A DNA stretch of 45,063 nucleotides. Origin: Schlesneria sp. (lineage in GTDB: Bacteria > Planctomycetota > Planctomycetia > Planctomycetales > Planctomycetaceae). The stretch is taken from NCBI GenBank assembly GCA_028291515.1, contig JAQGHU010000059.1, forward strand, positions 1 through 45,063. The letters are read 5' to 3'. The translations under genes were made by a program, and so were the position numbers. Of this stretch, positions 1 through 45,063 are shown piece by piece; the first letter of the stretch is position 1, and each line of letters begins with the position of its first letter. The notes beneath the pieces were generated by a model. That model was not told the DNA's origin. It did not search any database and saw only the letters and a program-made list of their open reading frames with translations.

Positions 1-1058
1 CATTCGACGACCCCATGATGCAGACGATGTTCGCCCCCGCGACATTCTCGTCCGGTTCTCCCACCCAGTCGTCGTATGTGTTGGGAGTTGCTCAGCGCGT
101 CCCGTGGCACGGCAAACGCGCGCTGCGTGGTCAGATCGCCGAATGGGACGCGACTGCCGCATCATGGGATGCCTCGGAAGTTCAACTCCGTCTGGAAGCC
201 GCTGCTCGAATCGCATTTTTCGACTATTACCTCGTTCAACGGGAATTGGACCTGAATCAAAAGAATGTCGAGGTGACTCAGGATTCGCGTAGCACCGCCA
301 AGTCGAAGTATGAAGCGAATCAAGTCTCGGAGCAGGATTTGTCCTTGGCGGATCTGGAGTTGGCGAAGTTGGAACAAGAGCGATTGGAATTGAATCGGGC
401 GGAGACAATCGCGATCGCGAGAATCAATACACTCATTCATCGAACACCTGGCCATCCGATTCCACCGGCACCACGTGAATTAGAGATCGTCGAAGACCAA
501 CAGGACATCGATTCACTTCGCGAAATGGCCCTGCAAGCGCGACCGGAATTGGCGGCACTCTCCGCCAAGATCCAATCTGAGCAGGCAGCGGTGGCGCTGG
601 CGTGCAAGGAGTACTATCCTGATTTCGAATTCATGGGTCGTTACGACTCGTTCTGGACCGATACCGTGCAGCGTCCGATGGTCGGTATGAACATGAATAT
701 CCCCTTGAATCGAGATCGACGCGGAGCGGCCGTGAGAGAGGCGCAATGTAAAGTCACCAAGCTCCTCGCCGAACGAGCTCAGCAAGAAGACATGGTGCGC
801 GAAGAAGTCCAGATCGCTTACACACGGGTCGAGGCCAGCAAGCAGGCCTCGGTGCTGTACAACAAACGAGTTCTACCAGCCGCCGAAGCGAATCTGGCAT
901 CAGCGCGCTCGGCGTACGTCGCCGGTTCGATCGACTTCCTGAGCCTCATGTCCGCACGACGTGAGTTCATCACTCAACAAATCGGCTTTCAACGGACCCT
1001 CGCCGAATACCATCGGAGCCGCGCAGATCTAGAACGAGCCGTCGGCGCGCCGCTGTAG
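1..1058 (+). CDS. TolC-family outer-membrane efflux protein, 5' end missing
   Basis: Outer-membrane channel of a tripartite efflux pump, most like the CusC/CzcC heavy-metal branch. The reading frame is already open at base 3 and has no start of its own, so the true start lies left of the window; the Met codons at 15 and 18 are internal. What remains (about 351 residues) shows the family's two-fold helical hairpin plan. A long alpha-helical stretch rich in Glu, Ala, Leu and Arg is followed by a second half beginning near 'RPELAALSAKIQSEQAAV', then the short beta segment 'PDFEFMGRYD', and ends 'RSRADLERAVGAPL', a typical TolC tail. The adaptor and pump genes would be expected to the left. A Cys-rich adaptor-like relic does occur in this window, but 39 kb away. 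Family call is firm; substrate is inferred only. Confidence 0.88.
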   Translation, partial: FDDPMMQTMFAPATFSSGSPTQSSYVLGVAQRVPWHGKRALRGQIAEWDATAASWDASEVQLRLEAAARIAFFDYYLVQRELDLNQKNVEVTQDSRSTAKSKYEANQVSEQDLSLADLELAKLEQERLELNRAETIAIARINTLIHRTPGHPIPPAPRELEIVEDQQDIDSLREMALQARPELAALSAKIQSEQAAVALACKEYYPDFEFMGRYDSFWTDTVQRPMVGMNMNIPLNRDRRGAAVREAQCKVTKLLAERAQQEDMVREEVQIAYTRVEASKQASVLYNKRVLPAAEANLASARSAYVAGSIDFLSLMSARREFITQQIGFQRTLAEYHRSRADLERAVGAPL

Positions 1059-1528
1059 CCATCAGCGACACCGGAACATTCAATTCGAACCGACGAATAA
1101 TTTGCCAAGAACCAAGGCAATACCAATTGCCTGACGCCTTTGGCATTTGCAGCGTACGCCTGCGTCAATCCAGCATAAGTAACAATGGGGCTCGGATCCA
1201 AATGTCGCTCCCCTGCCCTCGGCGAGATAACAGCTTCGGGCAGATCCATGGAGCCCATCGCCCCTAACACTGCGACATCGCCTCCAAAACGGTTCTTGAA
1301 ATATCGCGGACGCGGTATTATCCATTGCGGTGCCAACTCAATCTGGTCAGCGCCCCTAAGAAAATATTCCCGCGTGACCGCCGCGCTCATGGGCAACTCG
1401 AATCTAAGTCAAATGCAATGGTGAACGCAGTCCATCACTCGAATGGACTCTAAGATCAACGATTGTATGAGCTAAAGCGAGTTGGACGTGATTCTTGGGT
1501 ACAGTGATTTTGCATCACGCGTTCCCGC
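1059..1528. other. 470-bp gap without a convincing gene
   Basis: Short ORFs exist on both strands. The longest is a leftward one at 989-1396 that runs 70 bp into the antisense of the efflux gene. None has a recognisable motif, a good ribosome-binding site or a clear start. No hairpin with a T-run was found after the efflux gene. The gap separates two convergent genes, so it should hold two terminators that I cannot see by eye. Confidence 0.4.
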
Positions 1529-3490
1529 TCACGGGGTGGAATCGCTGAAAACCACGCTCGGCTCTGCAAAATCTTCGTCTTCCGTAGGTCCGTTGTTCGG
1601 GACTTTTCTGGACGTTGCAGGGGAACGTCTTGGTTTCCGTCGGATATTGGTTGCCGTCTGATTCCACCAATCTACATCGATCAGCCAAATTGAATCTTGG
1701 TTATCACCATCGATCGTTCCGCGCCAGGCTGAAAGCATTTCCAGATCCGCCCGAACATCATCGATCCGAATCGCAGGTATACGTTTTCGTCGTAGAGTCT
1801 CGTTAACGACCTCATGCATGACCCGCATCGGTTCGTTATGCGTTACATCGACGGACGGGCGAATTATTGCCACAGGCGTTTTCGAGCGGACCGTCTCGTT
1901 CACAGGGGCGATCGCACTTGCGATGTCTCCTTCTGCACGCATTCTTTCGACCAACTCAACGAAAGCCCTTGCTGGTGTGACTGAGTCGAACGACAGCAGT
2001 TTCTCACCAGCCAAGACCGTCTCCCCGTCGCCGCCACAGCTCTCCAGCCACCCTGCCATGTCTCGCAACACGGAGATGATCTCGCACTCATTCGATCGGA
2101 ATTCAATCAGCTTCTTACGGCGGCAGACATCCTCTAGGTACGATGGAATGATCCATCCTGCAACGGATGAAAGCTCACCAAGTGGCAGAGGCATCTCGTG
2201 CGATCGGATGCGGACAAAACCTTCGTGAAGAGCCACTGCGATTGCGGCATAGGGTGAGAGAGGTAGCATGGCATGGCGAAGTTGTGGGCTATCGATCCAA
2301 GCGGTAGTTACTTCCAGCCGCGAATTGAAGCCAAACTCCACTAGGCTCGGAAAATCGTGCGCACCGCACTGAGCAGCAATAAATCGTAGGACAGAGTTTT
2401 CCCCACGTTCATGAGTATGCACGAATCCACACCCGAGTGCTCGCGCCGCTCTTCCGCCGATCTCATGTGCAAATGGTCCGTCTAGAACGACGCCTATCGG
2501 ATTTCGCGTGCAGGTTCCAGCGAGAAGATTGTTTGACACGCAAGCTGCCAGTGCCCAGATAAGTTGTATCTCGGTAGTTGATCGAGATAACATTGCAATT
2601 GCTCGTCGGTAGCTGGCCGGAGCCGACAACTCCGTCCCTGGAACGGCCTGATCCCTACGCAATATTGGCATTGGGGTTGGATCCACGCGTCCTCCGCTTA
2701 GAATCGCGAACTGTGGAAATTGGAATCGCATTTGTGATGGGTTCCAGCCGATTCGGCCAGCGTGTGGAATGATTTCCGGCTTGCTGAACTGTAGCGCCAA
2801 CGACATTGATAGCCTGGCCCATTTGAGCCGCGCAAACTCGAAGTGCTCTTGAAATCTGGTCTGCAATTCATCCGAGACGATGTCGAATAAAGTTGATCGA
2901 TCGACATCACGCTTAGTCGCGACGAACCTGATTATGTCTTTCTCCCAGTGAACGCGAAGGCCGTACGCGACATCACCTGATTCCGACTTGTAGATCGTTT
3001 CGACTCGAATTGGCAGATTGCAGATCAAATGCTCGACGCCCGGCTTACGTGCGATCCAACCCTCACTCGTTTCTTCGACGGTGAACGATCCGCATGGAAT
3101 CGCCTTAGTGCCGATCCGATGCGGAGCCAAATTTGCAAATCGCTCGCCTGCGATACCTCCTAATCCTTGTTGTAGTGATTCAGATTCTCGGGGGCTGAGT
3201 TGCAGGCTATGCAGTAGAACATCAGCCTCTGCCTGGGGGATGGAGGGCAACAAGCTGCGCAACGCGGTGACCCATGGGAGCGGCCGTTTCTGAAATTGCC
3301 AAAGGAATGAGACTGGGTCGCGGCGTTTGAGATTGTCCTGGACCTCCGACTCGGGAATTTGATACATCGAGACAAATCCATTGTGTGCTTTGGCCAAGGG
3401 CAGCGTTGTCGCCAACGACCCACAGAAAATCAGCTTGCAATTATCCAAGTCTGGAGGAAGATGAAGTGGGCGAAATTCTCTTGTCGACAC
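1529..3490 (-). CDS. Hypothetical protein, 653 aa, possibly related to mobile-element primase/helicase (DUF927-like) proteins
   Basis: I do not firmly recognise this protein. It starts with GTG at 3490; an in-frame TAG lies 24 bases upstream and a weak AAAGG precedes the start. The middle contains 'GRIGWNPSQMRFQFP' (about residue 247), which resembles the GW..xFxxP segment of DUF927-type phage and plasmid proteins. About 75 residues later 'GVVLDGPFAHEIGGRAARAL' sits where such proteins carry a P-loop. The expected Gly-Lys-Ser/Thr is absent, so ATP binding is doubtful. The C-terminus is polar and basic ('RRKPRRSPATSRK') followed by an acidic tail. A small ORF lies 67 bp upstream on the same strand. 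The length and lack of frameshifts argue that it is a real gene. Function unknown; the mobile-element link is inference. Confidence 0.6.
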   Translation of the reverse strand: MSTREFRPLHLPPDLDNCKLIFCGSLATTLPLAKAHNGFVSMYQIPESEVQDNLKRRDPVSFLWQFQKRPLPWVTALRSLLPSIPQAEADVLLHSLQLSPRESESLQQGLGGIAGERFANLAPHRIGTKAIPCGSFTVEETSEGWIARKPGVEHLICNLPIRVETIYKSESGDVAYGLRVHWEKDIIRFVATKRDVDRSTLFDIVSDELQTRFQEHFEFARLKWARLSMSLALQFSKPEIIPHAGRIGWNPSQMRFQFPQFAILSGGRVDPTPMPILRRDQAVPGTELSAPASYRRAIAMLSRSTTEIQLIWALAACVSNNLLAGTCTRNPIGVVLDGPFAHEIGGRAARALGCGFVHTHERGENSVLRFIAAQCGAHDFPSLVEFGFNSRLEVTTAWIDSPQLRHAMLPLSPYAAIAVALHEGFVRIRSHEMPLPLGELSSVAGWIIPSYLEDVCRRKKLIEFRSNECEIISVLRDMAGWLESCGGDGETVLAGEKLLSFDSVTPARAFVELVERMRAEGDIASAIAPVNETVRSKTPVAIIRPSVDVTHNEPMRVMHEVVNETLRRKRIPAIRIDDVRADLEMLSAWRGTIDGDNQDSIWLIDVDWWNQTATNIRRKPRRSPATSRKVPNNGPTEDEDFAEPSVVFSDSTP

Positions 3491-3557
3491 TGCCTTTGAA
3501 CCGCTGCCAAGCTATGAGCAGCCGATCTTTCCAGAGGCTCGCCTTCGCTAATACCGT

Positions 3558-3764
3558 TCAGAGTTCGTCTAATTCGTAGCCGTTTTGCCGTGCTTCGCTG
3601 CTGCGAGGCGCGGCTCTTTTGCTTTCTGGTTCAGGAGATTTCATTGAGTCAGACACAATCGAATCAGCCCGATCACCCCTTTGGCGTCTGCTACGACTCT
3701 GGGCAAAGGCAGTTGCCGACCGACTCAGAGCGAACAAGGGATCGTCTTCGTAAATATAAGTCAT
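3558..3764 (-). CDS. Doubtful small ORF, 68 aa
   Basis: A leftward ORF just upstream of the 653-residue protein, with the same orientation and a 67-bp gap. The product is hydrophilic, starts 'MTYIYEDDPLFAL', has a basic Arg/Ser-rich middle and ends 'NGYELDEL'. No family is recognised and no strong ribosome-binding site is visible. It may be a small partner of the downstream gene or chance. Confidence 0.22.
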   Translation of the reverse strand: MTYIYEDDPLFALSRSATAFAQSRSRRQRGDRADSIVSDSMKSPEPESKRAAPRSSEARQNGYELDEL

Positions 3765-3781
3765 TAAATGCTCAATGCTGC

Positions 3782-3811
3782 TTTGGGGGCTGCCATCCGG
3801 CAGCCCCCAAA
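3782..3811. repeat. Perfect 13-bp inverted repeat with 4-base loop
   Basis: The arms TTTGGGGGCTGCC (3782-3794) and GGCAGCCCCCAAA (3799-3811) are perfectly complementary around the loop ATCC, giving a very stable GC-rich hairpin on either strand. Neither side has a clear T-run. It lies between divergent genes, not after one, so a classic terminator role does not fit well. It could be a REP-like palindrome or the terminator of a lost gene. Confidence 0.6.
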
Positions 3812-3990
3812 AGCCGTTGTTTTAGATATCAGGCGCGTTGATCGCAAGGACATGTCGTCGGCAAATGAACGTAAGACCGGAACCGTCTCGCTGGTCCAGC
3901 AGTCGCCGTACATTGGAGATCGCCGGTAGCGACGCCCCGGTAGGAAGTTGGCATCGCATGCCAGAAAGTCACAAAAATGAGCGGCCCCCA

Positions 3991-4041
3991 TTGTCGTAGC
4001 GAAAGCTTTCGCTACAATCGCGAGTGGCGAAAGCTTTCGCT
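3991..4041 (+). promoter_or_regulatory. blaI promoter with twin palindromic operator
   Basis: A sigma70-like promoter can be read as TTGTCG (3991-3996), a 16-bp spacer, and TACAAT (4013-4018). The spacer region is filled by the perfect palindrome TAGCGAAAGCTTTCGCTA (3997-4014). Its 14-bp core GCGAAAGCTTTCGC is repeated exactly at 4027-4040, 28 bp away centre to centre, just after the predicted transcription start. BlaI/MecI repressors bind as dimers to paired palindromes in their own promoters, so this is the expected place for autorepression. The palindromes are seen directly; binding is inference. Confidence 0.7.
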
Positions 4042-4077
4042 GGATCTCGCTTGAGTGGTTGTCTTGAAGGTAAAGTC

Positions 4078-4464
4078 ATGCGTGAACTGGGTTCTTCTCA
4101 GCCAACGGCTGTCGAATTGGAGATTCTGCGGATTCTCTGGGAGCTTGGGCCGAGCCCCGTGCGCACGGTGCATGCGCGGCTGACTGAGGTCAAAGGGACG
4201 AACTATTCGACCACCGTGAAGATGCTCTCGGTGATGCTGATTAAGGGGCTGGTGAAACGCGACGAGGATGCAACACCTCAAATCTACCGTGCTGCGCTGA
4301 CCCGCGAGCGCGCCGCCAAGAAGTTTCTTAGTGAACTGATTGAAAAAGTCTACGACGGATCCGCCATGAGTCTGGTACTCCAGGCTCTCTCAAGTGGCAA
4401 AGCGTCGCAGGAAGAGATTGAGGAAGCCCGTAAATTGCTCGACGAGATGGAGGACAAGTCATGA
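4078..4464 (+). CDS. BlaI/MecI/CopY-family transcriptional repressor
   Basis: Winged-helix DNA-binding repressor of the penicillinase-repressor family, which acts as a dimer and is inactivated by proteolysis triggered by its BlaR1 partner. The N-terminal half is the typical winged helix ('ELEILRILWELGPSPVRTVH', then 'NYSTTVKMLSVMLIKGLVKR'). The C-terminal helical part ('LVLQALSSGKASQEEIEEAR', then 'LLDEMEDK') is the dimerisation region. The ATG at 4078 is chosen because AAGG lies 7 bases upstream and the product (128 aa) then matches the family. An upstream in-frame GTG at 4024 would put the operator palindrome inside the coding region. The stop overlaps the next start by four bases (ATGA), so the pair is translationally coupled. 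Family certain; signal unknown. Confidence 0.9.
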   Translation: MRELGSSQPTAVELEILRILWELGPSPVRTVHARLTEVKGTNYSTTVKMLSVMLIKGLVKRDEDATPQIYRAALTRERAAKKFLSELIEKVYDGSAMSLVLQALSSGKASQEEIEEARKLLDEMEDKS

Positions 4465-7400
4465 ACGGTCTTCTGGAATTCGAGTCGCCGTTTTCGGACT
4501 CTTTTGTCCAACGGCTTGGTTGGCTCCTAATCCATTCGCTATGGCAATTCGGGATCGTTGCACTGCTGGCGGGAGTGGCTGTCCGCGTGATGCGGCCGCA
4601 TTCCGCGGCGATGCGATATGGTGTGCTGTTGATCGCGATGGCAGTGTCTGTTGTGGCTCCGCTGGCCACATGGATGCTTCAACAAGTCGACGCCTCCTCA
4701 CCTTTGGTGAACGATGTGACGTCAGTTCCCGAACGAAGTTCGAATGCTGTGTTTGAATCGGCGACTGACGCAGCTCAACTCGCAGATGTGACTCTATTGG
4801 CGAGCGATGCAGAAACCGAGGTTTCCACTCCAGATTTCACGAGATCGAACGCTGTTTCCGCAACGCTCCCAGCAATATCGCCACTTGCCTCAGACAACAT
4901 ACAAGCGACACCGAACTGGTCGGAACTCGCAGAGTCAGTCATGCGCCCCTGGATGGCTTGGATTGTGGCCGCATGGGGCTCGGGAGTTGCGTTGTGCTCC
5001 GCGCGGCCGCTGCTGGGGTGGCACACGCTGCAACGTCTGCGACGAGTGGGCATTTCGCCGGTGTCCGACGAAGTGCTGGCCTCGATGCGTCGGGTATCAG
5101 AGCGGCTTGGTGTACGTCGCGTTGTTCGCGTATTCCAATCGACGGTGGCACAAGTACCGGTCGTCGTCGGTTATATGCGGCCGGTGATCCTTCTACCGCT
5201 GAGCCTGATCACGAGTATCCCCGCCACGCAGTTGGAAGCGATTCTGGCTCACGAACTGGCTCATGTGGGGCGGCATGACTTTGTCGTGAATCTCTTACAG
5301 ACGCTGGTCGAAACGCTCTTCTTCTATCATCCTGCTGTCTGGTGGTTGTCGCGGCAAATCCGGGTCGAGCGTGAGCACTGCTGCGACGATCTGGTAGTGA
5401 AGCTGTTCGGCAACCGCGTTGAGTATGGCCGCGCGCTCGTAGCTGTCGAAGAGTTGCGTGGCCGGAAAACAGCGCTCGCACTTGGAGCGAGTGATGGCTC
5501 GCTCCTGTCACGCGTGCGCCGCATCGCCAGCGTCAGGCTGGACCACACCGTAACAGGTCCGAGCACCAGATGGCCAATCGCTCTCGCGGGCCTTGTCACG
5601 CTGGGTCTGGTGGTGACAATCGCATTTGCTGTGCCCTTCACATCGCTAGCGGAGGGTGAGACGCCGCTCGCCCAAGATAGTAGCGACACCGCTTCCGAGC
5701 GTCGGCCTTCCGAACCCACACTCGACGCGATCGACCGCCTCCCGAACTCGAACAATGGCAAGGGCAACGGTGGCAACAAACAAGACCTGCAATCGGGCGA
5801 ACAGCAGGGCCAGGAGACTTTCGCTGGTTCAGATTCACCGCGCGACAAGCCAGCCGCAAATCCTGATGATTCAATGCCCAACGAGGCCGCGGTTCCACCT
5901 GTAGCTGAGAGGCCAGTTGCGAAAGAGTTGGAGCCGTTTCAGGGAACGTGGCCGATGAGTCTTTGCGATTCTGAAGACAAGACGCTGTATGCCCCGCAGG
6001 AAGTGATCCGGCACTGGCGATGGACCATCAAGGGGGACGAAATCCTCTGGCAGCGCGAGCGTCAGGTGTGGAAGCTGACCTTCAAAGTGGATCCCACCAA
6101 ATCGCCGAAGGAGATCGACCTCACCTATCTCGACGGTCCGTTTAAGGGTGTCACGTGTCTGGGCATGTACGAATGGGGCGGAGTGGATGGCAAGTGTCTG
6201 AATATCTCGATTCAGGATCCGGGAGCAACGGTCGCGCGGCCGACGAGCATTTCGATGACGGGTGGCGGCCAGACCTCGCTCATCTTTCTAAATCCGATCG
6301 ACCACGAATATGAAGTCAGCCAGTTCCAGGGAACCTGGTCGGTCAAAGTTCAGTCCGATACGTGGCCGCGACCGTTCGGGAAGGAGAATGAACGTCGGTG
6401 GATGGTGAAGGGGAATGAGATTACCTGGACCAGCCTCGAGGGCGACGAAGTGAAGGCCTCGTTCACGATTGATTCCGCGAAGTCGCCCCAACAGATCGAC
6501 CTCACTTTCCTCAGCGGACCCGACAAAGGCAAAAAGTGTCTGGGAATCTATGACCAGGTCAAATTGGGAAAGAAACCACTTCAGCTTTGTCTGACTGATC
6601 CCGGATCGGAAGCCGCCAGGCCAACGGAATTCCAGTACGAAGCAAAATCAGGGCGGGTGTTGATTGGACTCGACCCAGTCGAGCAGCCTGTTCCGCAATC
6701 GGCGACTCGCCAAGAATCGAGTGTCGAGCCTGTTGCGGCACCGACCGCGCAGTCGATTGCGAGGGAGAAGGAACTCTTTCAGCGGGCGTGGAAGTTCAAC
6801 ACGTGCTGGTCCGAGACGTGGCGTGCCGAGACTGACGAGGTCAGAAAATGGCGATGGACTGTCAAAGGGGGCCAAATTGCCTGGGCCGGTCCGGGAAGCG
6901 AGGAATGGAAACTCTCGTTCACGATTGATCCATCGAAATCCCCAAAAGAAATCGACCTCACGTTTCTCGACGGCCCACACCAACGGGAGAGGTGTGCGGG
7001 GATCTATACGACCGAAGGAGAAGGCCAGGAAATGTGGCTCTGTCTGCAAGATCCCGGCGCGAAGACTGCGCGGCCCATCGAATTCCCCGGTAGCCTCGCG
7101 GATATCAAAAACAGTGGCCGGTCTCTGTTCATCCTGGAACCGGTCGAGCCGAATTCCATCGAGACAGAACTCGCCTCGCTCCAGGGATCCTGGTTGCTTT
7201 CAAACCTTCAGACTCAGGGTTGGCCGAAGCCGATCGGGAAAGGCCCCGATCCAACGGGGCAAGGAAGCAAGTGGGAATGGCTGATTGAAGGTACCGAGAT
7301 TATCTGGACCAGTCCCGAGAACGAAGAGATCAGGCTGTCGTTCACAATTGATCCCGCAAAGTCACCGAAGTGCTTCGACGTCACATTCCTCAGCGGTCCC

Positions 7401-10400
7401 GACAAGGGCAAGAAATGCCTTGGCTTGTACGAACGAAGCGGAATGCTCGGGAAGTCACTGTGGCTTTGCCTGACCGATCCCGATTCGAAGGCGGATCGGC
7501 CCGCGGACCTCTCGTTTTCTAGCTATCAAGGCCGATCCTTGATGATACTCCAACCGATCAAGCCCCCCGTTTCGCAAACATCCATCGACGTGAAACCGAG
7601 TGTCGATCCTGTTCCAGTCTCGGCCAAATCACCCATTTCGAAGGAGCTGGATTCGATTCAGGGATACTGGGCCGTCGATTCGCTTAAGTCTGAGTTCGCG
7701 CCGTTGAAAGTCTCGGACGTCGATGCGCGGAGATGGCGCTGGACGATCAAGGGGGACGAGATCATCTGGGGACGAGAGGGTCAGGAATGGAGACTGTCTG
7801 CGAAGCTCGATCCGTCCACGACGCCGAAGCAGATCGATTTCACGTTTCTCGACGGGCCGAACAAAGGCGAGACCTGTCTGGGCATTTATGAACGGAGCGG
7901 AGACGAAGGAAAGAAGTTGAGAATCCGGATCCAGGATCCCGGTGCGAAGGTGGGACGGCCGATCGATTTTGAGATGAAACAGGGAAGTCAGACTTCACTG
8001 CTTGCACTCCGTTCCATTCCCCCGATTGACCCCGTCAAGGAACTGGCGTCGTTTCAAGGAACGTGGTCTTGGGACTATTCTCAGCTCTGGACCTGGCCCC
8101 AACCGATCGGAGTGGGGACCGACAGCGACGGTCGCAAGAGTGAAAAGCGGTGGGTGATCGAGGGGAATCGAATCACCTGGGTCGGTCGGGATGGCCAGCG
8201 AGTTTACGTGAACTTCACGATTGATCCGTTCAAGGCACCCAAGCAGATCGAATTCACATTTCTCAACGGGCCGCACGGAGGGCACAAGTCCATTGGGATT
8301 TATGAATCAAAAGGCGATGACGATTATCGCGATCTTTGCATGACCGATCCCGGCACGGACGCGCCTCGCCCGACGGATATCTCCGCCGGAACCTTTAAGC
8401 AGCAGTCGATCATCGCCATTCATCGGGTCGCGCCGCCTGCAAAGCCATTCGCTGCGGACGAACTCAAACGACTCCAGGGCGTCTGGAAAATGACGCTCTG
8501 CGATTCGACACTGCGGACGTTTGGGGCCACTCAAAAAGAAATCGAGAACTGGCAGTGGACGATCAAAGGTGACGAAATCCTCTGGAGACGCGGAAGCGAT
8601 GAGTGGAGACTGAAGCTCGAAATTGCCCCGCCAAAGAGCCCGCGTGAGATGGACCTCACGTACCTCGCCGCGCCGTTCGAGTTGGACCTGACTTACCTCA
8701 CCGGGCCATTCAAGGGTGCGAAGTGCCGAGGCATCTTTGGTTGGGGCGGCGTGGACAGGCAGGATCTCATGATCGCCATTCAAGACCCCGGTTCGGACGC
8801 CCCGCGTCCGACGAAGTTCTACATGAACAGTGCCGTGAAGACCGGGCTGATGATCCTCAGTCCTAGCAAGCCGAGCGACATCGAGCGGGAGAACGCCGCG
8901 CTACAGGGAACGTGGACGCTCAGGAACTTTGACACTGGCAATTTTGACAGAAACAAAGATCCGAGTTCATGGCCGCTTCCCAGTGGCAAGGGACCCGATA
9001 AATCCGGCGAGGGGAGCGAACTCCGGTGGAGGATCACAGGGAATGAGATTTCCTGGACCAGCCGCTCCGGGCAGGAAATCAAGGCCTCCTTCACGATTGA
9101 TTCCCGGCAGCGTCCGAAGCAGATTGACCTCACGTTTTTGAGCGGTCCCGACAAGGGCAAGACGTGCCCCGGCATCTATCAGCGCGGCGATCTGGATGAG
9201 AACATCCTCTGGATTTGCCTGGCGGACCCGGATTCAACGAAGGTCCGACCGAAGGAGTTCTCTTATGGCTGGAACGAAGGCCGCTCCCTGCTTTCACTCT
9301 ACCCGTTCAAGGGGGCTGCCCCGAAAGTGTCGGCGATTTCAGCACCCAGCGACGCACCTTCTCCAGCAACACCTGAAAAATCCATCTCTAAGGAATTGGC
9401 GCCGTTCGACGGAACTTGGGCGGTCGATTCGCTCGACTCTGAGGCCGCGACGATCAAGATCAGCTATCCACAGCAGTCATGGCGATGGTCCATCAAGGGG
9501 AGTGAAGTCGTTTGGGGACGCGAGGGTCAGCAATTCAAACTCGCCGCGAAGCTCGACCCGTCCACTTCTCCCAAGCAAATTGACTTCACGTTTCTCGACG
9601 GCCCAAACAAAGGTGAGACTTGCCCGGGCATCTATGAATGGAGCGGAGACAATGGAAGGAACTTGAGAATCCGAATGCAGGATCCCAGTGCCAAGGTGGG
9701 ACGGCCGACGAATTTTGAGATGAAAAAGGGAAGTCAGACTTCGCTGATCGTGCTTCGTCCGATCCCGCCGGTCGATCCTGTGAAGGAACTGGCGTCGTTT
9801 CAAGGAACGTGGTGTTTCGACACTCTTCAGTTCCGAATCTGGCCCGAGCCGATTGGGGTCGGGATCGACGGTGACGGACGCACAAGCGAGCAGCGGATGG
9901 TGGTGAAGGGAAATCAAATCACTTGGACCGATCGGCAAGGCAAAGAAATTGCGGTCTCCTTCACAATTGATCCGTTTCAAACTCCCAAGCAGATCGACTT
10001 CACGTTCCTCATTGGTCCGCACAGGGGAGCAAAGTCTCTCGGAATTTACGAACCACAAATGGGCAACGACAATTTCCTTTGGCTTTGCATGACCAATCCC
10101 GGAACGAATGCCCCACGTCCGATTGATGTCTCCTTCTCAGGCCAGAAGCAGCAGTCGATGATCGGCATGTATCAGGTCGCGCCGCCTGAAAAACCATCGG
10201 CCGCGAAAGCACTGGAACGATTCCAAGGCCTCTGGAACGTGACTCTCTGCGATTCGGCGCTTAGAACGTATGGTGCCACTCAGCAGGAAGCTGAAAAGTG
10301 GAAATGGACAATCAAGGGTGATGAAGTTCTCTGGAGTCGGCAGGGCGAAGTCTGGAAGTTGAAGCTCGCCGTCGATCCTTCGAAGCGGCCCAGAGAGATA

Positions 10401-11321
10401 GACCTCACGTATCTCACCGGCCCGTTCCAGGGTGAAAAGTGCCTGGGAATGTACGAGTTTGGCGGCATCGATGAACAAAGTCTCCTGATCGCCATTCAAG
10501 ATCCAGGGGCAAAGGTTCCGCGACCGCAAGCCATTGAGATGAGCGGTAGCAGTCAGACGGGGTTCATCTTCCTTCGCCCAAACCAGCCAAGCGACTCTGA
10601 CCGGCAGATCGGTCAGTTCCAGGGCACCTGGACACTGAGGAACTATGACACAGGCAGGAACAATGACAAAAGTTCGTGGCCGATCCCCAAGGGAAAGGGC
10701 CCTGACAAGTCCGGCAACGGGAGCGAACTCCGGTGGGTCGTGAAGGGAAATGAAATCACCTGGACTAACAAGTCAGGTGAGGAAATCAAAGCTTCGTTGA
10801 CGACCAATCCAGAAAAGCGTCCGAAGCAGATTGATCTCACTTTTCTGACCGGCCCCGACCGGGGCGAGACGTGCCCCGGTATCTACCAGCACGGCGACTT
10901 AGATGAGAACATCCTGTGGCTCTGCCTGCCGGATCCGGGAACGAAGACCGCCCGACCAACGGAATTCTCATACCAATGGGGGGCAGGCCGCTCGTTGCTC
11001 TCGCTCTACCTGTTCGACACGTCAACGGCCCAAACATCCGCTGTTTCAAAGCCTACGTCAGGTGTCGAACCTGCTGACTTAACTCCCGAGAAGCGCCAAG
11101 CCGTCATCGAGACGGTTGCGGAAACGTTTCTGCGTTTTGGCGATGCCCGCTCCATCGGTACGAATGCGGATACGGAGTATGTGCGGCTAACTGACAAGGG
11201 TGAGGAGCCAGCCAAACGGACTGATCTGAAGGAAGGAGTCCACGTGCGTTATGAATTCGTATCAGCCACGAAGGGGGCCGCCAAAGTTGTCATTCTTCCC
11301 GCCAAACAGAACGCTGATTGA
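4461..11321 (+). CDS. Giant BlaR1-type M56 membrane metalloprotease with twelve TIGR03067 domains, 2286 aa
   Basis: Membrane zinc protease of the BlaR1/MecR1 family, expected to sense an envelope signal and inactivate the coupled BlaI. Hydrophobic helices lie near residues 15-35, 40-62 and 165-185. The zinc site is HELAH (264-268) with the downstream E305 in 'VEREHCCDD'. A fourth membrane helix lies near 370-392. In classical BlaR1 the part after the last helix is an external penicillin-binding sensor. Here it is a Ser/Asn/Gly-rich linker followed by twelve TIGR03067-like domains of about 130-165 residues (about 488-2185). Each runs 'FQGTW', 'W.WTIKGDEI.W', 'SFTIDP..SPK.IDLTFL.GP', 'C.GIY', 'L.DPG....RP'. 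A roughly 70-residue tail follows. No penicillin-binding motif is visible. The protein is about four times the length of ordinary BlaR1. Expressed from the blaI promoter with a 4-base overlap. Confidence 0.9.
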   Translation: MNGLLEFESPFSDSFVQRLGWLLIHSLWQFGIVALLAGVAVRVMRPHSAAMRYGVLLIAMAVSVVAPLATWMLQQVDASSPLVNDVTSVPERSSNAVFESATDAAQLADVTLLASDAETEVSTPDFTRSNAVSATLPAISPLASDNIQATPNWSELAESVMRPWMAWIVAAWGSGVALCSARPLLGWHTLQRLRRVGISPVSDEVLASMRRVSERLGVRRVVRVFQSTVAQVPVVVGYMRPVILLPLSLITSIPATQLEAILAHELAHVGRHDFVVNLLQTLVETLFFYHPAVWWLSRQIRVEREHCCDDLVVKLFGNRVEYGRALVAVEELRGRKTALALGASDGSLLSRVRRIASVRLDHTVTGPSTRWPIALAGLVTLGLVVTIAFAVPFTSLAEGETPLAQDSSDTASERRPSEPTLDAIDRLPNSNNGKGNGGNKQDLQSGEQQGQETFAGSDSPRDKPAANPDDSMPNEAAVPPVAERPVAKELEPFQGTWPMSLCDSEDKTLYAPQEVIRHWRWTIKGDEILWQRERQVWKLTFKVDPTKSPKEIDLTYLDGPFKGVTCLGMYEWGGVDGKCLNISIQDPGATVARPTSISMTGGGQTSLIFLNPIDHEYEVSQFQGTWSVKVQSDTWPRPFGKENERRWMVKGNEITWTSLEGDEVKASFTIDSAKSPQQIDLTFLSGPDKGKKCLGIYDQVKLGKKPLQLCLTDPGSEAARPTEFQYEAKSGRVLIGLDPVEQPVPQSATRQESSVEPVAAPTAQSIAREKELFQRAWKFNTCWSETWRAETDEVRKWRWTVKGGQIAWAGPGSEEWKLSFTIDPSKSPKEIDLTFLDGPHQRERCAGIYTTEGEGQEMWLCLQDPGAKTARPIEFPGSLADIKNSGRSLFILEPVEPNSIETELASLQGSWLLSNLQTQGWPKPIGKGPDPTGQGSKWEWLIEGTEIIWTSPENEEIRLSFTIDPAKSPKCFDVTFLSGPDKGKKCLGLYERSGMLGKSLWLCLTDPDSKADRPADLSFSSYQGRSLMILQPIKPPVSQTSIDVKPSVDPVPVSAKSPISKELDSIQGYWAVDSLKSEFAPLKVSDVDARRWRWTIKGDEIIWGREGQEWRLSAKLDPSTTPKQIDFTFLDGPNKGETCLGIYERSGDEGKKLRIRIQDPGAKVGRPIDFEMKQGSQTSLLALRSIPPIDPVKELASFQGTWSWDYSQLWTWPQPIGVGTDSDGRKSEKRWVIEGNRITWVGRDGQRVYVNFTIDPFKAPKQIEFTFLNGPHGGHKSIGIYESKGDDDYRDLCMTDPGTDAPRPTDISAGTFKQQSIIAIHRVAPPAKPFAADELKRLQGVWKMTLCDSTLRTFGATQKEIENWQWTIKGDEILWRRGSDEWRLKLEIAPPKSPREMDLTYLAAPFELDLTYLTGPFKGAKCRGIFGWGGVDRQDLMIAIQDPGSDAPRPTKFYMNSAVKTGLMILSPSKPSDIERENAALQGTWTLRNFDTGNFDRNKDPSSWPLPSGKGPDKSGEGSELRWRITGNEISWTSRSGQEIKASFTIDSRQRPKQIDLTFLSGPDKGKTCPGIYQRGDLDENILWICLADPDSTKVRPKEFSYGWNEGRSLLSLYPFKGAAPKVSAISAPSDAPSPATPEKSISKELAPFDGTWAVDSLDSEAATIKISYPQQSWRWSIKGSEVVWGREGQQFKLAAKLDPSTSPKQIDFTFLDGPNKGETCPGIYEWSGDNGRNLRIRMQDPSAKVGRPTNFEMKKGSQTSLIVLRPIPPVDPVKELASFQGTWCFDTLQFRIWPEPIGVGIDGDGRTSEQRMVVKGNQITWTDRQGKEIAVSFTIDPFQTPKQIDFTFLIGPHRGAKSLGIYEPQMGNDNFLWLCMTNPGTNAPRPIDVSFSGQKQQSMIGMYQVAPPEKPSAAKALERFQGLWNVTLCDSALRTYGATQQEAEKWKWTIKGDEVLWSRQGEVWKLKLAVDPSKRPREIDLTYLTGPFQGEKCLGMYEFGGIDEQSLLIAIQDPGAKVPRPQAIEMSGSSQTGFIFLRPNQPSDSDRQIGQFQGTWTLRNYDTGRNNDKSSWPIPKGKGPDKSGNGSELRWVVKGNEITWTNKSGEEIKASLTTNPEKRPKQIDLTFLTGPDRGETCPGIYQHGDLDENILWLCLPDPGTKTARPTEFSYQWGAGRSLLSLYLFDTSTAQTSAVSKPTSGVEPADLTPEKRQAVIETVAETFLRFGDARSIGTNADTEYVRLTDKGEEPAKRTDLKEGVHVRYEFVSATKGAAKVVILPAKQNAD
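5923..11010 (+). repeat. Twelve tandem TIGR03067-domain units
   Basis: The 'FQGTW'-type core of each unit starts near 5937, 6324, 6777, 7178, 7656, 8052, 8472, 8901, 9404, 9798, 10220 and 10616. Odd units carry a short N-terminal part ('CDSxxxT' or 'VDSLxS'). Even units carry a 'W..PxGKG/GVG' insert. The array is therefore six A-B pairs. Units 5-8 and 9-12 match in order and in sub-type, suggesting a recent four-unit block duplication of about 1.75 kb. Confidence 0.85.
8646..8711 (+). repeat. 33-bp tandem duplication inside unit 7
   Basis: 8646-8678 and 8679-8711 encode 'EMDLTYLAAPF' and 'ELDLTYLTGPF' back to back, repeating one beta-strand and turn of the domain. All other units carry this segment once. 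The copies already differ at several bases, so the event is not very recent. Confidence 0.75.
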
Positions 11322-11339
11322 AGGGCGGGCACCGCAGCA

Positions 11340-11549
11340 AGCGCCGAAGGCGCGAAGAGAAGCAAGACGCCACCTGCCAACACGACATCGCAACCAACCG
11401 GCGAGCCCGTCCCGGTCGAAATGCCGGTGCCGTAAGAACTGGTACCGTTCCAGGGAATCTGGCCGATGAACCTATGCGATTCCGAAGACAAGACGCTATA
11501 CACTCCGCAGAACGAGGAGATTAAAGGGAACGAAATCGCCTGGTCCTGA
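11340..11549 (+). pseudogene. Decayed thirteenth TIGR03067 unit downstream of the stop
   Basis: After the BlaR1-type gene stops at 11321, the sequence resumes a linker-like frame rich in Pro, Thr and Ala (about 11340-11432). A TAA follows at 11433, and then 11436-11549 encodes 'ELVPFQGIWPMNLCDSEDKT', 'LYTPQ', and after an internal deletion 'IKGNEIAWS' before TGA. Unit 1 reads 'ELEPFQGTWPMSLCDSEDKT', 'LYAPQ', 'IKGDEILW', so this is clearly a damaged copy of unit 1. The remaining sequence to 11658 shows no further coding signal. Confidence 0.8.
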
Positions 11550-11658
11550 TTCCGGCCAAACGTGGATTTCGATGGAACGGAGTGCAGGCAAGTCGCTCCA
11601 TCGCAGCTTTAACTGACGGGATGCTCCGTGAATTCCTCCCTGATCAAATGAAACCGGA

Positions 11659-13047
11659 TCACTTGGTTCTCTGCGCGTGTAGCAGCGTCTCGACGGCGCG
11701 ATACCGCGACATCACACCTGGCTGGGGATACAGGCCTCCTGCCAGAATCAGCGCGGCGAGCAGCAGTACGGCAAATCGTTCTCTGGTCTGGATTTGTAGC
11801 GAAACACCCGATGCGTACCGATTTCCCGTAAACAGGATGAAATAAGTTTTCATAAATGCGACACCGTTGAGTGCGCCGGCGACCACGACAGCGATGCCAA
11901 TATAGGGATAGGCGTCTACGGTGCCGTGAATCAGCAGTTCGGTTCCGACAAACCCGACGGTCCCAGGAAATCCGATGCTGGCCAGTCCCGTTAGCATGAA
12001 ACATATTGCTAATTCAGGTGTGTGATCGTACAGGCCGCGAAAGCGTACCAGCGATAATCGCCCGCAGCGGGCTTCCAGCGCACGCAGAGTCAGTCCAAAT
12101 CCACCGAGTGCCATTCCCACCGACAGCCAGACACTCAGTGCTCCCGTCAGCGCAGTCGGTGTCGAAATTTCCAGCCCCACCAATACCAGTGCGGAGTGGC
12201 TGAGAAACAGATAGCAAAAGAACCGTCGTACGTCATGTTGCACCAAGGCCATTCCAGCGGCGTAGACTGCCATAAATAGTGATGCCAGCCCCACACTGTA
12301 CAACGCACTTTCGGATGCGATCGGCAGAACCAGCCGCACTGCGGCATAGGCGCCCGTGAGCGGCACGACAAACAACAGTGCCGTACCGAAGGTCGCATGC
12401 TCGAACAGATCAGTGACCCAGCAGTGGAATGGCGCGATACCACTGCGGACGAGGATTGCCCCAAACAATGGAACGATCGCCCAGAGAGTGTGATTCCCGT
12501 CGAGCCCTTCGAATTCGGCAACCGTCCAACCCACCACCAATAGGAGAACAAACAGCGCCATATGACCGACATAGACTCGCGTACGTTTACCCCGCTGACG
12601 GAGTTCGAGGTAGGGCGGGATCGCCTCCAGAGCCATCAGGCCGATGATCCCGCAGGGTTCCTTGCAGCTGAACAGGGATAGTAAAATGGCCTCGGAGAAC
12701 AGCGTTCGGGCAAACGAAGTTCGGGACACCTTGGTCTGGAGAGTTGCGACCGCAGTCAGGAAGTACAACAGTGCGGCCAACGGCAGCAGAGGGACGCTGA
12801 ATCTGTCAATCATCAGGAGTTCACGTCCGGTCAGTCGCGACAGGAGATGAGCTGGATCATCGGCTTCATCCGCATTTAGGTATTCGAAGTCCAGCCAGGT
12901 GCCCACCGTACAGATCAACGCCGCACCAGAAACCAGCAGCGCCCATTTGCGCGCCAGATGCGGATTCCGCAGCCGACCGACACAACATCCACCAACCAGG
13001 CAAATCAGGATCGCCAATTCTAGCCACGGAAGATGCAAATCGGCCAT
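11659..13047 (-). CDS. dabB: DabB: proton-conducting NuoL/MrpA-like subunit of the DAB bicarbonate-accumulation complex
   Basis: Polytopic membrane protein (462 aa, about a dozen hydrophobic helices) of the NADH-dehydrogenase/Mrp antiporter-like family. Partnered with DabA it is thought to couple cation flux to CO2 hydration, giving net uptake of inorganic carbon. The family signature around 'GIAPFHCWVTDLFEHATFG' corresponds to the conserved PFHxWLPD segment of NuoL/M/N proteins; 'LVQHDVRRFFCYLFLSHSAL' matches the next conserved helix, and 'GLASIGFPGTVGFVGTELLI' a later one. ATG 13047 is preferred over an upstream in-frame start at 13095 because AAGGA lies just upstream with good spacing and the first membrane helix then begins near the N-terminus. 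It follows dabA by 91 bp on the same strand. The identity rests strongly on that neighbour. Confidence 0.88.
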   Translation of the reverse strand: MADLHLPWLELAILICLVGGCCVGRLRNPHLARKWALLVSGAALICTVGTWLDFEYLNADEADDPAHLLSRLTGRELLMIDRFSVPLLPLAALLYFLTAVATLQTKVSRTSFARTLFSEAILLSLFSCKEPCGIIGLMALEAIPPYLELRQRGKRTRVYVGHMALFVLLLVVGWTVAEFEGLDGNHTLWAIVPLFGAILVRSGIAPFHCWVTDLFEHATFGTALLFVVPLTGAYAAVRLVLPIASESALYSVGLASLFMAVYAAGMALVQHDVRRFFCYLFLSHSALVLVGLEISTPTALTGALSVWLSVGMALGGFGLTLRALEARCGRLSLVRFRGLYDHTPELAICFMLTGLASIGFPGTVGFVGTELLIHGTVDAYPYIGIAVVVAGALNGVAFMKTYFILFTGNRYASGVSLQIQTRERFAVLLLAALILAGGLYPQPGVMSRYRAVETLLHAQRTK

Positions 13048-13138
13048 CAGAATTCCTTCAGCGACTCGCGTACTCCCACTGCCATTCCTTGCCAACGCAA
13101 ACGACCAGCCAATCCCGAGATCACATGGACAGTGACCG

Positions 13139-16100
13139 CTACTCCTCGATCAGCGCGAACGGCAAGTGATCACGCGAACCGCAATACCAGTCAGCCGATG
13201 ATGTCGCTTTGGGGAGTTCAACAGTACTGGCCTGATAAACATGAAACTCGCCGTTTTGATAGACTTGTATTTGATCCGAATCAGGGTCGAGGACCGCCAG
13301 TTGGGCCCAACCGTTTCCCAGAATTCTGCCGATCACGGGATTGCGTTGCATGATCTTGTGCATTCCTTCTGGAGTCGTCTCGATGATAAACAGGCATCGT
13401 ACCGGTTCGTGGATTTCCGTACTCTGAATGGGTAAGCCACAACGAAGGTCGCTGGACGCTCCATCCATGACTCCCAACAGTGAAGTGACATTGTGAGGCA
13501 ATTTGGTGCCGCACCCCCATCCCAGCGAGTCGATTGCCGACAAGTAATACTGCATGCTGATCCCGGAGCAGACTGGAATTACTGCGCTGAGGATTCGCTC
13601 CAGAATGGTGTATTCGAAATCGTCGTGTTTGGGATCATAGGATTGAAGGAAGGACCGCCGATCCAGATAGAGACTCAACGACCGAGAACGCCGTCCAACG
13701 ATGCACATCGCATTCGAGGCATTGCCGAACTCGGGGCGAGTCTGCGCCAGATCCTCTGAGCGATCTTTGACATGTTGATGCGCCTGTTCGGGCGTGATGT
13801 TCAGTGACGCCGAGTAGAACCGACGACATCGTTCATGGGCATTGTGCTGGCAGGCCATCTCCATCGCGCGTCTCGCAGCGGCGAAATCATCAGCATGCGA
13901 TTTGGGTAACTGGTCCAAATCGTAGAAGCTCACAGTATCATCGCAGGTATTGTGCAAGCCCCCGATGAAGAACGTGTCGTCTGGCACGGACAATCCGCGA
14001 TTCGCCAGCAACCCTCGAACCTCCGAACTGTTGAGCATTGCGGCCAGCGCCCTTCCATTCGGCCCGCCCGGGTTTCCGGTACATGCTCCACAGTCATAGG
14101 TCGACTTGTGCGGGTTGTTCTGGCAGGTGGATCCGTGGCCGATAAAGAAAACCAGGCGCGAGAACTTCGAGGTCAACCCGATGTCACGCAGCAAGACCTC
14201 GCTGATCCCAGCCATTTCCTCGGTCGTGAATCCGGTTTCTCCAAAATTGGGTCCCGCTGTCGGTAGCTTCCGTTCGAGCCGCAACCGAGTCGCCATTGAT
14301 GGAGCCACGAAGCCGCTCAGAGTTCGTCGGAGTTTTGCGGTGAATTGAGGAAACAGAACGCGCATGACGAGCGGAATTGAAGCGAGCGTGCCGAGTCCAG
14401 CAGACAGGACAGCGCCGGACGCAAAGCTGCGGCTGTCGAGATGAACCTGATGAGCGGCGAGACCGAGCACACGACGCGAACGCGTTCGAAACTCGTGGAC
14501 TTGCACTTGCTCCGAGGTCTCCTCGACGACCCAGTGCTTAGGACGAATGACAACCGGGCTTTGCGAGGAAAAGTGAGCTTCTGCAACTCCTCGAAAATAC
14601 ATGGGAACACCAAAAAAGCCTGCGGTGCCGAAGGTTTCGATGTCCGGCGATTGCTCTTCGAGATGTCTGCGAAACGATTCTTCGCGCGTGTCGAGACAAA
14701 ACACGAACTGCAGCCGTGGCACTGCAGCGACTTTCGCGGAGCATCGATTCTTAATCGAAATCGCATCCAGCGTTCTGATCAACAGTCGGTGTTCATACGC
14801 GAGTTGGAATATTCGCCGGCGCTCCGGCGAAGGAAAATCCTCGATTTCCGCAATCAGAGTTTCCCAGCCGTGCTTGGTGAGTTGACTGAGAGCCGGCGGA
14901 GTCCAACCCATGACTTGGGCAAGTTGGAAGACGTAAAAGACGCGCCGCTCGACTGATGAGAATGATCGCGCGTTCGCGCGTTCCAAGAGGACCGACCGCG
15001 ATCCGGCCAACGACGCTTCCATGGGCACTGCTGATTTCTGACACAGATATCTGAGCGCACATCGTTCCAACAGCAATCGCACGGCAACAAATTCGATCAA
15101 ACTTCCCGGTGCAGCAGGTCTCGCCACCCGATCCGGGCGAACCTCCATCTGCCAGATCATGCCAGCCCACCCTCTTAGAGCTAATACTGTGGCGTTGACA
15201 ACATCCGCCCATTGATCCTCCGGGACGCCCAGATCCTCCAGCGATTCCAGTATCAATTGAGAGGGTGTCGTGTTTTCCGTTACAAGTCTGGAGAGCTCTT
15301 TAGCCAACAGATGCATCCACGGTTCTGGTCGCCTGCCTGCGGACTGATACAGGGTACGGAATGCGTTCCAAAAGCCGCGTTCACGATCCGGCAACGCCCA
15401 ATCGGAGACTCCCTGATCTGTGAACGCGGCACAAAATCGAATCAGGACAGGATGAACGAGCAAATCGCTGTCCTGCCCCGTGGCCGACAACAGGAGATCA
15501 CGATAACGGCGGAACGGTGATGTCGTCGGAAGCGGCAATTCGACCTGCTTCACGCCTTCGCGGCAAACGAGCCAAAGCAAGTGCAGCGAGAACGTTTCCC
15601 AGATCCTCTGATCCCAACCGGCGGGTGGCCCATTGCCAAATCGCGCAAGCAGATCCGTGACGAGTTGAAAGTCCGGTCGCCTGGCCATCGGTTCATCGCC
15701 TGAATGACCATCCGTATGGCCGACAAATTCTTGCATGACCCAATGTCGCGTCGCTTCCAGAAACCCCTCGCGAATTGTTGCCGGTACTTCTTTGCTGAAG
15801 CGAGTGAGTGCGTCAGTTTCTGCAATGAACCAACGCAATTCTTCCGCAGGAGCAGAATGGAGCGAATATTGCAACATGGCCAGACGCACTTCAAATCGCG
15901 TCCCAGAAGGAGCAATCGGTGTCGGCGCGGAATTCGCCAGTGCTGCGCTCAGAACAGTGCGGACATCGTCCAATGCGATCCGGCCAGCCGCGAGCTTCTC
16001 GCGATACACGTCTTTGGGCCAGTAGGGCCGACATCCGAACAGTTCCGCCCCCTTCGCCAGACCAACTTCAAACGGGAGATCCTCAAAGGCCTGCAGGGGA

Positions 16101-16252
16101 TTGAGGAACGCAAATCCAGTCAGGGGCCCTTGGGCAGGTAACAGCGTTCCGGCGCGGGCGACGAGGGACTCTACTCTTTGCAGTGTTTCGCTCATTTCCG
16201 AAGAGCGGCTCATTGAGGAGATATCTGTGTTCGACGGAGCAGTTGCCGTCAT
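13139..16252 (-). CDS. dabA: DabA: DUF2309 / UPF0753 carbonic-anhydrase-like subunit of the DAB complex
   Basis: Large peripheral subunit (1037 aa) of the DAB energy-coupled carbon-uptake complex, with a beta-carbonic-anhydrase-like zinc site. The proposed ligands are visible in order: C519 and D521 in 'FCLDTREESFRRH', H706 in 'FIGHGSTCQ', and C721 in 'YDCGACTG'. The C-x-D pair and the 15-residue H-to-C spacing match what is reported for Halothiobacillus DabA (C351, D353, H524, C539, from memory). ATG 16252 is chosen over GTG 16273 because GAGG lies 8 bases upstream. The gene precedes dabB, an order consistent with one transcript. No carboxysome, Rubisco or soluble carbonic-anhydrase gene is nearby, so in a probably heterotrophic host it may feed anaplerotic carboxylation; that is inference. 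Confidence 0.93.
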   Translation of the reverse strand: MTATAPSNTDISSMSRSSEMSETLQRVESLVARAGTLLPAQGPLTGFAFLNPLQAFEDLPFEVGLAKGAELFGCRPYWPKDVYREKLAAGRIALDDVRTVLSAALANSAPTPIAPSGTRFEVRLAMLQYSLHSAPAEELRWFIAETDALTRFSKEVPATIREGFLEATRHWVMQEFVGHTDGHSGDEPMARRPDFQLVTDLLARFGNGPPAGWDQRIWETFSLHLLWLVCREGVKQVELPLPTTSPFRRYRDLLLSATGQDSDLLVHPVLIRFCAAFTDQGVSDWALPDRERGFWNAFRTLYQSAGRRPEPWMHLLAKELSRLVTENTTPSQLILESLEDLGVPEDQWADVVNATVLALRGWAGMIWQMEVRPDRVARPAAPGSLIEFVAVRLLLERCALRYLCQKSAVPMEASLAGSRSVLLERANARSFSSVERRVFYVFQLAQVMGWTPPALSQLTKHGWETLIAEIEDFPSPERRRIFQLAYEHRLLIRTLDAISIKNRCSAKVAAVPRLQFVFCLDTREESFRRHLEEQSPDIETFGTAGFFGVPMYFRGVAEAHFSSQSPVVIRPKHWVVEETSEQVQVHEFRTRSRRVLGLAAHQVHLDSRSFASGAVLSAGLGTLASIPLVMRVLFPQFTAKLRRTLSGFVAPSMATRLRLERKLPTAGPNFGETGFTTEEMAGISEVLLRDIGLTSKFSRLVFFIGHGSTCQNNPHKSTYDCGACTGNPGGPNGRALAAMLNSSEVRGLLANRGLSVPDDTFFIGGLHNTCDDTVSFYDLDQLPKSHADDFAAARRAMEMACQHNAHERCRRFYSASLNITPEQAHQHVKDRSEDLAQTRPEFGNASNAMCIVGRRSRSLSLYLDRRSFLQSYDPKHDDFEYTILERILSAVIPVCSGISMQYYLSAIDSLGWGCGTKLPHNVTSLLGVMDGASSDLRCGLPIQSTEIHEPVRCLFIIETTPEGMHKIMQRNPVIGRILGNGWAQLAVLDPDSDQIQVYQNGEFHVYQASTVELPKATSSADWYCGSRDHLPFALIEE

Positions 16253-16430
16253 TTCTATAGCCTCAAAAAACACAATCGTGCCTTAGTTCTCCTCGCGCGT
16301 AACACCAGCAAGATCTTTGAGCGTGTCGGCACGGGAAGAGAGTTTGGCTGGAAACAGACAGCCTCGGTCAATAAGACTCCTCGGCCAAACCCGCACATTC
16401 GTCGCTGGCGACCGTAGCCAGCTGTGCGAT

Positions 16431-16658
16431 TCAACCCGCACAGTACGGTCCGCCGTACGCCGCATCCTGAGACGGAATTACGGTGGCTTGCCTGGCTTCC
16501 ACTTCCATGCGCCGAGCGTAAGACAAAGAGATCCAAGCAACGCGTGCCAGATAACAGAGGATACCGATCGCCAGCACGCTCGCTGCAAGTTGGTCCAAGA
16601 CCAAACCTGGTGCACTGAAAAGATTACTTACCGGATTGATTGTCGGCTCTGAAAACAT
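16431..16658 (-). CDS. Small single-span membrane protein upstream of dabA, 75 aa
   Basis: Not a recognised family. The product has an N-terminal soluble part, one clear hydrophobic helix ('LAASVLAIGILCYLARVAWI', about residues 25-44), then a basic patch and a soluble tail. The ATG at 16658 has AAGGA 4-5 bases upstream, better than for chance ORFs in this region. It lies on the dabA strand, 178 bp upstream of dabA, so it could be a small accessory subunit of the DAB complex; small extra genes are known in some dab operons. The 16253-16430 gap to dabA shows nothing clear. Confidence 0.45.
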   Translation of the reverse strand: MFSEPTINPVSNLFSAPGLVLDQLAASVLAIGILCYLARVAWISLSYARRMEVEARQATVIPSQDAAYGGPYCAG

Positions 16659-16971
16659 ACGATCCTTTTCAATCGAAATACCAGGCAGGTGCTGTCACGG
16701 TTCGGCGAACCTTGCTTCGTAGCTTGCGTGCCAAACAAGACCCGCGGCGATTATTTGCCAATATCGACCAACAAGACGCACAGGTTGAACGATCTGCCAG
16801 CTAATCCCTCGTCCAGATCGCCCCTCATCGGGCAAAGCCAATCGCCAGCAGCTTGCCTGCTGCGAATGACGAACTCCTCAGAGTCAGCCTGGTCATCCCT
16901 GGTGAATTGGCCTAGATGATTTCGGCTGAGTCAATTCTCAGATGTTTGCTTTTACTCAATCATTCCTGGAG

Positions 16972-17004
16972 ATTATCTAAAGTAATATGCGAATGTTCGA
17001 ATAT
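16972..17004 (-). promoter_or_regulatory. Candidate ArsR operator and leftward promoter of the dab operon
   Basis: 16985-17004 is the near-perfect palindrome ATATnCGAA-N2-TTCGnATAT. Immediately to the left, read on the minus strand, is GATAAT (16977-16972), a plausible -10. The palindrome would then cover the -35 region, a blocking position; no good -35 hexamer is seen. It lies in an AT-rich patch about 310 bp upstream of the small membrane ORF. A related site precedes arsR (17420-17439, 15 of 20 bases identical). Confidence 0.5.
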
Positions 17005-17169
17005 ATGAGCACTACTGTCACGTGTCAACCGCATAAGATTTCGTCATCCTCTCTCCAGCGCACGCTGTGGAATCCATTGGATTGCTCAAAGAGCGGCGGA
17101 AAGTGCATGTGGTCAGGATGACGCAACCCTTCAAGTGGGGTGGTGTATTTTTCAGAAGAGAATCCGACA

Positions 17170-17397
17170 ATGCCGACTCCGACGCGCAATGTTTATAGGC
17201 TCTTTTCGATATTTGCCGTACAACTTGTCGCATTCGGCCTGTTTGAGTGGTTCTCGCAACGTCGAGAGCAGAGCTGGCAGCAGCGTGGAGTGAAGACTTC
17301 GAAGCCGAGGAACAGCGAATCGCCAGGCACACGGAAGGCGATGGAACAGAAAACACAGGTAGCCAGCTTCCCGCCAGATTGCCTTACTTGTCCTTAA
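17170..17397 (+). CDS. Doubtful small ORF with one membrane helix
   Basis: From ATG 17170 the frame gives about 75 residues beginning 'MPTPTRNVYRLFSIFAVQLV', a possible membrane helix, followed by a basic hydrophilic tail. A GTG at 17140 is an alternative start. The ribosome-binding site is weak, and a 112-residue ORF overlaps on the other strand without any motif. It sits between the two operator-like palindromes. It may be real or chance. Confidence 0.22.
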   Translation: MPTPTRNVYRLFSIFAVQLVAFGLFEWFSQRREQSWQQRGVKTSKPRNSESPGTRKAMEQKTQVASFPPDCLTCP

Positions 17398-17439
17398 CAA
17401 TCACCGAGAGATAATCCAAGTATTCGACAATTCGAATAT
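17388..17439 (+). promoter_or_regulatory. arsR-sbtA promoter with ArsR-like operator
   Basis: TTGTCC (17388-17393), a 16-bp spacer and GATAAT (17410-17415) form a readable promoter. The operator-like element at 17420-17439 (GTATTCGACA-ATTCGAATAT) covers the predicted start point. Inner arms ATTCGA and TCGAAT are complementary around CAAT. It shares the TTCGAATAT half-site with the palindrome on the dab side. The arsR start follows 48 bp later. Confidence 0.5.
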
Positions 17440-17487
17440 GCTTGGTCCATCTCAACACTGACGGTAAACGATCACGCGGAGCTTCCG

Positions 17488-17859
17488 ATGCAAGATAACC
17501 TTCGTCGCTTCAAGGCGGAAATCTTCCAGGCACTGGCGCACCCGACGCGCATCGCCATCGTTGAGCTGTTGCGTGATGACGGGGAAACCGCGGTGACCGC
17601 AGTTTATGAGCGATTGGAACTGGAGCAGGCCAATGTTTCGCAACATCTGGCTGTCCTGCGTTCCAAGCACATTGTTGTCGCCAGAAAAGACGGCAATCAG
17701 GTCTTCTACTCGCTGCGTGATCGAGCCCTGGGAAAAGTGCTCGACCTGATGCGCCAATTCTTCCATGCACATCTGGAGGAATCCCTGGCCCTGCTCGAAG
17801 ACATGCGAACGAAAGAGCCGCGAACGAAGAAAACCCCCGCGGGAGGAAGAAAGCCATGA
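17488..17859 (+). CDS. ArsR/SmtB-family transcriptional repressor without cysteines
   Basis: Winged-helix dimeric repressor (123 aa). The core is canonical: 'FQALAHPTRIAIVELLRD', recognition helix 'EQANVSQHLAVLRSKHIVVA', and wing 'RKDGNQVFYSLRD'. There is no cysteine anywhere, and the ELCVCDL-type metal-binding helix of ArsR is replaced by 'ETAVTAVYERL'. A metal- or persulfide-cysteine switch is therefore excluded. The C-terminal helix carries 'FFHAHLEE', which does not keep the SmtB alpha-5 ligand spacing. The start ATG 17488 follows a GGAG. The stop overlaps the sbtA start by four bases (ATGA), so the regulator is co-translated with the transporter. It probably autoregulates and, judging from the paired palindromes, may also control dabA-dabB; the effector is unknown. 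Confidence 0.9.
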   Translation: MQDNLRRFKAEIFQALAHPTRIAIVELLRDDGETAVTAVYERLELEQANVSQHLAVLRSKHIVVARKDGNQVFYSLRDRALGKVLDLMRQFFHAHLEESLALLEDMRTKEPRTKKTPAGGRKP

Positions 17860-19661
17860 GATTGACCATGACCGATTTCTCGTCGTTTCGTCCTCGCCCC
17901 GCGGGCAATTGGAGACACGTGCTCTCGTGCCTCGTCTGCATTTCGGTGCTTTCGATCGTGGTCATGGATCTGTTCGCAGCACCCAACGAGCCAGCGGCAG
18001 CAAAGAAACCGCCAGGGCGAGCGTTGAAGATCGTGTCGATCGAGGGCGGCAAACCAAAGCTGACGGTCACAGATGGTGATAACCAGCAAGTCCTGAAACT
18101 TGCTGCCAATGCCAAAGTGCTGCTCAATGGCGCCCCTGCCACCGTCGACGACATTCTCCTGGGTGATTCGGTGGCCGTTGAAGTCGACGATCAAGGTCGC
18201 ATTACCAGCGTCGACGCCACGCGACTTGAGACTGGAATTGTGTTGAATGTTGACCAGGGACATGTCGACATCACGACCGATTACACCGACAAGCAGCAAT
18301 TTCAGTTGACCGACGACGCGCAAGTCTTCCTCAACGGCAATCTGGTGAAAGTTGTAGACTTGCGACGGGGTGACCACGCGCAGATTTCCCCTAATCCGGA
18401 TGGTCAGGCCCGGAAGATCGATGTGACGCGGCACAGCCTGGTGGCCGAGTTCTGGGATAACTTCCGGCACAATCTGTTCAAGCCGCTGCTCTTGTTCTTT
18501 TACATGGGATTCGCGGTTCCCCTGCTGAAGATCGACTTCGAGTTCCCGCGTGTGATGTACCAGGGGCTCACCATCTATCTGCTGATCTCGATCGGCTGGC
18601 ACGGCGGAGAAGAACTCGCCGAGCTTTCGGGTGGGATGCTGCGCGAAGCTCTGATGTTTATGATCGTTGGTTTCATCACCAATTTCCTGATCGGAATTCT
18701 AGCCTACGGAATACTACGCAAGTTCATCGCGAAAATGCGCAGAATCGATGCCGCGACCGTCGCCGCGTACTACGGTTCCGACTCGGCGGGAACATTCGTC
18801 ACCTGTCTCGGCGTCTTGGCAACCTCCGGCATCAAGTACGCTCCGTACATGCCAGTCATGCTGGCGATCATGGAAATTCCCGGCTGCCTCGTGGGGCTTT
18901 GGCTTGCGTCACGCCTACGTCGAACCGGAATGGACGGCTCAGGAAACATGCCAGACGAGCCCGGTTTCAACCGCGCGACAGGATCTCTCCTGGCGGCCGA
19001 AGTTGATATTGCGGACGGTCATGAACCCAAGACCGCGCAGCAGAAGGCGATCGATCGAGAGGCTCGCATGGCGCTCGAAAACAAAGAGGAACCGGACGAA
19101 AACAGTGTGAGCCACAAGCCGGCTGGAGCTTTTAACGTCGAACTGCTTCGCGAGGTATTCCTGAACCCCGGTCTGTTCTTGTTATTCGGGGGCATCCTGA
19201 TCGGCTTCGCCAGCCGCCTGCAGGGACACAAAGTGACAGATGCCGATGACAGCCTGTTTGTCACGTTGTTTCAAGGGCTGCTGTGCTTGTTCCTGCTGGA
19301 GATGGGAATGGCGGCGTCCAGGCGTCTGATGGATCTCAAGACGGCAGGTTGGCGTTTTATTCTGTTCGGGCTGCTCGCTCCGAATATTTTCGCGACGGCA
19401 GGAATCTGCATCGCACACGCCTTCGCCATGGTCACGGGTTCTCCACTTCAACTCGGAACCTATGCCCTCTTCGCCGTCCTGTGCGCTGCCGCTTCGTACA
19501 TCGCCGTTCCGGCGATTCAGCGGCTGGCGATTCCCGAAGCCAGCCCGACGCTGCCGTTGGCCGCCTCGCTCGGGTTGACGTTTTCCTACAATGTGACGAT
19601 CGGAATTCCGATCTATATCATCATCGCGCAGATCGTCATTATGGCATTCCCGGTCGGATGA
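17856..19661 (+). CDS. sbtA: SbtA-type sodium-dependent bicarbonate symporter with an exported N-terminal extension
   Basis: Inner-membrane bicarbonate uptake protein (601 aa; ordinary SbtA is about 370). The transporter core begins near residue 205 with 'KPLLLFFYMGFAVPLLKIDF' (K209), and includes 'YYGSDSAGTFVTCLGVL' (Y305), the Ile-Glu-Pro-Gly helix 'AIMEIPGCLVGLWLA', and the inverted-repeat half ending 'ASLGLTFSYNVTIGIPIYII'. The loop between the two halves (about 355-430) is long and charged, where cyanobacterial SbtA meets the PII-like SbtB; no sbtB is seen here. The N-terminus has a signal-like helix (24-41) followed by two similar beta-rich units (about 52-127 and 128-200), each with 'V.LNG....VDD/VVDL..GD' and ending 'VDATR' or 'IDVTR'. 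SbtA has an external N-terminus, so this extension should be periplasmic. ATGA overlap with arsR. Confidence 0.93.
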   Translation: MRLTMTDFSSFRPRPAGNWRHVLSCLVCISVLSIVVMDLFAAPNEPAAAKKPPGRALKIVSIEGGKPKLTVTDGDNQQVLKLAANAKVLLNGAPATVDDILLGDSVAVEVDDQGRITSVDATRLETGIVLNVDQGHVDITTDYTDKQQFQLTDDAQVFLNGNLVKVVDLRRGDHAQISPNPDGQARKIDVTRHSLVAEFWDNFRHNLFKPLLLFFYMGFAVPLLKIDFEFPRVMYQGLTIYLLISIGWHGGEELAELSGGMLREALMFMIVGFITNFLIGILAYGILRKFIAKMRRIDAATVAAYYGSDSAGTFVTCLGVLATSGIKYAPYMPVMLAIMEIPGCLVGLWLASRLRRTGMDGSGNMPDEPGFNRATGSLLAAEVDIADGHEPKTAQQKAIDREARMALENKEEPDENSVSHKPAGAFNVELLREVFLNPGLFLLFGGILIGFASRLQGHKVTDADDSLFVTLFQGLLCLFLLEMGMAASRRLMDLKTAGWRFILFGLLAPNIFATAGICIAHAFAMVTGSPLQLGTYALFAVLCAAASYIAVPAIQRLAIPEASPTLPLAASLGLTFSYNVTIGIPIYIIIAQIVIMAFPVG

Positions 19662-19900
19662 GAGGCTGAAGGCCGGACGCCTGGGATGGTCGGCTCACAC
19701 TATTCATGTTGCTTGTCATGCATATCGACCAGGATACGGTCCTTTCCATCAGCGAGCCGAAGCTCGACACACCGTGTTTGAATGCATCGAGGCCTTCAGC
19801 AACCCCGTCTGAAAGCGCTCGACATTGGGACACCTGTCTCCCGTAATATTCGAGCAAGCCACCTAACATCGCCCCTCGCGCCCACTTTTCTTGGACAAGT

Positions 19901-20005
19901 CATAAGTAATGGCTTTCATTACTCACAAGGCAGTGATCCTCCGCTACGGAAGAGTTCGACGCCAGCGCACCAACTAAGTCCCCATATTTACGGACTACTA
20001 CACTA
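19901..20005 (-). mobile_element. Relic end of an IS630-like element (copy A)
   Basis: This segment matches 39681-39784 over its whole length: the shared words are GGCTTTC, TGATCCTCC, TTCGACGCCAGC and TATTTACGGAC-ACTAC. It ends at a TA dinucleotide (20004-20005), the target of IS630 elements. Read leftward it would be the terminal repeat, the leader and the first codons of the transposase, all degenerate. The rest of the 19662-20060 gap holds no convincing gene. Confidence 0.55.
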
Positions 20006-20060
20006 AAGAGAGGACATGCTGAAAGAGACTTTGAGCGAACCGGGGCCGAGAGCGGTGATC

Positions 20061-21488
20061 CTACGACAATCCGCTCTTTAGCATCTTTGTGACAACCTTT
20101 GCTGACTCAACCCCCGTCAGCTTCATGTCAAGTCCCTGGAACTTGTACGTCAGCAACTCGTGATCGAGACCGAGCAGATGGAGAATCGTGGCATGCAGGT
20201 CGCGCACATGAACGCGATCAGTAATGACATTGAAGCCTAGTGGATCCGTTTCCCCAATTGTTGTACCTGGCTTCATCCCACCGCCCGCGAACCACATGGT
20301 AAATGAGTTGGGATGATGGTCCCGACCATCATCACCTCCTTGGACCATCGGCGTACGACCGAATTCACCACCCCAGATCACCAGCGTTTCGTCTAGCAAG
20401 CCACGTTGCTTCAGATCTTTGACCAGCGCTGCGGCTGCTTGATCGGTATGCCGGCAATTCTCCTTGAGATCGGCAGTGAGGTTGCTGTGCTGATCCCAAG
20501 ATTCGTGAAAGAGTTCAACAAACCGCACCCCGCGCTCTACTAGGCGCCGCGCAAGCAGGCAGTTGTTGGCGAAGGAAGACTTCCCAGGCTCGGCCCCATA
20601 CATTTCCAACGTTTCCTTTGTCTCCTGGGAGACGTCCATTAGGTCTGGAGCGCTGGCTTGCATTTTGAACGCTGTTTCATAGGCCCGCGTGCGCGTGGCA
20701 ATTTCTGGGTCTCCAACCTCCGCGAGATGATGTCTGTTGAGTGTGGCAATGGTGTCGATGGAGGCCTTTTGCAATTGCCGGTCGACACCAGCAGGACTAT
20801 CGAGAAATAGCACTGGCTCGCTGCCGCCCCGGAACTGGATTCCCTGATAAACCGTCGGAAGGAATCCACTTCCCCAATTGCTGTTACCGCCGCTGGGCCC
20901 TTTCTTTCCACTGCTGAAGACGACAAACGCGGGTAAGTCCTGAGATTCGCTTCCCAGCCCGTACGTGATCCAAGATCCCATGCTGGGCCGGCCGAAAAGT
21001 TGATTGCCGGTGCTCATCAGCAACTGTGCCGGTGCGTGATTAAAGGCGTCCGTCACCATCGATTTGACAATCGTTAGATCGTCCGCGACTGAGGCCAGGT
21101 GTGGCAACAATTCCGAGAGTTCCGTACCCGATTCGCCGTGCCGGGCGAATTGAAACTTCGGCCCCAGCAATTTGGAATGGGGATCGATGAACGCCGCTCG
21201 ATAGCCGTTGAGCAATTCAGGAGGCGGCAATGTCCCGCTGAACTTTGCTAAATCCGGTTTGTAGTCGAACAGTTCGAATTGGCTGGGGGCTCCACCCATG
21301 TACAAATAAATGACGCTTTTGGCCGTAGCCGGGAAATGGCTCGAACGCGATGCAAAAGGATCAGACGGCAACGCATCTGCGTAAGCGGGCCGCGAACCCG
21401 GCAACAGCGAAATGGCGATCGTCCCCAGTCCGACACCACATTGCTGCAGAAACCAACGTCTCGGGATCATCATGGGGTCGAAGATCAC
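20061..21488 (-). CDS. DUF1501 family exported protein (sulfatase-like fold)
   Basis: Member of the DUF1501 family (alkaline-phosphatase/sulfatase-like fold), very common in planctomycetes and usually paired with PSD1-cytochrome proteins; substrate unknown. The GTG at 21488 is chosen because AAGGAG lies 9 bases upstream. The N-terminus has a twin-arginine-like signal ('PRRWFLQQCGVGLGTIAISL'). Family signatures are 'SVIYLYMGGAPSQFELFDYK', 'LANNCLLARRLVERGVRFV' in the near form 'NNCLLARRLVERGVRFVELF', 'VIWGGEFGRTPMVQGGDDGR' with 'DHHP', and the C-terminal 'VHVRDLHATILHLLGLDH'. Length (475 aa) is normal. It lies 47 bp downstream of the PSD1 gene, as an operon. Confidence 0.9.
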   Translation of the reverse strand: MIFDPMMIPRRWFLQQCGVGLGTIAISLLPGSRPAYADALPSDPFASRSSHFPATAKSVIYLYMGGAPSQFELFDYKPDLAKFSGTLPPPELLNGYRAAFIDPHSKLLGPKFQFARHGESGTELSELLPHLASVADDLTIVKSMVTDAFNHAPAQLLMSTGNQLFGRPSMGSWITYGLGSESQDLPAFVVFSSGKKGPSGGNSNWGSGFLPTVYQGIQFRGGSEPVLFLDSPAGVDRQLQKASIDTIATLNRHHLAEVGDPEIATRTRAYETAFKMQASAPDLMDVSQETKETLEMYGAEPGKSSFANNCLLARRLVERGVRFVELFHESWDQHSNLTADLKENCRHTDQAAAALVKDLKQRGLLDETLVIWGGEFGRTPMVQGGDDGRDHHPNSFTMWFAGGGMKPGTTIGETDPLGFNVITDRVHVRDLHATILHLLGLDHELLTYKFQGLDMKLTGVESAKVVTKMLKSGLS

Positions 21489-21535
21489 GGGAAGTTTCTC
21501 CTTGATCGCGGCTATCTGTTAGTTTCAGCGTTGAA

Positions 21536-24500
21536 TTATTCACGAGTGATTGCCTCATCTAGATTCAGCAAAACCCGGCAGACCACGGTCCATGCCGCAA
21601 GCTCTTGGAGGCTATCAGCGTCAGGCATATCATCTTCAGATCGAGACGTTTTCGAGGCGATCAACTGCGGGGACAATTCCCCACGGGCCATCCGCTCCCG
21701 TTGTTGCTTCAAAAAGGAGACGAGGATCGAAAGCTCATCATTGTCCGGGAACCGAGACGTACAACGGCGGAAGGCCATGGTCAACCTCTTGTCGTCCGAA
21801 TGACTAGCATCTCGCATGATCGACTCCGCCAGACCACGGGCACAATCTAGAAATAACGGCTCATTGAGCGCGGTTAATGCCTGCAAAGGGGTGTTCGACT
21901 TCACCCGACGCACACATGACACTTCGCCCGTCGGGGCATCAAACATTTGCAGAACAGGATGGGGAACTGAACGGAATCGGAATGTGTAAAGGCCACGACG
22001 ATATCGGCTGGCGTCGGTCGCCAGCGGCCATTCCTTTGGACCATAGCTTGCCGGTGGCCGGAATAAGAATTCTGGACAAGGGGGAAAGACCGGAGCCCCG
22101 CCAACTTCCAGATTGATCAATCCCGAGGCAGTTAGGGAGATGTCGCGGATCCCTTCCGCTTCCATTCGAAACCGGGAACTGCGTGCGAGCAGGCGATTAT
22201 CGGGATCTCGGGACAGATGCTCTGGAGAGACGTGTGATGATTGGCGGTATGTCGCCGAAGTCACGATCAGCGTGTGGAGGTGCTTCAGGCTCCAGCCCTG
22301 CTCCATCAACTCGACGGCGAGCCAGTCGAGCAGTTCCGGATGCGAAGGGGGTTCACCTTGCAACCCAAAATCTTCACTGGTGGCGACCAGGCCGGTACCG
22401 AAATAGGTCTGCCAGACCCGATTCACGATAGACCGCGCCACCGTAGGCGATTTGTCATCTACCAGCCAGCGGGCCAGATTGAGCCGAGTTGGATTCTCGA
22501 TCGACAGGGGATGCAGCATGGACGGGACTTGCTTGGCAACGGGTAGTGTCGGCTGTAGAAAGTTCCCTCTTGAGAGCACAAAAGATTTCCGCGGCTCGTC
22601 ACGAGATTTCAGCACGAGTTGCGTCGTTGGAACTGGTAGCTGTCGCCACAACGACTCAATTTTTTGGTTGAAGCAAGCGAACTCTGGAACAGTCGTGCGC
22701 CAGAAGCTGAATACATGGCGTTGCTCGGTGACCGTCCTCTCGGAGGTTCGCTTCTGCAAAATCCTGCGGATGTCGTTGGGGATGAGATCCGCGGCAGCCG
22801 TATCGGTATTTGCCACACTGAAGCGGTAACACCCCAAGCAGTTCGTTTGATTGTCGTCGGAATTCCAACCCCCATGCAGCTGTACAAGTTTCAACCGCAA
22901 CTTCGTTCCGCCCTGAAAGGTCAAGGGGTTCTTCAGTACAAGCACGGCCTCTCGAGCAACGTTGCTGCGGTTCGGTCCCAGACGGATGCTCCAAGCAGTG
23001 TCCCGATTGCCGTCAATCGCAAACGAAATGGGTCCGGTCATCCGCCGGCGGTTCGACCGGTCATCGAATTGCGGTGCGAGTAGCTCTTCAGGCGGATTGA
23101 CGTCGGCTGTTGCCGACAAGATTTTCATGGAGGCTAAACCGGCGGAATCATTCGCAGGGCCGGCCTCGATTTCAAATTCGGTCAAGGCACACGTGCCGTC
23201 CAAGGCTCTTCCCGGCCCTCCCAATGGCAAATCAGCGTGAGTCAGGAGTTCAAGTCGCACCGCCGTAACAGTCTCGACAGGCGTGGTCACGACAAATTCT
23301 GAGGTAGTCTTGGTCGGCGCATAACCCTGCGCCAGAATCTCGCCATTTGCCAGCACATAATGTTTCTGGCCGCCACTGACCTCCTGCTTGGGGGTGACAG
23401 TCCACCAAGTTGTTTTCGGAACTGCAATCGTAGTCTCCCAAGCGGCCAACTGCTGCGCCCAATCTGGGGCGAGTTGTTGAATTTCACCTTCGAGTGCGCC
23501 CATTTCAGTAAACAGCCGAGCACGTTCCGTTTGCTGCGACACTGAATAAACTGGGGCGCTGGCTTCGCTGACATCATTTAGGAAGGCGAATAGCTGGTAA
23601 TACTCCTTTTGGGAAATGGGATCGAATTTGTGATCGTGACACTGGCAACATTGGATTGTCAGGCCCAAGATGCTTTTGCCAATGGCATCGATCCTGTCGA
23701 ACATCGCTTCCATGCGAAATTGTTCGGGATCGACCCCTCCCTCTTCATTCAGCATGGAATTGCGTAGAAAACCTGTTGCCACCAATTGATCTTGCGTGGC
23801 ATCAGGAAGCAAATCGCCGGCCAGCTGTTCGATGATGAACTGGCTATAGGGAAGGTCCTGATTGAGCGACCTCACTACCCAATCACGATAGGCCCAGACG
23901 AAGCGCGGTTTATCTTTTTCATAGCCATCCGAGTCCGCGTAGCGAGCGGCGTCGAGCCATAAGCGCCCCCAGCGTTCGCCGTAGTGAGAGGACTTCAGCA
24001 GCCGTTGTACGGTTCGGTCATAAGCATCTGAGCTCGGATCAGCGACAAACTCATCCAGTTCCTCCAGCGTCGGTGGTAACCCTGTCAAATCCAGAGTCAG
24101 TCGTCGCAACAGCGTTACTTTTGACGCGACGGGCGAAGGCCGCAGACCTTTTTCTTCGAGATTCGACAGGGTGTACCGGTCAATTTCGTTTTGCGGCCAT
24201 GACGCGAACTTTACTTCGGGCAAGGGTGTGCGAACCGGAGGGGAAAATGCCCAGTGCCGCTCATAGTCGCCCCCCTGTGCGATCCAATCTTTCAGCAGCC
24301 TCTTTTCTTTATCGCTCAGCACCTTGTGCGAGTGAGAAGGAGGCATTTGAACATCCTGGTGAGTCGATTCGATACGGCGCACAAGCTCACTCATCGTTGG
24401 CCGACCCCGGACGATCGCGGGCTCGCCGCTCTCTCCGCCAATGTATGCCGATTCCGACAGATCGAGCCGCAAGCCTCCTGCCCGGTTTTTTGCATCGGCT

Positions 24501-24658
24501 CCATGACAAGCCAGGCATTTGTCCGCCAGAAGCGGACGAATCTGCCGCGAAAAACTCACTTGGGGAGATTGTGTCTCAGCATGCAAGTCATTCGTACCTG
24601 CAGCGAACAACAACAGCACAACAAGCTGGGTTACATCGTGTTTTGTAATCTTGACCAA
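21536..24658 (-). CDS. PSD1 and planctomycete cytochrome C domain-containing protein
   Basis: Large exported protein of the PSCyt1-DUF1549-DUF1553 architecture. A single haem-binding motif lies near the N-terminus ('RPLLADKCLACHG', C-x2-C-H), followed by 'LRLDLSESAYIGGESG' and 'MPPSHSH', typical of the planctomycete cytochrome domain. DUF1549 follows ('TGLPPTLEELDEFVADPSSD', 'SHYGERWGRLWLDAARYADS'), then a discoidin-like middle region, and DUF1553 at the C-terminus ('ARSIVNRVWQTYFGTGLV', 'SPEHLSRDPDNRLLARSSRF', 'SNTPLQALTALNEPLFLDC'). The start is uncertain: TTG 24658 gives a clean signal peptide ('VTQLVVLLLFAAGTNDLHA'), but ATG 24727 or 24745 and TTG 24757 are in frame and none has a good ribosome-binding site. 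Paired with the DUF1501 gene. Confidence 0.9.
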   Translation of the reverse strand: MVKITKHDVTQLVVLLLFAAGTNDLHAETQSPQVSFSRQIRPLLADKCLACHGADAKNRAGGLRLDLSESAYIGGESGEPAIVRGRPTMSELVRRIESTHQDVQMPPSHSHKVLSDKEKRLLKDWIAQGGDYERHWAFSPPVRTPLPEVKFASWPQNEIDRYTLSNLEEKGLRPSPVASKVTLLRRLTLDLTGLPPTLEELDEFVADPSSDAYDRTVQRLLKSSHYGERWGRLWLDAARYADSDGYEKDKPRFVWAYRDWVVRSLNQDLPYSQFIIEQLAGDLLPDATQDQLVATGFLRNSMLNEEGGVDPEQFRMEAMFDRIDAIGKSILGLTIQCCQCHDHKFDPISQKEYYQLFAFLNDVSEASAPVYSVSQQTERARLFTEMGALEGEIQQLAPDWAQQLAAWETTIAVPKTTWWTVTPKQEVSGGQKHYVLANGEILAQGYAPTKTTSEFVVTTPVETVTAVRLELLTHADLPLGGPGRALDGTCALTEFEIEAGPANDSAGLASMKILSATADVNPPEELLAPQFDDRSNRRRMTGPISFAIDGNRDTAWSIRLGPNRSNVAREAVLVLKNPLTFQGGTKLRLKLVQLHGGWNSDDNQTNCLGCYRFSVANTDTAAADLIPNDIRRILQKRTSERTVTEQRHVFSFWRTTVPEFACFNQKIESLWRQLPVPTTQLVLKSRDEPRKSFVLSRGNFLQPTLPVAKQVPSMLHPLSIENPTRLNLARWLVDDKSPTVARSIVNRVWQTYFGTGLVATSEDFGLQGEPPSHPELLDWLAVELMEQGWSLKHLHTLIVTSATYRQSSHVSPEHLSRDPDNRLLARSSRFRMEAEGIRDISLTASGLINLEVGGAPVFPPCPEFLFRPPASYGPKEWPLATDASRYRRGLYTFRFRSVPHPVLQMFDAPTGEVSCVRRVKSNTPLQALTALNEPLFLDCARGLAESIMRDASHSDDKRLTMAFRRCTSRFPDNDELSILVSFLKQQRERMARGELSPQLIASKTSRSEDDMPDADSLQELAAWTVVCRVLLNLDEAITRE

Positions 24659-24757
24659 AATGAAAACCCATCTAGAAACTGAGACGGGGAGATACTGTAT
24701 TTCCCCTGCAAGTAGCGTGGCCCGCATGAACCGCAGATCCGACATGCTCCACCACAA

Positions 24758-25020
24758 TAGGACTCTTCAGCGAGACTGGCCGTTGACTTCTCGCTTTCAT
24801 TTGGTCACGGCACCTCACGTACACAGGGCATACTTACTAACCTCCACTTACGTATCGCCGCACTCAACCGCATGAACATCATTACACGATACACTCCGCA
24901 GCATCGGCAAACGCAGATTTAAATGCCGCATGCAGTGAACTCACACTCTCACCTTCCGATCACGCTTATTCGCCGAACGGCCGGCAATTCTAACTCGTGG
25001 TGCTGGGAGTGTCCTCACAG
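24758..25020. other. Upstream region of the PSD1 gene, no gene seen
   Basis: No convincing ORF or relic is found. The stretch separates the possible PSD1 starts from the first TGCGCA-N15-TGCGCA element, and is the likely place of the PSD1-DUF1501 promoter, although no clear promoter hexamers were identified. Confidence 0.3.
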
Positions 25021-25023
25021 ATC

Positions 25024-25050
25024 TGCGCATTTCACTGTCGCAAATGCGCA
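25024..25050. promoter_or_regulatory. TGCGCA-N15-TGCGCA element, site 1
   Basis: Two palindromic hexamers TGCGCA at 25024-25029 and 25045-25050 are separated by exactly 15 bases; flanking bases extend the symmetry to TGCGCATTT and AAATGCGCA. It abuts the truncated end of the XylR-type pseudogene, and lies upstream of the leftward PSD1 gene. Likely binding site of the XylR/AraC-type regulator encoded at 32214-33395. Confidence 0.6.
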
Positions 25051-25052
25051 AG

Positions 25053-25430
25053 TCATTCGCAGTGTTTATCGTCTCGCCCATAGCATGCAAATTCCCGAGA
25101 ACCTCGTTCTGGAAAATGGTTGAAAGAGATCTCGGCCCGCTTGCGGTCGTCATCATGGCGTGCAACTTCCTGCCTGCTGACCTTATCACAGGCGAACATG
25201 GACAGCTGCCAACTATAACGAGGGAACATAGTCGGTGGTCTTGTCATCGAATTACTGCGAGGACCCGTCCTCATGCAGCCCCGTGCAGTCCAAAAACGCT
25301 ACTCGCCCTGCGTCGCGATCAACAAATCCCACGGGAGCATATGCCTGACGGCTCCGGAGCCCCGCAAATGACTCACCGACCCCGAGTATCACAGGGTCGA
25401 CCAGAATCGCGGGGCTGCGAAAGGTGAGAT
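25053..25430 (-). pseudogene. Truncated, frameshifted copy of the XylR/AraC-type regulator
   Basis: Read leftward, the segment keeps pieces of the regulator encoded at 32214-33395. 'SPAILVDP' matches its 'NVAVLIDP', and 'DDRKRAEISFNHFPERGSRE' with 'FACYG' matches 'DDRKRAEMAFHHFLERGFQN' with 'YAYYG'. The pieces lie in different frames with material missing between them, and the sensor's second half plus the whole AraC HTH are gone. The similarity is also visible at the DNA level, around the shared word AGAAAATGG/GGAAAATGG and GGTCGTC. TGCGCA-N15-TGCGCA elements flank it on both sides, as at the intact locus. Confidence 0.75.
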
Positions 25431-25493
25431 TCAGGGGTAGAGAATGCCGTCTCTTCGTACTCTTCGTGGGAAACACCGAAGTTCGCACGGAGA

Positions 25494-25520
25494 TGCGCAA
25501 ATTCAACAACGGAATGCGCA
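25494..25520. promoter_or_regulatory. TGCGCA-N15-TGCGCA element, site 2
   Basis: TGCGCA at 25494-25499 and at 25515-25520, 15 bases apart; outer symmetry extends to GAGATGCGCA and TGCGCATCTC. It lies upstream of the decayed regulator (leftward) and 341 bp upstream of the first DUF1559 gene (rightward). The spacer ATTCAACA resembles that of site 4. Confidence 0.6.
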
Positions 25521-25860
25521 TCTCTGCATTGTTTGCAGTTTGAGCGCTGCTACCCTCACGTCAACTCGATACAGGCTGTTTCGCGCGCCCCCCAACAGCC
25601 CGAATACACTTTATCTGCCGTTTTGCTTCACGGATCGTATTCCTTTGGGGTGCTACGCAAATCAGTAACTCGGATCGGCCGCAAGCCAAAAATGATCCAA
25701 GCCTGGCAATGCGAATACCGGGACCAGAACGCAGGCGAAGAATCCAGCTGCGATGATTTGCTCCGATCAGCGCTGCAGGCAAATTCGACATTCGGATTTG
25801 AAGTATTTCACCGCATGTTTGAAAAACCTCTGGCCATTCGTTTTGAAAGGATGATCATTC

Positions 25861-26856
25861 ATGGTGAAAGCACCAGCATCACGTCACGGATTCACATTGA
25901 TCGAACTTCTGGTGGTGATCGCCATCATCGCCGTGTTAATTGCCCTCCTGCTCCCAGCTGTGCAGCAGGCACGTGAGGCCGCGCGGCGCACACAGTGCAA
26001 GAATCAGCTGAAGCAATTCGGGCTGGCGTTGCATAACTATCATGAAGCGTTTAATTCGTTTCCAATCGGTGCCCGCAATGCTGGTTCCGGAGGAGGTGAA
26101 GCTGGTCCTTCCTTCTGGATCGGCATGATGCCTTATCTCGATCAGGCGCCGCTGTATAGTGGGTATGACCCCAATGTTGGTCTGAACACCTCGGCCACCT
26201 ATTTCAACGGGAAGTTCGTACCGATTCTGAATTGCCCTTCATCGTCGGTTCCCAAAAAGGGCGTAAGTCAAGATAGGCCCGGAAGTCCAACGGTAACATA
26301 CTCTCATTATATAGGAATTGCGGGGGCCGTTAGTGATCCGACAAATGGATTCACGGAGACACGTGTTAAAACGGGAACGTGTTGTGAGGGATCCAATAAT
26401 ATTATCGCAGGCGGCGGAGTTCTGGTTCCTGCCGTGGTGATTAATATCGCGATGGTGACGGATGGCTTGACGAACTGCATGGTGATCGGTGAACAATCGC
26501 AATTCCTTTTCCAGACTGATGGCACGAAAGTGAACGTCAGTCGGTGGGGATGGATTGATGGAGGGAATGACAGTTTTGGAAATGTTCCGGTGGAATCATC
26601 CTCGTTTAATGTCTATCCCGGTCGCATTCCGTCTCTGAACACGATTCGGTACGCACCGAATTACGGTGCCTATGACGCCGCAAATGGAATTGGGTGGAAT
26701 TTCGGCTCCAATAATCCTTTGAACTCTGCTCATACCGGCGGGGTCCAGGTGCTGATGGGGGATGGCAGTGTCCGCTTCCTCTCCGAAAACCTCAACCTCG
26801 CCACGCTCAAGCGGTTAGCCACCCGGGATGACGGCGGAGTGATGGGTGAATTTTAG
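25861..26856 (+). CDS. DUF1559 prepilin-like protein
   Basis: Planctomycete DUF1559 protein (331 aa), a major paralogous family with a type IV pilin-like N-terminus; probably exported and assembled or surface-located, precise role unknown. The leader and cleavage/methylation motif is '[20 protein letters not shown]', followed by '[20 protein letters not shown]' and '[13 protein letters not shown]'. The C-terminus has the family's 'SAHTGGVQVLMGDGSVRFLS' with 'ATRDDGGVMGEF' at the end. ATG 25861 has AAAGGA 9 bases upstream. It heads a rightward group with a second DUF1559, a lipoprotein and a serine hydrolase. The 25521-25860 leader region holds no gene. Confidence 0.93.
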   Translation: MVKAPASRHGFTLIELLVVIAIIAVLIALLLPAVQQAREAARRTQCKNQLKQFGLALHNYHEAFNSFPIGARNAGSGGGEAGPSFWIGMMPYLDQAPLYSGYDPNVGLNTSATYFNGKFVPILNCPSSSVPKKGVSQDRPGSPTVTYSHYIGIAGAVSDPTNGFTETRVKTGTCCEGSNNIIAGGGVLVPAVVINIAMVTDGLTNCMVIGEQSQFLFQTDGTKVNVSRWGWIDGGNDSFGNVPVESSSFNVYPGRIPSLNTIRYAPNYGAYDAANGIGWNFGSNNPLNSAHTGGVQVLMGDGSVRFLSENLNLATLKRLATRDDGGVMGEF

Positions 26857-26992
26857 TCATCGAGTGCGTGTCCACGGCAGCATACTTTCTGTTCCATGGG
26901 CGGCCTTGCGGCGTGCCTCTCCCAAAGCCTCTGAAAAGTTGTCATTGAGGTTCTGACGTTTCATATTTACCTCGTTGCGAATAGGTCATGAC

Positions 26993-28012
26993 ATGTTCCG
27001 AAGAAATCGACTCTCTCGCGGATTTACACTGATTGAACTGCTCGTGGTGATTGCGATCATCGGGGTACTCGTGGCGTTGTTGTTGCCGGCGGTCCAGCAG
27101 GCTCGGGAGTCAGCTCGGCGAACACAATGCAAGAATCAGATGAAGCAGTTCGGTCTGGCGCTGCATAATTATCATGAAGTGTTCACCTCCCTTCCGATCG
27201 GAGCTCGCTTTGGTATTGGCAATGGATCGATGTCGACCGGGCCAAGTTTCTGGGTTGGATTGCTTCCTTATCTCGATCAGGCGAACTTGTACAACGGAAT
27301 CGAGTCCGCTTTGGCCATCGATGGGCGCACATGGACCGGCTACAATCCGGGATTAGGCGCATTTTTGAACGGCAAGCGAGTGCCTATCTTGAGTTGTCCC
27401 TCATCAACTGTGCCAAATTATGGTGACGTTGGTGGCGGTTGTCAGACGACAATGGCGCAGTATCTGGGGATTTCGGGGGCTTATTCCGACCCCAACACCA
27501 ACGACATCGCTAACGGGTTTAGGGAAACGAGACAGCCGATTTGCTGCTGGGATGGCAGTATCCAAACTGGCCATACTTCTGCTGGGGGGACGCTCATTAG
27601 CTCCACGGCGATCTCGCTGCCGGAGATTTCGGATGGCGCTTCGAATGTGATTGTTATTGGGGAGGCCTCTCAGTTTGCCTACAGAAATGGCACTCCCGTT
27701 GGCTTGACCACGTGGGACGGTTTTCATGAGGGATTAACCGAGCCGTATGGGCCAATAGTCGACAGCGGCAACCCCTGGCCCAGGACATTTAACTTGACAA
27801 CCATTGCCTACGCTCCAAATCGAAACGACGCGACGTTGGCGGGCGTTCATGAAAACTTCGGCCCGAACAATCCACTGAGTTCGGCACATACCGGCGGTGT
27901 TAATGTGGCGCTTGGCGATGGTAGCGTCCGGTTTATTTCGAATAGTGTTGACTTGATTACACTGAAGCGCTTGGCCACCCGCGACGATCGCGGTGTCGTG
28001 GGTGAGTTCTAA
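26993..28012 (+). CDS. DUF1559 prepilin-like protein, second paralogue
   Basis: 339-residue paralogue of the preceding protein. It begins '[20 protein letters not shown]' and has the same '[20 protein letters not shown]' segment and the same tail ('[20 protein letters not shown]', '[12 protein letters not shown]'). ATG 26993 is preferred to an in-frame TTG at 26975: AGG lies 7 bases upstream and the basic leader before the GFTLIEL motif then has a normal length. The two genes are close enough to suggest tandem duplication, and the 136-bp gap has no clear terminator. The middle regions differ more, as is usual for this family. Confidence 0.93.
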
Positions 28013-28119
28013 AGCAAGCGTTGTTCTTTTCGGACACTGGCCTTCGCGGCAAACATGTCGAGCTTGCTGTCCGTGGTGCGCTTTGGGCAGGCTACCCTGC
28101 GCAATACTTTGGAGAAAAA

Positions 28120-28557
28120 ATGAGGCGGTCCAGTTTCATAGTTTTGTGGCTTGCATTGGTCCTTGTGGGGTGCGGCTCCCGGGGGAAATTCATTGTCCCG
28201 ACGTCGACGGTGACAGGGAAAGTGAAATGGGCTGGAACTCCCCTGAAAGAGCCCGTGGCGTTGATCGGTGTTGATCCGACGACGAGTCGTGCATGCCAAG
28301 GGAAGGTTGAGGCGGATGGTAGCTGCCAGCTGCTGTGCGGAGGCTCGCCAATGGTCCCTTTGGGAACGTATGAGCTAGCCTTGATCCCGTGGACAGAACC
28401 CGGGACTCCAGAGCAACGCATGGCAGTGAACGGTCCGCCCTCGAGACCCGCGCCCCTGTCTATCTCCGAAAAATACCTGGACCCTCGTCAATCCGGATGG
28501 AAGGTCGATGTCACCAGTTCGGGTGGAACTTTCGATATCACCGTGCCGGGAAATTGA
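28120..28557 (+). CDS. Small exported lipoprotein
   Basis: 145-residue lipoprotein with a lipobox ('MRRSSFIVLWLALVLVGCGS', Cys near residue 18). The mature part begins with a short carboxypeptidase-regulatory-like beta segment ('STVTGKVKWAGTPLKEPVAL'), of the sort common in planctomycete lipoproteins next to DUF1559 genes, and ends 'VTSSGGTFDITVPGN'. The start ATG 28120 is supported by GGAG 5 bases upstream; an upstream in-frame codon at 28021 lacks this and would place the signal peptide internally. Probably surface or periplasmic, function unknown. It lies between the second DUF1559 gene and the serine hydrolase, on the same strand. Confidence 0.8.
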   Translation: MRRSSFIVLWLALVLVGCGSRGKFIVPTSTVTGKVKWAGTPLKEPVALIGVDPTTSRACQGKVEADGSCQLLCGGSPMVPLGTYELALIPWTEPGTPEQRMAVNGPPSRPAPLSISEKYLDPRQSGWKVDVTSSGGTFDITVPGN

Positions 28558-28639
28558 CCTCGTTCCGACTGAATGGAAGTAGATCCTCTTCGTTGAGCCC
28601 CAGTGGACGTCGCTAAAGATCTCAAGTGGGAAAGCAGAA

Positions 28640-30295
28640 ATGATGCGATATTTCGTCGTCGTGACCTTGTTAAGCGGGCTCATGCTGCAGCAGGCATATA
28701 GCCAACCCTCATCGAAAAAGGGGAAGAAGGCCGTTCACGAGGCAATCGACGATCCCGAATGGCTGCGGACTCGCCTGGAGAAGATTCGCAAGTTCTACGA
28801 CTTGCCGGACCTGGGGGCCGTGGTCGTGATGAAGGGTGAAGTTGTCGCCGCTTCCGTGGTGGGAGTCCGCAAATACGGGACGAAGATTGCTGCCACTCAG
28901 GACGACCGCTTTCATCTTGGATCCATTACAAAGGTGATGACGGCGGCGCTGATCGGGATGATGGTCGATGACGGCGTCCTCACCTGGAACACGACCATGG
29001 AGGAGATGTTCCCCGAGTTGGTGTCGGTCATGCAGCCCGGATATCGCAAAGTCACCGTTTTGCAATTGCTGTCCCATACCGGTGGATTTCCTTATGGCCC
29101 CAACAAGTCGATCGATCAAATCACGGCCGAAGGCCGTGATGTCGTCGAACGCCGATACGGATATGTCAAAGCGGCTATCGCCGATCCTTTAGCTTATGAA
29201 CCAGGAACGAGCGAAGCTTATTCCGGCGGCGGGGTTGTCGTGATGTCGTTTGTCGAGCGAAAAGTTGGACGATCCTACGAAGACCTGATGTTCGAACGTT
29301 TGTATCGACCCCTGGGACTGTCCACCGCAGGCATCGGTGATCATATGGCTTCCGCCGGGAAGGTGGACGCTCCCTGGGGGCATCGCCAGACCAATGGACA
29401 AACGATTCCCCGGGAGCCGGAGTACACTTCGCCGGCGAATGGCCGCCAACCGGTGGGAGGTGCCTATCTCTCCATGCCGGATTTGGGACGGTATCTGGCC
29501 TTTCATCTGCAGGGAGAGCGCGGGCAGAACGAGCTGCTAAAGCCGGAGACGTTCAAGCGCTTGCATACGTCGGCCCCGGGAACCGGATTCGCTCCTGGCT
29601 GGATTTCGGTAAAACCCGGCTGGGCGGAGGGACGGGTCCTCATTCACAACGGCAGCATTGGGATCCATGTAGCGAGTGCCCACGTTGCGCTTGATGAGGA
29701 CTATGCAATTGCCTGCGGGACAAATGCCGCTGGCGAACCTCGGGCGGACAAGGCCCTGGAAGAAGTTCGCCAATTCCTGGTCGTTCAGATTCACAATAGA
29801 AACTGGAATAAAACAACGGCTAAACCCCTGAAGAAGGGAAGCCCCCTTCCTCCACGGCCTGATATTTGGCTGGATGACGTGAAGCCGATCGAAGCGACAG
29901 TCGGTTATGGCAAGTTCGAAGTGGGAAGTCGAGATGGAGGGGATCCTCTGACACTGGACGGTGACCGATTCACACACGGACTGGGAGTTCACGCTCCGTC
30001 GCGTGTTTCTTATGAGATTAAGCCGAATTACAAGCGCTTTGTAGGCCGAGTTGGCCCGGAAGAGCGGGGGAGCTGGAGAGCCAGTGTCGTCGCCGAGATT
30101 TATATTGACGACAAGCTCATCGAGAAATCACCACTGCTAAAGGCCGGCGATTCTACTTGGAATTTCAACATCTCAATTCCTCGTAAAGCCACTGGAAATG
30201 CCGCTAGCATTTTGCATCTGGTGATCACTGATGGCGAGGACGGAATCAACTCGGATTCAGCGGACTGGGTGGATGTGGGATTCGTGACGAAGTGA
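28640..30295 (+). CDS. Exported beta-lactamase-family serine hydrolase with C-terminal NPCBM domain
   Basis: Secreted serine hydrolase of the class C beta-lactamase / D-aminopeptidase fold (551 aa). After a signal peptide ('MMRYFVVVTLLSGLMLQQAY') the nucleophile motif SITK lies at residues 95-98. The second motif is Y194-S-G rather than Y-S-N, in 'EAYSGGGVVVM', a variant familiar from non-beta-lactamase members. A third-motif candidate is 'IHNGSIGIHVASA'. The C-terminal 130 residues form an NPCBM (novel putative carbohydrate-binding module) domain ('DRFTHGLGVHAPSRVSYEI', 'GRVGPEERGSW', 'DSADWVDVGFVTK'). Such enzymes usually cleave peptides or esters with D-residues, so a cell-wall or glycopeptide substrate is plausible but unproven. 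The start is at ATG 28640, after GGGAAAG. Confidence 0.88.
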   Translation: MMRYFVVVTLLSGLMLQQAYSQPSSKKGKKAVHEAIDDPEWLRTRLEKIRKFYDLPDLGAVVVMKGEVVAASVVGVRKYGTKIAATQDDRFHLGSITKVMTAALIGMMVDDGVLTWNTTMEEMFPELVSVMQPGYRKVTVLQLLSHTGGFPYGPNKSIDQITAEGRDVVERRYGYVKAAIADPLAYEPGTSEAYSGGGVVVMSFVERKVGRSYEDLMFERLYRPLGLSTAGIGDHMASAGKVDAPWGHRQTNGQTIPREPEYTSPANGRQPVGGAYLSMPDLGRYLAFHLQGERGQNELLKPETFKRLHTSAPGTGFAPGWISVKPGWAEGRVLIHNGSIGIHVASAHVALDEDYAIACGTNAAGEPRADKALEEVRQFLVVQIHNRNWNKTTAKPLKKGSPLPPRPDIWLDDVKPIEATVGYGKFEVGSRDGGDPLTLDGDRFTHGLGVHAPSRVSYEIKPNYKRFVGRVGPEERGSWRASVVAEIYIDDKLIEKSPLLKAGDSTWNFNISIPRKATGNAASILHLVITDGEDGINSDSADWVDVGFVTK

Positions 30296-30420
30296 ATAGG
30301 AATTAAGAGTCCTCAGCTATCACTAGACGTGTACATTGTATGGGACCGATGAGGGCAATATTCCTGATGTAAGCTGGAACCGAGATACTGCGGCCGGATT
30401 GTAACTTGGTGTGGTGGTGT

Positions 30421-30632
30421 GAGTAACCGCTGCCTGAAGTGTTCATCGATTCTTCAGCCGTAGGCGCGTCGTTGGTCCGCGCCAATCTTGTTTTTGATTC
30501 CTTCGAGAGGCGCGGGTGCAGGGACCAGTTGAGGAGTCCCTAGCGATGAGCCTGGAGAATCTTGGCCATCGGTTGTAGGACGCGAATTCCTGACGCGTGA
30601 GCTTATCGACACCAGCCTTCCAGGAAACATTC
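30421..30632 (-). pseudogene. Relic of an ISL3-family transposase, C-terminal part
   Basis: Read leftward, one frame gives 'ECFLEGWCR', a stop, 'AHASGIRVLQPMAKILQAHR', a stop, 'GLLNW'. A shifted frame continues 'APLEGIKNKIGADQRRAYG', a stop, and 'RIDEHFRQRLL'. This is the standard ISL3 tail (typically ..GIRVLQ.MAKTLQAHR.G.L.W... / PLEG.NNKIK..QR.AYGFRD.E.F.L). Three stops and a frameshift make it inactive. The remaining 30296-30420 and 30633-30933 stretches show no gene or clear terminal repeats. Confidence 0.75.
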
Positions 30633-30933
30633 AGGGCATTCACCTCGTCGCGACAGGGCATGCGCGTGAGGAGGCCGCTGTCACAATCAGGCCAGTCGAT
30701 CTTACACCTGGACTACGCAACGCAATCAGGTCTGGTCTGTGTTCCTCATTGCCGTGCGAGGCTGGAGCACGAAGACCTATTACGAGTATCGGTGAGATTT
30801 TCGTATCACCAAGTTCCGGATGCTCAAATGTTTGTTCAAAATGCGCACGTTCAGGAGACGTCGCTGCTGTCCGCAACTCGGACTCAAGCCGCCTGACCGA
30901 TCTTTGAAATCCCCAAGTCGCACGGGGATCCAT

Positions 30934-32088
30934 TCATCGGTTGCTCTGAAACGCCAGAATTGCTTCAACCAGCTCTTCCGGTCCGTCGAGAAACACATCG
31001 CAGACGGGCAGTCCAAGTCGCGAGCGTATTGACGCGGCCTCATTGCGAGCGGCGCCTGCCGAGACGTGCTTGCTATTGATCGCTACGCCGATGACCACCG
31101 AAGGGAACCGCTGCGACGCCATCATTTCGAATAGTGCACACAACCGTTCGAGACTTGGGATTTCAATGTTGTCCAGACCTTTGACGTGCGTGCGTCCGGC
31201 CTCCACGCACATGATCATCGCGTGGGGCGCGCATCCATGTAACAGACCAAGAGTGACGCCGGAATATGCGGGATGAGTCAATCCGCCCTGGCCTTCGATT
31301 AACAGAATATCGTGATGCTGATGCCTCCAGACCAGGTCTTCCACGGCTCCATTCACAAAATCCGAGACAACACAATCCACAGGGATTCCGTCGCCGGCGA
31401 TCATGATCCCCGTCTGGCCAGTCGCCAGGAATTTCGCGTCGATCCGTCGTTTCTTCAGGGCATTTTCAACTTCCAACGCGACAGTCATCTTGCCCACGCT
31501 GCAATCGTGTCCGACCGTATGGATTCGCAGACACTCCGGACGAAAGCGCGCGGCCTTAGCCACAAGCTTGAGATCATTCTTGCGAACATCAATCAGGCGG
31601 CTGCCTGATTGCAGCGCCTGTTGCCGAAGCGCAGGATCGTCAAACAGGAACTCATGAAGTCCCGAAACGACGTCGATTCCCTTTGCGACAGCATTCCGAA
31701 TGATGTTCTGCAGAGATGTCGTCAGGCGTCCTCCGAGAGGGGCGATTCCAATGAACACGGAATCTGGTTGGCCGGCTTGTTCGAGTGACGCGACAACCGG
31801 AATCGAACCGCCGACTCCGTAAACATCCTGCGCATGTCGTCCCGACTGATCCGCGGCGACGACGGCGACGACGTCATGCTCCCGATATCGCAGCAATCCG
31901 ATCGCTGTCTTGGCGACAAAGTGGCTGGCGTCGTCACCCACTGCAATCGCAATTCGCCGGTATTGCAGCAGCGGCGAAGCAGACGGACTAGCTTCAGAAG
32001 AATGCGAATTAGGCGGAATGGTTGTCGTATCGCTCAAGACGTCTGAAGGCAGGTTCAAATTCTCAACCAACACAGGAACATTCATCAA
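30934..32088 (-). CDS. DUF1611 family protein (DgcN-like, candidate D-glutamate N-acetyltransferase)
   Basis: Cytosolic 384-residue protein of the DUF1611 family. The N-terminal Rossmann-like half has 'DVVSGLHEFLFDDPAL'. The C-terminal P-loop half has 'TVGHDCSVGKMTVALEVENA', 'FLATGQTGIMIAGDGIPVDC', 'LLIEGQGGLTHPAYSGVTLG' and 'LLHGCAPHAMIM', all diagnostic. DgcN, a member, was described in marine bacteria and archaea as acetylating D-glutamate before racemisation by the enolase-superfamily enzyme DgcA (recalled literature). An enolase-superfamily epimerase occurs at 38398-39414 in the same locus. It is transcribed leftward, 125 bp downstream of the XylR-type regulator, with TGCGCA-N15-TGCGCA site 3 in between. 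Family certain; exact reaction inferred. Confidence 0.87.
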   Translation of the reverse strand: MMNVPVLVENLNLPSDVLSDTTTIPPNSHSSEASPSASPLLQYRRIAIAVGDDASHFVAKTAIGLLRYREHDVVAVVAADQSGRHAQDVYGVGGSIPVVASLEQAGQPDSVFIGIAPLGGRLTTSLQNIIRNAVAKGIDVVSGLHEFLFDDPALRQQALQSGSRLIDVRKNDLKLVAKAARFRPECLRIHTVGHDCSVGKMTVALEVENALKKRRIDAKFLATGQTGIMIAGDGIPVDCVVSDFVNGAVEDLVWRHQHHDILLIEGQGGLTHPAYSGVTLGLLHGCAPHAMIMCVEAGRTHVKGLDNIEIPSLERLCALFEMMASQRFPSVVIGVAINSKHVSAGAARNEAASIRSRLGLPVCDVFLDGPEELVEAILAFQSNR

Positions 32089-32176
32089 TGCCCTCCATTC
32101 TCTGAAGATTTCCGATTCTGCTGCGGTTTATCCAGAACTAGTTTACAGGCTAGAACAAATCCTGTCGTTTTAGATC

Positions 32177-32203
32177 TGCGCAACCTTCTCTCGAAAATGC
32201 GCA
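32177..32203. promoter_or_regulatory. TGCGCA-N15-TGCGCA element, site 3
   Basis: TGCGCA at 32177-32182 and 32198-32203, separated by 15 bases; symmetry extends by one base to CTGCGCA and TGCGCAG. It lies between the regulator's stop (32214) and the DUF1611 start (32088), about 90 bp upstream of the latter, so it is placed to control DUF1611. Confidence 0.6.
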
Positions 32204-32213
32204 GCGGGCAGAG

Positions 32214-33395
32214 TCATTGATCTCGGCGACGGTTGGCCTTACGAAAGTCCATCGGTGTCATTCCCAGCATCTTGCGAAAGACGACACCCATCTGAGAGGA
32301 ACTTGAAAAACCTGATGCGATTGCAATCTGTTCATTGGACTGATCCGTGGCTACCAGCAAGTATTTGACGCGCTCCAATCGAACCTTGCGGATCTCGTCG
32401 GCGGGGGATCGATTCAGGTACCGGAGAAAGCGCTGCTCCAAGCCTCGACGAGATATGGGAACATGCCGAAGGATGTCCGTGACCTGAATTCCGTGATGCG
32501 CATTTTCACGAATGAAGCGCAGAGCCTGCGAGAAAAATTCATCTTTGACGGCCAGAATGTCGGTGGATTGGCGTACGAGCACGCGCATTGGCGGAACCAG
32601 GAGATGCGGATGTTCAGGCGACTTTCCCTGGAAAATGCTTTGCAGCATGTTCACGCTTTGTGCTCCGATTTGCTCACACGCGAGCAGAATGCTGGAGAGA
32701 GGCGGGTCTGCAATGTCACACAGAACGTCATCGGAATCCCCCGCCAGAACCGCCACATCTTCAGGGATGTGAATCCCTGCGGCCTGACAGATCTGCGTTA
32801 ACTGCAACGCGGGGTGCGGGTCGCCGGCAAAGATCGCGACCGGACGGGCGAGTTGTTTCAGCCAGTGGGTCGCCCGGATTCGTACGGCATCAGGGTTGCG
32901 CTGAGTTCCGGAATGCTGGAACACGTCGCATTCGTATCCGGCAGCGACGACGACATCGCGAAAGATCTCTCCGCGGCTTTCCGGATATCTCTGATTGCAC
33001 GGACCGTAGTAGGCGTAATTCTGAAATCCCCGCTCCAGAAAATGGTGAAAGGCCATTTCGGCACGCTTACGGTCGTCGGTGATCACGCGATAGCGACTAT
33101 CACGCGTGTTGTCGCAATACGAAGTGTGAATCGTAGGAAGGTCCAGGGAACGGACGTGCTGTGCCGTCTTTTCATCGCGGACCTCTGTAATGATTCCATC
33201 TCCGTGCCAGTTTTGCGGAATGCGGTGTCGCCATTGATCGTCCTGAGGAGCAATGAGCAAATCCCAGGGAAGGAGATGCCGCACGGCTGCTGAAACGGCG
33301 AGGATCACCCGCCGACCCCAGCTGTCTCCGGGATCGATCAGGACAGCGACATTGCGTCGTGACTCGGTGGACGGAAAGGAACGAGAAGATTCCAT
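32214..33395 (-). CDS. XylR-type transcriptional regulator (LacI-like sensor plus AraC HTH)
   Basis: Cytosolic regulator of 393 residues with the XylR layout. The first two thirds are a periplasmic-binding-protein-like sensor ('NVAVLIDPGDSWGRRVILAV', 'DDRKRAEMAFHHFLERGFQN', 'EDVAVLAGDSDDVLCDIADP', 'PLSSI'). The C-terminus (about 285-393) is an AraC double HTH ('VTDILRHVPISRRGLEQRFL', 'NEQIAIASGFSSSSQMGVVF'). Planctomycetes have many paralogues, generally thought to sense sugars or other small molecules for adjacent genes. ATG 33395 has only a weak ribosome-binding site. It sits between the leftward DUF1611 gene and the rightward PLP enzyme operon, with a candidate operator on each side. A deleted copy lies at 25053-25430. 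Ligand unknown; an amino acid or dipeptide is suggested by context. Confidence 0.9.
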   Translation of the reverse strand: MESSRSFPSTESRRNVAVLIDPGDSWGRRVILAVSAAVRHLLPWDLLIAPQDDQWRHRIPQNWHGDGIITEVRDEKTAQHVRSLDLPTIHTSYCDNTRDSRYRVITDDRKRAEMAFHHFLERGFQNYAYYGPCNQRYPESRGEIFRDVVVAAGYECDVFQHSGTQRNPDAVRIRATHWLKQLARPVAIFAGDPHPALQLTQICQAAGIHIPEDVAVLAGDSDDVLCDIADPPLSSILLACEQIGAQSVNMLQSIFQGKSPEHPHLLVPPMRVLVRQSTDILAVKDEFFSQALRFIRENAHHGIQVTDILRHVPISRRGLEQRFLRYLNRSPADEIRKVRLERVKYLLVATDQSNEQIAIASGFSSSSQMGVVFRKMLGMTPMDFRKANRRRDQ

Positions 33396-33525
33396 GTCGC
33401 CATCGCTCGATTAGTCAGCATCAGGCGACATTTCTTGCCAACGGCGCCATCTGCGGGAAAAGGTACGGTTGTGTTTTGCTCGATTCTCCATCAGAACCAG
33501 CATCTTTCAATCGACTTTCTTGGCC

Positions 33526-33552
33526 TGCGCAATTTCAACAGGGAAATGCGCG
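33526..33552. promoter_or_regulatory. TGCGCA-N15-TGCGCA element, site 4
   Basis: TGCGCA at 33526-33531 and TGCGCG at 33547-33552 (one mismatch), 15 bases apart. It lies 130 bp upstream of the regulator start and about 310 bp upstream of the PLP-enzyme gene, in the divergent intergenic region 33396-33861, which holds no other convincing gene. It could serve autoregulation and activation of the rightward operon. Confidence 0.55.
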
Positions 33553-33861
33553 TCTAAGAATTGCCCGGAAGGTCGTCGCTGATATTGTTGAGGTGGGTCG
33601 AGGGTGCTCCTCAATTTCGTTCCCGCAACGGCAAGCCTTCTTCGATTGTCGAACATGCGCCAGATTCAAACCACACTTCAGGTACTCGCGGCGGACTCAA
33701 TCATTAGACGGGGCCTGCAGCAGGCGGCAGGACAGCCGTCACCGATGGCGGAGAGGAATCAATTCGGATCCCGCCGACTGCGGCGACGCAGGTTTTGTCA
33801 CTCGTTGAATTCCACGGCTATGCTTGCAGACTGACGACGAACCTTCGGATCACGCGATGAT

Positions 33862-35064
33862 TTGAAACGACTGGACGTGGACAACGTGACATCGACATTC
33901 GAACCCATGCCTGACGACTCATGGACGGGAGTCCTGGAGAGCCCTCCAGGCGCCGAGGTCCAGATCGACGGGAAGCCGTATCTCTATTTTGCGGGGACCG
34001 CATACTTCGCACTGCAGGGACATCCCGCCGTCATTCAAGCTGGATGCGATGCTTTTCGTCGCTATGGCGTGCACTCCGCGACTTCGCGAGGAGGGTATGG
34101 AACAAGCCCTTCGCTGCTGGAAGTTGAGCAACTGGCGGCGGACTATTTCCAGGCCGACGCAGCCTTTTATTTTCTCTCTGGCTACTGGGGAAACAACATT
34201 ATCGTGGGCGGCCTCGCCGGTCACTACGACGTGATCTTTTATGATGAACATTCACACTACAGCATCATGGAATCGATCCAGTTGGCCCGGTGTCCTGCAT
34301 ATCCATTCGTGCATCGAAATCCGGACGACCTGGCATTGAAGTTTCGTGAACATCTGAAAGGTGGTCAACGACCGCTGGTTCTAACAGATGGCATCTTCGC
34401 TTCGAGCGGGCGGATTGCGCCGGTCGACCGTTACTTGGAACTGTTGCAGGGGATTCCCAATTCCCTGCTGGTCCTGGATGATGCACATGCTGTCGGCGTG
34501 CTTGGTGATGGTCGGGGAACGTACGCCGAGTTCGGTATCTCGTCTACCCAAATCAACCGACACCCTACCGAACCCGCTGCCGACACAGCGCGGCTTTACT
34601 GTTGTGGAACGCTCAGCAAGGCGATTGGCGGAAGTGGTGGCATCGTTGCCGGTTCCGCCGCCTGGATCTCGCATTTGAAATCCACATCCCGCTACTTCAA
34701 TGCAGCCAGTTCTCCGTCTGCCCCCATCGCCGCGGCAACTGCGGCCGCGCTTGGGCTGGTCATGACCGACCCGTCGATTCGACAAAGGCAACAGAATAAT
34801 GCCCGGCACTTGCGCACGGGATTAAGAAAGCTCGGTCTTGAGATCGAGGATACTTCGGTGCCATTTACCGGCCTCATCATCAAAGATGCCAGTCACATGC
34901 AGATGCTGCAGAGAGAACTGCGCAAGCGGGGCATCATTATCGCTTATGCAAAGGTCTACAGTGGAGTTGCCTCGGCGGGGCAACTGCGGATTGCCGTCTC
35001 CTCTGCGCATACGGAATCGATGATTGATCGATTGCTGCGCGAATTCGCCTCACTTCTCGGCTAA
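33862..35064 (+). CDS. PLP-dependent alpha-oxoamine-synthase-family enzyme (KBL/BioF-like)
   Basis: Fold-type I PLP enzyme (about 400 aa) of the family that includes 2-amino-3-ketobutyrate CoA ligase, 8-amino-7-oxononanoate synthase and serine palmitoyltransferase. Signatures: 'YGVHSATSRGGYGTSPSLLE' near the N-terminus, the Asp-containing 'LVLDDAHAVGVLGDGRGTYA' (about 204-223), and the Schiff-base lysine K253 in 'CCGTLSKAIGGSGGIVAG'. The C-terminus is 'QLRIAVSSAHTESMIDRLL'. No biotin, threonine-catabolism or sphingolipid partner gene is adjacent, so the substrate is open; a role in breaking down or acylating an amino acid released by the neighbouring hydrolase is conceivable. The start is uncertain: TTG 33862 is the longest; ATG 33907 is an alternative. 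It is 37 bp from the next gene, forming an operon. Confidence 0.85.
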   Translation: MKRLDVDNVTSTFEPMPDDSWTGVLESPPGAEVQIDGKPYLYFAGTAYFALQGHPAVIQAGCDAFRRYGVHSATSRGGYGTSPSLLEVEQLAADYFQADAAFYFLSGYWGNNIIVGGLAGHYDVIFYDEHSHYSIMESIQLARCPAYPFVHRNPDDLALKFREHLKGGQRPLVLTDGIFASSGRIAPVDRYLELLQGIPNSLLVLDDAHAVGVLGDGRGTYAEFGISSTQINRHPTEPAADTARLYCCGTLSKAIGGSGGIVAGSAAWISHLKSTSRYFNAASSPSAPIAAATAAALGLVMTDPSIRQRQQNNARHLRTGLRKLGLEIEDTSVPFTGLIIKDASHMQMLQRELRKRGIIIAYAKVYSGVASAGQLRIAVSSAHTESMIDRLLREFASLLG

Positions 35065-35101
35065 GTTGGTTCTGCCTTGCAGCTAGGACAGGTGGTCATC
35101 C

Positions 35102-36859
35102 ATGAGATTTGACGTATCGATGAAAACCCTGCTGATTGTGATCGGATTGTTGCCTGTGTCGCAGCTTGCGGCGGAGGATGGACCACAGGGCAACGCGACG
35201 CGGCCCGCAGAGGTGGTTCGTCTCGAAAGAGCGGTCCAACAGGAACTGGATCAAGGTTATGTGAATGGTGTGTCCATTGCGCTGATTGACGACAGCCGGA
35301 TCGTCTATGCACACGGGTTTGGATACTCCAACCGTGATCACAAGACCCCTGCCACCGCAAAATCCATTTATCGGGCCGGATCCATCTCGAAGCTGGTGAC
35401 AGCCGTGGCCGCGATGAAACTGAGAGAGCAAACCCCCATCGACCTGGATGCTCCCATTCAAACTTATCTTCCCGATTTCAGGATCGTCAATCCCTACCCG
35501 GATGCTCCTGCGATCACCCTTCGCAGGCTGTTGTGCCACCGCTCCGGAATGATCCGCGAGTCTCCCGTTGGAGGGTACTTTGACGATCAGGAACCGACGC
35601 TCGACGCAGTCGTCGCCAGCCTTTCAGACTGCGTCTTGCCGAGTGCCCCGGAAGCAAAAACACGGTATTCCAATGTCGGTCCGACGATCGCAGGCAAGAC
35701 CATAGAAACCCTGTCCAGACAGACGTTTGAAGATTTCGTCCAGAAACAGGTGTTCGACGTCGCTGGCATGTCGAGTTCGTCTTGGAAATTGCAAGAGCGG
35801 CAGCGAGATCAGATGTCGGCGGGATACCTATCCGTCGCATTACCGAATGGTGGATTTCAACAGATTCTGGCTCCACGATTCGAATTGGGAACCGTTCCGG
35901 CAGGCAACCTTTATACGACGGTCGAAGACCTCGGACGGTTCATCATGTTCCTGGTCAATGAGGGTCGGGTGGGCGACCGCATTCTGGTCCAGCCAGAGAC
36001 GCTGGCAGAGATGTACAAGCCACAGGGTTCCAATGCCGCCAGGACGTTTGGCCTCGGCTTTTCGCTCGGCAAACACCAGGAGCACGAGACGGTACAGCAC
36101 ATGGGAGCGGTGTACGGGTTCACATCGAGCCTGATCGCCATCCCGTCGCAGAAAGTCGGAGCCGTTGTTCTGGCCAATGAAGATCTGGCAATTGGCTCGG
36201 TACAACGAATGATGGCTGCGGCGATAGAGGCGGCGCTCGCTTGCCGTCAGTTGCCAGCCGAGGCCGTAGCTGTGCCATCAGAGAATCTAACTCTGGCGAC
36301 ATCTGCTCCTCCGGCGCTTTCCCCTCGAACTGACCTGAGGCAGTTCGTCGGAAAGTATGAATCAACGAACTGTTGGGCGGAATTCACCGAGAAAAATGGG
36401 CAATTGCAGGCGGTCATCTCGGGGCAGCCCGTGCCGTTGGAATCACGAGGCGACCTGGTTTTCGTGGCGAACAGCCGCTTCTTTTTCAATTCGTCCATCG
36501 CGTTCGAAAGAAACGATGTCGGCGAGGTGATCGGTTGCACGGCGATGCGCCAGAAATTCTCGAAACTTCCTGACTCGCAACCGCAGTCAGAACCCGCGAA
36601 CTGGACGAAGTTCGTAGGCACTTATGGACCAGCGTTCATTCCATTGATCATTTCCATTCGGAATGGGCATCTCTATGCCATGACTGAAAATGAAATGGAC
36701 TATCGGCTGGCGCCGATCAACCGGACCGTTTTTCGATTCCCTGCCGGAATGTACGACGACGAACACCTGATCTTTCAGCAAGGGGAAGATGGGCGTGTTC
36801 ACTCCGTCATCATGGCCAATTTTGTTCTCAAACGTTCCGTTCCCTCACAGGCTGAATAG
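35102..36859 (+). CDS. Exported beta-lactamase-family serine hydrolase, candidate D-amino-acid peptidase
   Basis: Secreted serine hydrolase (585 aa) of the class C beta-lactamase / D-aminopeptidase family. The signal peptide is 'MKTLLIVIGLLPVSQLAAED' (Met 7 at 35120 could be the real start). Catalytic motifs are all present: S94-I-S-K97 in 'AGSISKLVTAVAAM', Y189-S-N191 in 'RYSNVGPTIAGK', and H333-M-G335 in 'HMGAVYGF'. About 200 further residues form a C-terminal beta domain with two related parts ('LRQFVGKYESTNCWAEF' and 'WTKFVGTYGPAFIPLII'), as in D-aminopeptidase-type proteins. It would release D-amino acids or dipeptides outside the inner membrane for the DUF819 permease, whose start is only 5 bp downstream. 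The substrate is inferred from context. Confidence 0.88.
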   Translation: MRFDVSMKTLLIVIGLLPVSQLAAEDGPQGNATRPAEVVRLERAVQQELDQGYVNGVSIALIDDSRIVYAHGFGYSNRDHKTPATAKSIYRAGSISKLVTAVAAMKLREQTPIDLDAPIQTYLPDFRIVNPYPDAPAITLRRLLCHRSGMIRESPVGGYFDDQEPTLDAVVASLSDCVLPSAPEAKTRYSNVGPTIAGKTIETLSRQTFEDFVQKQVFDVAGMSSSSWKLQERQRDQMSAGYLSVALPNGGFQQILAPRFELGTVPAGNLYTTVEDLGRFIMFLVNEGRVGDRILVQPETLAEMYKPQGSNAARTFGLGFSLGKHQEHETVQHMGAVYGFTSSLIAIPSQKVGAVVLANEDLAIGSVQRMMAAAIEAALACRQLPAEAVAVPSENLTLATSAPPALSPRTDLRQFVGKYESTNCWAEFTEKNGQLQAVISGQPVPLESRGDLVFVANSRFFFNSSIAFERNDVGEVIGCTAMRQKFSKLPDSQPQSEPANWTKFVGTYGPAFIPLIISIRNGHLYAMTENEMDYRLAPINRTVFRFPAGMYDDEHLIFQQGEDGRVHSVIMANFVLKRSVPSQAE

Positions 36860-36864
36860 GCATT

Positions 36865-38175
36865 ATGGTCCTACCGAGCACTGCCATCGAGACAAGCCTG
36901 ATCAGCCCGGAGAATGTCTGGACGCTGTGGACGCTGATCGTCATCGGCGTCGCGGTCAGCATTTATCTGGAACAGCGGTATCGTTGGGCGGCGCGACTCA
37001 GTGGCCCAGTCCTGACGCTGTTAATCGCCATGATCCTTTCCAACCTGGGAATCATGCCAAAATCCAGCCCTGTCTATGATTCCATTACAGATTACCTGGT
37101 CCCGGTCGCAGTTACGTTACTGCTGCTTCGTGCCAGCCTGATCGACATCATCAAGACTTCGCGAACCGCATTCGTGGCCGTGCAGATCGCGATTGCTGGA
37201 TCGATTCTGGGTGCATTTGTTGCCGGTGCACTGATGTCTCAGTTCGGCCGCACTTTCACTGACGCCTCTACGGACGCTGCTGCGGTCAAATACCAGAAGG
37301 AACTTCCACAACTCACCGGAACGATGACGGCCAGCTATATCGGCGGCAGCGTCAATTTTGTTGCGATGAAAGAGATTTACAACATCGATGACGCACTGAC
37401 CAGTTCCCTGATTGTGGCAGATAACTTTGTGATGGCAGCAGCATTCGTGCTGATCTTCTCGTTCGCATCGATGCCATGGATGCGGAAACGCTATCCTCAC
37501 CCACACTCCCTGGTGGAGACGACGGACGAATCACGAGAAATTGTCCCGGAACATCGGCAACCTCATTCCCTGTCGCTCCTGAATATTGCCACGGGACTGG
37601 CGATATCCGTTCCCCTCGCAGCAGCATCGACATTCATCGCGCAAGTCGTCGCGGGACAATTGGAACGGTCGGAATCATCAGGACAGATCGCGAACTCAAT
37701 GCTGGTCCCCATTGTGACGTCGCTGATCGGCAGCAAATATATCTGGCTGACATTCTTGACGATCACGGCGGCCACACTGTTCAAGCGGCATCTGGGACGA
37801 ATTCATGGGACCGAGGAAATTGGCGGATACCTGCTGTACCTGTTCCTGTTCACGATCGGATTACCCTCGGACTTCGTTTCGGTCGTAACACATGTGCCGT
37901 CGATGTTTGTCCTGTGCACCATCATCGCGGTCTTTAACCTGGGATTCACGCTTCTAGTCGGTCGTCTGCTTCGCCTGAACCTCGAAGAACTGCTGCTGGC
38001 GTCAAACGCAACGTTGGGGGGACCTGCGAGTGCCGCTGCCATGGCGGTGTCCCTTGGTTGGAAACAACTAGTGACACCGGGACTACTGATCGGTCTCTGG
38101 GGATATGTGGTGGGGACGGCCATCGGAGTGTGTGTCACCGAAATTCTGAAGCAGTGTCTGACGACGGCCACCTAA
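36865..38175 (+). CDS. DUF819 family membrane permease
   Basis: Polytopic inner-membrane protein (436 aa) of the DUF819 (YjcL-like) family, a relative of the sodium-coupled carboxylate/amino-acid carriers. It shows about ten hydrophobic helices, the 'LTGTMTASYIGGSVNFVAMK' segment, the second-half 'GGYLLYLFLFTIGLPSDF', and the conserved 'SNATLGGPASAAAMAVSLGW' followed by 'LVTPGLLIGLWGYVVGTAIG'. It starts 5 bp after the serine hydrolase and is followed by the epimerase, so it most likely imports the hydrolase's product (a dipeptide or acidic amino acid). The substrate of this family is not established, to my knowledge. Start ATG 36865 is unambiguous. Confidence 0.9.
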   Translation: MVLPSTAIETSLISPENVWTLWTLIVIGVAVSIYLEQRYRWAARLSGPVLTLLIAMILSNLGIMPKSSPVYDSITDYLVPVAVTLLLLRASLIDIIKTSRTAFVAVQIAIAGSILGAFVAGALMSQFGRTFTDASTDAAAVKYQKELPQLTGTMTASYIGGSVNFVAMKEIYNIDDALTSSLIVADNFVMAAAFVLIFSFASMPWMRKRYPHPHSLVETTDESREIVPEHRQPHSLSLLNIATGLAISVPLAAASTFIAQVVAGQLERSESSGQIANSMLVPIVTSLIGSKYIWLTFLTITAATLFKRHLGRIHGTEEIGGYLLYLFLFTIGLPSDFVSVVTHVPSMFVLCTIIAVFNLGFTLLVGRLLRLNLEELLLASNATLGGPASAAAMAVSLGWKQLVTPGLLIGLWGYVVGTAIGVCVTEILKQCLTTAT

Positions 38176-38397
38176 ACGTTTCGGGCCAAAGCCAACCCAT
38201 GTTCTCTGGTGCCGCTGTGATTCAAGCTGCATCGACACGACGTACGCGGTTCCGCCGTGATGTTCACGGTTCGTAATGAATTGGGATGCCTGGTAGCCCT
38301 CGAGTGCGTGCCTCTTCACTTTCCGTCAGTTGTTGAGGCCCGAAAGAGCGACGGATGTTTTGAGAATTACTCTTCAACAGGATCTTGGACCGAACAA

Positions 38398-39414
38398 ATG
38401 AAGATGACGCTGCGGGAATATCGTTTAAGACTGCGACAGCCGTTTACGACGTCCCACGGGACAGAAGAAGTGCAATCGACGTTGATCGTAGAACTGGAAC
38501 AGGACGGTCTGCGTGGTTACGGAGAAGCCCCTGACAACACCTATTTTGGAGTCAGCACTGACGATGTCCGCAATCGCCTCGAACATTGTCGCGCTTTGAT
38601 TGAGAGCACTCCCTGGGATCGCCCGGAGGACCTGTGGCAGGCAATTCACCGCCACCTGGAAGGTTGTTCCTTTGGTCTATGTGCAGTCGACGAGGCCGCA
38701 CATGATCTGTGGGGAAAACGCCTCGGTAAACCGGTGCATGAACTGTGGGGGCTTGATCCCTCCAAAGCACCGGAAAGTGACTATACGATTGGGATCGACC
38801 CCATCCCGAAGATGGTCGAGAAACTTCAGGAGTTTCCTGGCTGGCCGATCTACAAGATCAAGCTGGGAACAAGAGACGATGTTGGCATCATTCGTGAATT
38901 GCGGAAGCATACGGATGCAATTTTCCGCGTCGACGCCAATACGGCCTGGACTGCTGACGAAACAATTCACAACTCCCGACTTATGAAATCGCTCGGGGTG
39001 GAGTTCATCGAGCAGCCACTCAAGGCAGGCAGTTGGGATGAGATGCGTCGAGTGTACCAGGAATCCGCCCTGCCGATTGTCGCGGATGAAAGCTGTGTCA
39101 CAGAAGGCGATGTCGAGAAATGTGTCGGTTATTTTCATGGAGTTAATATCAAGTTGTGCAAGTGCGGTGGCCTGACCCCTGGCCTGCGGATGGCAAAGAA
39201 CGCGAAGCGGCTGGGATTGCGATTGATGATTGGTTGTATGCCGGAGACCACGGTCGGTATTTCCGCGATCGCTCAATTGCTGCCGCTGCTGGATTACGCA
39301 GATATCGACGGTGCGGTTCTGTTGGAGACTGACATCGCAGACGGGGTGAAAGTCGAGCGAGGGCAAGTCCGCTACCCCACCGTCAATGGCACTGGCGTCA
39401 CTTTGCTGACGTGA
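38398..39414 (+). CDS. Enolase-superfamily dipeptide epimerase (L-Ala-D/L-Glu epimerase or DgcA-like)
   Basis: Cytosolic TIM-barrel epimerase (338 aa) of the muconate-lactonising-enzyme group. The catalytic lysine pair is K153-I-K155 ('YKIKLG'). The metal ligands are D179 ('VDANTAW'), E205 ('FIEQPL') and D230 ('VADESC'). The opposite lysine lies in 'NIKLCKCGG' (K252/K255). The 'MPETTVGISA' strand and the D302-I-D304 motif are as in dipeptide epimerases, where D-x-D binds the substrate ammonium. It may convert L-Ala-D-Glu to L-Ala-L-Glu in murein salvage, or, like DgcA, racemise N-acetyl-D-glutamate made by the DUF1611 enzyme. ATG 38398 is preferred because the family N-terminus ('LREYRLRLRQPFTTSHG') begins there; an in-frame upstream start at 38257 would add an unrelated 47 residues. 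Confidence 0.9.
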   Translation: MKMTLREYRLRLRQPFTTSHGTEEVQSTLIVELEQDGLRGYGEAPDNTYFGVSTDDVRNRLEHCRALIESTPWDRPEDLWQAIHRHLEGCSFGLCAVDEAAHDLWGKRLGKPVHELWGLDPSKAPESDYTIGIDPIPKMVEKLQEFPGWPIYKIKLGTRDDVGIIRELRKHTDAIFRVDANTAWTADETIHNSRLMKSLGVEFIEQPLKAGSWDEMRRVYQESALPIVADESCVTEGDVEKCVGYFHGVNIKLCKCGGLTPGLRMAKNAKRLGLRLMIGCMPETTVGISAIAQLLPLLDYADIDGAVLLETDIADGVKVERGQVRYPTVNGTGVTLLT

Positions 39415-39467
39415 GCGTGTCTTGTTCCTCGAAGTCTCTTCTATTCATTCGCAGGAAGGTATGTTCT

Positions 39468-39600
39468 GTGCAGATCGGCGTTCCCAAGAAAATCAAAAGG
39501 ATGACCACCGAGTGGCAATGCTCCTGCGGGAGTTGAAGAGCTCACGCGGGCCGGACATCGTATTCTGATTGAAAAGGGCTTGGTGTGGGGAGCGGAATCC
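39468..39600 (+). pseudogene. Frameshifted N-terminus of alanine dehydrogenase
   Basis: After an AGGAAGG ribosome-binding site, GTG 39468 starts 'VQIGVPKKIK'. A one-base shift at about 39500 gives 'DDHRVAML', and a further shift at about 39520 gives 'APAGVEELTRAGHRILIEKG'. Together these reproduce the conserved start of alanine dehydrogenase / transhydrogenase proteins (IGVPKEIK...RVA..PAGVEEL..AGH.VLIEKG). The frame then runs into the IS630 relic at about 39600 and the remaining 300 or so residues are missing. It follows the epimerase by 53 bp in the same direction, so it was probably the next gene of the operon and could have deaminated L-alanine. Confidence 0.78.
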
Positions 39601-39784
39601 CGGACGAGCCCGCTGAATCAGCCTCGCAGGCGTGCTACGCCAGCGCAACACTTCATCAGCGTCGTTCGTTCTTCATCCGTCAAAGTGATGGCTTTCGCAA
39701 CTCGCATGGCGTTGATCCTCCCTAATGGAAGGCTTCGACGCCAGCATGCTAGATAAGTTCCCGTATTTACGGACCACTACTCTA
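39600..39784 (-). mobile_element. Relic end of an IS630-like element (copy B) with transposase N-terminus
   Basis: Read leftward, ATG 39707 starts 'MRVAKAITLTDEERTTLMK'. After a frameshift 'WRSTPARLIQRAR' follows, the usual N-terminal HTH of IS630 transposases (LT.EER..L..W.RS...ARL..RARI). Upstream of it the leader and end sequence, up to TA at 39783-39784, match copy A at 19901-20005. The element is truncated against the alanine dehydrogenase relic on its other side, so most of it has been deleted. Confidence 0.7.
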
Positions 39785-39990
39785 GCGAGACATTTGGATA
39801 TCGAATTTGTTTTGACTTGGTTGCACCGTCAACTGCAGGCCGCTGGTGTCGTAGGATCGATATTTCTCCGGTACGAATTCGTCGTCAGACTGGGGGAACT
39901 TTCCTTCCGCTTTGAGTTTCATAATCTGGTCGTTATTCATCTCGGTGCGAGGAGCACTCACTGCCACTTTGAACTCGCCCGTGCTCAGTT
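39782..39990 (-). pseudogene. C-terminal fragment of a planctomycete lipoprotein
   Basis: Read leftward, 'STGEFKVAVSAP', 'LKAEGKFPQSDDEFVPEKYR' and 'SYDTSGLQLTVQPSQNKFDI' form the typical end of small carboxypeptidase-regulatory-like lipoproteins (..G.YKV.V......P.KY....TSGL...V..G.N.F...L). The N-terminal signal and lipobox are missing. The last codon runs directly into the IS630 end, so the insertion probably cut the gene near its stop. Confidence 0.6.
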
Positions 39991-40002
39991 GCGAGTTCGG
40001 GG

Positions 40003-40215
40003 TGGTGGTGCAAGAAACATGGAGTGCCGGAAAGCGAATGCGACCAATGTAGTTCAAAGCTAGCCAAGCAGTTTCAAAAGGAAGGCGACTGGTGTAAGGA
40101 ATACAACCGCCCCGACTCACAATGCTTCATCTGTCACCCCGAGAAAGAAGCTATCTTTGCGGCGAAGTACGAAGCTAGATACGGAAAGAAGCCGCCTAAG
40201 CCAGAAATCAATTGA
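40003..40215 (+). pseudogene. Cys/His-rich fragment of a metal-efflux adaptor-type protein
   Basis: The frame reads 'WWCKKHGVPESECDQC', then 'LAKQFQKEGDWCKEYNRPDS' and 'QCFICHPEKEAIFAAKYEAR', 'YGKKPPKPEIN', stop. The two related units (W-C-x2-H/Y-x2-P-x-S-x-C-x2-C) resemble the N-terminal Cys-rich region that planctomycete RND-efflux periplasmic adaptors carry before the HlyD barrel. The upstream part is joined to unrelated sequence near 40000 and the barrel is absent, so this looks like a relic; a small GTG-started protein from 40024 (63 aa) cannot be ruled out. Confidence 0.5.
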
Positions 40216-40876
40216 TATTGGTGATTGATGTACGACTATATCCACAGTTGGCCGTTCGCAAGCAATCAGAGAAAGACGTGTGGAAAGTGGAGCGAAAGAG
40301 GCAATTGTCCTGGACAAGGCCAATTGTCATCGAGCGCGAGAAACAAGATCATATTGCCGTGCGGCTGCGGTTCGTTTACCTGCTACGAAACTGAGAGCGG
40401 CAGAGACATCTGGAGCTTGGAAGGCCTCGCATGGTCGTCAAAGAGGTATGGCTTGCCGACGAAGCCCCGTTAAGACCGAAGAGTCGAAAGTGTTGTCAGT
40501 TGTCGCATGGGGTGCAGCGGATTTGCCGCGCTCAGAGAAGAATCGTTTTCTGATCGGTCTTAGAGCTGTGCTGATACGCCCCAAAAAGCGCACTGATATT
40601 CACGTTTTTGAAAATTGCATGAACCTTCACAAGTGCTTTTGTATATGTGTCTTGCGATGTAATTGCGTGACGTCCTCCGTTGATTCCCCCCGCCTCCACT
40701 TTTTTCCTGACGGCCAATAATGAAGCGGTGAGAAAGTAGAAGGTAGTAAGCTAGGCAAGTAGTGACGTGAGTAAATCGGCCGCCTGAGAACCCAAGCGTC
40801 GCTCGTGGTCATTCAGGGAACAAAAAGAGGTATTTGTTCACGTTCAACCCTTGGCCAACTTGCCGAGCTGGAACAG
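40216..40876. other. 660-bp stretch without a recognisable gene
   Basis: Several overlapping ORFs of 60-146 codons occur in different frames, none with a motif, a signal peptide, or a convincing ribosome-binding site. Base composition towards 40560-40760 is more AT-rich. It follows a block of gene relics and may be further decayed material. Confidence 0.35.
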
Positions 40877-42517
40877 TTAACGCCAGTTCAAATCTGGAAC
40901 TTTGGCATCTTGTTCAAGTTCTTTTTTCATCTGTGCGATCGGAAATGCCACTGGAACAGGAGCAACCCCTTTGGGAATATATTGAGTGTTGATCCCAAAG
41001 ACAGTTCCCGGCTTCCCTTCCCGAAGCACTAGTGGTCCACCCGAGTTTCCCCAGCTAATTCTGGCGCTATGTTTCGCATGGACAATTCCGCCAGTCTCCT
41101 CTTGAATCTGCTCGACTTCTCCACTCGTCGTCGACACCTCAAATGAACCTGATTTGATCGCATTGCGATGATCGTCAGTTCCGAAGAGCAGGTCGTCTAT
41201 GGAAGATCCTAGCTGTCTGGCCATCTCGAATGCCTTCTCCGAATCTGCCACAGCTTCTTGGGAGGTCCCGGGAAATCCAAATGCAAACACTGGAGAAGTC
41301 TGAGGACATTCATTGTCTGCACTTAAGGCAAACCACGGGGACGGAGGTAATCCTTCAATTGTCAATACGGCCATGTCAAAGCGGCTGCTGACGTAGTGAA
41401 CGTCTGCCGGAAATCCTTTGCCTGCAAAGTACACCACACAATGCGGAGTAATCTTTGCGATGCGCGACATCCGCTTTTCCATCGCAGCGATCTGTTTTTT
41501 GGTCACTGAATCAGTGAGATCGGCGCTGGACAATAGCGCGCGAACCAGCCTTTCGATTCGTCCCTTACCTGTTGCGTTTAACCATTCTTTATGCTCTTTC
41601 ACGACGTGTCGGTTGGTAATGGCATGTCCCTGTCGATTGACTAGGAAACAACTGCCGTTCCCCATCCATTTTTCATGGCGCGCACCATCATGCATATCAA
41701 TACTTAAATAGAGGCCCACCATTCCCACACTGTCATTGATCACGGAGACGACGCTCTTGTCTTTGACTTCCACAGATCTGATTTCACCGGACTCGGCGAC
41801 GGCATTGACCGCATTCGTCTTCTTAACATCGCCGCTGTTATCTTTGACTTCCACAGGTTTGGTTTCATCTGGTTTTACTTCATCTGGTTTCAATTCTGCA
41901 GGTTTGACTTCTACGGGTTTGACGTCAGCTGGTACCGGGACCGAATCCACAACATTCGGCGTTTTTGCATCGCCGACGGTTGCCGCGACAGAAACATCGT
42001 TTCGGGCAATTTGTTGTGGTTTGCGACCCTCGTTCTGCCACCAAAGCACCGTCCCGATTCCCAAGGCAGCGACGAGTAGAAGTGAGAGGGTGGCCCAGAA
42101 AGGGAGTGCCTTTGATTTTCTGCCCGGAGTTGAGGAAATCGATTCGGCAAAGACAATCTCGGCGGGAAGCCAGTCTGAAAGACCCTCGCGCCAGACCAGA
42201 GTCGAACCGGGGAGGTGTCCTCCAGAAAACGACATCAACAATTCATCGCGTGCGAGGGGGCCCAGTCTTTGATCGCCGGACGCATAATACCATTGCTCGT
42301 CGAATGAGAACGGTTGGGACTTGGGGCCGCTCGGGACCGGTTGAACTGTAGCGAAGACATCGTGCAGTTCGGATGCCGAAGCCCACGTCAGCTTGTCGGT
42401 CGAGATCTGGTACATTCGGCTGAACTGGCCGCGTGATACGAGTCGACGCAATTGCTCGATCGAATAGGGACCGCGGGTCTTGCCACGCAACAGGACGTAA
42501 TATCGATTTTGATCCAT
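40877..42517 (-). CDS. Membrane-anchored trypsin-like serine protease with two GYF_2 domains
   Basis: 546-residue protein. The N-terminus has two GYF_2-type domains ('YYVLLRGKTRGPYSIEQLRR' and 'QWYYASGDQRLGPLARDELL'), which commonly mediate peptide or protein binding. A membrane helix follows ('FWATLSLLLVAALGIGTVLW'), then a long linker with Lys-Pro-x-Glu repeats, and an HtrA/trypsin-2-like protease domain. The catalytic triad is H304 ('ITNRHVV'), D381 ('FDMAVL') and S492 ('WGNSGGPLV'). No PDZ domain is seen. The GYF domains would be cytoplasmic and the protease extracytoplasmic. ATG 42517 is chosen because it directly precedes the first GYF domain and has AGGG upstream. It lies 63 bp downstream of the coiled-coil membrane protein gene, on the same strand. 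Confidence 0.88.
   Translation of the reverse strand: MDQNRYYVLLRGKTRGPYSIEQLRRLVSRGQFSRMYQISTDKLTWASASELHDVFATVQPVPSGPKSQPFSFDEQWYYASGDQRLGPLARDELLMSFSGGHLPGSTLVWREGLSDWLPAEIVFAESISSTPGRKSKALPFWATLSLLLVAALGIGTVLWWQNEGRKPQQIARNDVSVAATVGDAKTPNVVDSVPVPADVKPVEVKPAELKPDEVKPDETKPVEVKDNSGDVKKTNAVNAVAESGEIRSVEVKDKSVVSVINDSVGMVGLYLSIDMHDGARHEKWMGNGSCFLVNRQGHAITNRHVVKEHKEWLNATGKGRIERLVRALLSSADLTDSVTKKQIAAMEKRMSRIAKITPHCVVYFAGKGFPADVHYVSSRFDMAVLTIEGLPPSPWFALSADNECPQTSPVFAFGFPGTSQEAVADSEKAFEMARQLGSSIDDLLFGTDDHRNAIKSGSFEVSTTSGEVEQIQEETGGIVHAKHSARISWGNSGGPLVLREGKPGTVFGINTQYIPKGVAPVPVAFPIAQMKKELEQDAKVPDLNWR
41850..41935 (-). repeat. Imperfect 15-bp repeats encoding a Lys-Pro-x-Glu linker
   Basis: About five imperfect copies of a 15-base unit encode 'VKPVEVKPAELKPDEVKPDE' and the continuation 'TKPVEVK'. 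The linker is charged and probably extended, separating the membrane helix from the protease domain. Copy number of such repeats often varies between strains. Confidence 0.65.
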
Positions 42518-42580
42518 GACAGCCCTGAATGCCTGGGAAGCAGTAGACAAGCGAGTGAACGAGCGGTTTTGAAGTTGCGC

Positions 42581-44917
42581 CTAGTCGATTGATGTTTTGA
42601 CAAACAACAGACGGCCAGCTCTGAAGTATTTTGACAACGAATCCTGTTTCGGCTCGATCTGCCCCTTCGAGTTGATGTCGCCCACAATTTCAAAACGATG
42701 CCGGTTTGCGGTTTCAGTGGCATTTTCCAAGGGAACACTGGCCAGGATTTGGCACGGCTTGCCGGGGTTCAACGGGATTTGGATCTGCGGCGCCTCCTCG
42801 TCCAGTTTCCACATGAATCCGATCGCTTCATAGCGGTCTTGAAGTTTCTTCGCCAGATCCGTGAACGGCGCCTGCGACTTGGTGAAAACGTTGGCGGAAT
42901 TCACCTTGGAATCGCGTTCCAGCCCCGAGACGGTGTCCCGATATTTTTCGAGATTCTTATCCTCGGGGTCTGCCCAGTCGGCATTGGCGTACTTGATTCT
43001 GGCAGCTTGCAGTGGCTCCGCGAAGTCCTGGAATAGTTTCTGTGAATTCCAATCGGAATTGCCTTTCACCGCCATGTCGTTGATCCGGGTCAGAATCTCC
43101 AGTTTTAGAATTGGGTCAACATCTGAGGCACTCGGGTTGCGTTCTTCAAGTGTCGTTTCAACAAGGCGCCGACAGATATCGCCCCAGTTGTCATACGCGA
43201 TTTCTTTCAGAATGGCTCTGAGTTTCTCTGCCAACTGTTTCTGCGGGGCGTCTTCTGGCTTTGAATTTTTCAGCCGGGAAAAAGAGAGTCTGACTTGGCT
43301 GCTCTCGTTGCGCCGGCACCATCGAAAGAAGCTGCCAGATTTCAATTCCGCTGACTCGTTCAGGTAATACGGTCGTAGCGTCGTGGTCGTGTAGACGACG
43401 AACAGACCGTTCATTTCTTCGGTGGCCAAGTACTTGCGAAACGTTTCCACGGCGTTTTGACGTTCTTCCAACGTTTTCAACAGAGCGGAATACGTCTTCA
43501 GTACGTCCTGCAACGGACACATCTGGTTTCGCTCGATCAGACCCGCGATCTCCTTCTTGCGCAATGCGAGCTTTTGCGGATCAACTGGGAACATCAATGC
43601 CGGATCTGAAGGAAGCCCCTGTTGCACGGCGTAGACGGCCTTCCAAGCCGGCGCTTCCTGCGAAGACTTCTGCAATTCTTCGACTAGCGTGTCCGACTTG
43701 ATCAGGGTCTCTGCTCCTTTGGCCAACGAGGTGATGTAGCCGTCAACTCCCGGCGCTGGTGAATTGTGAGGGACCCTGGAATGCTTACTTAGTTCCGCAA
43801 ACAACTGCTTGCGACGAATCGCCTTGGAGTTCTTTCGATCGATGTCGTCCAGCCGCGATCGATGAAACTTAACCGAGTCTGCAAGGTTCTTGGGTAGACC
43901 AGGGGAGTCGGCCAATACGTTCAAGGCTCCTTGAATGCGGTCGCGCATCGCCGTGAATTCCGCTAACTCCATCTCCATGAACATCGTTTCCAGCGTATTG
44001 ATTTCTGATTCTTGAACTGCCATCCGACTTGTCAGGCTTTCTTCAAGCTTGTTCTTCCTTTTCTGACGTTCGGCAGACAGCATTCGCCAACCCTGGTCGA
44101 ATCGCTGTTTCAAATCATCGCTGATGGGTGGCTTGTTGACGTGGTCTTCTGTCTCGCGAATCGATCGCTCGAAGCCCTTCTCATCGATGTCGGAAACCGC
44201 CTCGGCTTGCGACATCAAGGCCTCATACCGCCGTTCGCGATCCGCCAAAGCTTTCTGAGCGGTGACGATGCTGGCCTTGGCATCGAGCCATTCGGGCATG
44301 TGCTGCCAGCGGGCATCAAACTGTTTAGCCAGTTCAGTGGCCTGTTCGATCTCCCCTCGTTCGGTCATCTCGTGGAGACGCTTGGTGATCTGATGCCGTT
44401 GCGAGACTTCGTTGGACCATTGGATGATCATGACGACGATCGCAACGATCGCGATGACCCCCGTGCTGGCGGTCGCTCCGATCAAGATTCGTCGACGCCC
44501 TCGCTGTACCTGCAATCCGTGCAACCTGTCCCTCAGGTGTGTACCGAGCGGATCTGGTAGCCCGCGTCCCATACGCTCCGTTTGTTCCACGAGGCGCGCC
44601 AACGTTAGCTGTTCGGTACGGGGACTATCGAGTGCCAGTTCGACGGTGTGAATGTGGTTCTGCCAGACGGTCTCGCCGGATTCCAGCCCCCGTTCCAGCT
44701 CACACCAGGCCAGAGCCGCGAGGTTGCTGGTGATCAGCGGGTCGTCAGACGGTAGTTCTGCAGCGGGCAGGGTCTTCTGCCACTGCTCATATGGGACGCG
44801 TCCCTTCTGGTAGTCCATGGCCGAATGCGCCCGGTGTAGTTCACGCTCGATCTCCTGCAGTTCTTGTCGCGCAGCGCTACGAACGGCCTCACGCCGCATC
44901 GTGCGAATTGTAGACAC
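42581..44917 (-). CDS. Hypothetical single-span membrane protein with long coiled-coil region, 778 aa
   Basis: No family recognised. The N-terminal 140 residues are cytoplasmic-type and helical ('EIERELHRAHSAMDYQKGRV'), with a 'PLGTHLRDRLHGLQ' segment just before one strong membrane helix at about 142-166 ('ILIGATASTGVIAIVAIVVM'). The next 250 residues are rich in Glu, Lys, Arg and Leu with heptad-like spacing. The rest is mixed and ends in a small beta region ('GKPCQILASVPLENATE'). The GTG 44917 is used as start, with AGGA just upstream at tight spacing; the frame is closed by a stop about 60 bases further upstream. It heads a two-gene unit with the GYF-protease. It may be a scaffold for that protease; inference only. 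Confidence 0.75.
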   Translation of the reverse strand: MSTIRTMRREAVRSAARQELQEIERELHRAHSAMDYQKGRVPYEQWQKTLPAAELPSDDPLITSNLAALAWCELERGLESGETVWQNHIHTVELALDSPRTEQLTLARLVEQTERMGRGLPDPLGTHLRDRLHGLQVQRGRRRILIGATASTGVIAIVAIVVMIIQWSNEVSQRHQITKRLHEMTERGEIEQATELAKQFDARWQHMPEWLDAKASIVTAQKALADRERRYEALMSQAEAVSDIDEKGFERSIRETEDHVNKPPISDDLKQRFDQGWRMLSAERQKRKNKLEESLTSRMAVQESEINTLETMFMEMELAEFTAMRDRIQGALNVLADSPGLPKNLADSVKFHRSRLDDIDRKNSKAIRRKQLFAELSKHSRVPHNSPAPGVDGYITSLAKGAETLIKSDTLVEELQKSSQEAPAWKAVYAVQQGLPSDPALMFPVDPQKLALRKKEIAGLIERNQMCPLQDVLKTYSALLKTLEERQNAVETFRKYLATEEMNGLFVVYTTTTLRPYYLNESAELKSGSFFRWCRRNESSQVRLSFSRLKNSKPEDAPQKQLAEKLRAILKEIAYDNWGDICRRLVETTLEERNPSASDVDPILKLEILTRINDMAVKGNSDWNSQKLFQDFAEPLQAARIKYANADWADPEDKNLEKYRDTVSGLERDSKVNSANVFTKSQAPFTDLAKKLQDRYEAIGFMWKLDEEAPQIQIPLNPGKPCQILASVPLENATETANRHRFEIVGDINSKGQIEPKQDSLSKYFRAGRLLFVKTSID

Positions 44918-45063
44918 GATCCTTTGAGGAGGCGGAACTAGTGGTCGATCTATCGTCCAATGTCAGGTAGACGGATGGGAACGGGGTAGAGAGATGTCAG
45001 CTTGATTCTTGCGTCGGCAGTTGTGAAACGCCAGCGCGTTTGTTGGCCACTGGAGTTGCGTTG

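Follow-up and report, generated by a model that had tools for sequence, protein, structure and literature searches.

The known bicarbonate toolkit consists of DAC, SbtA and SulP (PMC10880623), and DACs are widespread in heterotrophs (PMC13144422; PMC10880623). The coupling of proton flow to one-way CO2 hydration in DAB has recently been given a structural model, in which the finger glutamate of DabA is essential, as it is in Halothiobacillus DAB2; a small membrane protein (hneap_0908) is encoded in the DAB1 locus of H. neapolitanus (PMC13144422). A dabA-nuoL-nuoM-SulP gene neighbourhood has been in print since 2017, with no function given (PMC5700660). MpsAB of Staphylococcus aureus is a DabA/DabB-family system of a heterotroph that serves bicarbonate or CO2 supply.

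The window analysed here is a stretch of 45,063 nt from Schlesneria sp. that forms one of the contigs of an 8.59 Mb genome and contains dabA, an antiporter-type gene, arsR and sbtA. The features of the island are as follows:

11659..13047, minus strand: dabB2 (earlier called "dabB"), NuoM-like second membrane subunit, PF00361 E 1.2e-23
13139..16273, minus strand: dabA, long class, PF10070 (Pfam DabA) E 7.5e-229, with zinc ligands and Asp-Arg dyad
16431..16658, minus strand: smX (working name), 75 aa, upstream of dabA
16985..17004, no strand assigned: first operator-like palindrome, with one mismatch, 327 nt away from the start of smX
17420..17439, no strand assigned: second operator-like palindrome, with two mismatches, lying upstream of arsR at a distance of 49 nt
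17488..17859, plus strand: arsR, ArsR/SmtB family, PF01022/PF12840, NCBIfam HTH_metalloreg
17856..19661, plus strand: sbtA, 601 aa, Sbt_1 E 7.3e-97 over residues 210-592
18024..18428, plus strand: two predicted extracytoplasmic (exported) beta domains of SbtA, from a structure model

At the level of sequence it is established that smX-dabA-dabB2 and arsR-sbtA are divergent units, that the palindrome present twice in the gap between them tracks this arsR from genome to genome, that the zinc site of DabA is intact and that dabB2 is NuoM-like. The sequence-only reading had described dabB and dabA running leftward and facing a rightward arsR-sbtA; HMM matches confirmed dabA, arsR and sbtA, but its "dabB" is the NuoM-like gene.

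The dabB2 frame is open to 13095, and 13047, the start conserved in the family, is probably the real one. NuoM models and chains rank first for its product both by sequence and by predicted fold, and none of its 34 sequence matches in the PDB is a DabB chain. The gene has the PF00361 core but is not a canonical dabB. Its ortholog in dabA-B1-B2 operons stands third, and the window's dabB2 retains the columns invariant in its family. No canonical NuoL-like DabB lies beside DabA; a dabB1-dabB2 pair is found instead on contig C21, unlinked to the window, and the NuoL-like B1 from this contig does match the DabB of H. neapolitanus DAB2 in the PDB (DabA2-DabB2, 9rd0). The NuoM residues K234 (replaced by Arg), K265 and E407, which we take to have roles in pumping, are changed in all 35 B2 sequences, so B2 may be only a scaffold. 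The same 35 sequences have a glutamate one position past the E407 column, E370 when counted from the 13047 start. Glu 151 accompanies Arg182, Asp185, Lys235 and Lys310 in 13 of 13 B1 sequences; compared with DAB2, B1 is distinguished by Glu 151, Tyr 260, Arg 347 and a divergent C-terminus. It should be noted that B2 carries the label "NADH-quinone oxidoreductase subunit M" in several sources, and under this name the system is easily overlooked.

The order dabA-dabB1-dabB2 is the arrangement in most of the B2-bearing relatives examined; the window has no B1. Among the best 80 B2 loci, the script placed B1 next to B2 in 75 (76 with locus L283, added by eye), and three more end at contig ends. 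In the same 80 loci, dabA is adjacent in 62 (14 are cut by contig ends), and SulP lies nearby in 32 and SbtA in four. The B1-B2 pair also stands apart from dabA in relatives G195, G267 and G299. Named genomes of Singulisphaera, Aquisphaera and Bythopirellula, which we take to be heterotrophs, have dabA-B1-B2 as well. The gene set of the planctomycete relatives (dabA, B1, B2 and SulP) is that of "clade C" in COGNAT, ybcC-nuoL-nuoM-sulfate permease, a neighbourhood of unknown function for which the accessible text names no SbtA, ArsR, operator, smX or planctomycete (PMC5700660); nuoL and SulP are missing from the window. Apart from this gene neighbourhood, the open-access literature, as far as its accessible text extends, yielded no description of a planctomycete three-subunit DAB.

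The DabA match spans positions 2-746 of the 747 in the Pfam model, and the protein has 1044 residues if read from GTG 16273, with an in-frame ATG at 16252. The C-x-D...H-x14-C zinc-ligand pattern reported from the sequence alone was correct: C526, D528, R530, H713 and C728 align to C351, D353, R355, H524 and C539 of the solved Halothiobacillus DabA2. The system thus shares with DAB2 the PF10070 subunit, the Cys2His zinc site and the Asp-Arg dyad, the latter two being intact in 21 of 21 aligned planctomycete DabA proteins. In contrast to DAB2, DabA here is about 175 residues longer and has no finger Glu444, and the system includes the additional NuoM-like B2 and smX. In the planctomycete alignment, Glu444 is missing from all 18 non-short DabA proteins and retained in the three short ones; the finger aligns poorly, and the position facing Glu444 in the window protein is Leu by phmmer and Ala by MAFFT. 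The finger stretch of this protein contains zero acidic residues.

The smX gene had been overlooked. Its product has a single hydrophobic stretch (judged by eye), a conserved C-terminus GPYCAG and no Pfam match. The family counts 23 proteins, the window's own included, out of 5.8 billion searched, and smX lies beside all five whole DabA genes fetched from the window's subclade. It resembles hneap_0908 in kind only.

The sbtA gene overlaps arsR by 4 nt. Its core is preceded by about 195 residues that the earlier reading had missed: an anchor or signal helix (18-40) and beta domains at 57-122 and 125-191 lead to a core at about 197-593. The model has a mean pLDDT of 70.5, with block values of 45-81 in the first beta domain and 79-86 in the second. 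The top five matches in the fold search are SbtA chains, and both the Sbt_1 core and the fold are like those of Synechocystis SbtA-SbtB (7cye, 7cyf), with a TM-score to target of 0.81-0.86. The two predicted exported beta domains set the protein apart from that system; they have no Pfam match above the cut-off and only partial, OB-like fold matches (E about 0.003 or worse). The SbtA core motifs had been described as kept; of the four docked HCO3 ligands of Synechocystis SbtA, S114 and S324 are retained and Y140 and S327 are changed. The SbtA that is paired with SbtB elsewhere in this genome shows an identical pattern. Also unlike the Synechocystis system, the island gave no BLAST match to SbtB; an SbtB-like PII protein adjoins another SbtA of this genome on contig C41.

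The ArsR protein has the winged helix of the ArsR/SmtB family. ArsR/SmtB metalloregulators of the alpha3N type have cysteine metal ligands; cysteines are absent from the window protein and from three aligned relatives. At the place of a possible alpha5 His/Asp metal site, three of these four proteins read His-x-His-x2-Glu and one reads Glu-x-His-x2-Glu. Genes for dab, sbtA, SulP or carbonic anhydrase adjoin arsR orthologs in 16 of 24 genomes; in the others, the neighbours are only of the PF00361 antiporter type (6/24), a smX-like gene (G222) or of no assigned class (one genome). In G042, a beta-carbonic anhydrase gene adjoins the same kind of regulator. A conserved dabAB-arsR-sbtA synteny had been put forward as a check, and sbtA-dab linkage was found in 10 genomes of four genera.

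Both palindromes had been overlooked as well. The motif is ATATTCGAA-N2-TTCGAATAT, with up to three mismatches allowed. Two copies lie in the arsR/dabA gap, where 0.02 sites are expected by chance, and none of 100 shuffles reached two. Of 25 arsR copies, 17 have the motif in the 350 nt before the gene (the other eight have no site there), and it was absent from 177 control loci totalling 2.44 Mb. Four more sites with three mismatches are present elsewhere in the host genome. No riboswitch or other known RNA was found within the window at Rfam gathering scores. Taken with its neighbours, this ArsR looks like a dedicated inorganic-carbon regulator and a candidate repressor. Among the matches listed from titles and abstract openings in the open-access literature, none described an ArsR-type regulator with SulP and bicarbonate.

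The earlier statement that no Rubisco gene is in view extends to the whole genome, in which no true RuBisCO large subunit was found. The sole PF00016 match is an MtnW-like protein that scores best as 2,3-diketo-5-methylthiopentyl-1-phosphate enolase (210 bits, under that model's cut-off of 409), has a cupin domain and reads KDDH at a position where we take KDDE to be the RuBisCO motif. RuBisCO autotrophy was therefore rejected. DAB and SbtA had been described as best known from autotrophs; their presence in a heterotroph is not in itself surprising: DACs are widespread in heterotrophs, and within the class DabA is present in 198 of 297 genomes and SbtA in 99 of 297. The proposal that a planctomycete has its inorganic-carbon genes joined in one island, apparently under regulation, is supported for this genome with no detected RuBisCO. 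The whole-genome search gave three DabA, three SbtA and five beta-carbonic-anhydrase (PF00484) matches, so DAB is not the only likely source of bicarbonate and may be dispensable. The replacement of an absent carbonic anhydrase by DAB was rejected for this genome; by comparison, S. aureus, the host of MpsAB, reportedly has none (PMC8567241).

We consider it somewhat better than an even chance that the island is an inorganic-carbon regulon, with ArsR-repressed operons, import by SbtA and split-channel CO2 hydration by DabA-B1-B2. ArsR would repress both operons and be released by inorganic carbon or a linked signal, not by a thiol-bound metal. SbtA would import bicarbonate with Na+, and DabA, on a membrane base of B2 and of B1 from another locus, would carry out proton-driven one-way hydration of CO2 to bicarbonate. 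Assembly across loci is assumed here, since the island has no B1 and no B gene lies within about 5-6 kb of either of the other two DabA genes. In canonical DAB the proton path is completed on its periplasmic side by the finger glutamate; with it gone here, B1 retains the NuoL-like cytoplasmic half and a gating glutamate missing in DAB2, and the invariant B2 glutamate near NuoM E407 would complete the path. The bicarbonate would feed the carboxylases of a heterotroph. It is possible, though rather short of even odds, that this is a split-channel planctomycete carbonic anhydrase whose channel glutamate has passed to the NuoM-like subunit, driven by protons and distinct as a class, combined with a cysteine-free ArsR that serves DAB, SbtA, SulP and carbonic anhydrase genes as a dedicated inorganic-carbon switch through one conserved operator.

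An ordinary two-subunit DabAB with SbtA, in which the 11659 gene acts alone as DabB and B1 serves other DabA proteins, would agree with the adjacency of dabA and dabB2, the lack of a further B gene in the island, the kept invariant columns of dabB2 and the zinc site. We regard it as unlikely, because the 11659 protein is NuoM-like by sequence and fold, the three NuoM residues are altered in every B2, and B1 adjoins B2 in nearly all of the best 80 loci that do not end at contig ends. The absence of dabB1 could also mean that dabA-dabB2 is the remnant of a broken operon, with only arsR-sbtA and the C21 pair still of importance, and the separated pairs of the three relatives named above would fit this. 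Both frames are open, however, with the conserved columns and zinc site kept, dabA is accompanied by smX and an operator copy, and arsR, the palindrome, smX and dabA are kept together in G195, all of which makes decay quite improbable.

The antiporter-type subunits, the genomes in which PF00361-type genes are the sole arsR neighbours and the partly altered HCO3 ligands of SbtA would suit a machine for ion translocation or pH homeostasis, with SbtA moving another anion and carbon uptake not the purpose; ion translocation was proposed by the COGNAT authors (PMC5700660), and sodium use has been argued for MpsAB. Against this stand the intact carbonic-anhydrase-type zinc site, the regulator beside a beta-carbonic anhydrase in G042 and the membership of DAC, SbtA and SulP in the bicarbonate toolkit, and we think this reading improbable. 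Three DabA, three SbtA and an SbtB-like protein could point to an autotroph by another route, with the island as its CO2-concentrating machinery; given that no RuBisCO was found in the genome and that dabA-B1-B2 is present in named genomes of three genera known as heterotrophs, this seems very improbable.

The preferred reading, an inorganic-carbon regulon with a split-channel DAB, bears on the coupling model of DAB, for which a widespread natural variant with an extra subunit and no finger glutamate would offer a direct test. The pairing of ArsR with its operator, if true, would provide heterotrophs with a simple inorganic-carbon switch and would be a tool to locate more carbon-uptake genes.

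Profile searches of the window's proteins bore out the DabA, ArsR and SbtA assignments of the sequence-only reading. The genome (G000; 8,587,171 bases, 100% complete, the window being its entire contig C20) has three DabA proteins, namely those of C20, C39 (66% identical) and C18 (51% identical), as well as three Sbt_1 proteins, one of which has a PII/SbtB-like neighbour, and five beta-carbonic-anhydrase matches. The second and third SbtA are encoded on contig C41 (L008, 4722-6335 and 10270-11556), with an SbtB-like PII gene downstream of the former. The third DabA (C18; L010, 6567-9716) has a flagellar-type gene cluster on one side and a large inverse-autotransporter-like gene on the other, both named by eye, and no B subunit was found near it within the fetched region. 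The single RuBisCO-like protein of the genome scored highest as an MtnW enolase, under that model's cut-off, and has a cupin tail; this enolase-cupin fusion gene (contig C80; L007, 1144-2739) adjoins an asparagine-synthetase-like gene, as judged by eye.

The gene that had been read as dabB turned out to encode an ortholog of a second, NuoM-like subunit (B2) and not canonical DabB. The window protein is 59% identical to the B2 of genome G204 and 75% identical to a copy on contig C21. B2 matches NuoM and contains PF00361 alone, while B1, the NuoL-like subunit, contains PF00361 and PF00662 and matches the solved DabB. The predicted fold of B2 (mean pLDDT 83.7) is nearest to NuoM/NdhD, with a TM-score to the query of 0.88, and no DabB chain occurred among the 50 matches listed. 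There is no B1 in the window's island. The sole close B1 of the genome belongs to a B1-B2 pair on C21, beside which no dabA was found in the 15.7 kb read (L127). Such a pair away from dabA is also present in G195, G267 and G299, and G267 has an additional dabA-B1 pair.

DabA was present in 18 of the 20 fetched regions, and a B gene was nearby in 17 of these 18, the exception being L082. The order dabA-B1-B2 was seen in 16 of the 18 (L072-L077, L080, L083-L091), and L078 has dabA-B1 without B2. Among the class genomes, 157 of 297 encode B2 at E 1e-60. Named genomes were scanned for B2, and the best 80 of 218 loci were analysed, all 80 with taxon titles that were planctomycete or merely "bacterium". 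In these best 80, B1 was adjacent to B2 at 75 loci by script (76 with L283, added by eye); three of the rest were ended by contig ends before B1, and L270 lacked B1. dabA was found at 62 of the same 80, with 14 ended by a contig edge and four without dabA. In three genomes a short DabA (745-841 aa) has one DabB alongside and B2 is absent.

A SulP permease gene lay in line within 2.5 kb at 32 of the best 80 of 218 B2 loci and sbtA at four; neither was seen at 37, and seven others end too soon to judge. A C-terminal PII domain was found in two of six tested SulP proteins from B2 loci; such fusions adjoin DAB operons at L260 10383-12371 and L235 11549-13543. Linkage of sbtA to dab genes was recorded in at least 10 genomes of four genera (g1, g61, g79, g85), at the window, L072-L077, L153, L205 and L206. 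L153 was counted although its contig stops before any dabA, and the dab genes of L205 and L206 include a further DabA type. The count, which leaves out most short-type SbtA loci and on the DabA side covers the matches listed, gives no rate, because L072-L077 were picked for linkage already visible in the DabA and SbtA listings. The linkage is uncommon (3 of 60 regions of the SbtA survey), most SbtA being unlinked. Genomes G024 and G048 encode NuoL-like proteins of 681-688 aa, 23-26% identical to DabB, close to SbtA genes (L195 10134-12200, L197 3912-5957); these were excluded from the count of DAB linkage.

A search of 15 congeneric genomes at E 1e-20 found orthologs of the island's ArsR in 4, and a search of 397 class genomes at E 1e-25 found them in 24, with 25 copies. 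A dabA, sbtA, SulP or beta-CA gene stands beside arsR in 16 of these 24.

Genes beside arsR, by genome
dabA: G000, G195, G199, G102, G250
sbtA: G000, G267
SulP: G172, G070, G253, G323, G026, G235, G265, G016, G169 (six confirmed by Pfam; G323, G235 and G265 by BLAST, 25-26% identity)
beta-CA: G042
smX-like gene: G222
antiporter-like protein: G061, G081, G322, G354 (PF00361 in the single one tested)
NuoL-like clusters: G205, G007
assigned to no group: G288 (arsR at contig end)

In four genomes of family f1 (L343, L344, L345, L347), a 477-aa antiporter-like protein is encoded directly 3' of the same ArsR type, with PF00361 in L343. Clusters of NuoL-, NuoH- or hydrogenase-large-subunit-like genes, named by eye, lie beside dabA in L090 (9287-12567) and near this ArsR type in L335 (524-7081) and L339 (656-6508; PF00361 profile-checked), some with an HTH-PTS-IIA-like protein, also by eye. 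They are possibly a further proton-translocating carbon system.

The operator-like palindrome was first spotted by eye in G000, G195, G267 and L224. With up to three mismatches, 17 of the 25 arsR copies have it in the 350 nt 5' of the gene, and 13 of these belong to the 21 copies that played no part in its discovery; in G172 it precedes a sulP-arsR pair. No site was found in 177 control loci (2,439,344 bases, some overlapping). The 15 congeneric genomes contain 37 such sites, whereas the reversed pattern gives three. Of the 37, eight differ from the palindrome at two positions or fewer; among the seven of these that were inspected, five lie beside the arsR-linked genes described here and two within an unrelated ORF. 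The window's two palindromes are the sole sites of at most two mismatches in G000, which has four three-mismatch sites elsewhere.

The island also encodes smX, a 75-aa protein ending in GPYCAG. Its gene is 5' of dabA in the window, G195 and contig C81 of G267, and divergent from dabA on C39 of G000 and C32 of G267. These loci account for the five complete DabA genes whose products are at least 64% identical to the window DabA; a 77% DabA fragment in G299, clipped by a contig end, was outside the count. A search of 5.8 billion proteins found 23 smX, the window's own included.

In the predicted model of the window SbtA, an anchor helix (18-40) is followed by two six-stranded beta domains (block pLDDT 45-81 and 79-86) and the SbtA core. 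As TM2 of SbtA begins on the inside (PMC8352866), TM1 starts outside, and therefore the beta domains should be extracytoplasmic. Operon-linked relatives such as L072 have approximately 110-120 residues ahead of the core.

Elsewhere in the window, one unusually long protein is encoded:
4461-11321, + strand: 2286-aa BlaR1-type M56 peptidase (E 5.9e-29)
Behind its peptidase domain come many degenerate repeats, each roughly 120 residues long as seen by eye, one pair being 52% identical.

DAC in heterotrophs is already known (PMC13144422, PMC10880623), and a dabA-nuoL-nuoM-SulP neighbourhood was seen in 2017 (PMC5700660). Searches of the open-access literature found no printed account of the exchanged residues, the distribution among planctomycetes, the variant form of SbtA or the proposed ArsR regulon.

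For the residue comparison, 21 planctomycete DabA and 13 B1 were aligned to DAB2 of Halothiobacillus neapolitanus (PDB 9rd0). The zinc ligands C351, H524 and C539 and the dyad D353 and R355 are kept in 21/21 DabA. Glu444, whose replacement abolished DAB2 activity (PMC13144422), is present in 3/3 short DabA and 0/18 of the remainder, which include the further type of G105 and G271. The profile matches of B1 span the first part of NuoL only. R182, D185, K235, S256 and K310 are kept in 13/13 B1, H339 in 12/13 and H343 in 8/13, and Tyr replaces H260 and Arg replaces K347 in all 13. In 35/35 B2, NuoM K234 is replaced by R and NuoM K265 by Met, Leu, Ile or Thr, and a Glu stands one position past NuoM E407. 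All 13 B1 have Glu at DabB position 151, where DAB2 has Ile; since Glu introduced there halved the growth yield of DAB2 (PMC13144422), this difference can be read either way. A relay, in which a proton path would be shared among DabA, B1 and B2, is an idea that these residue patterns suggest.
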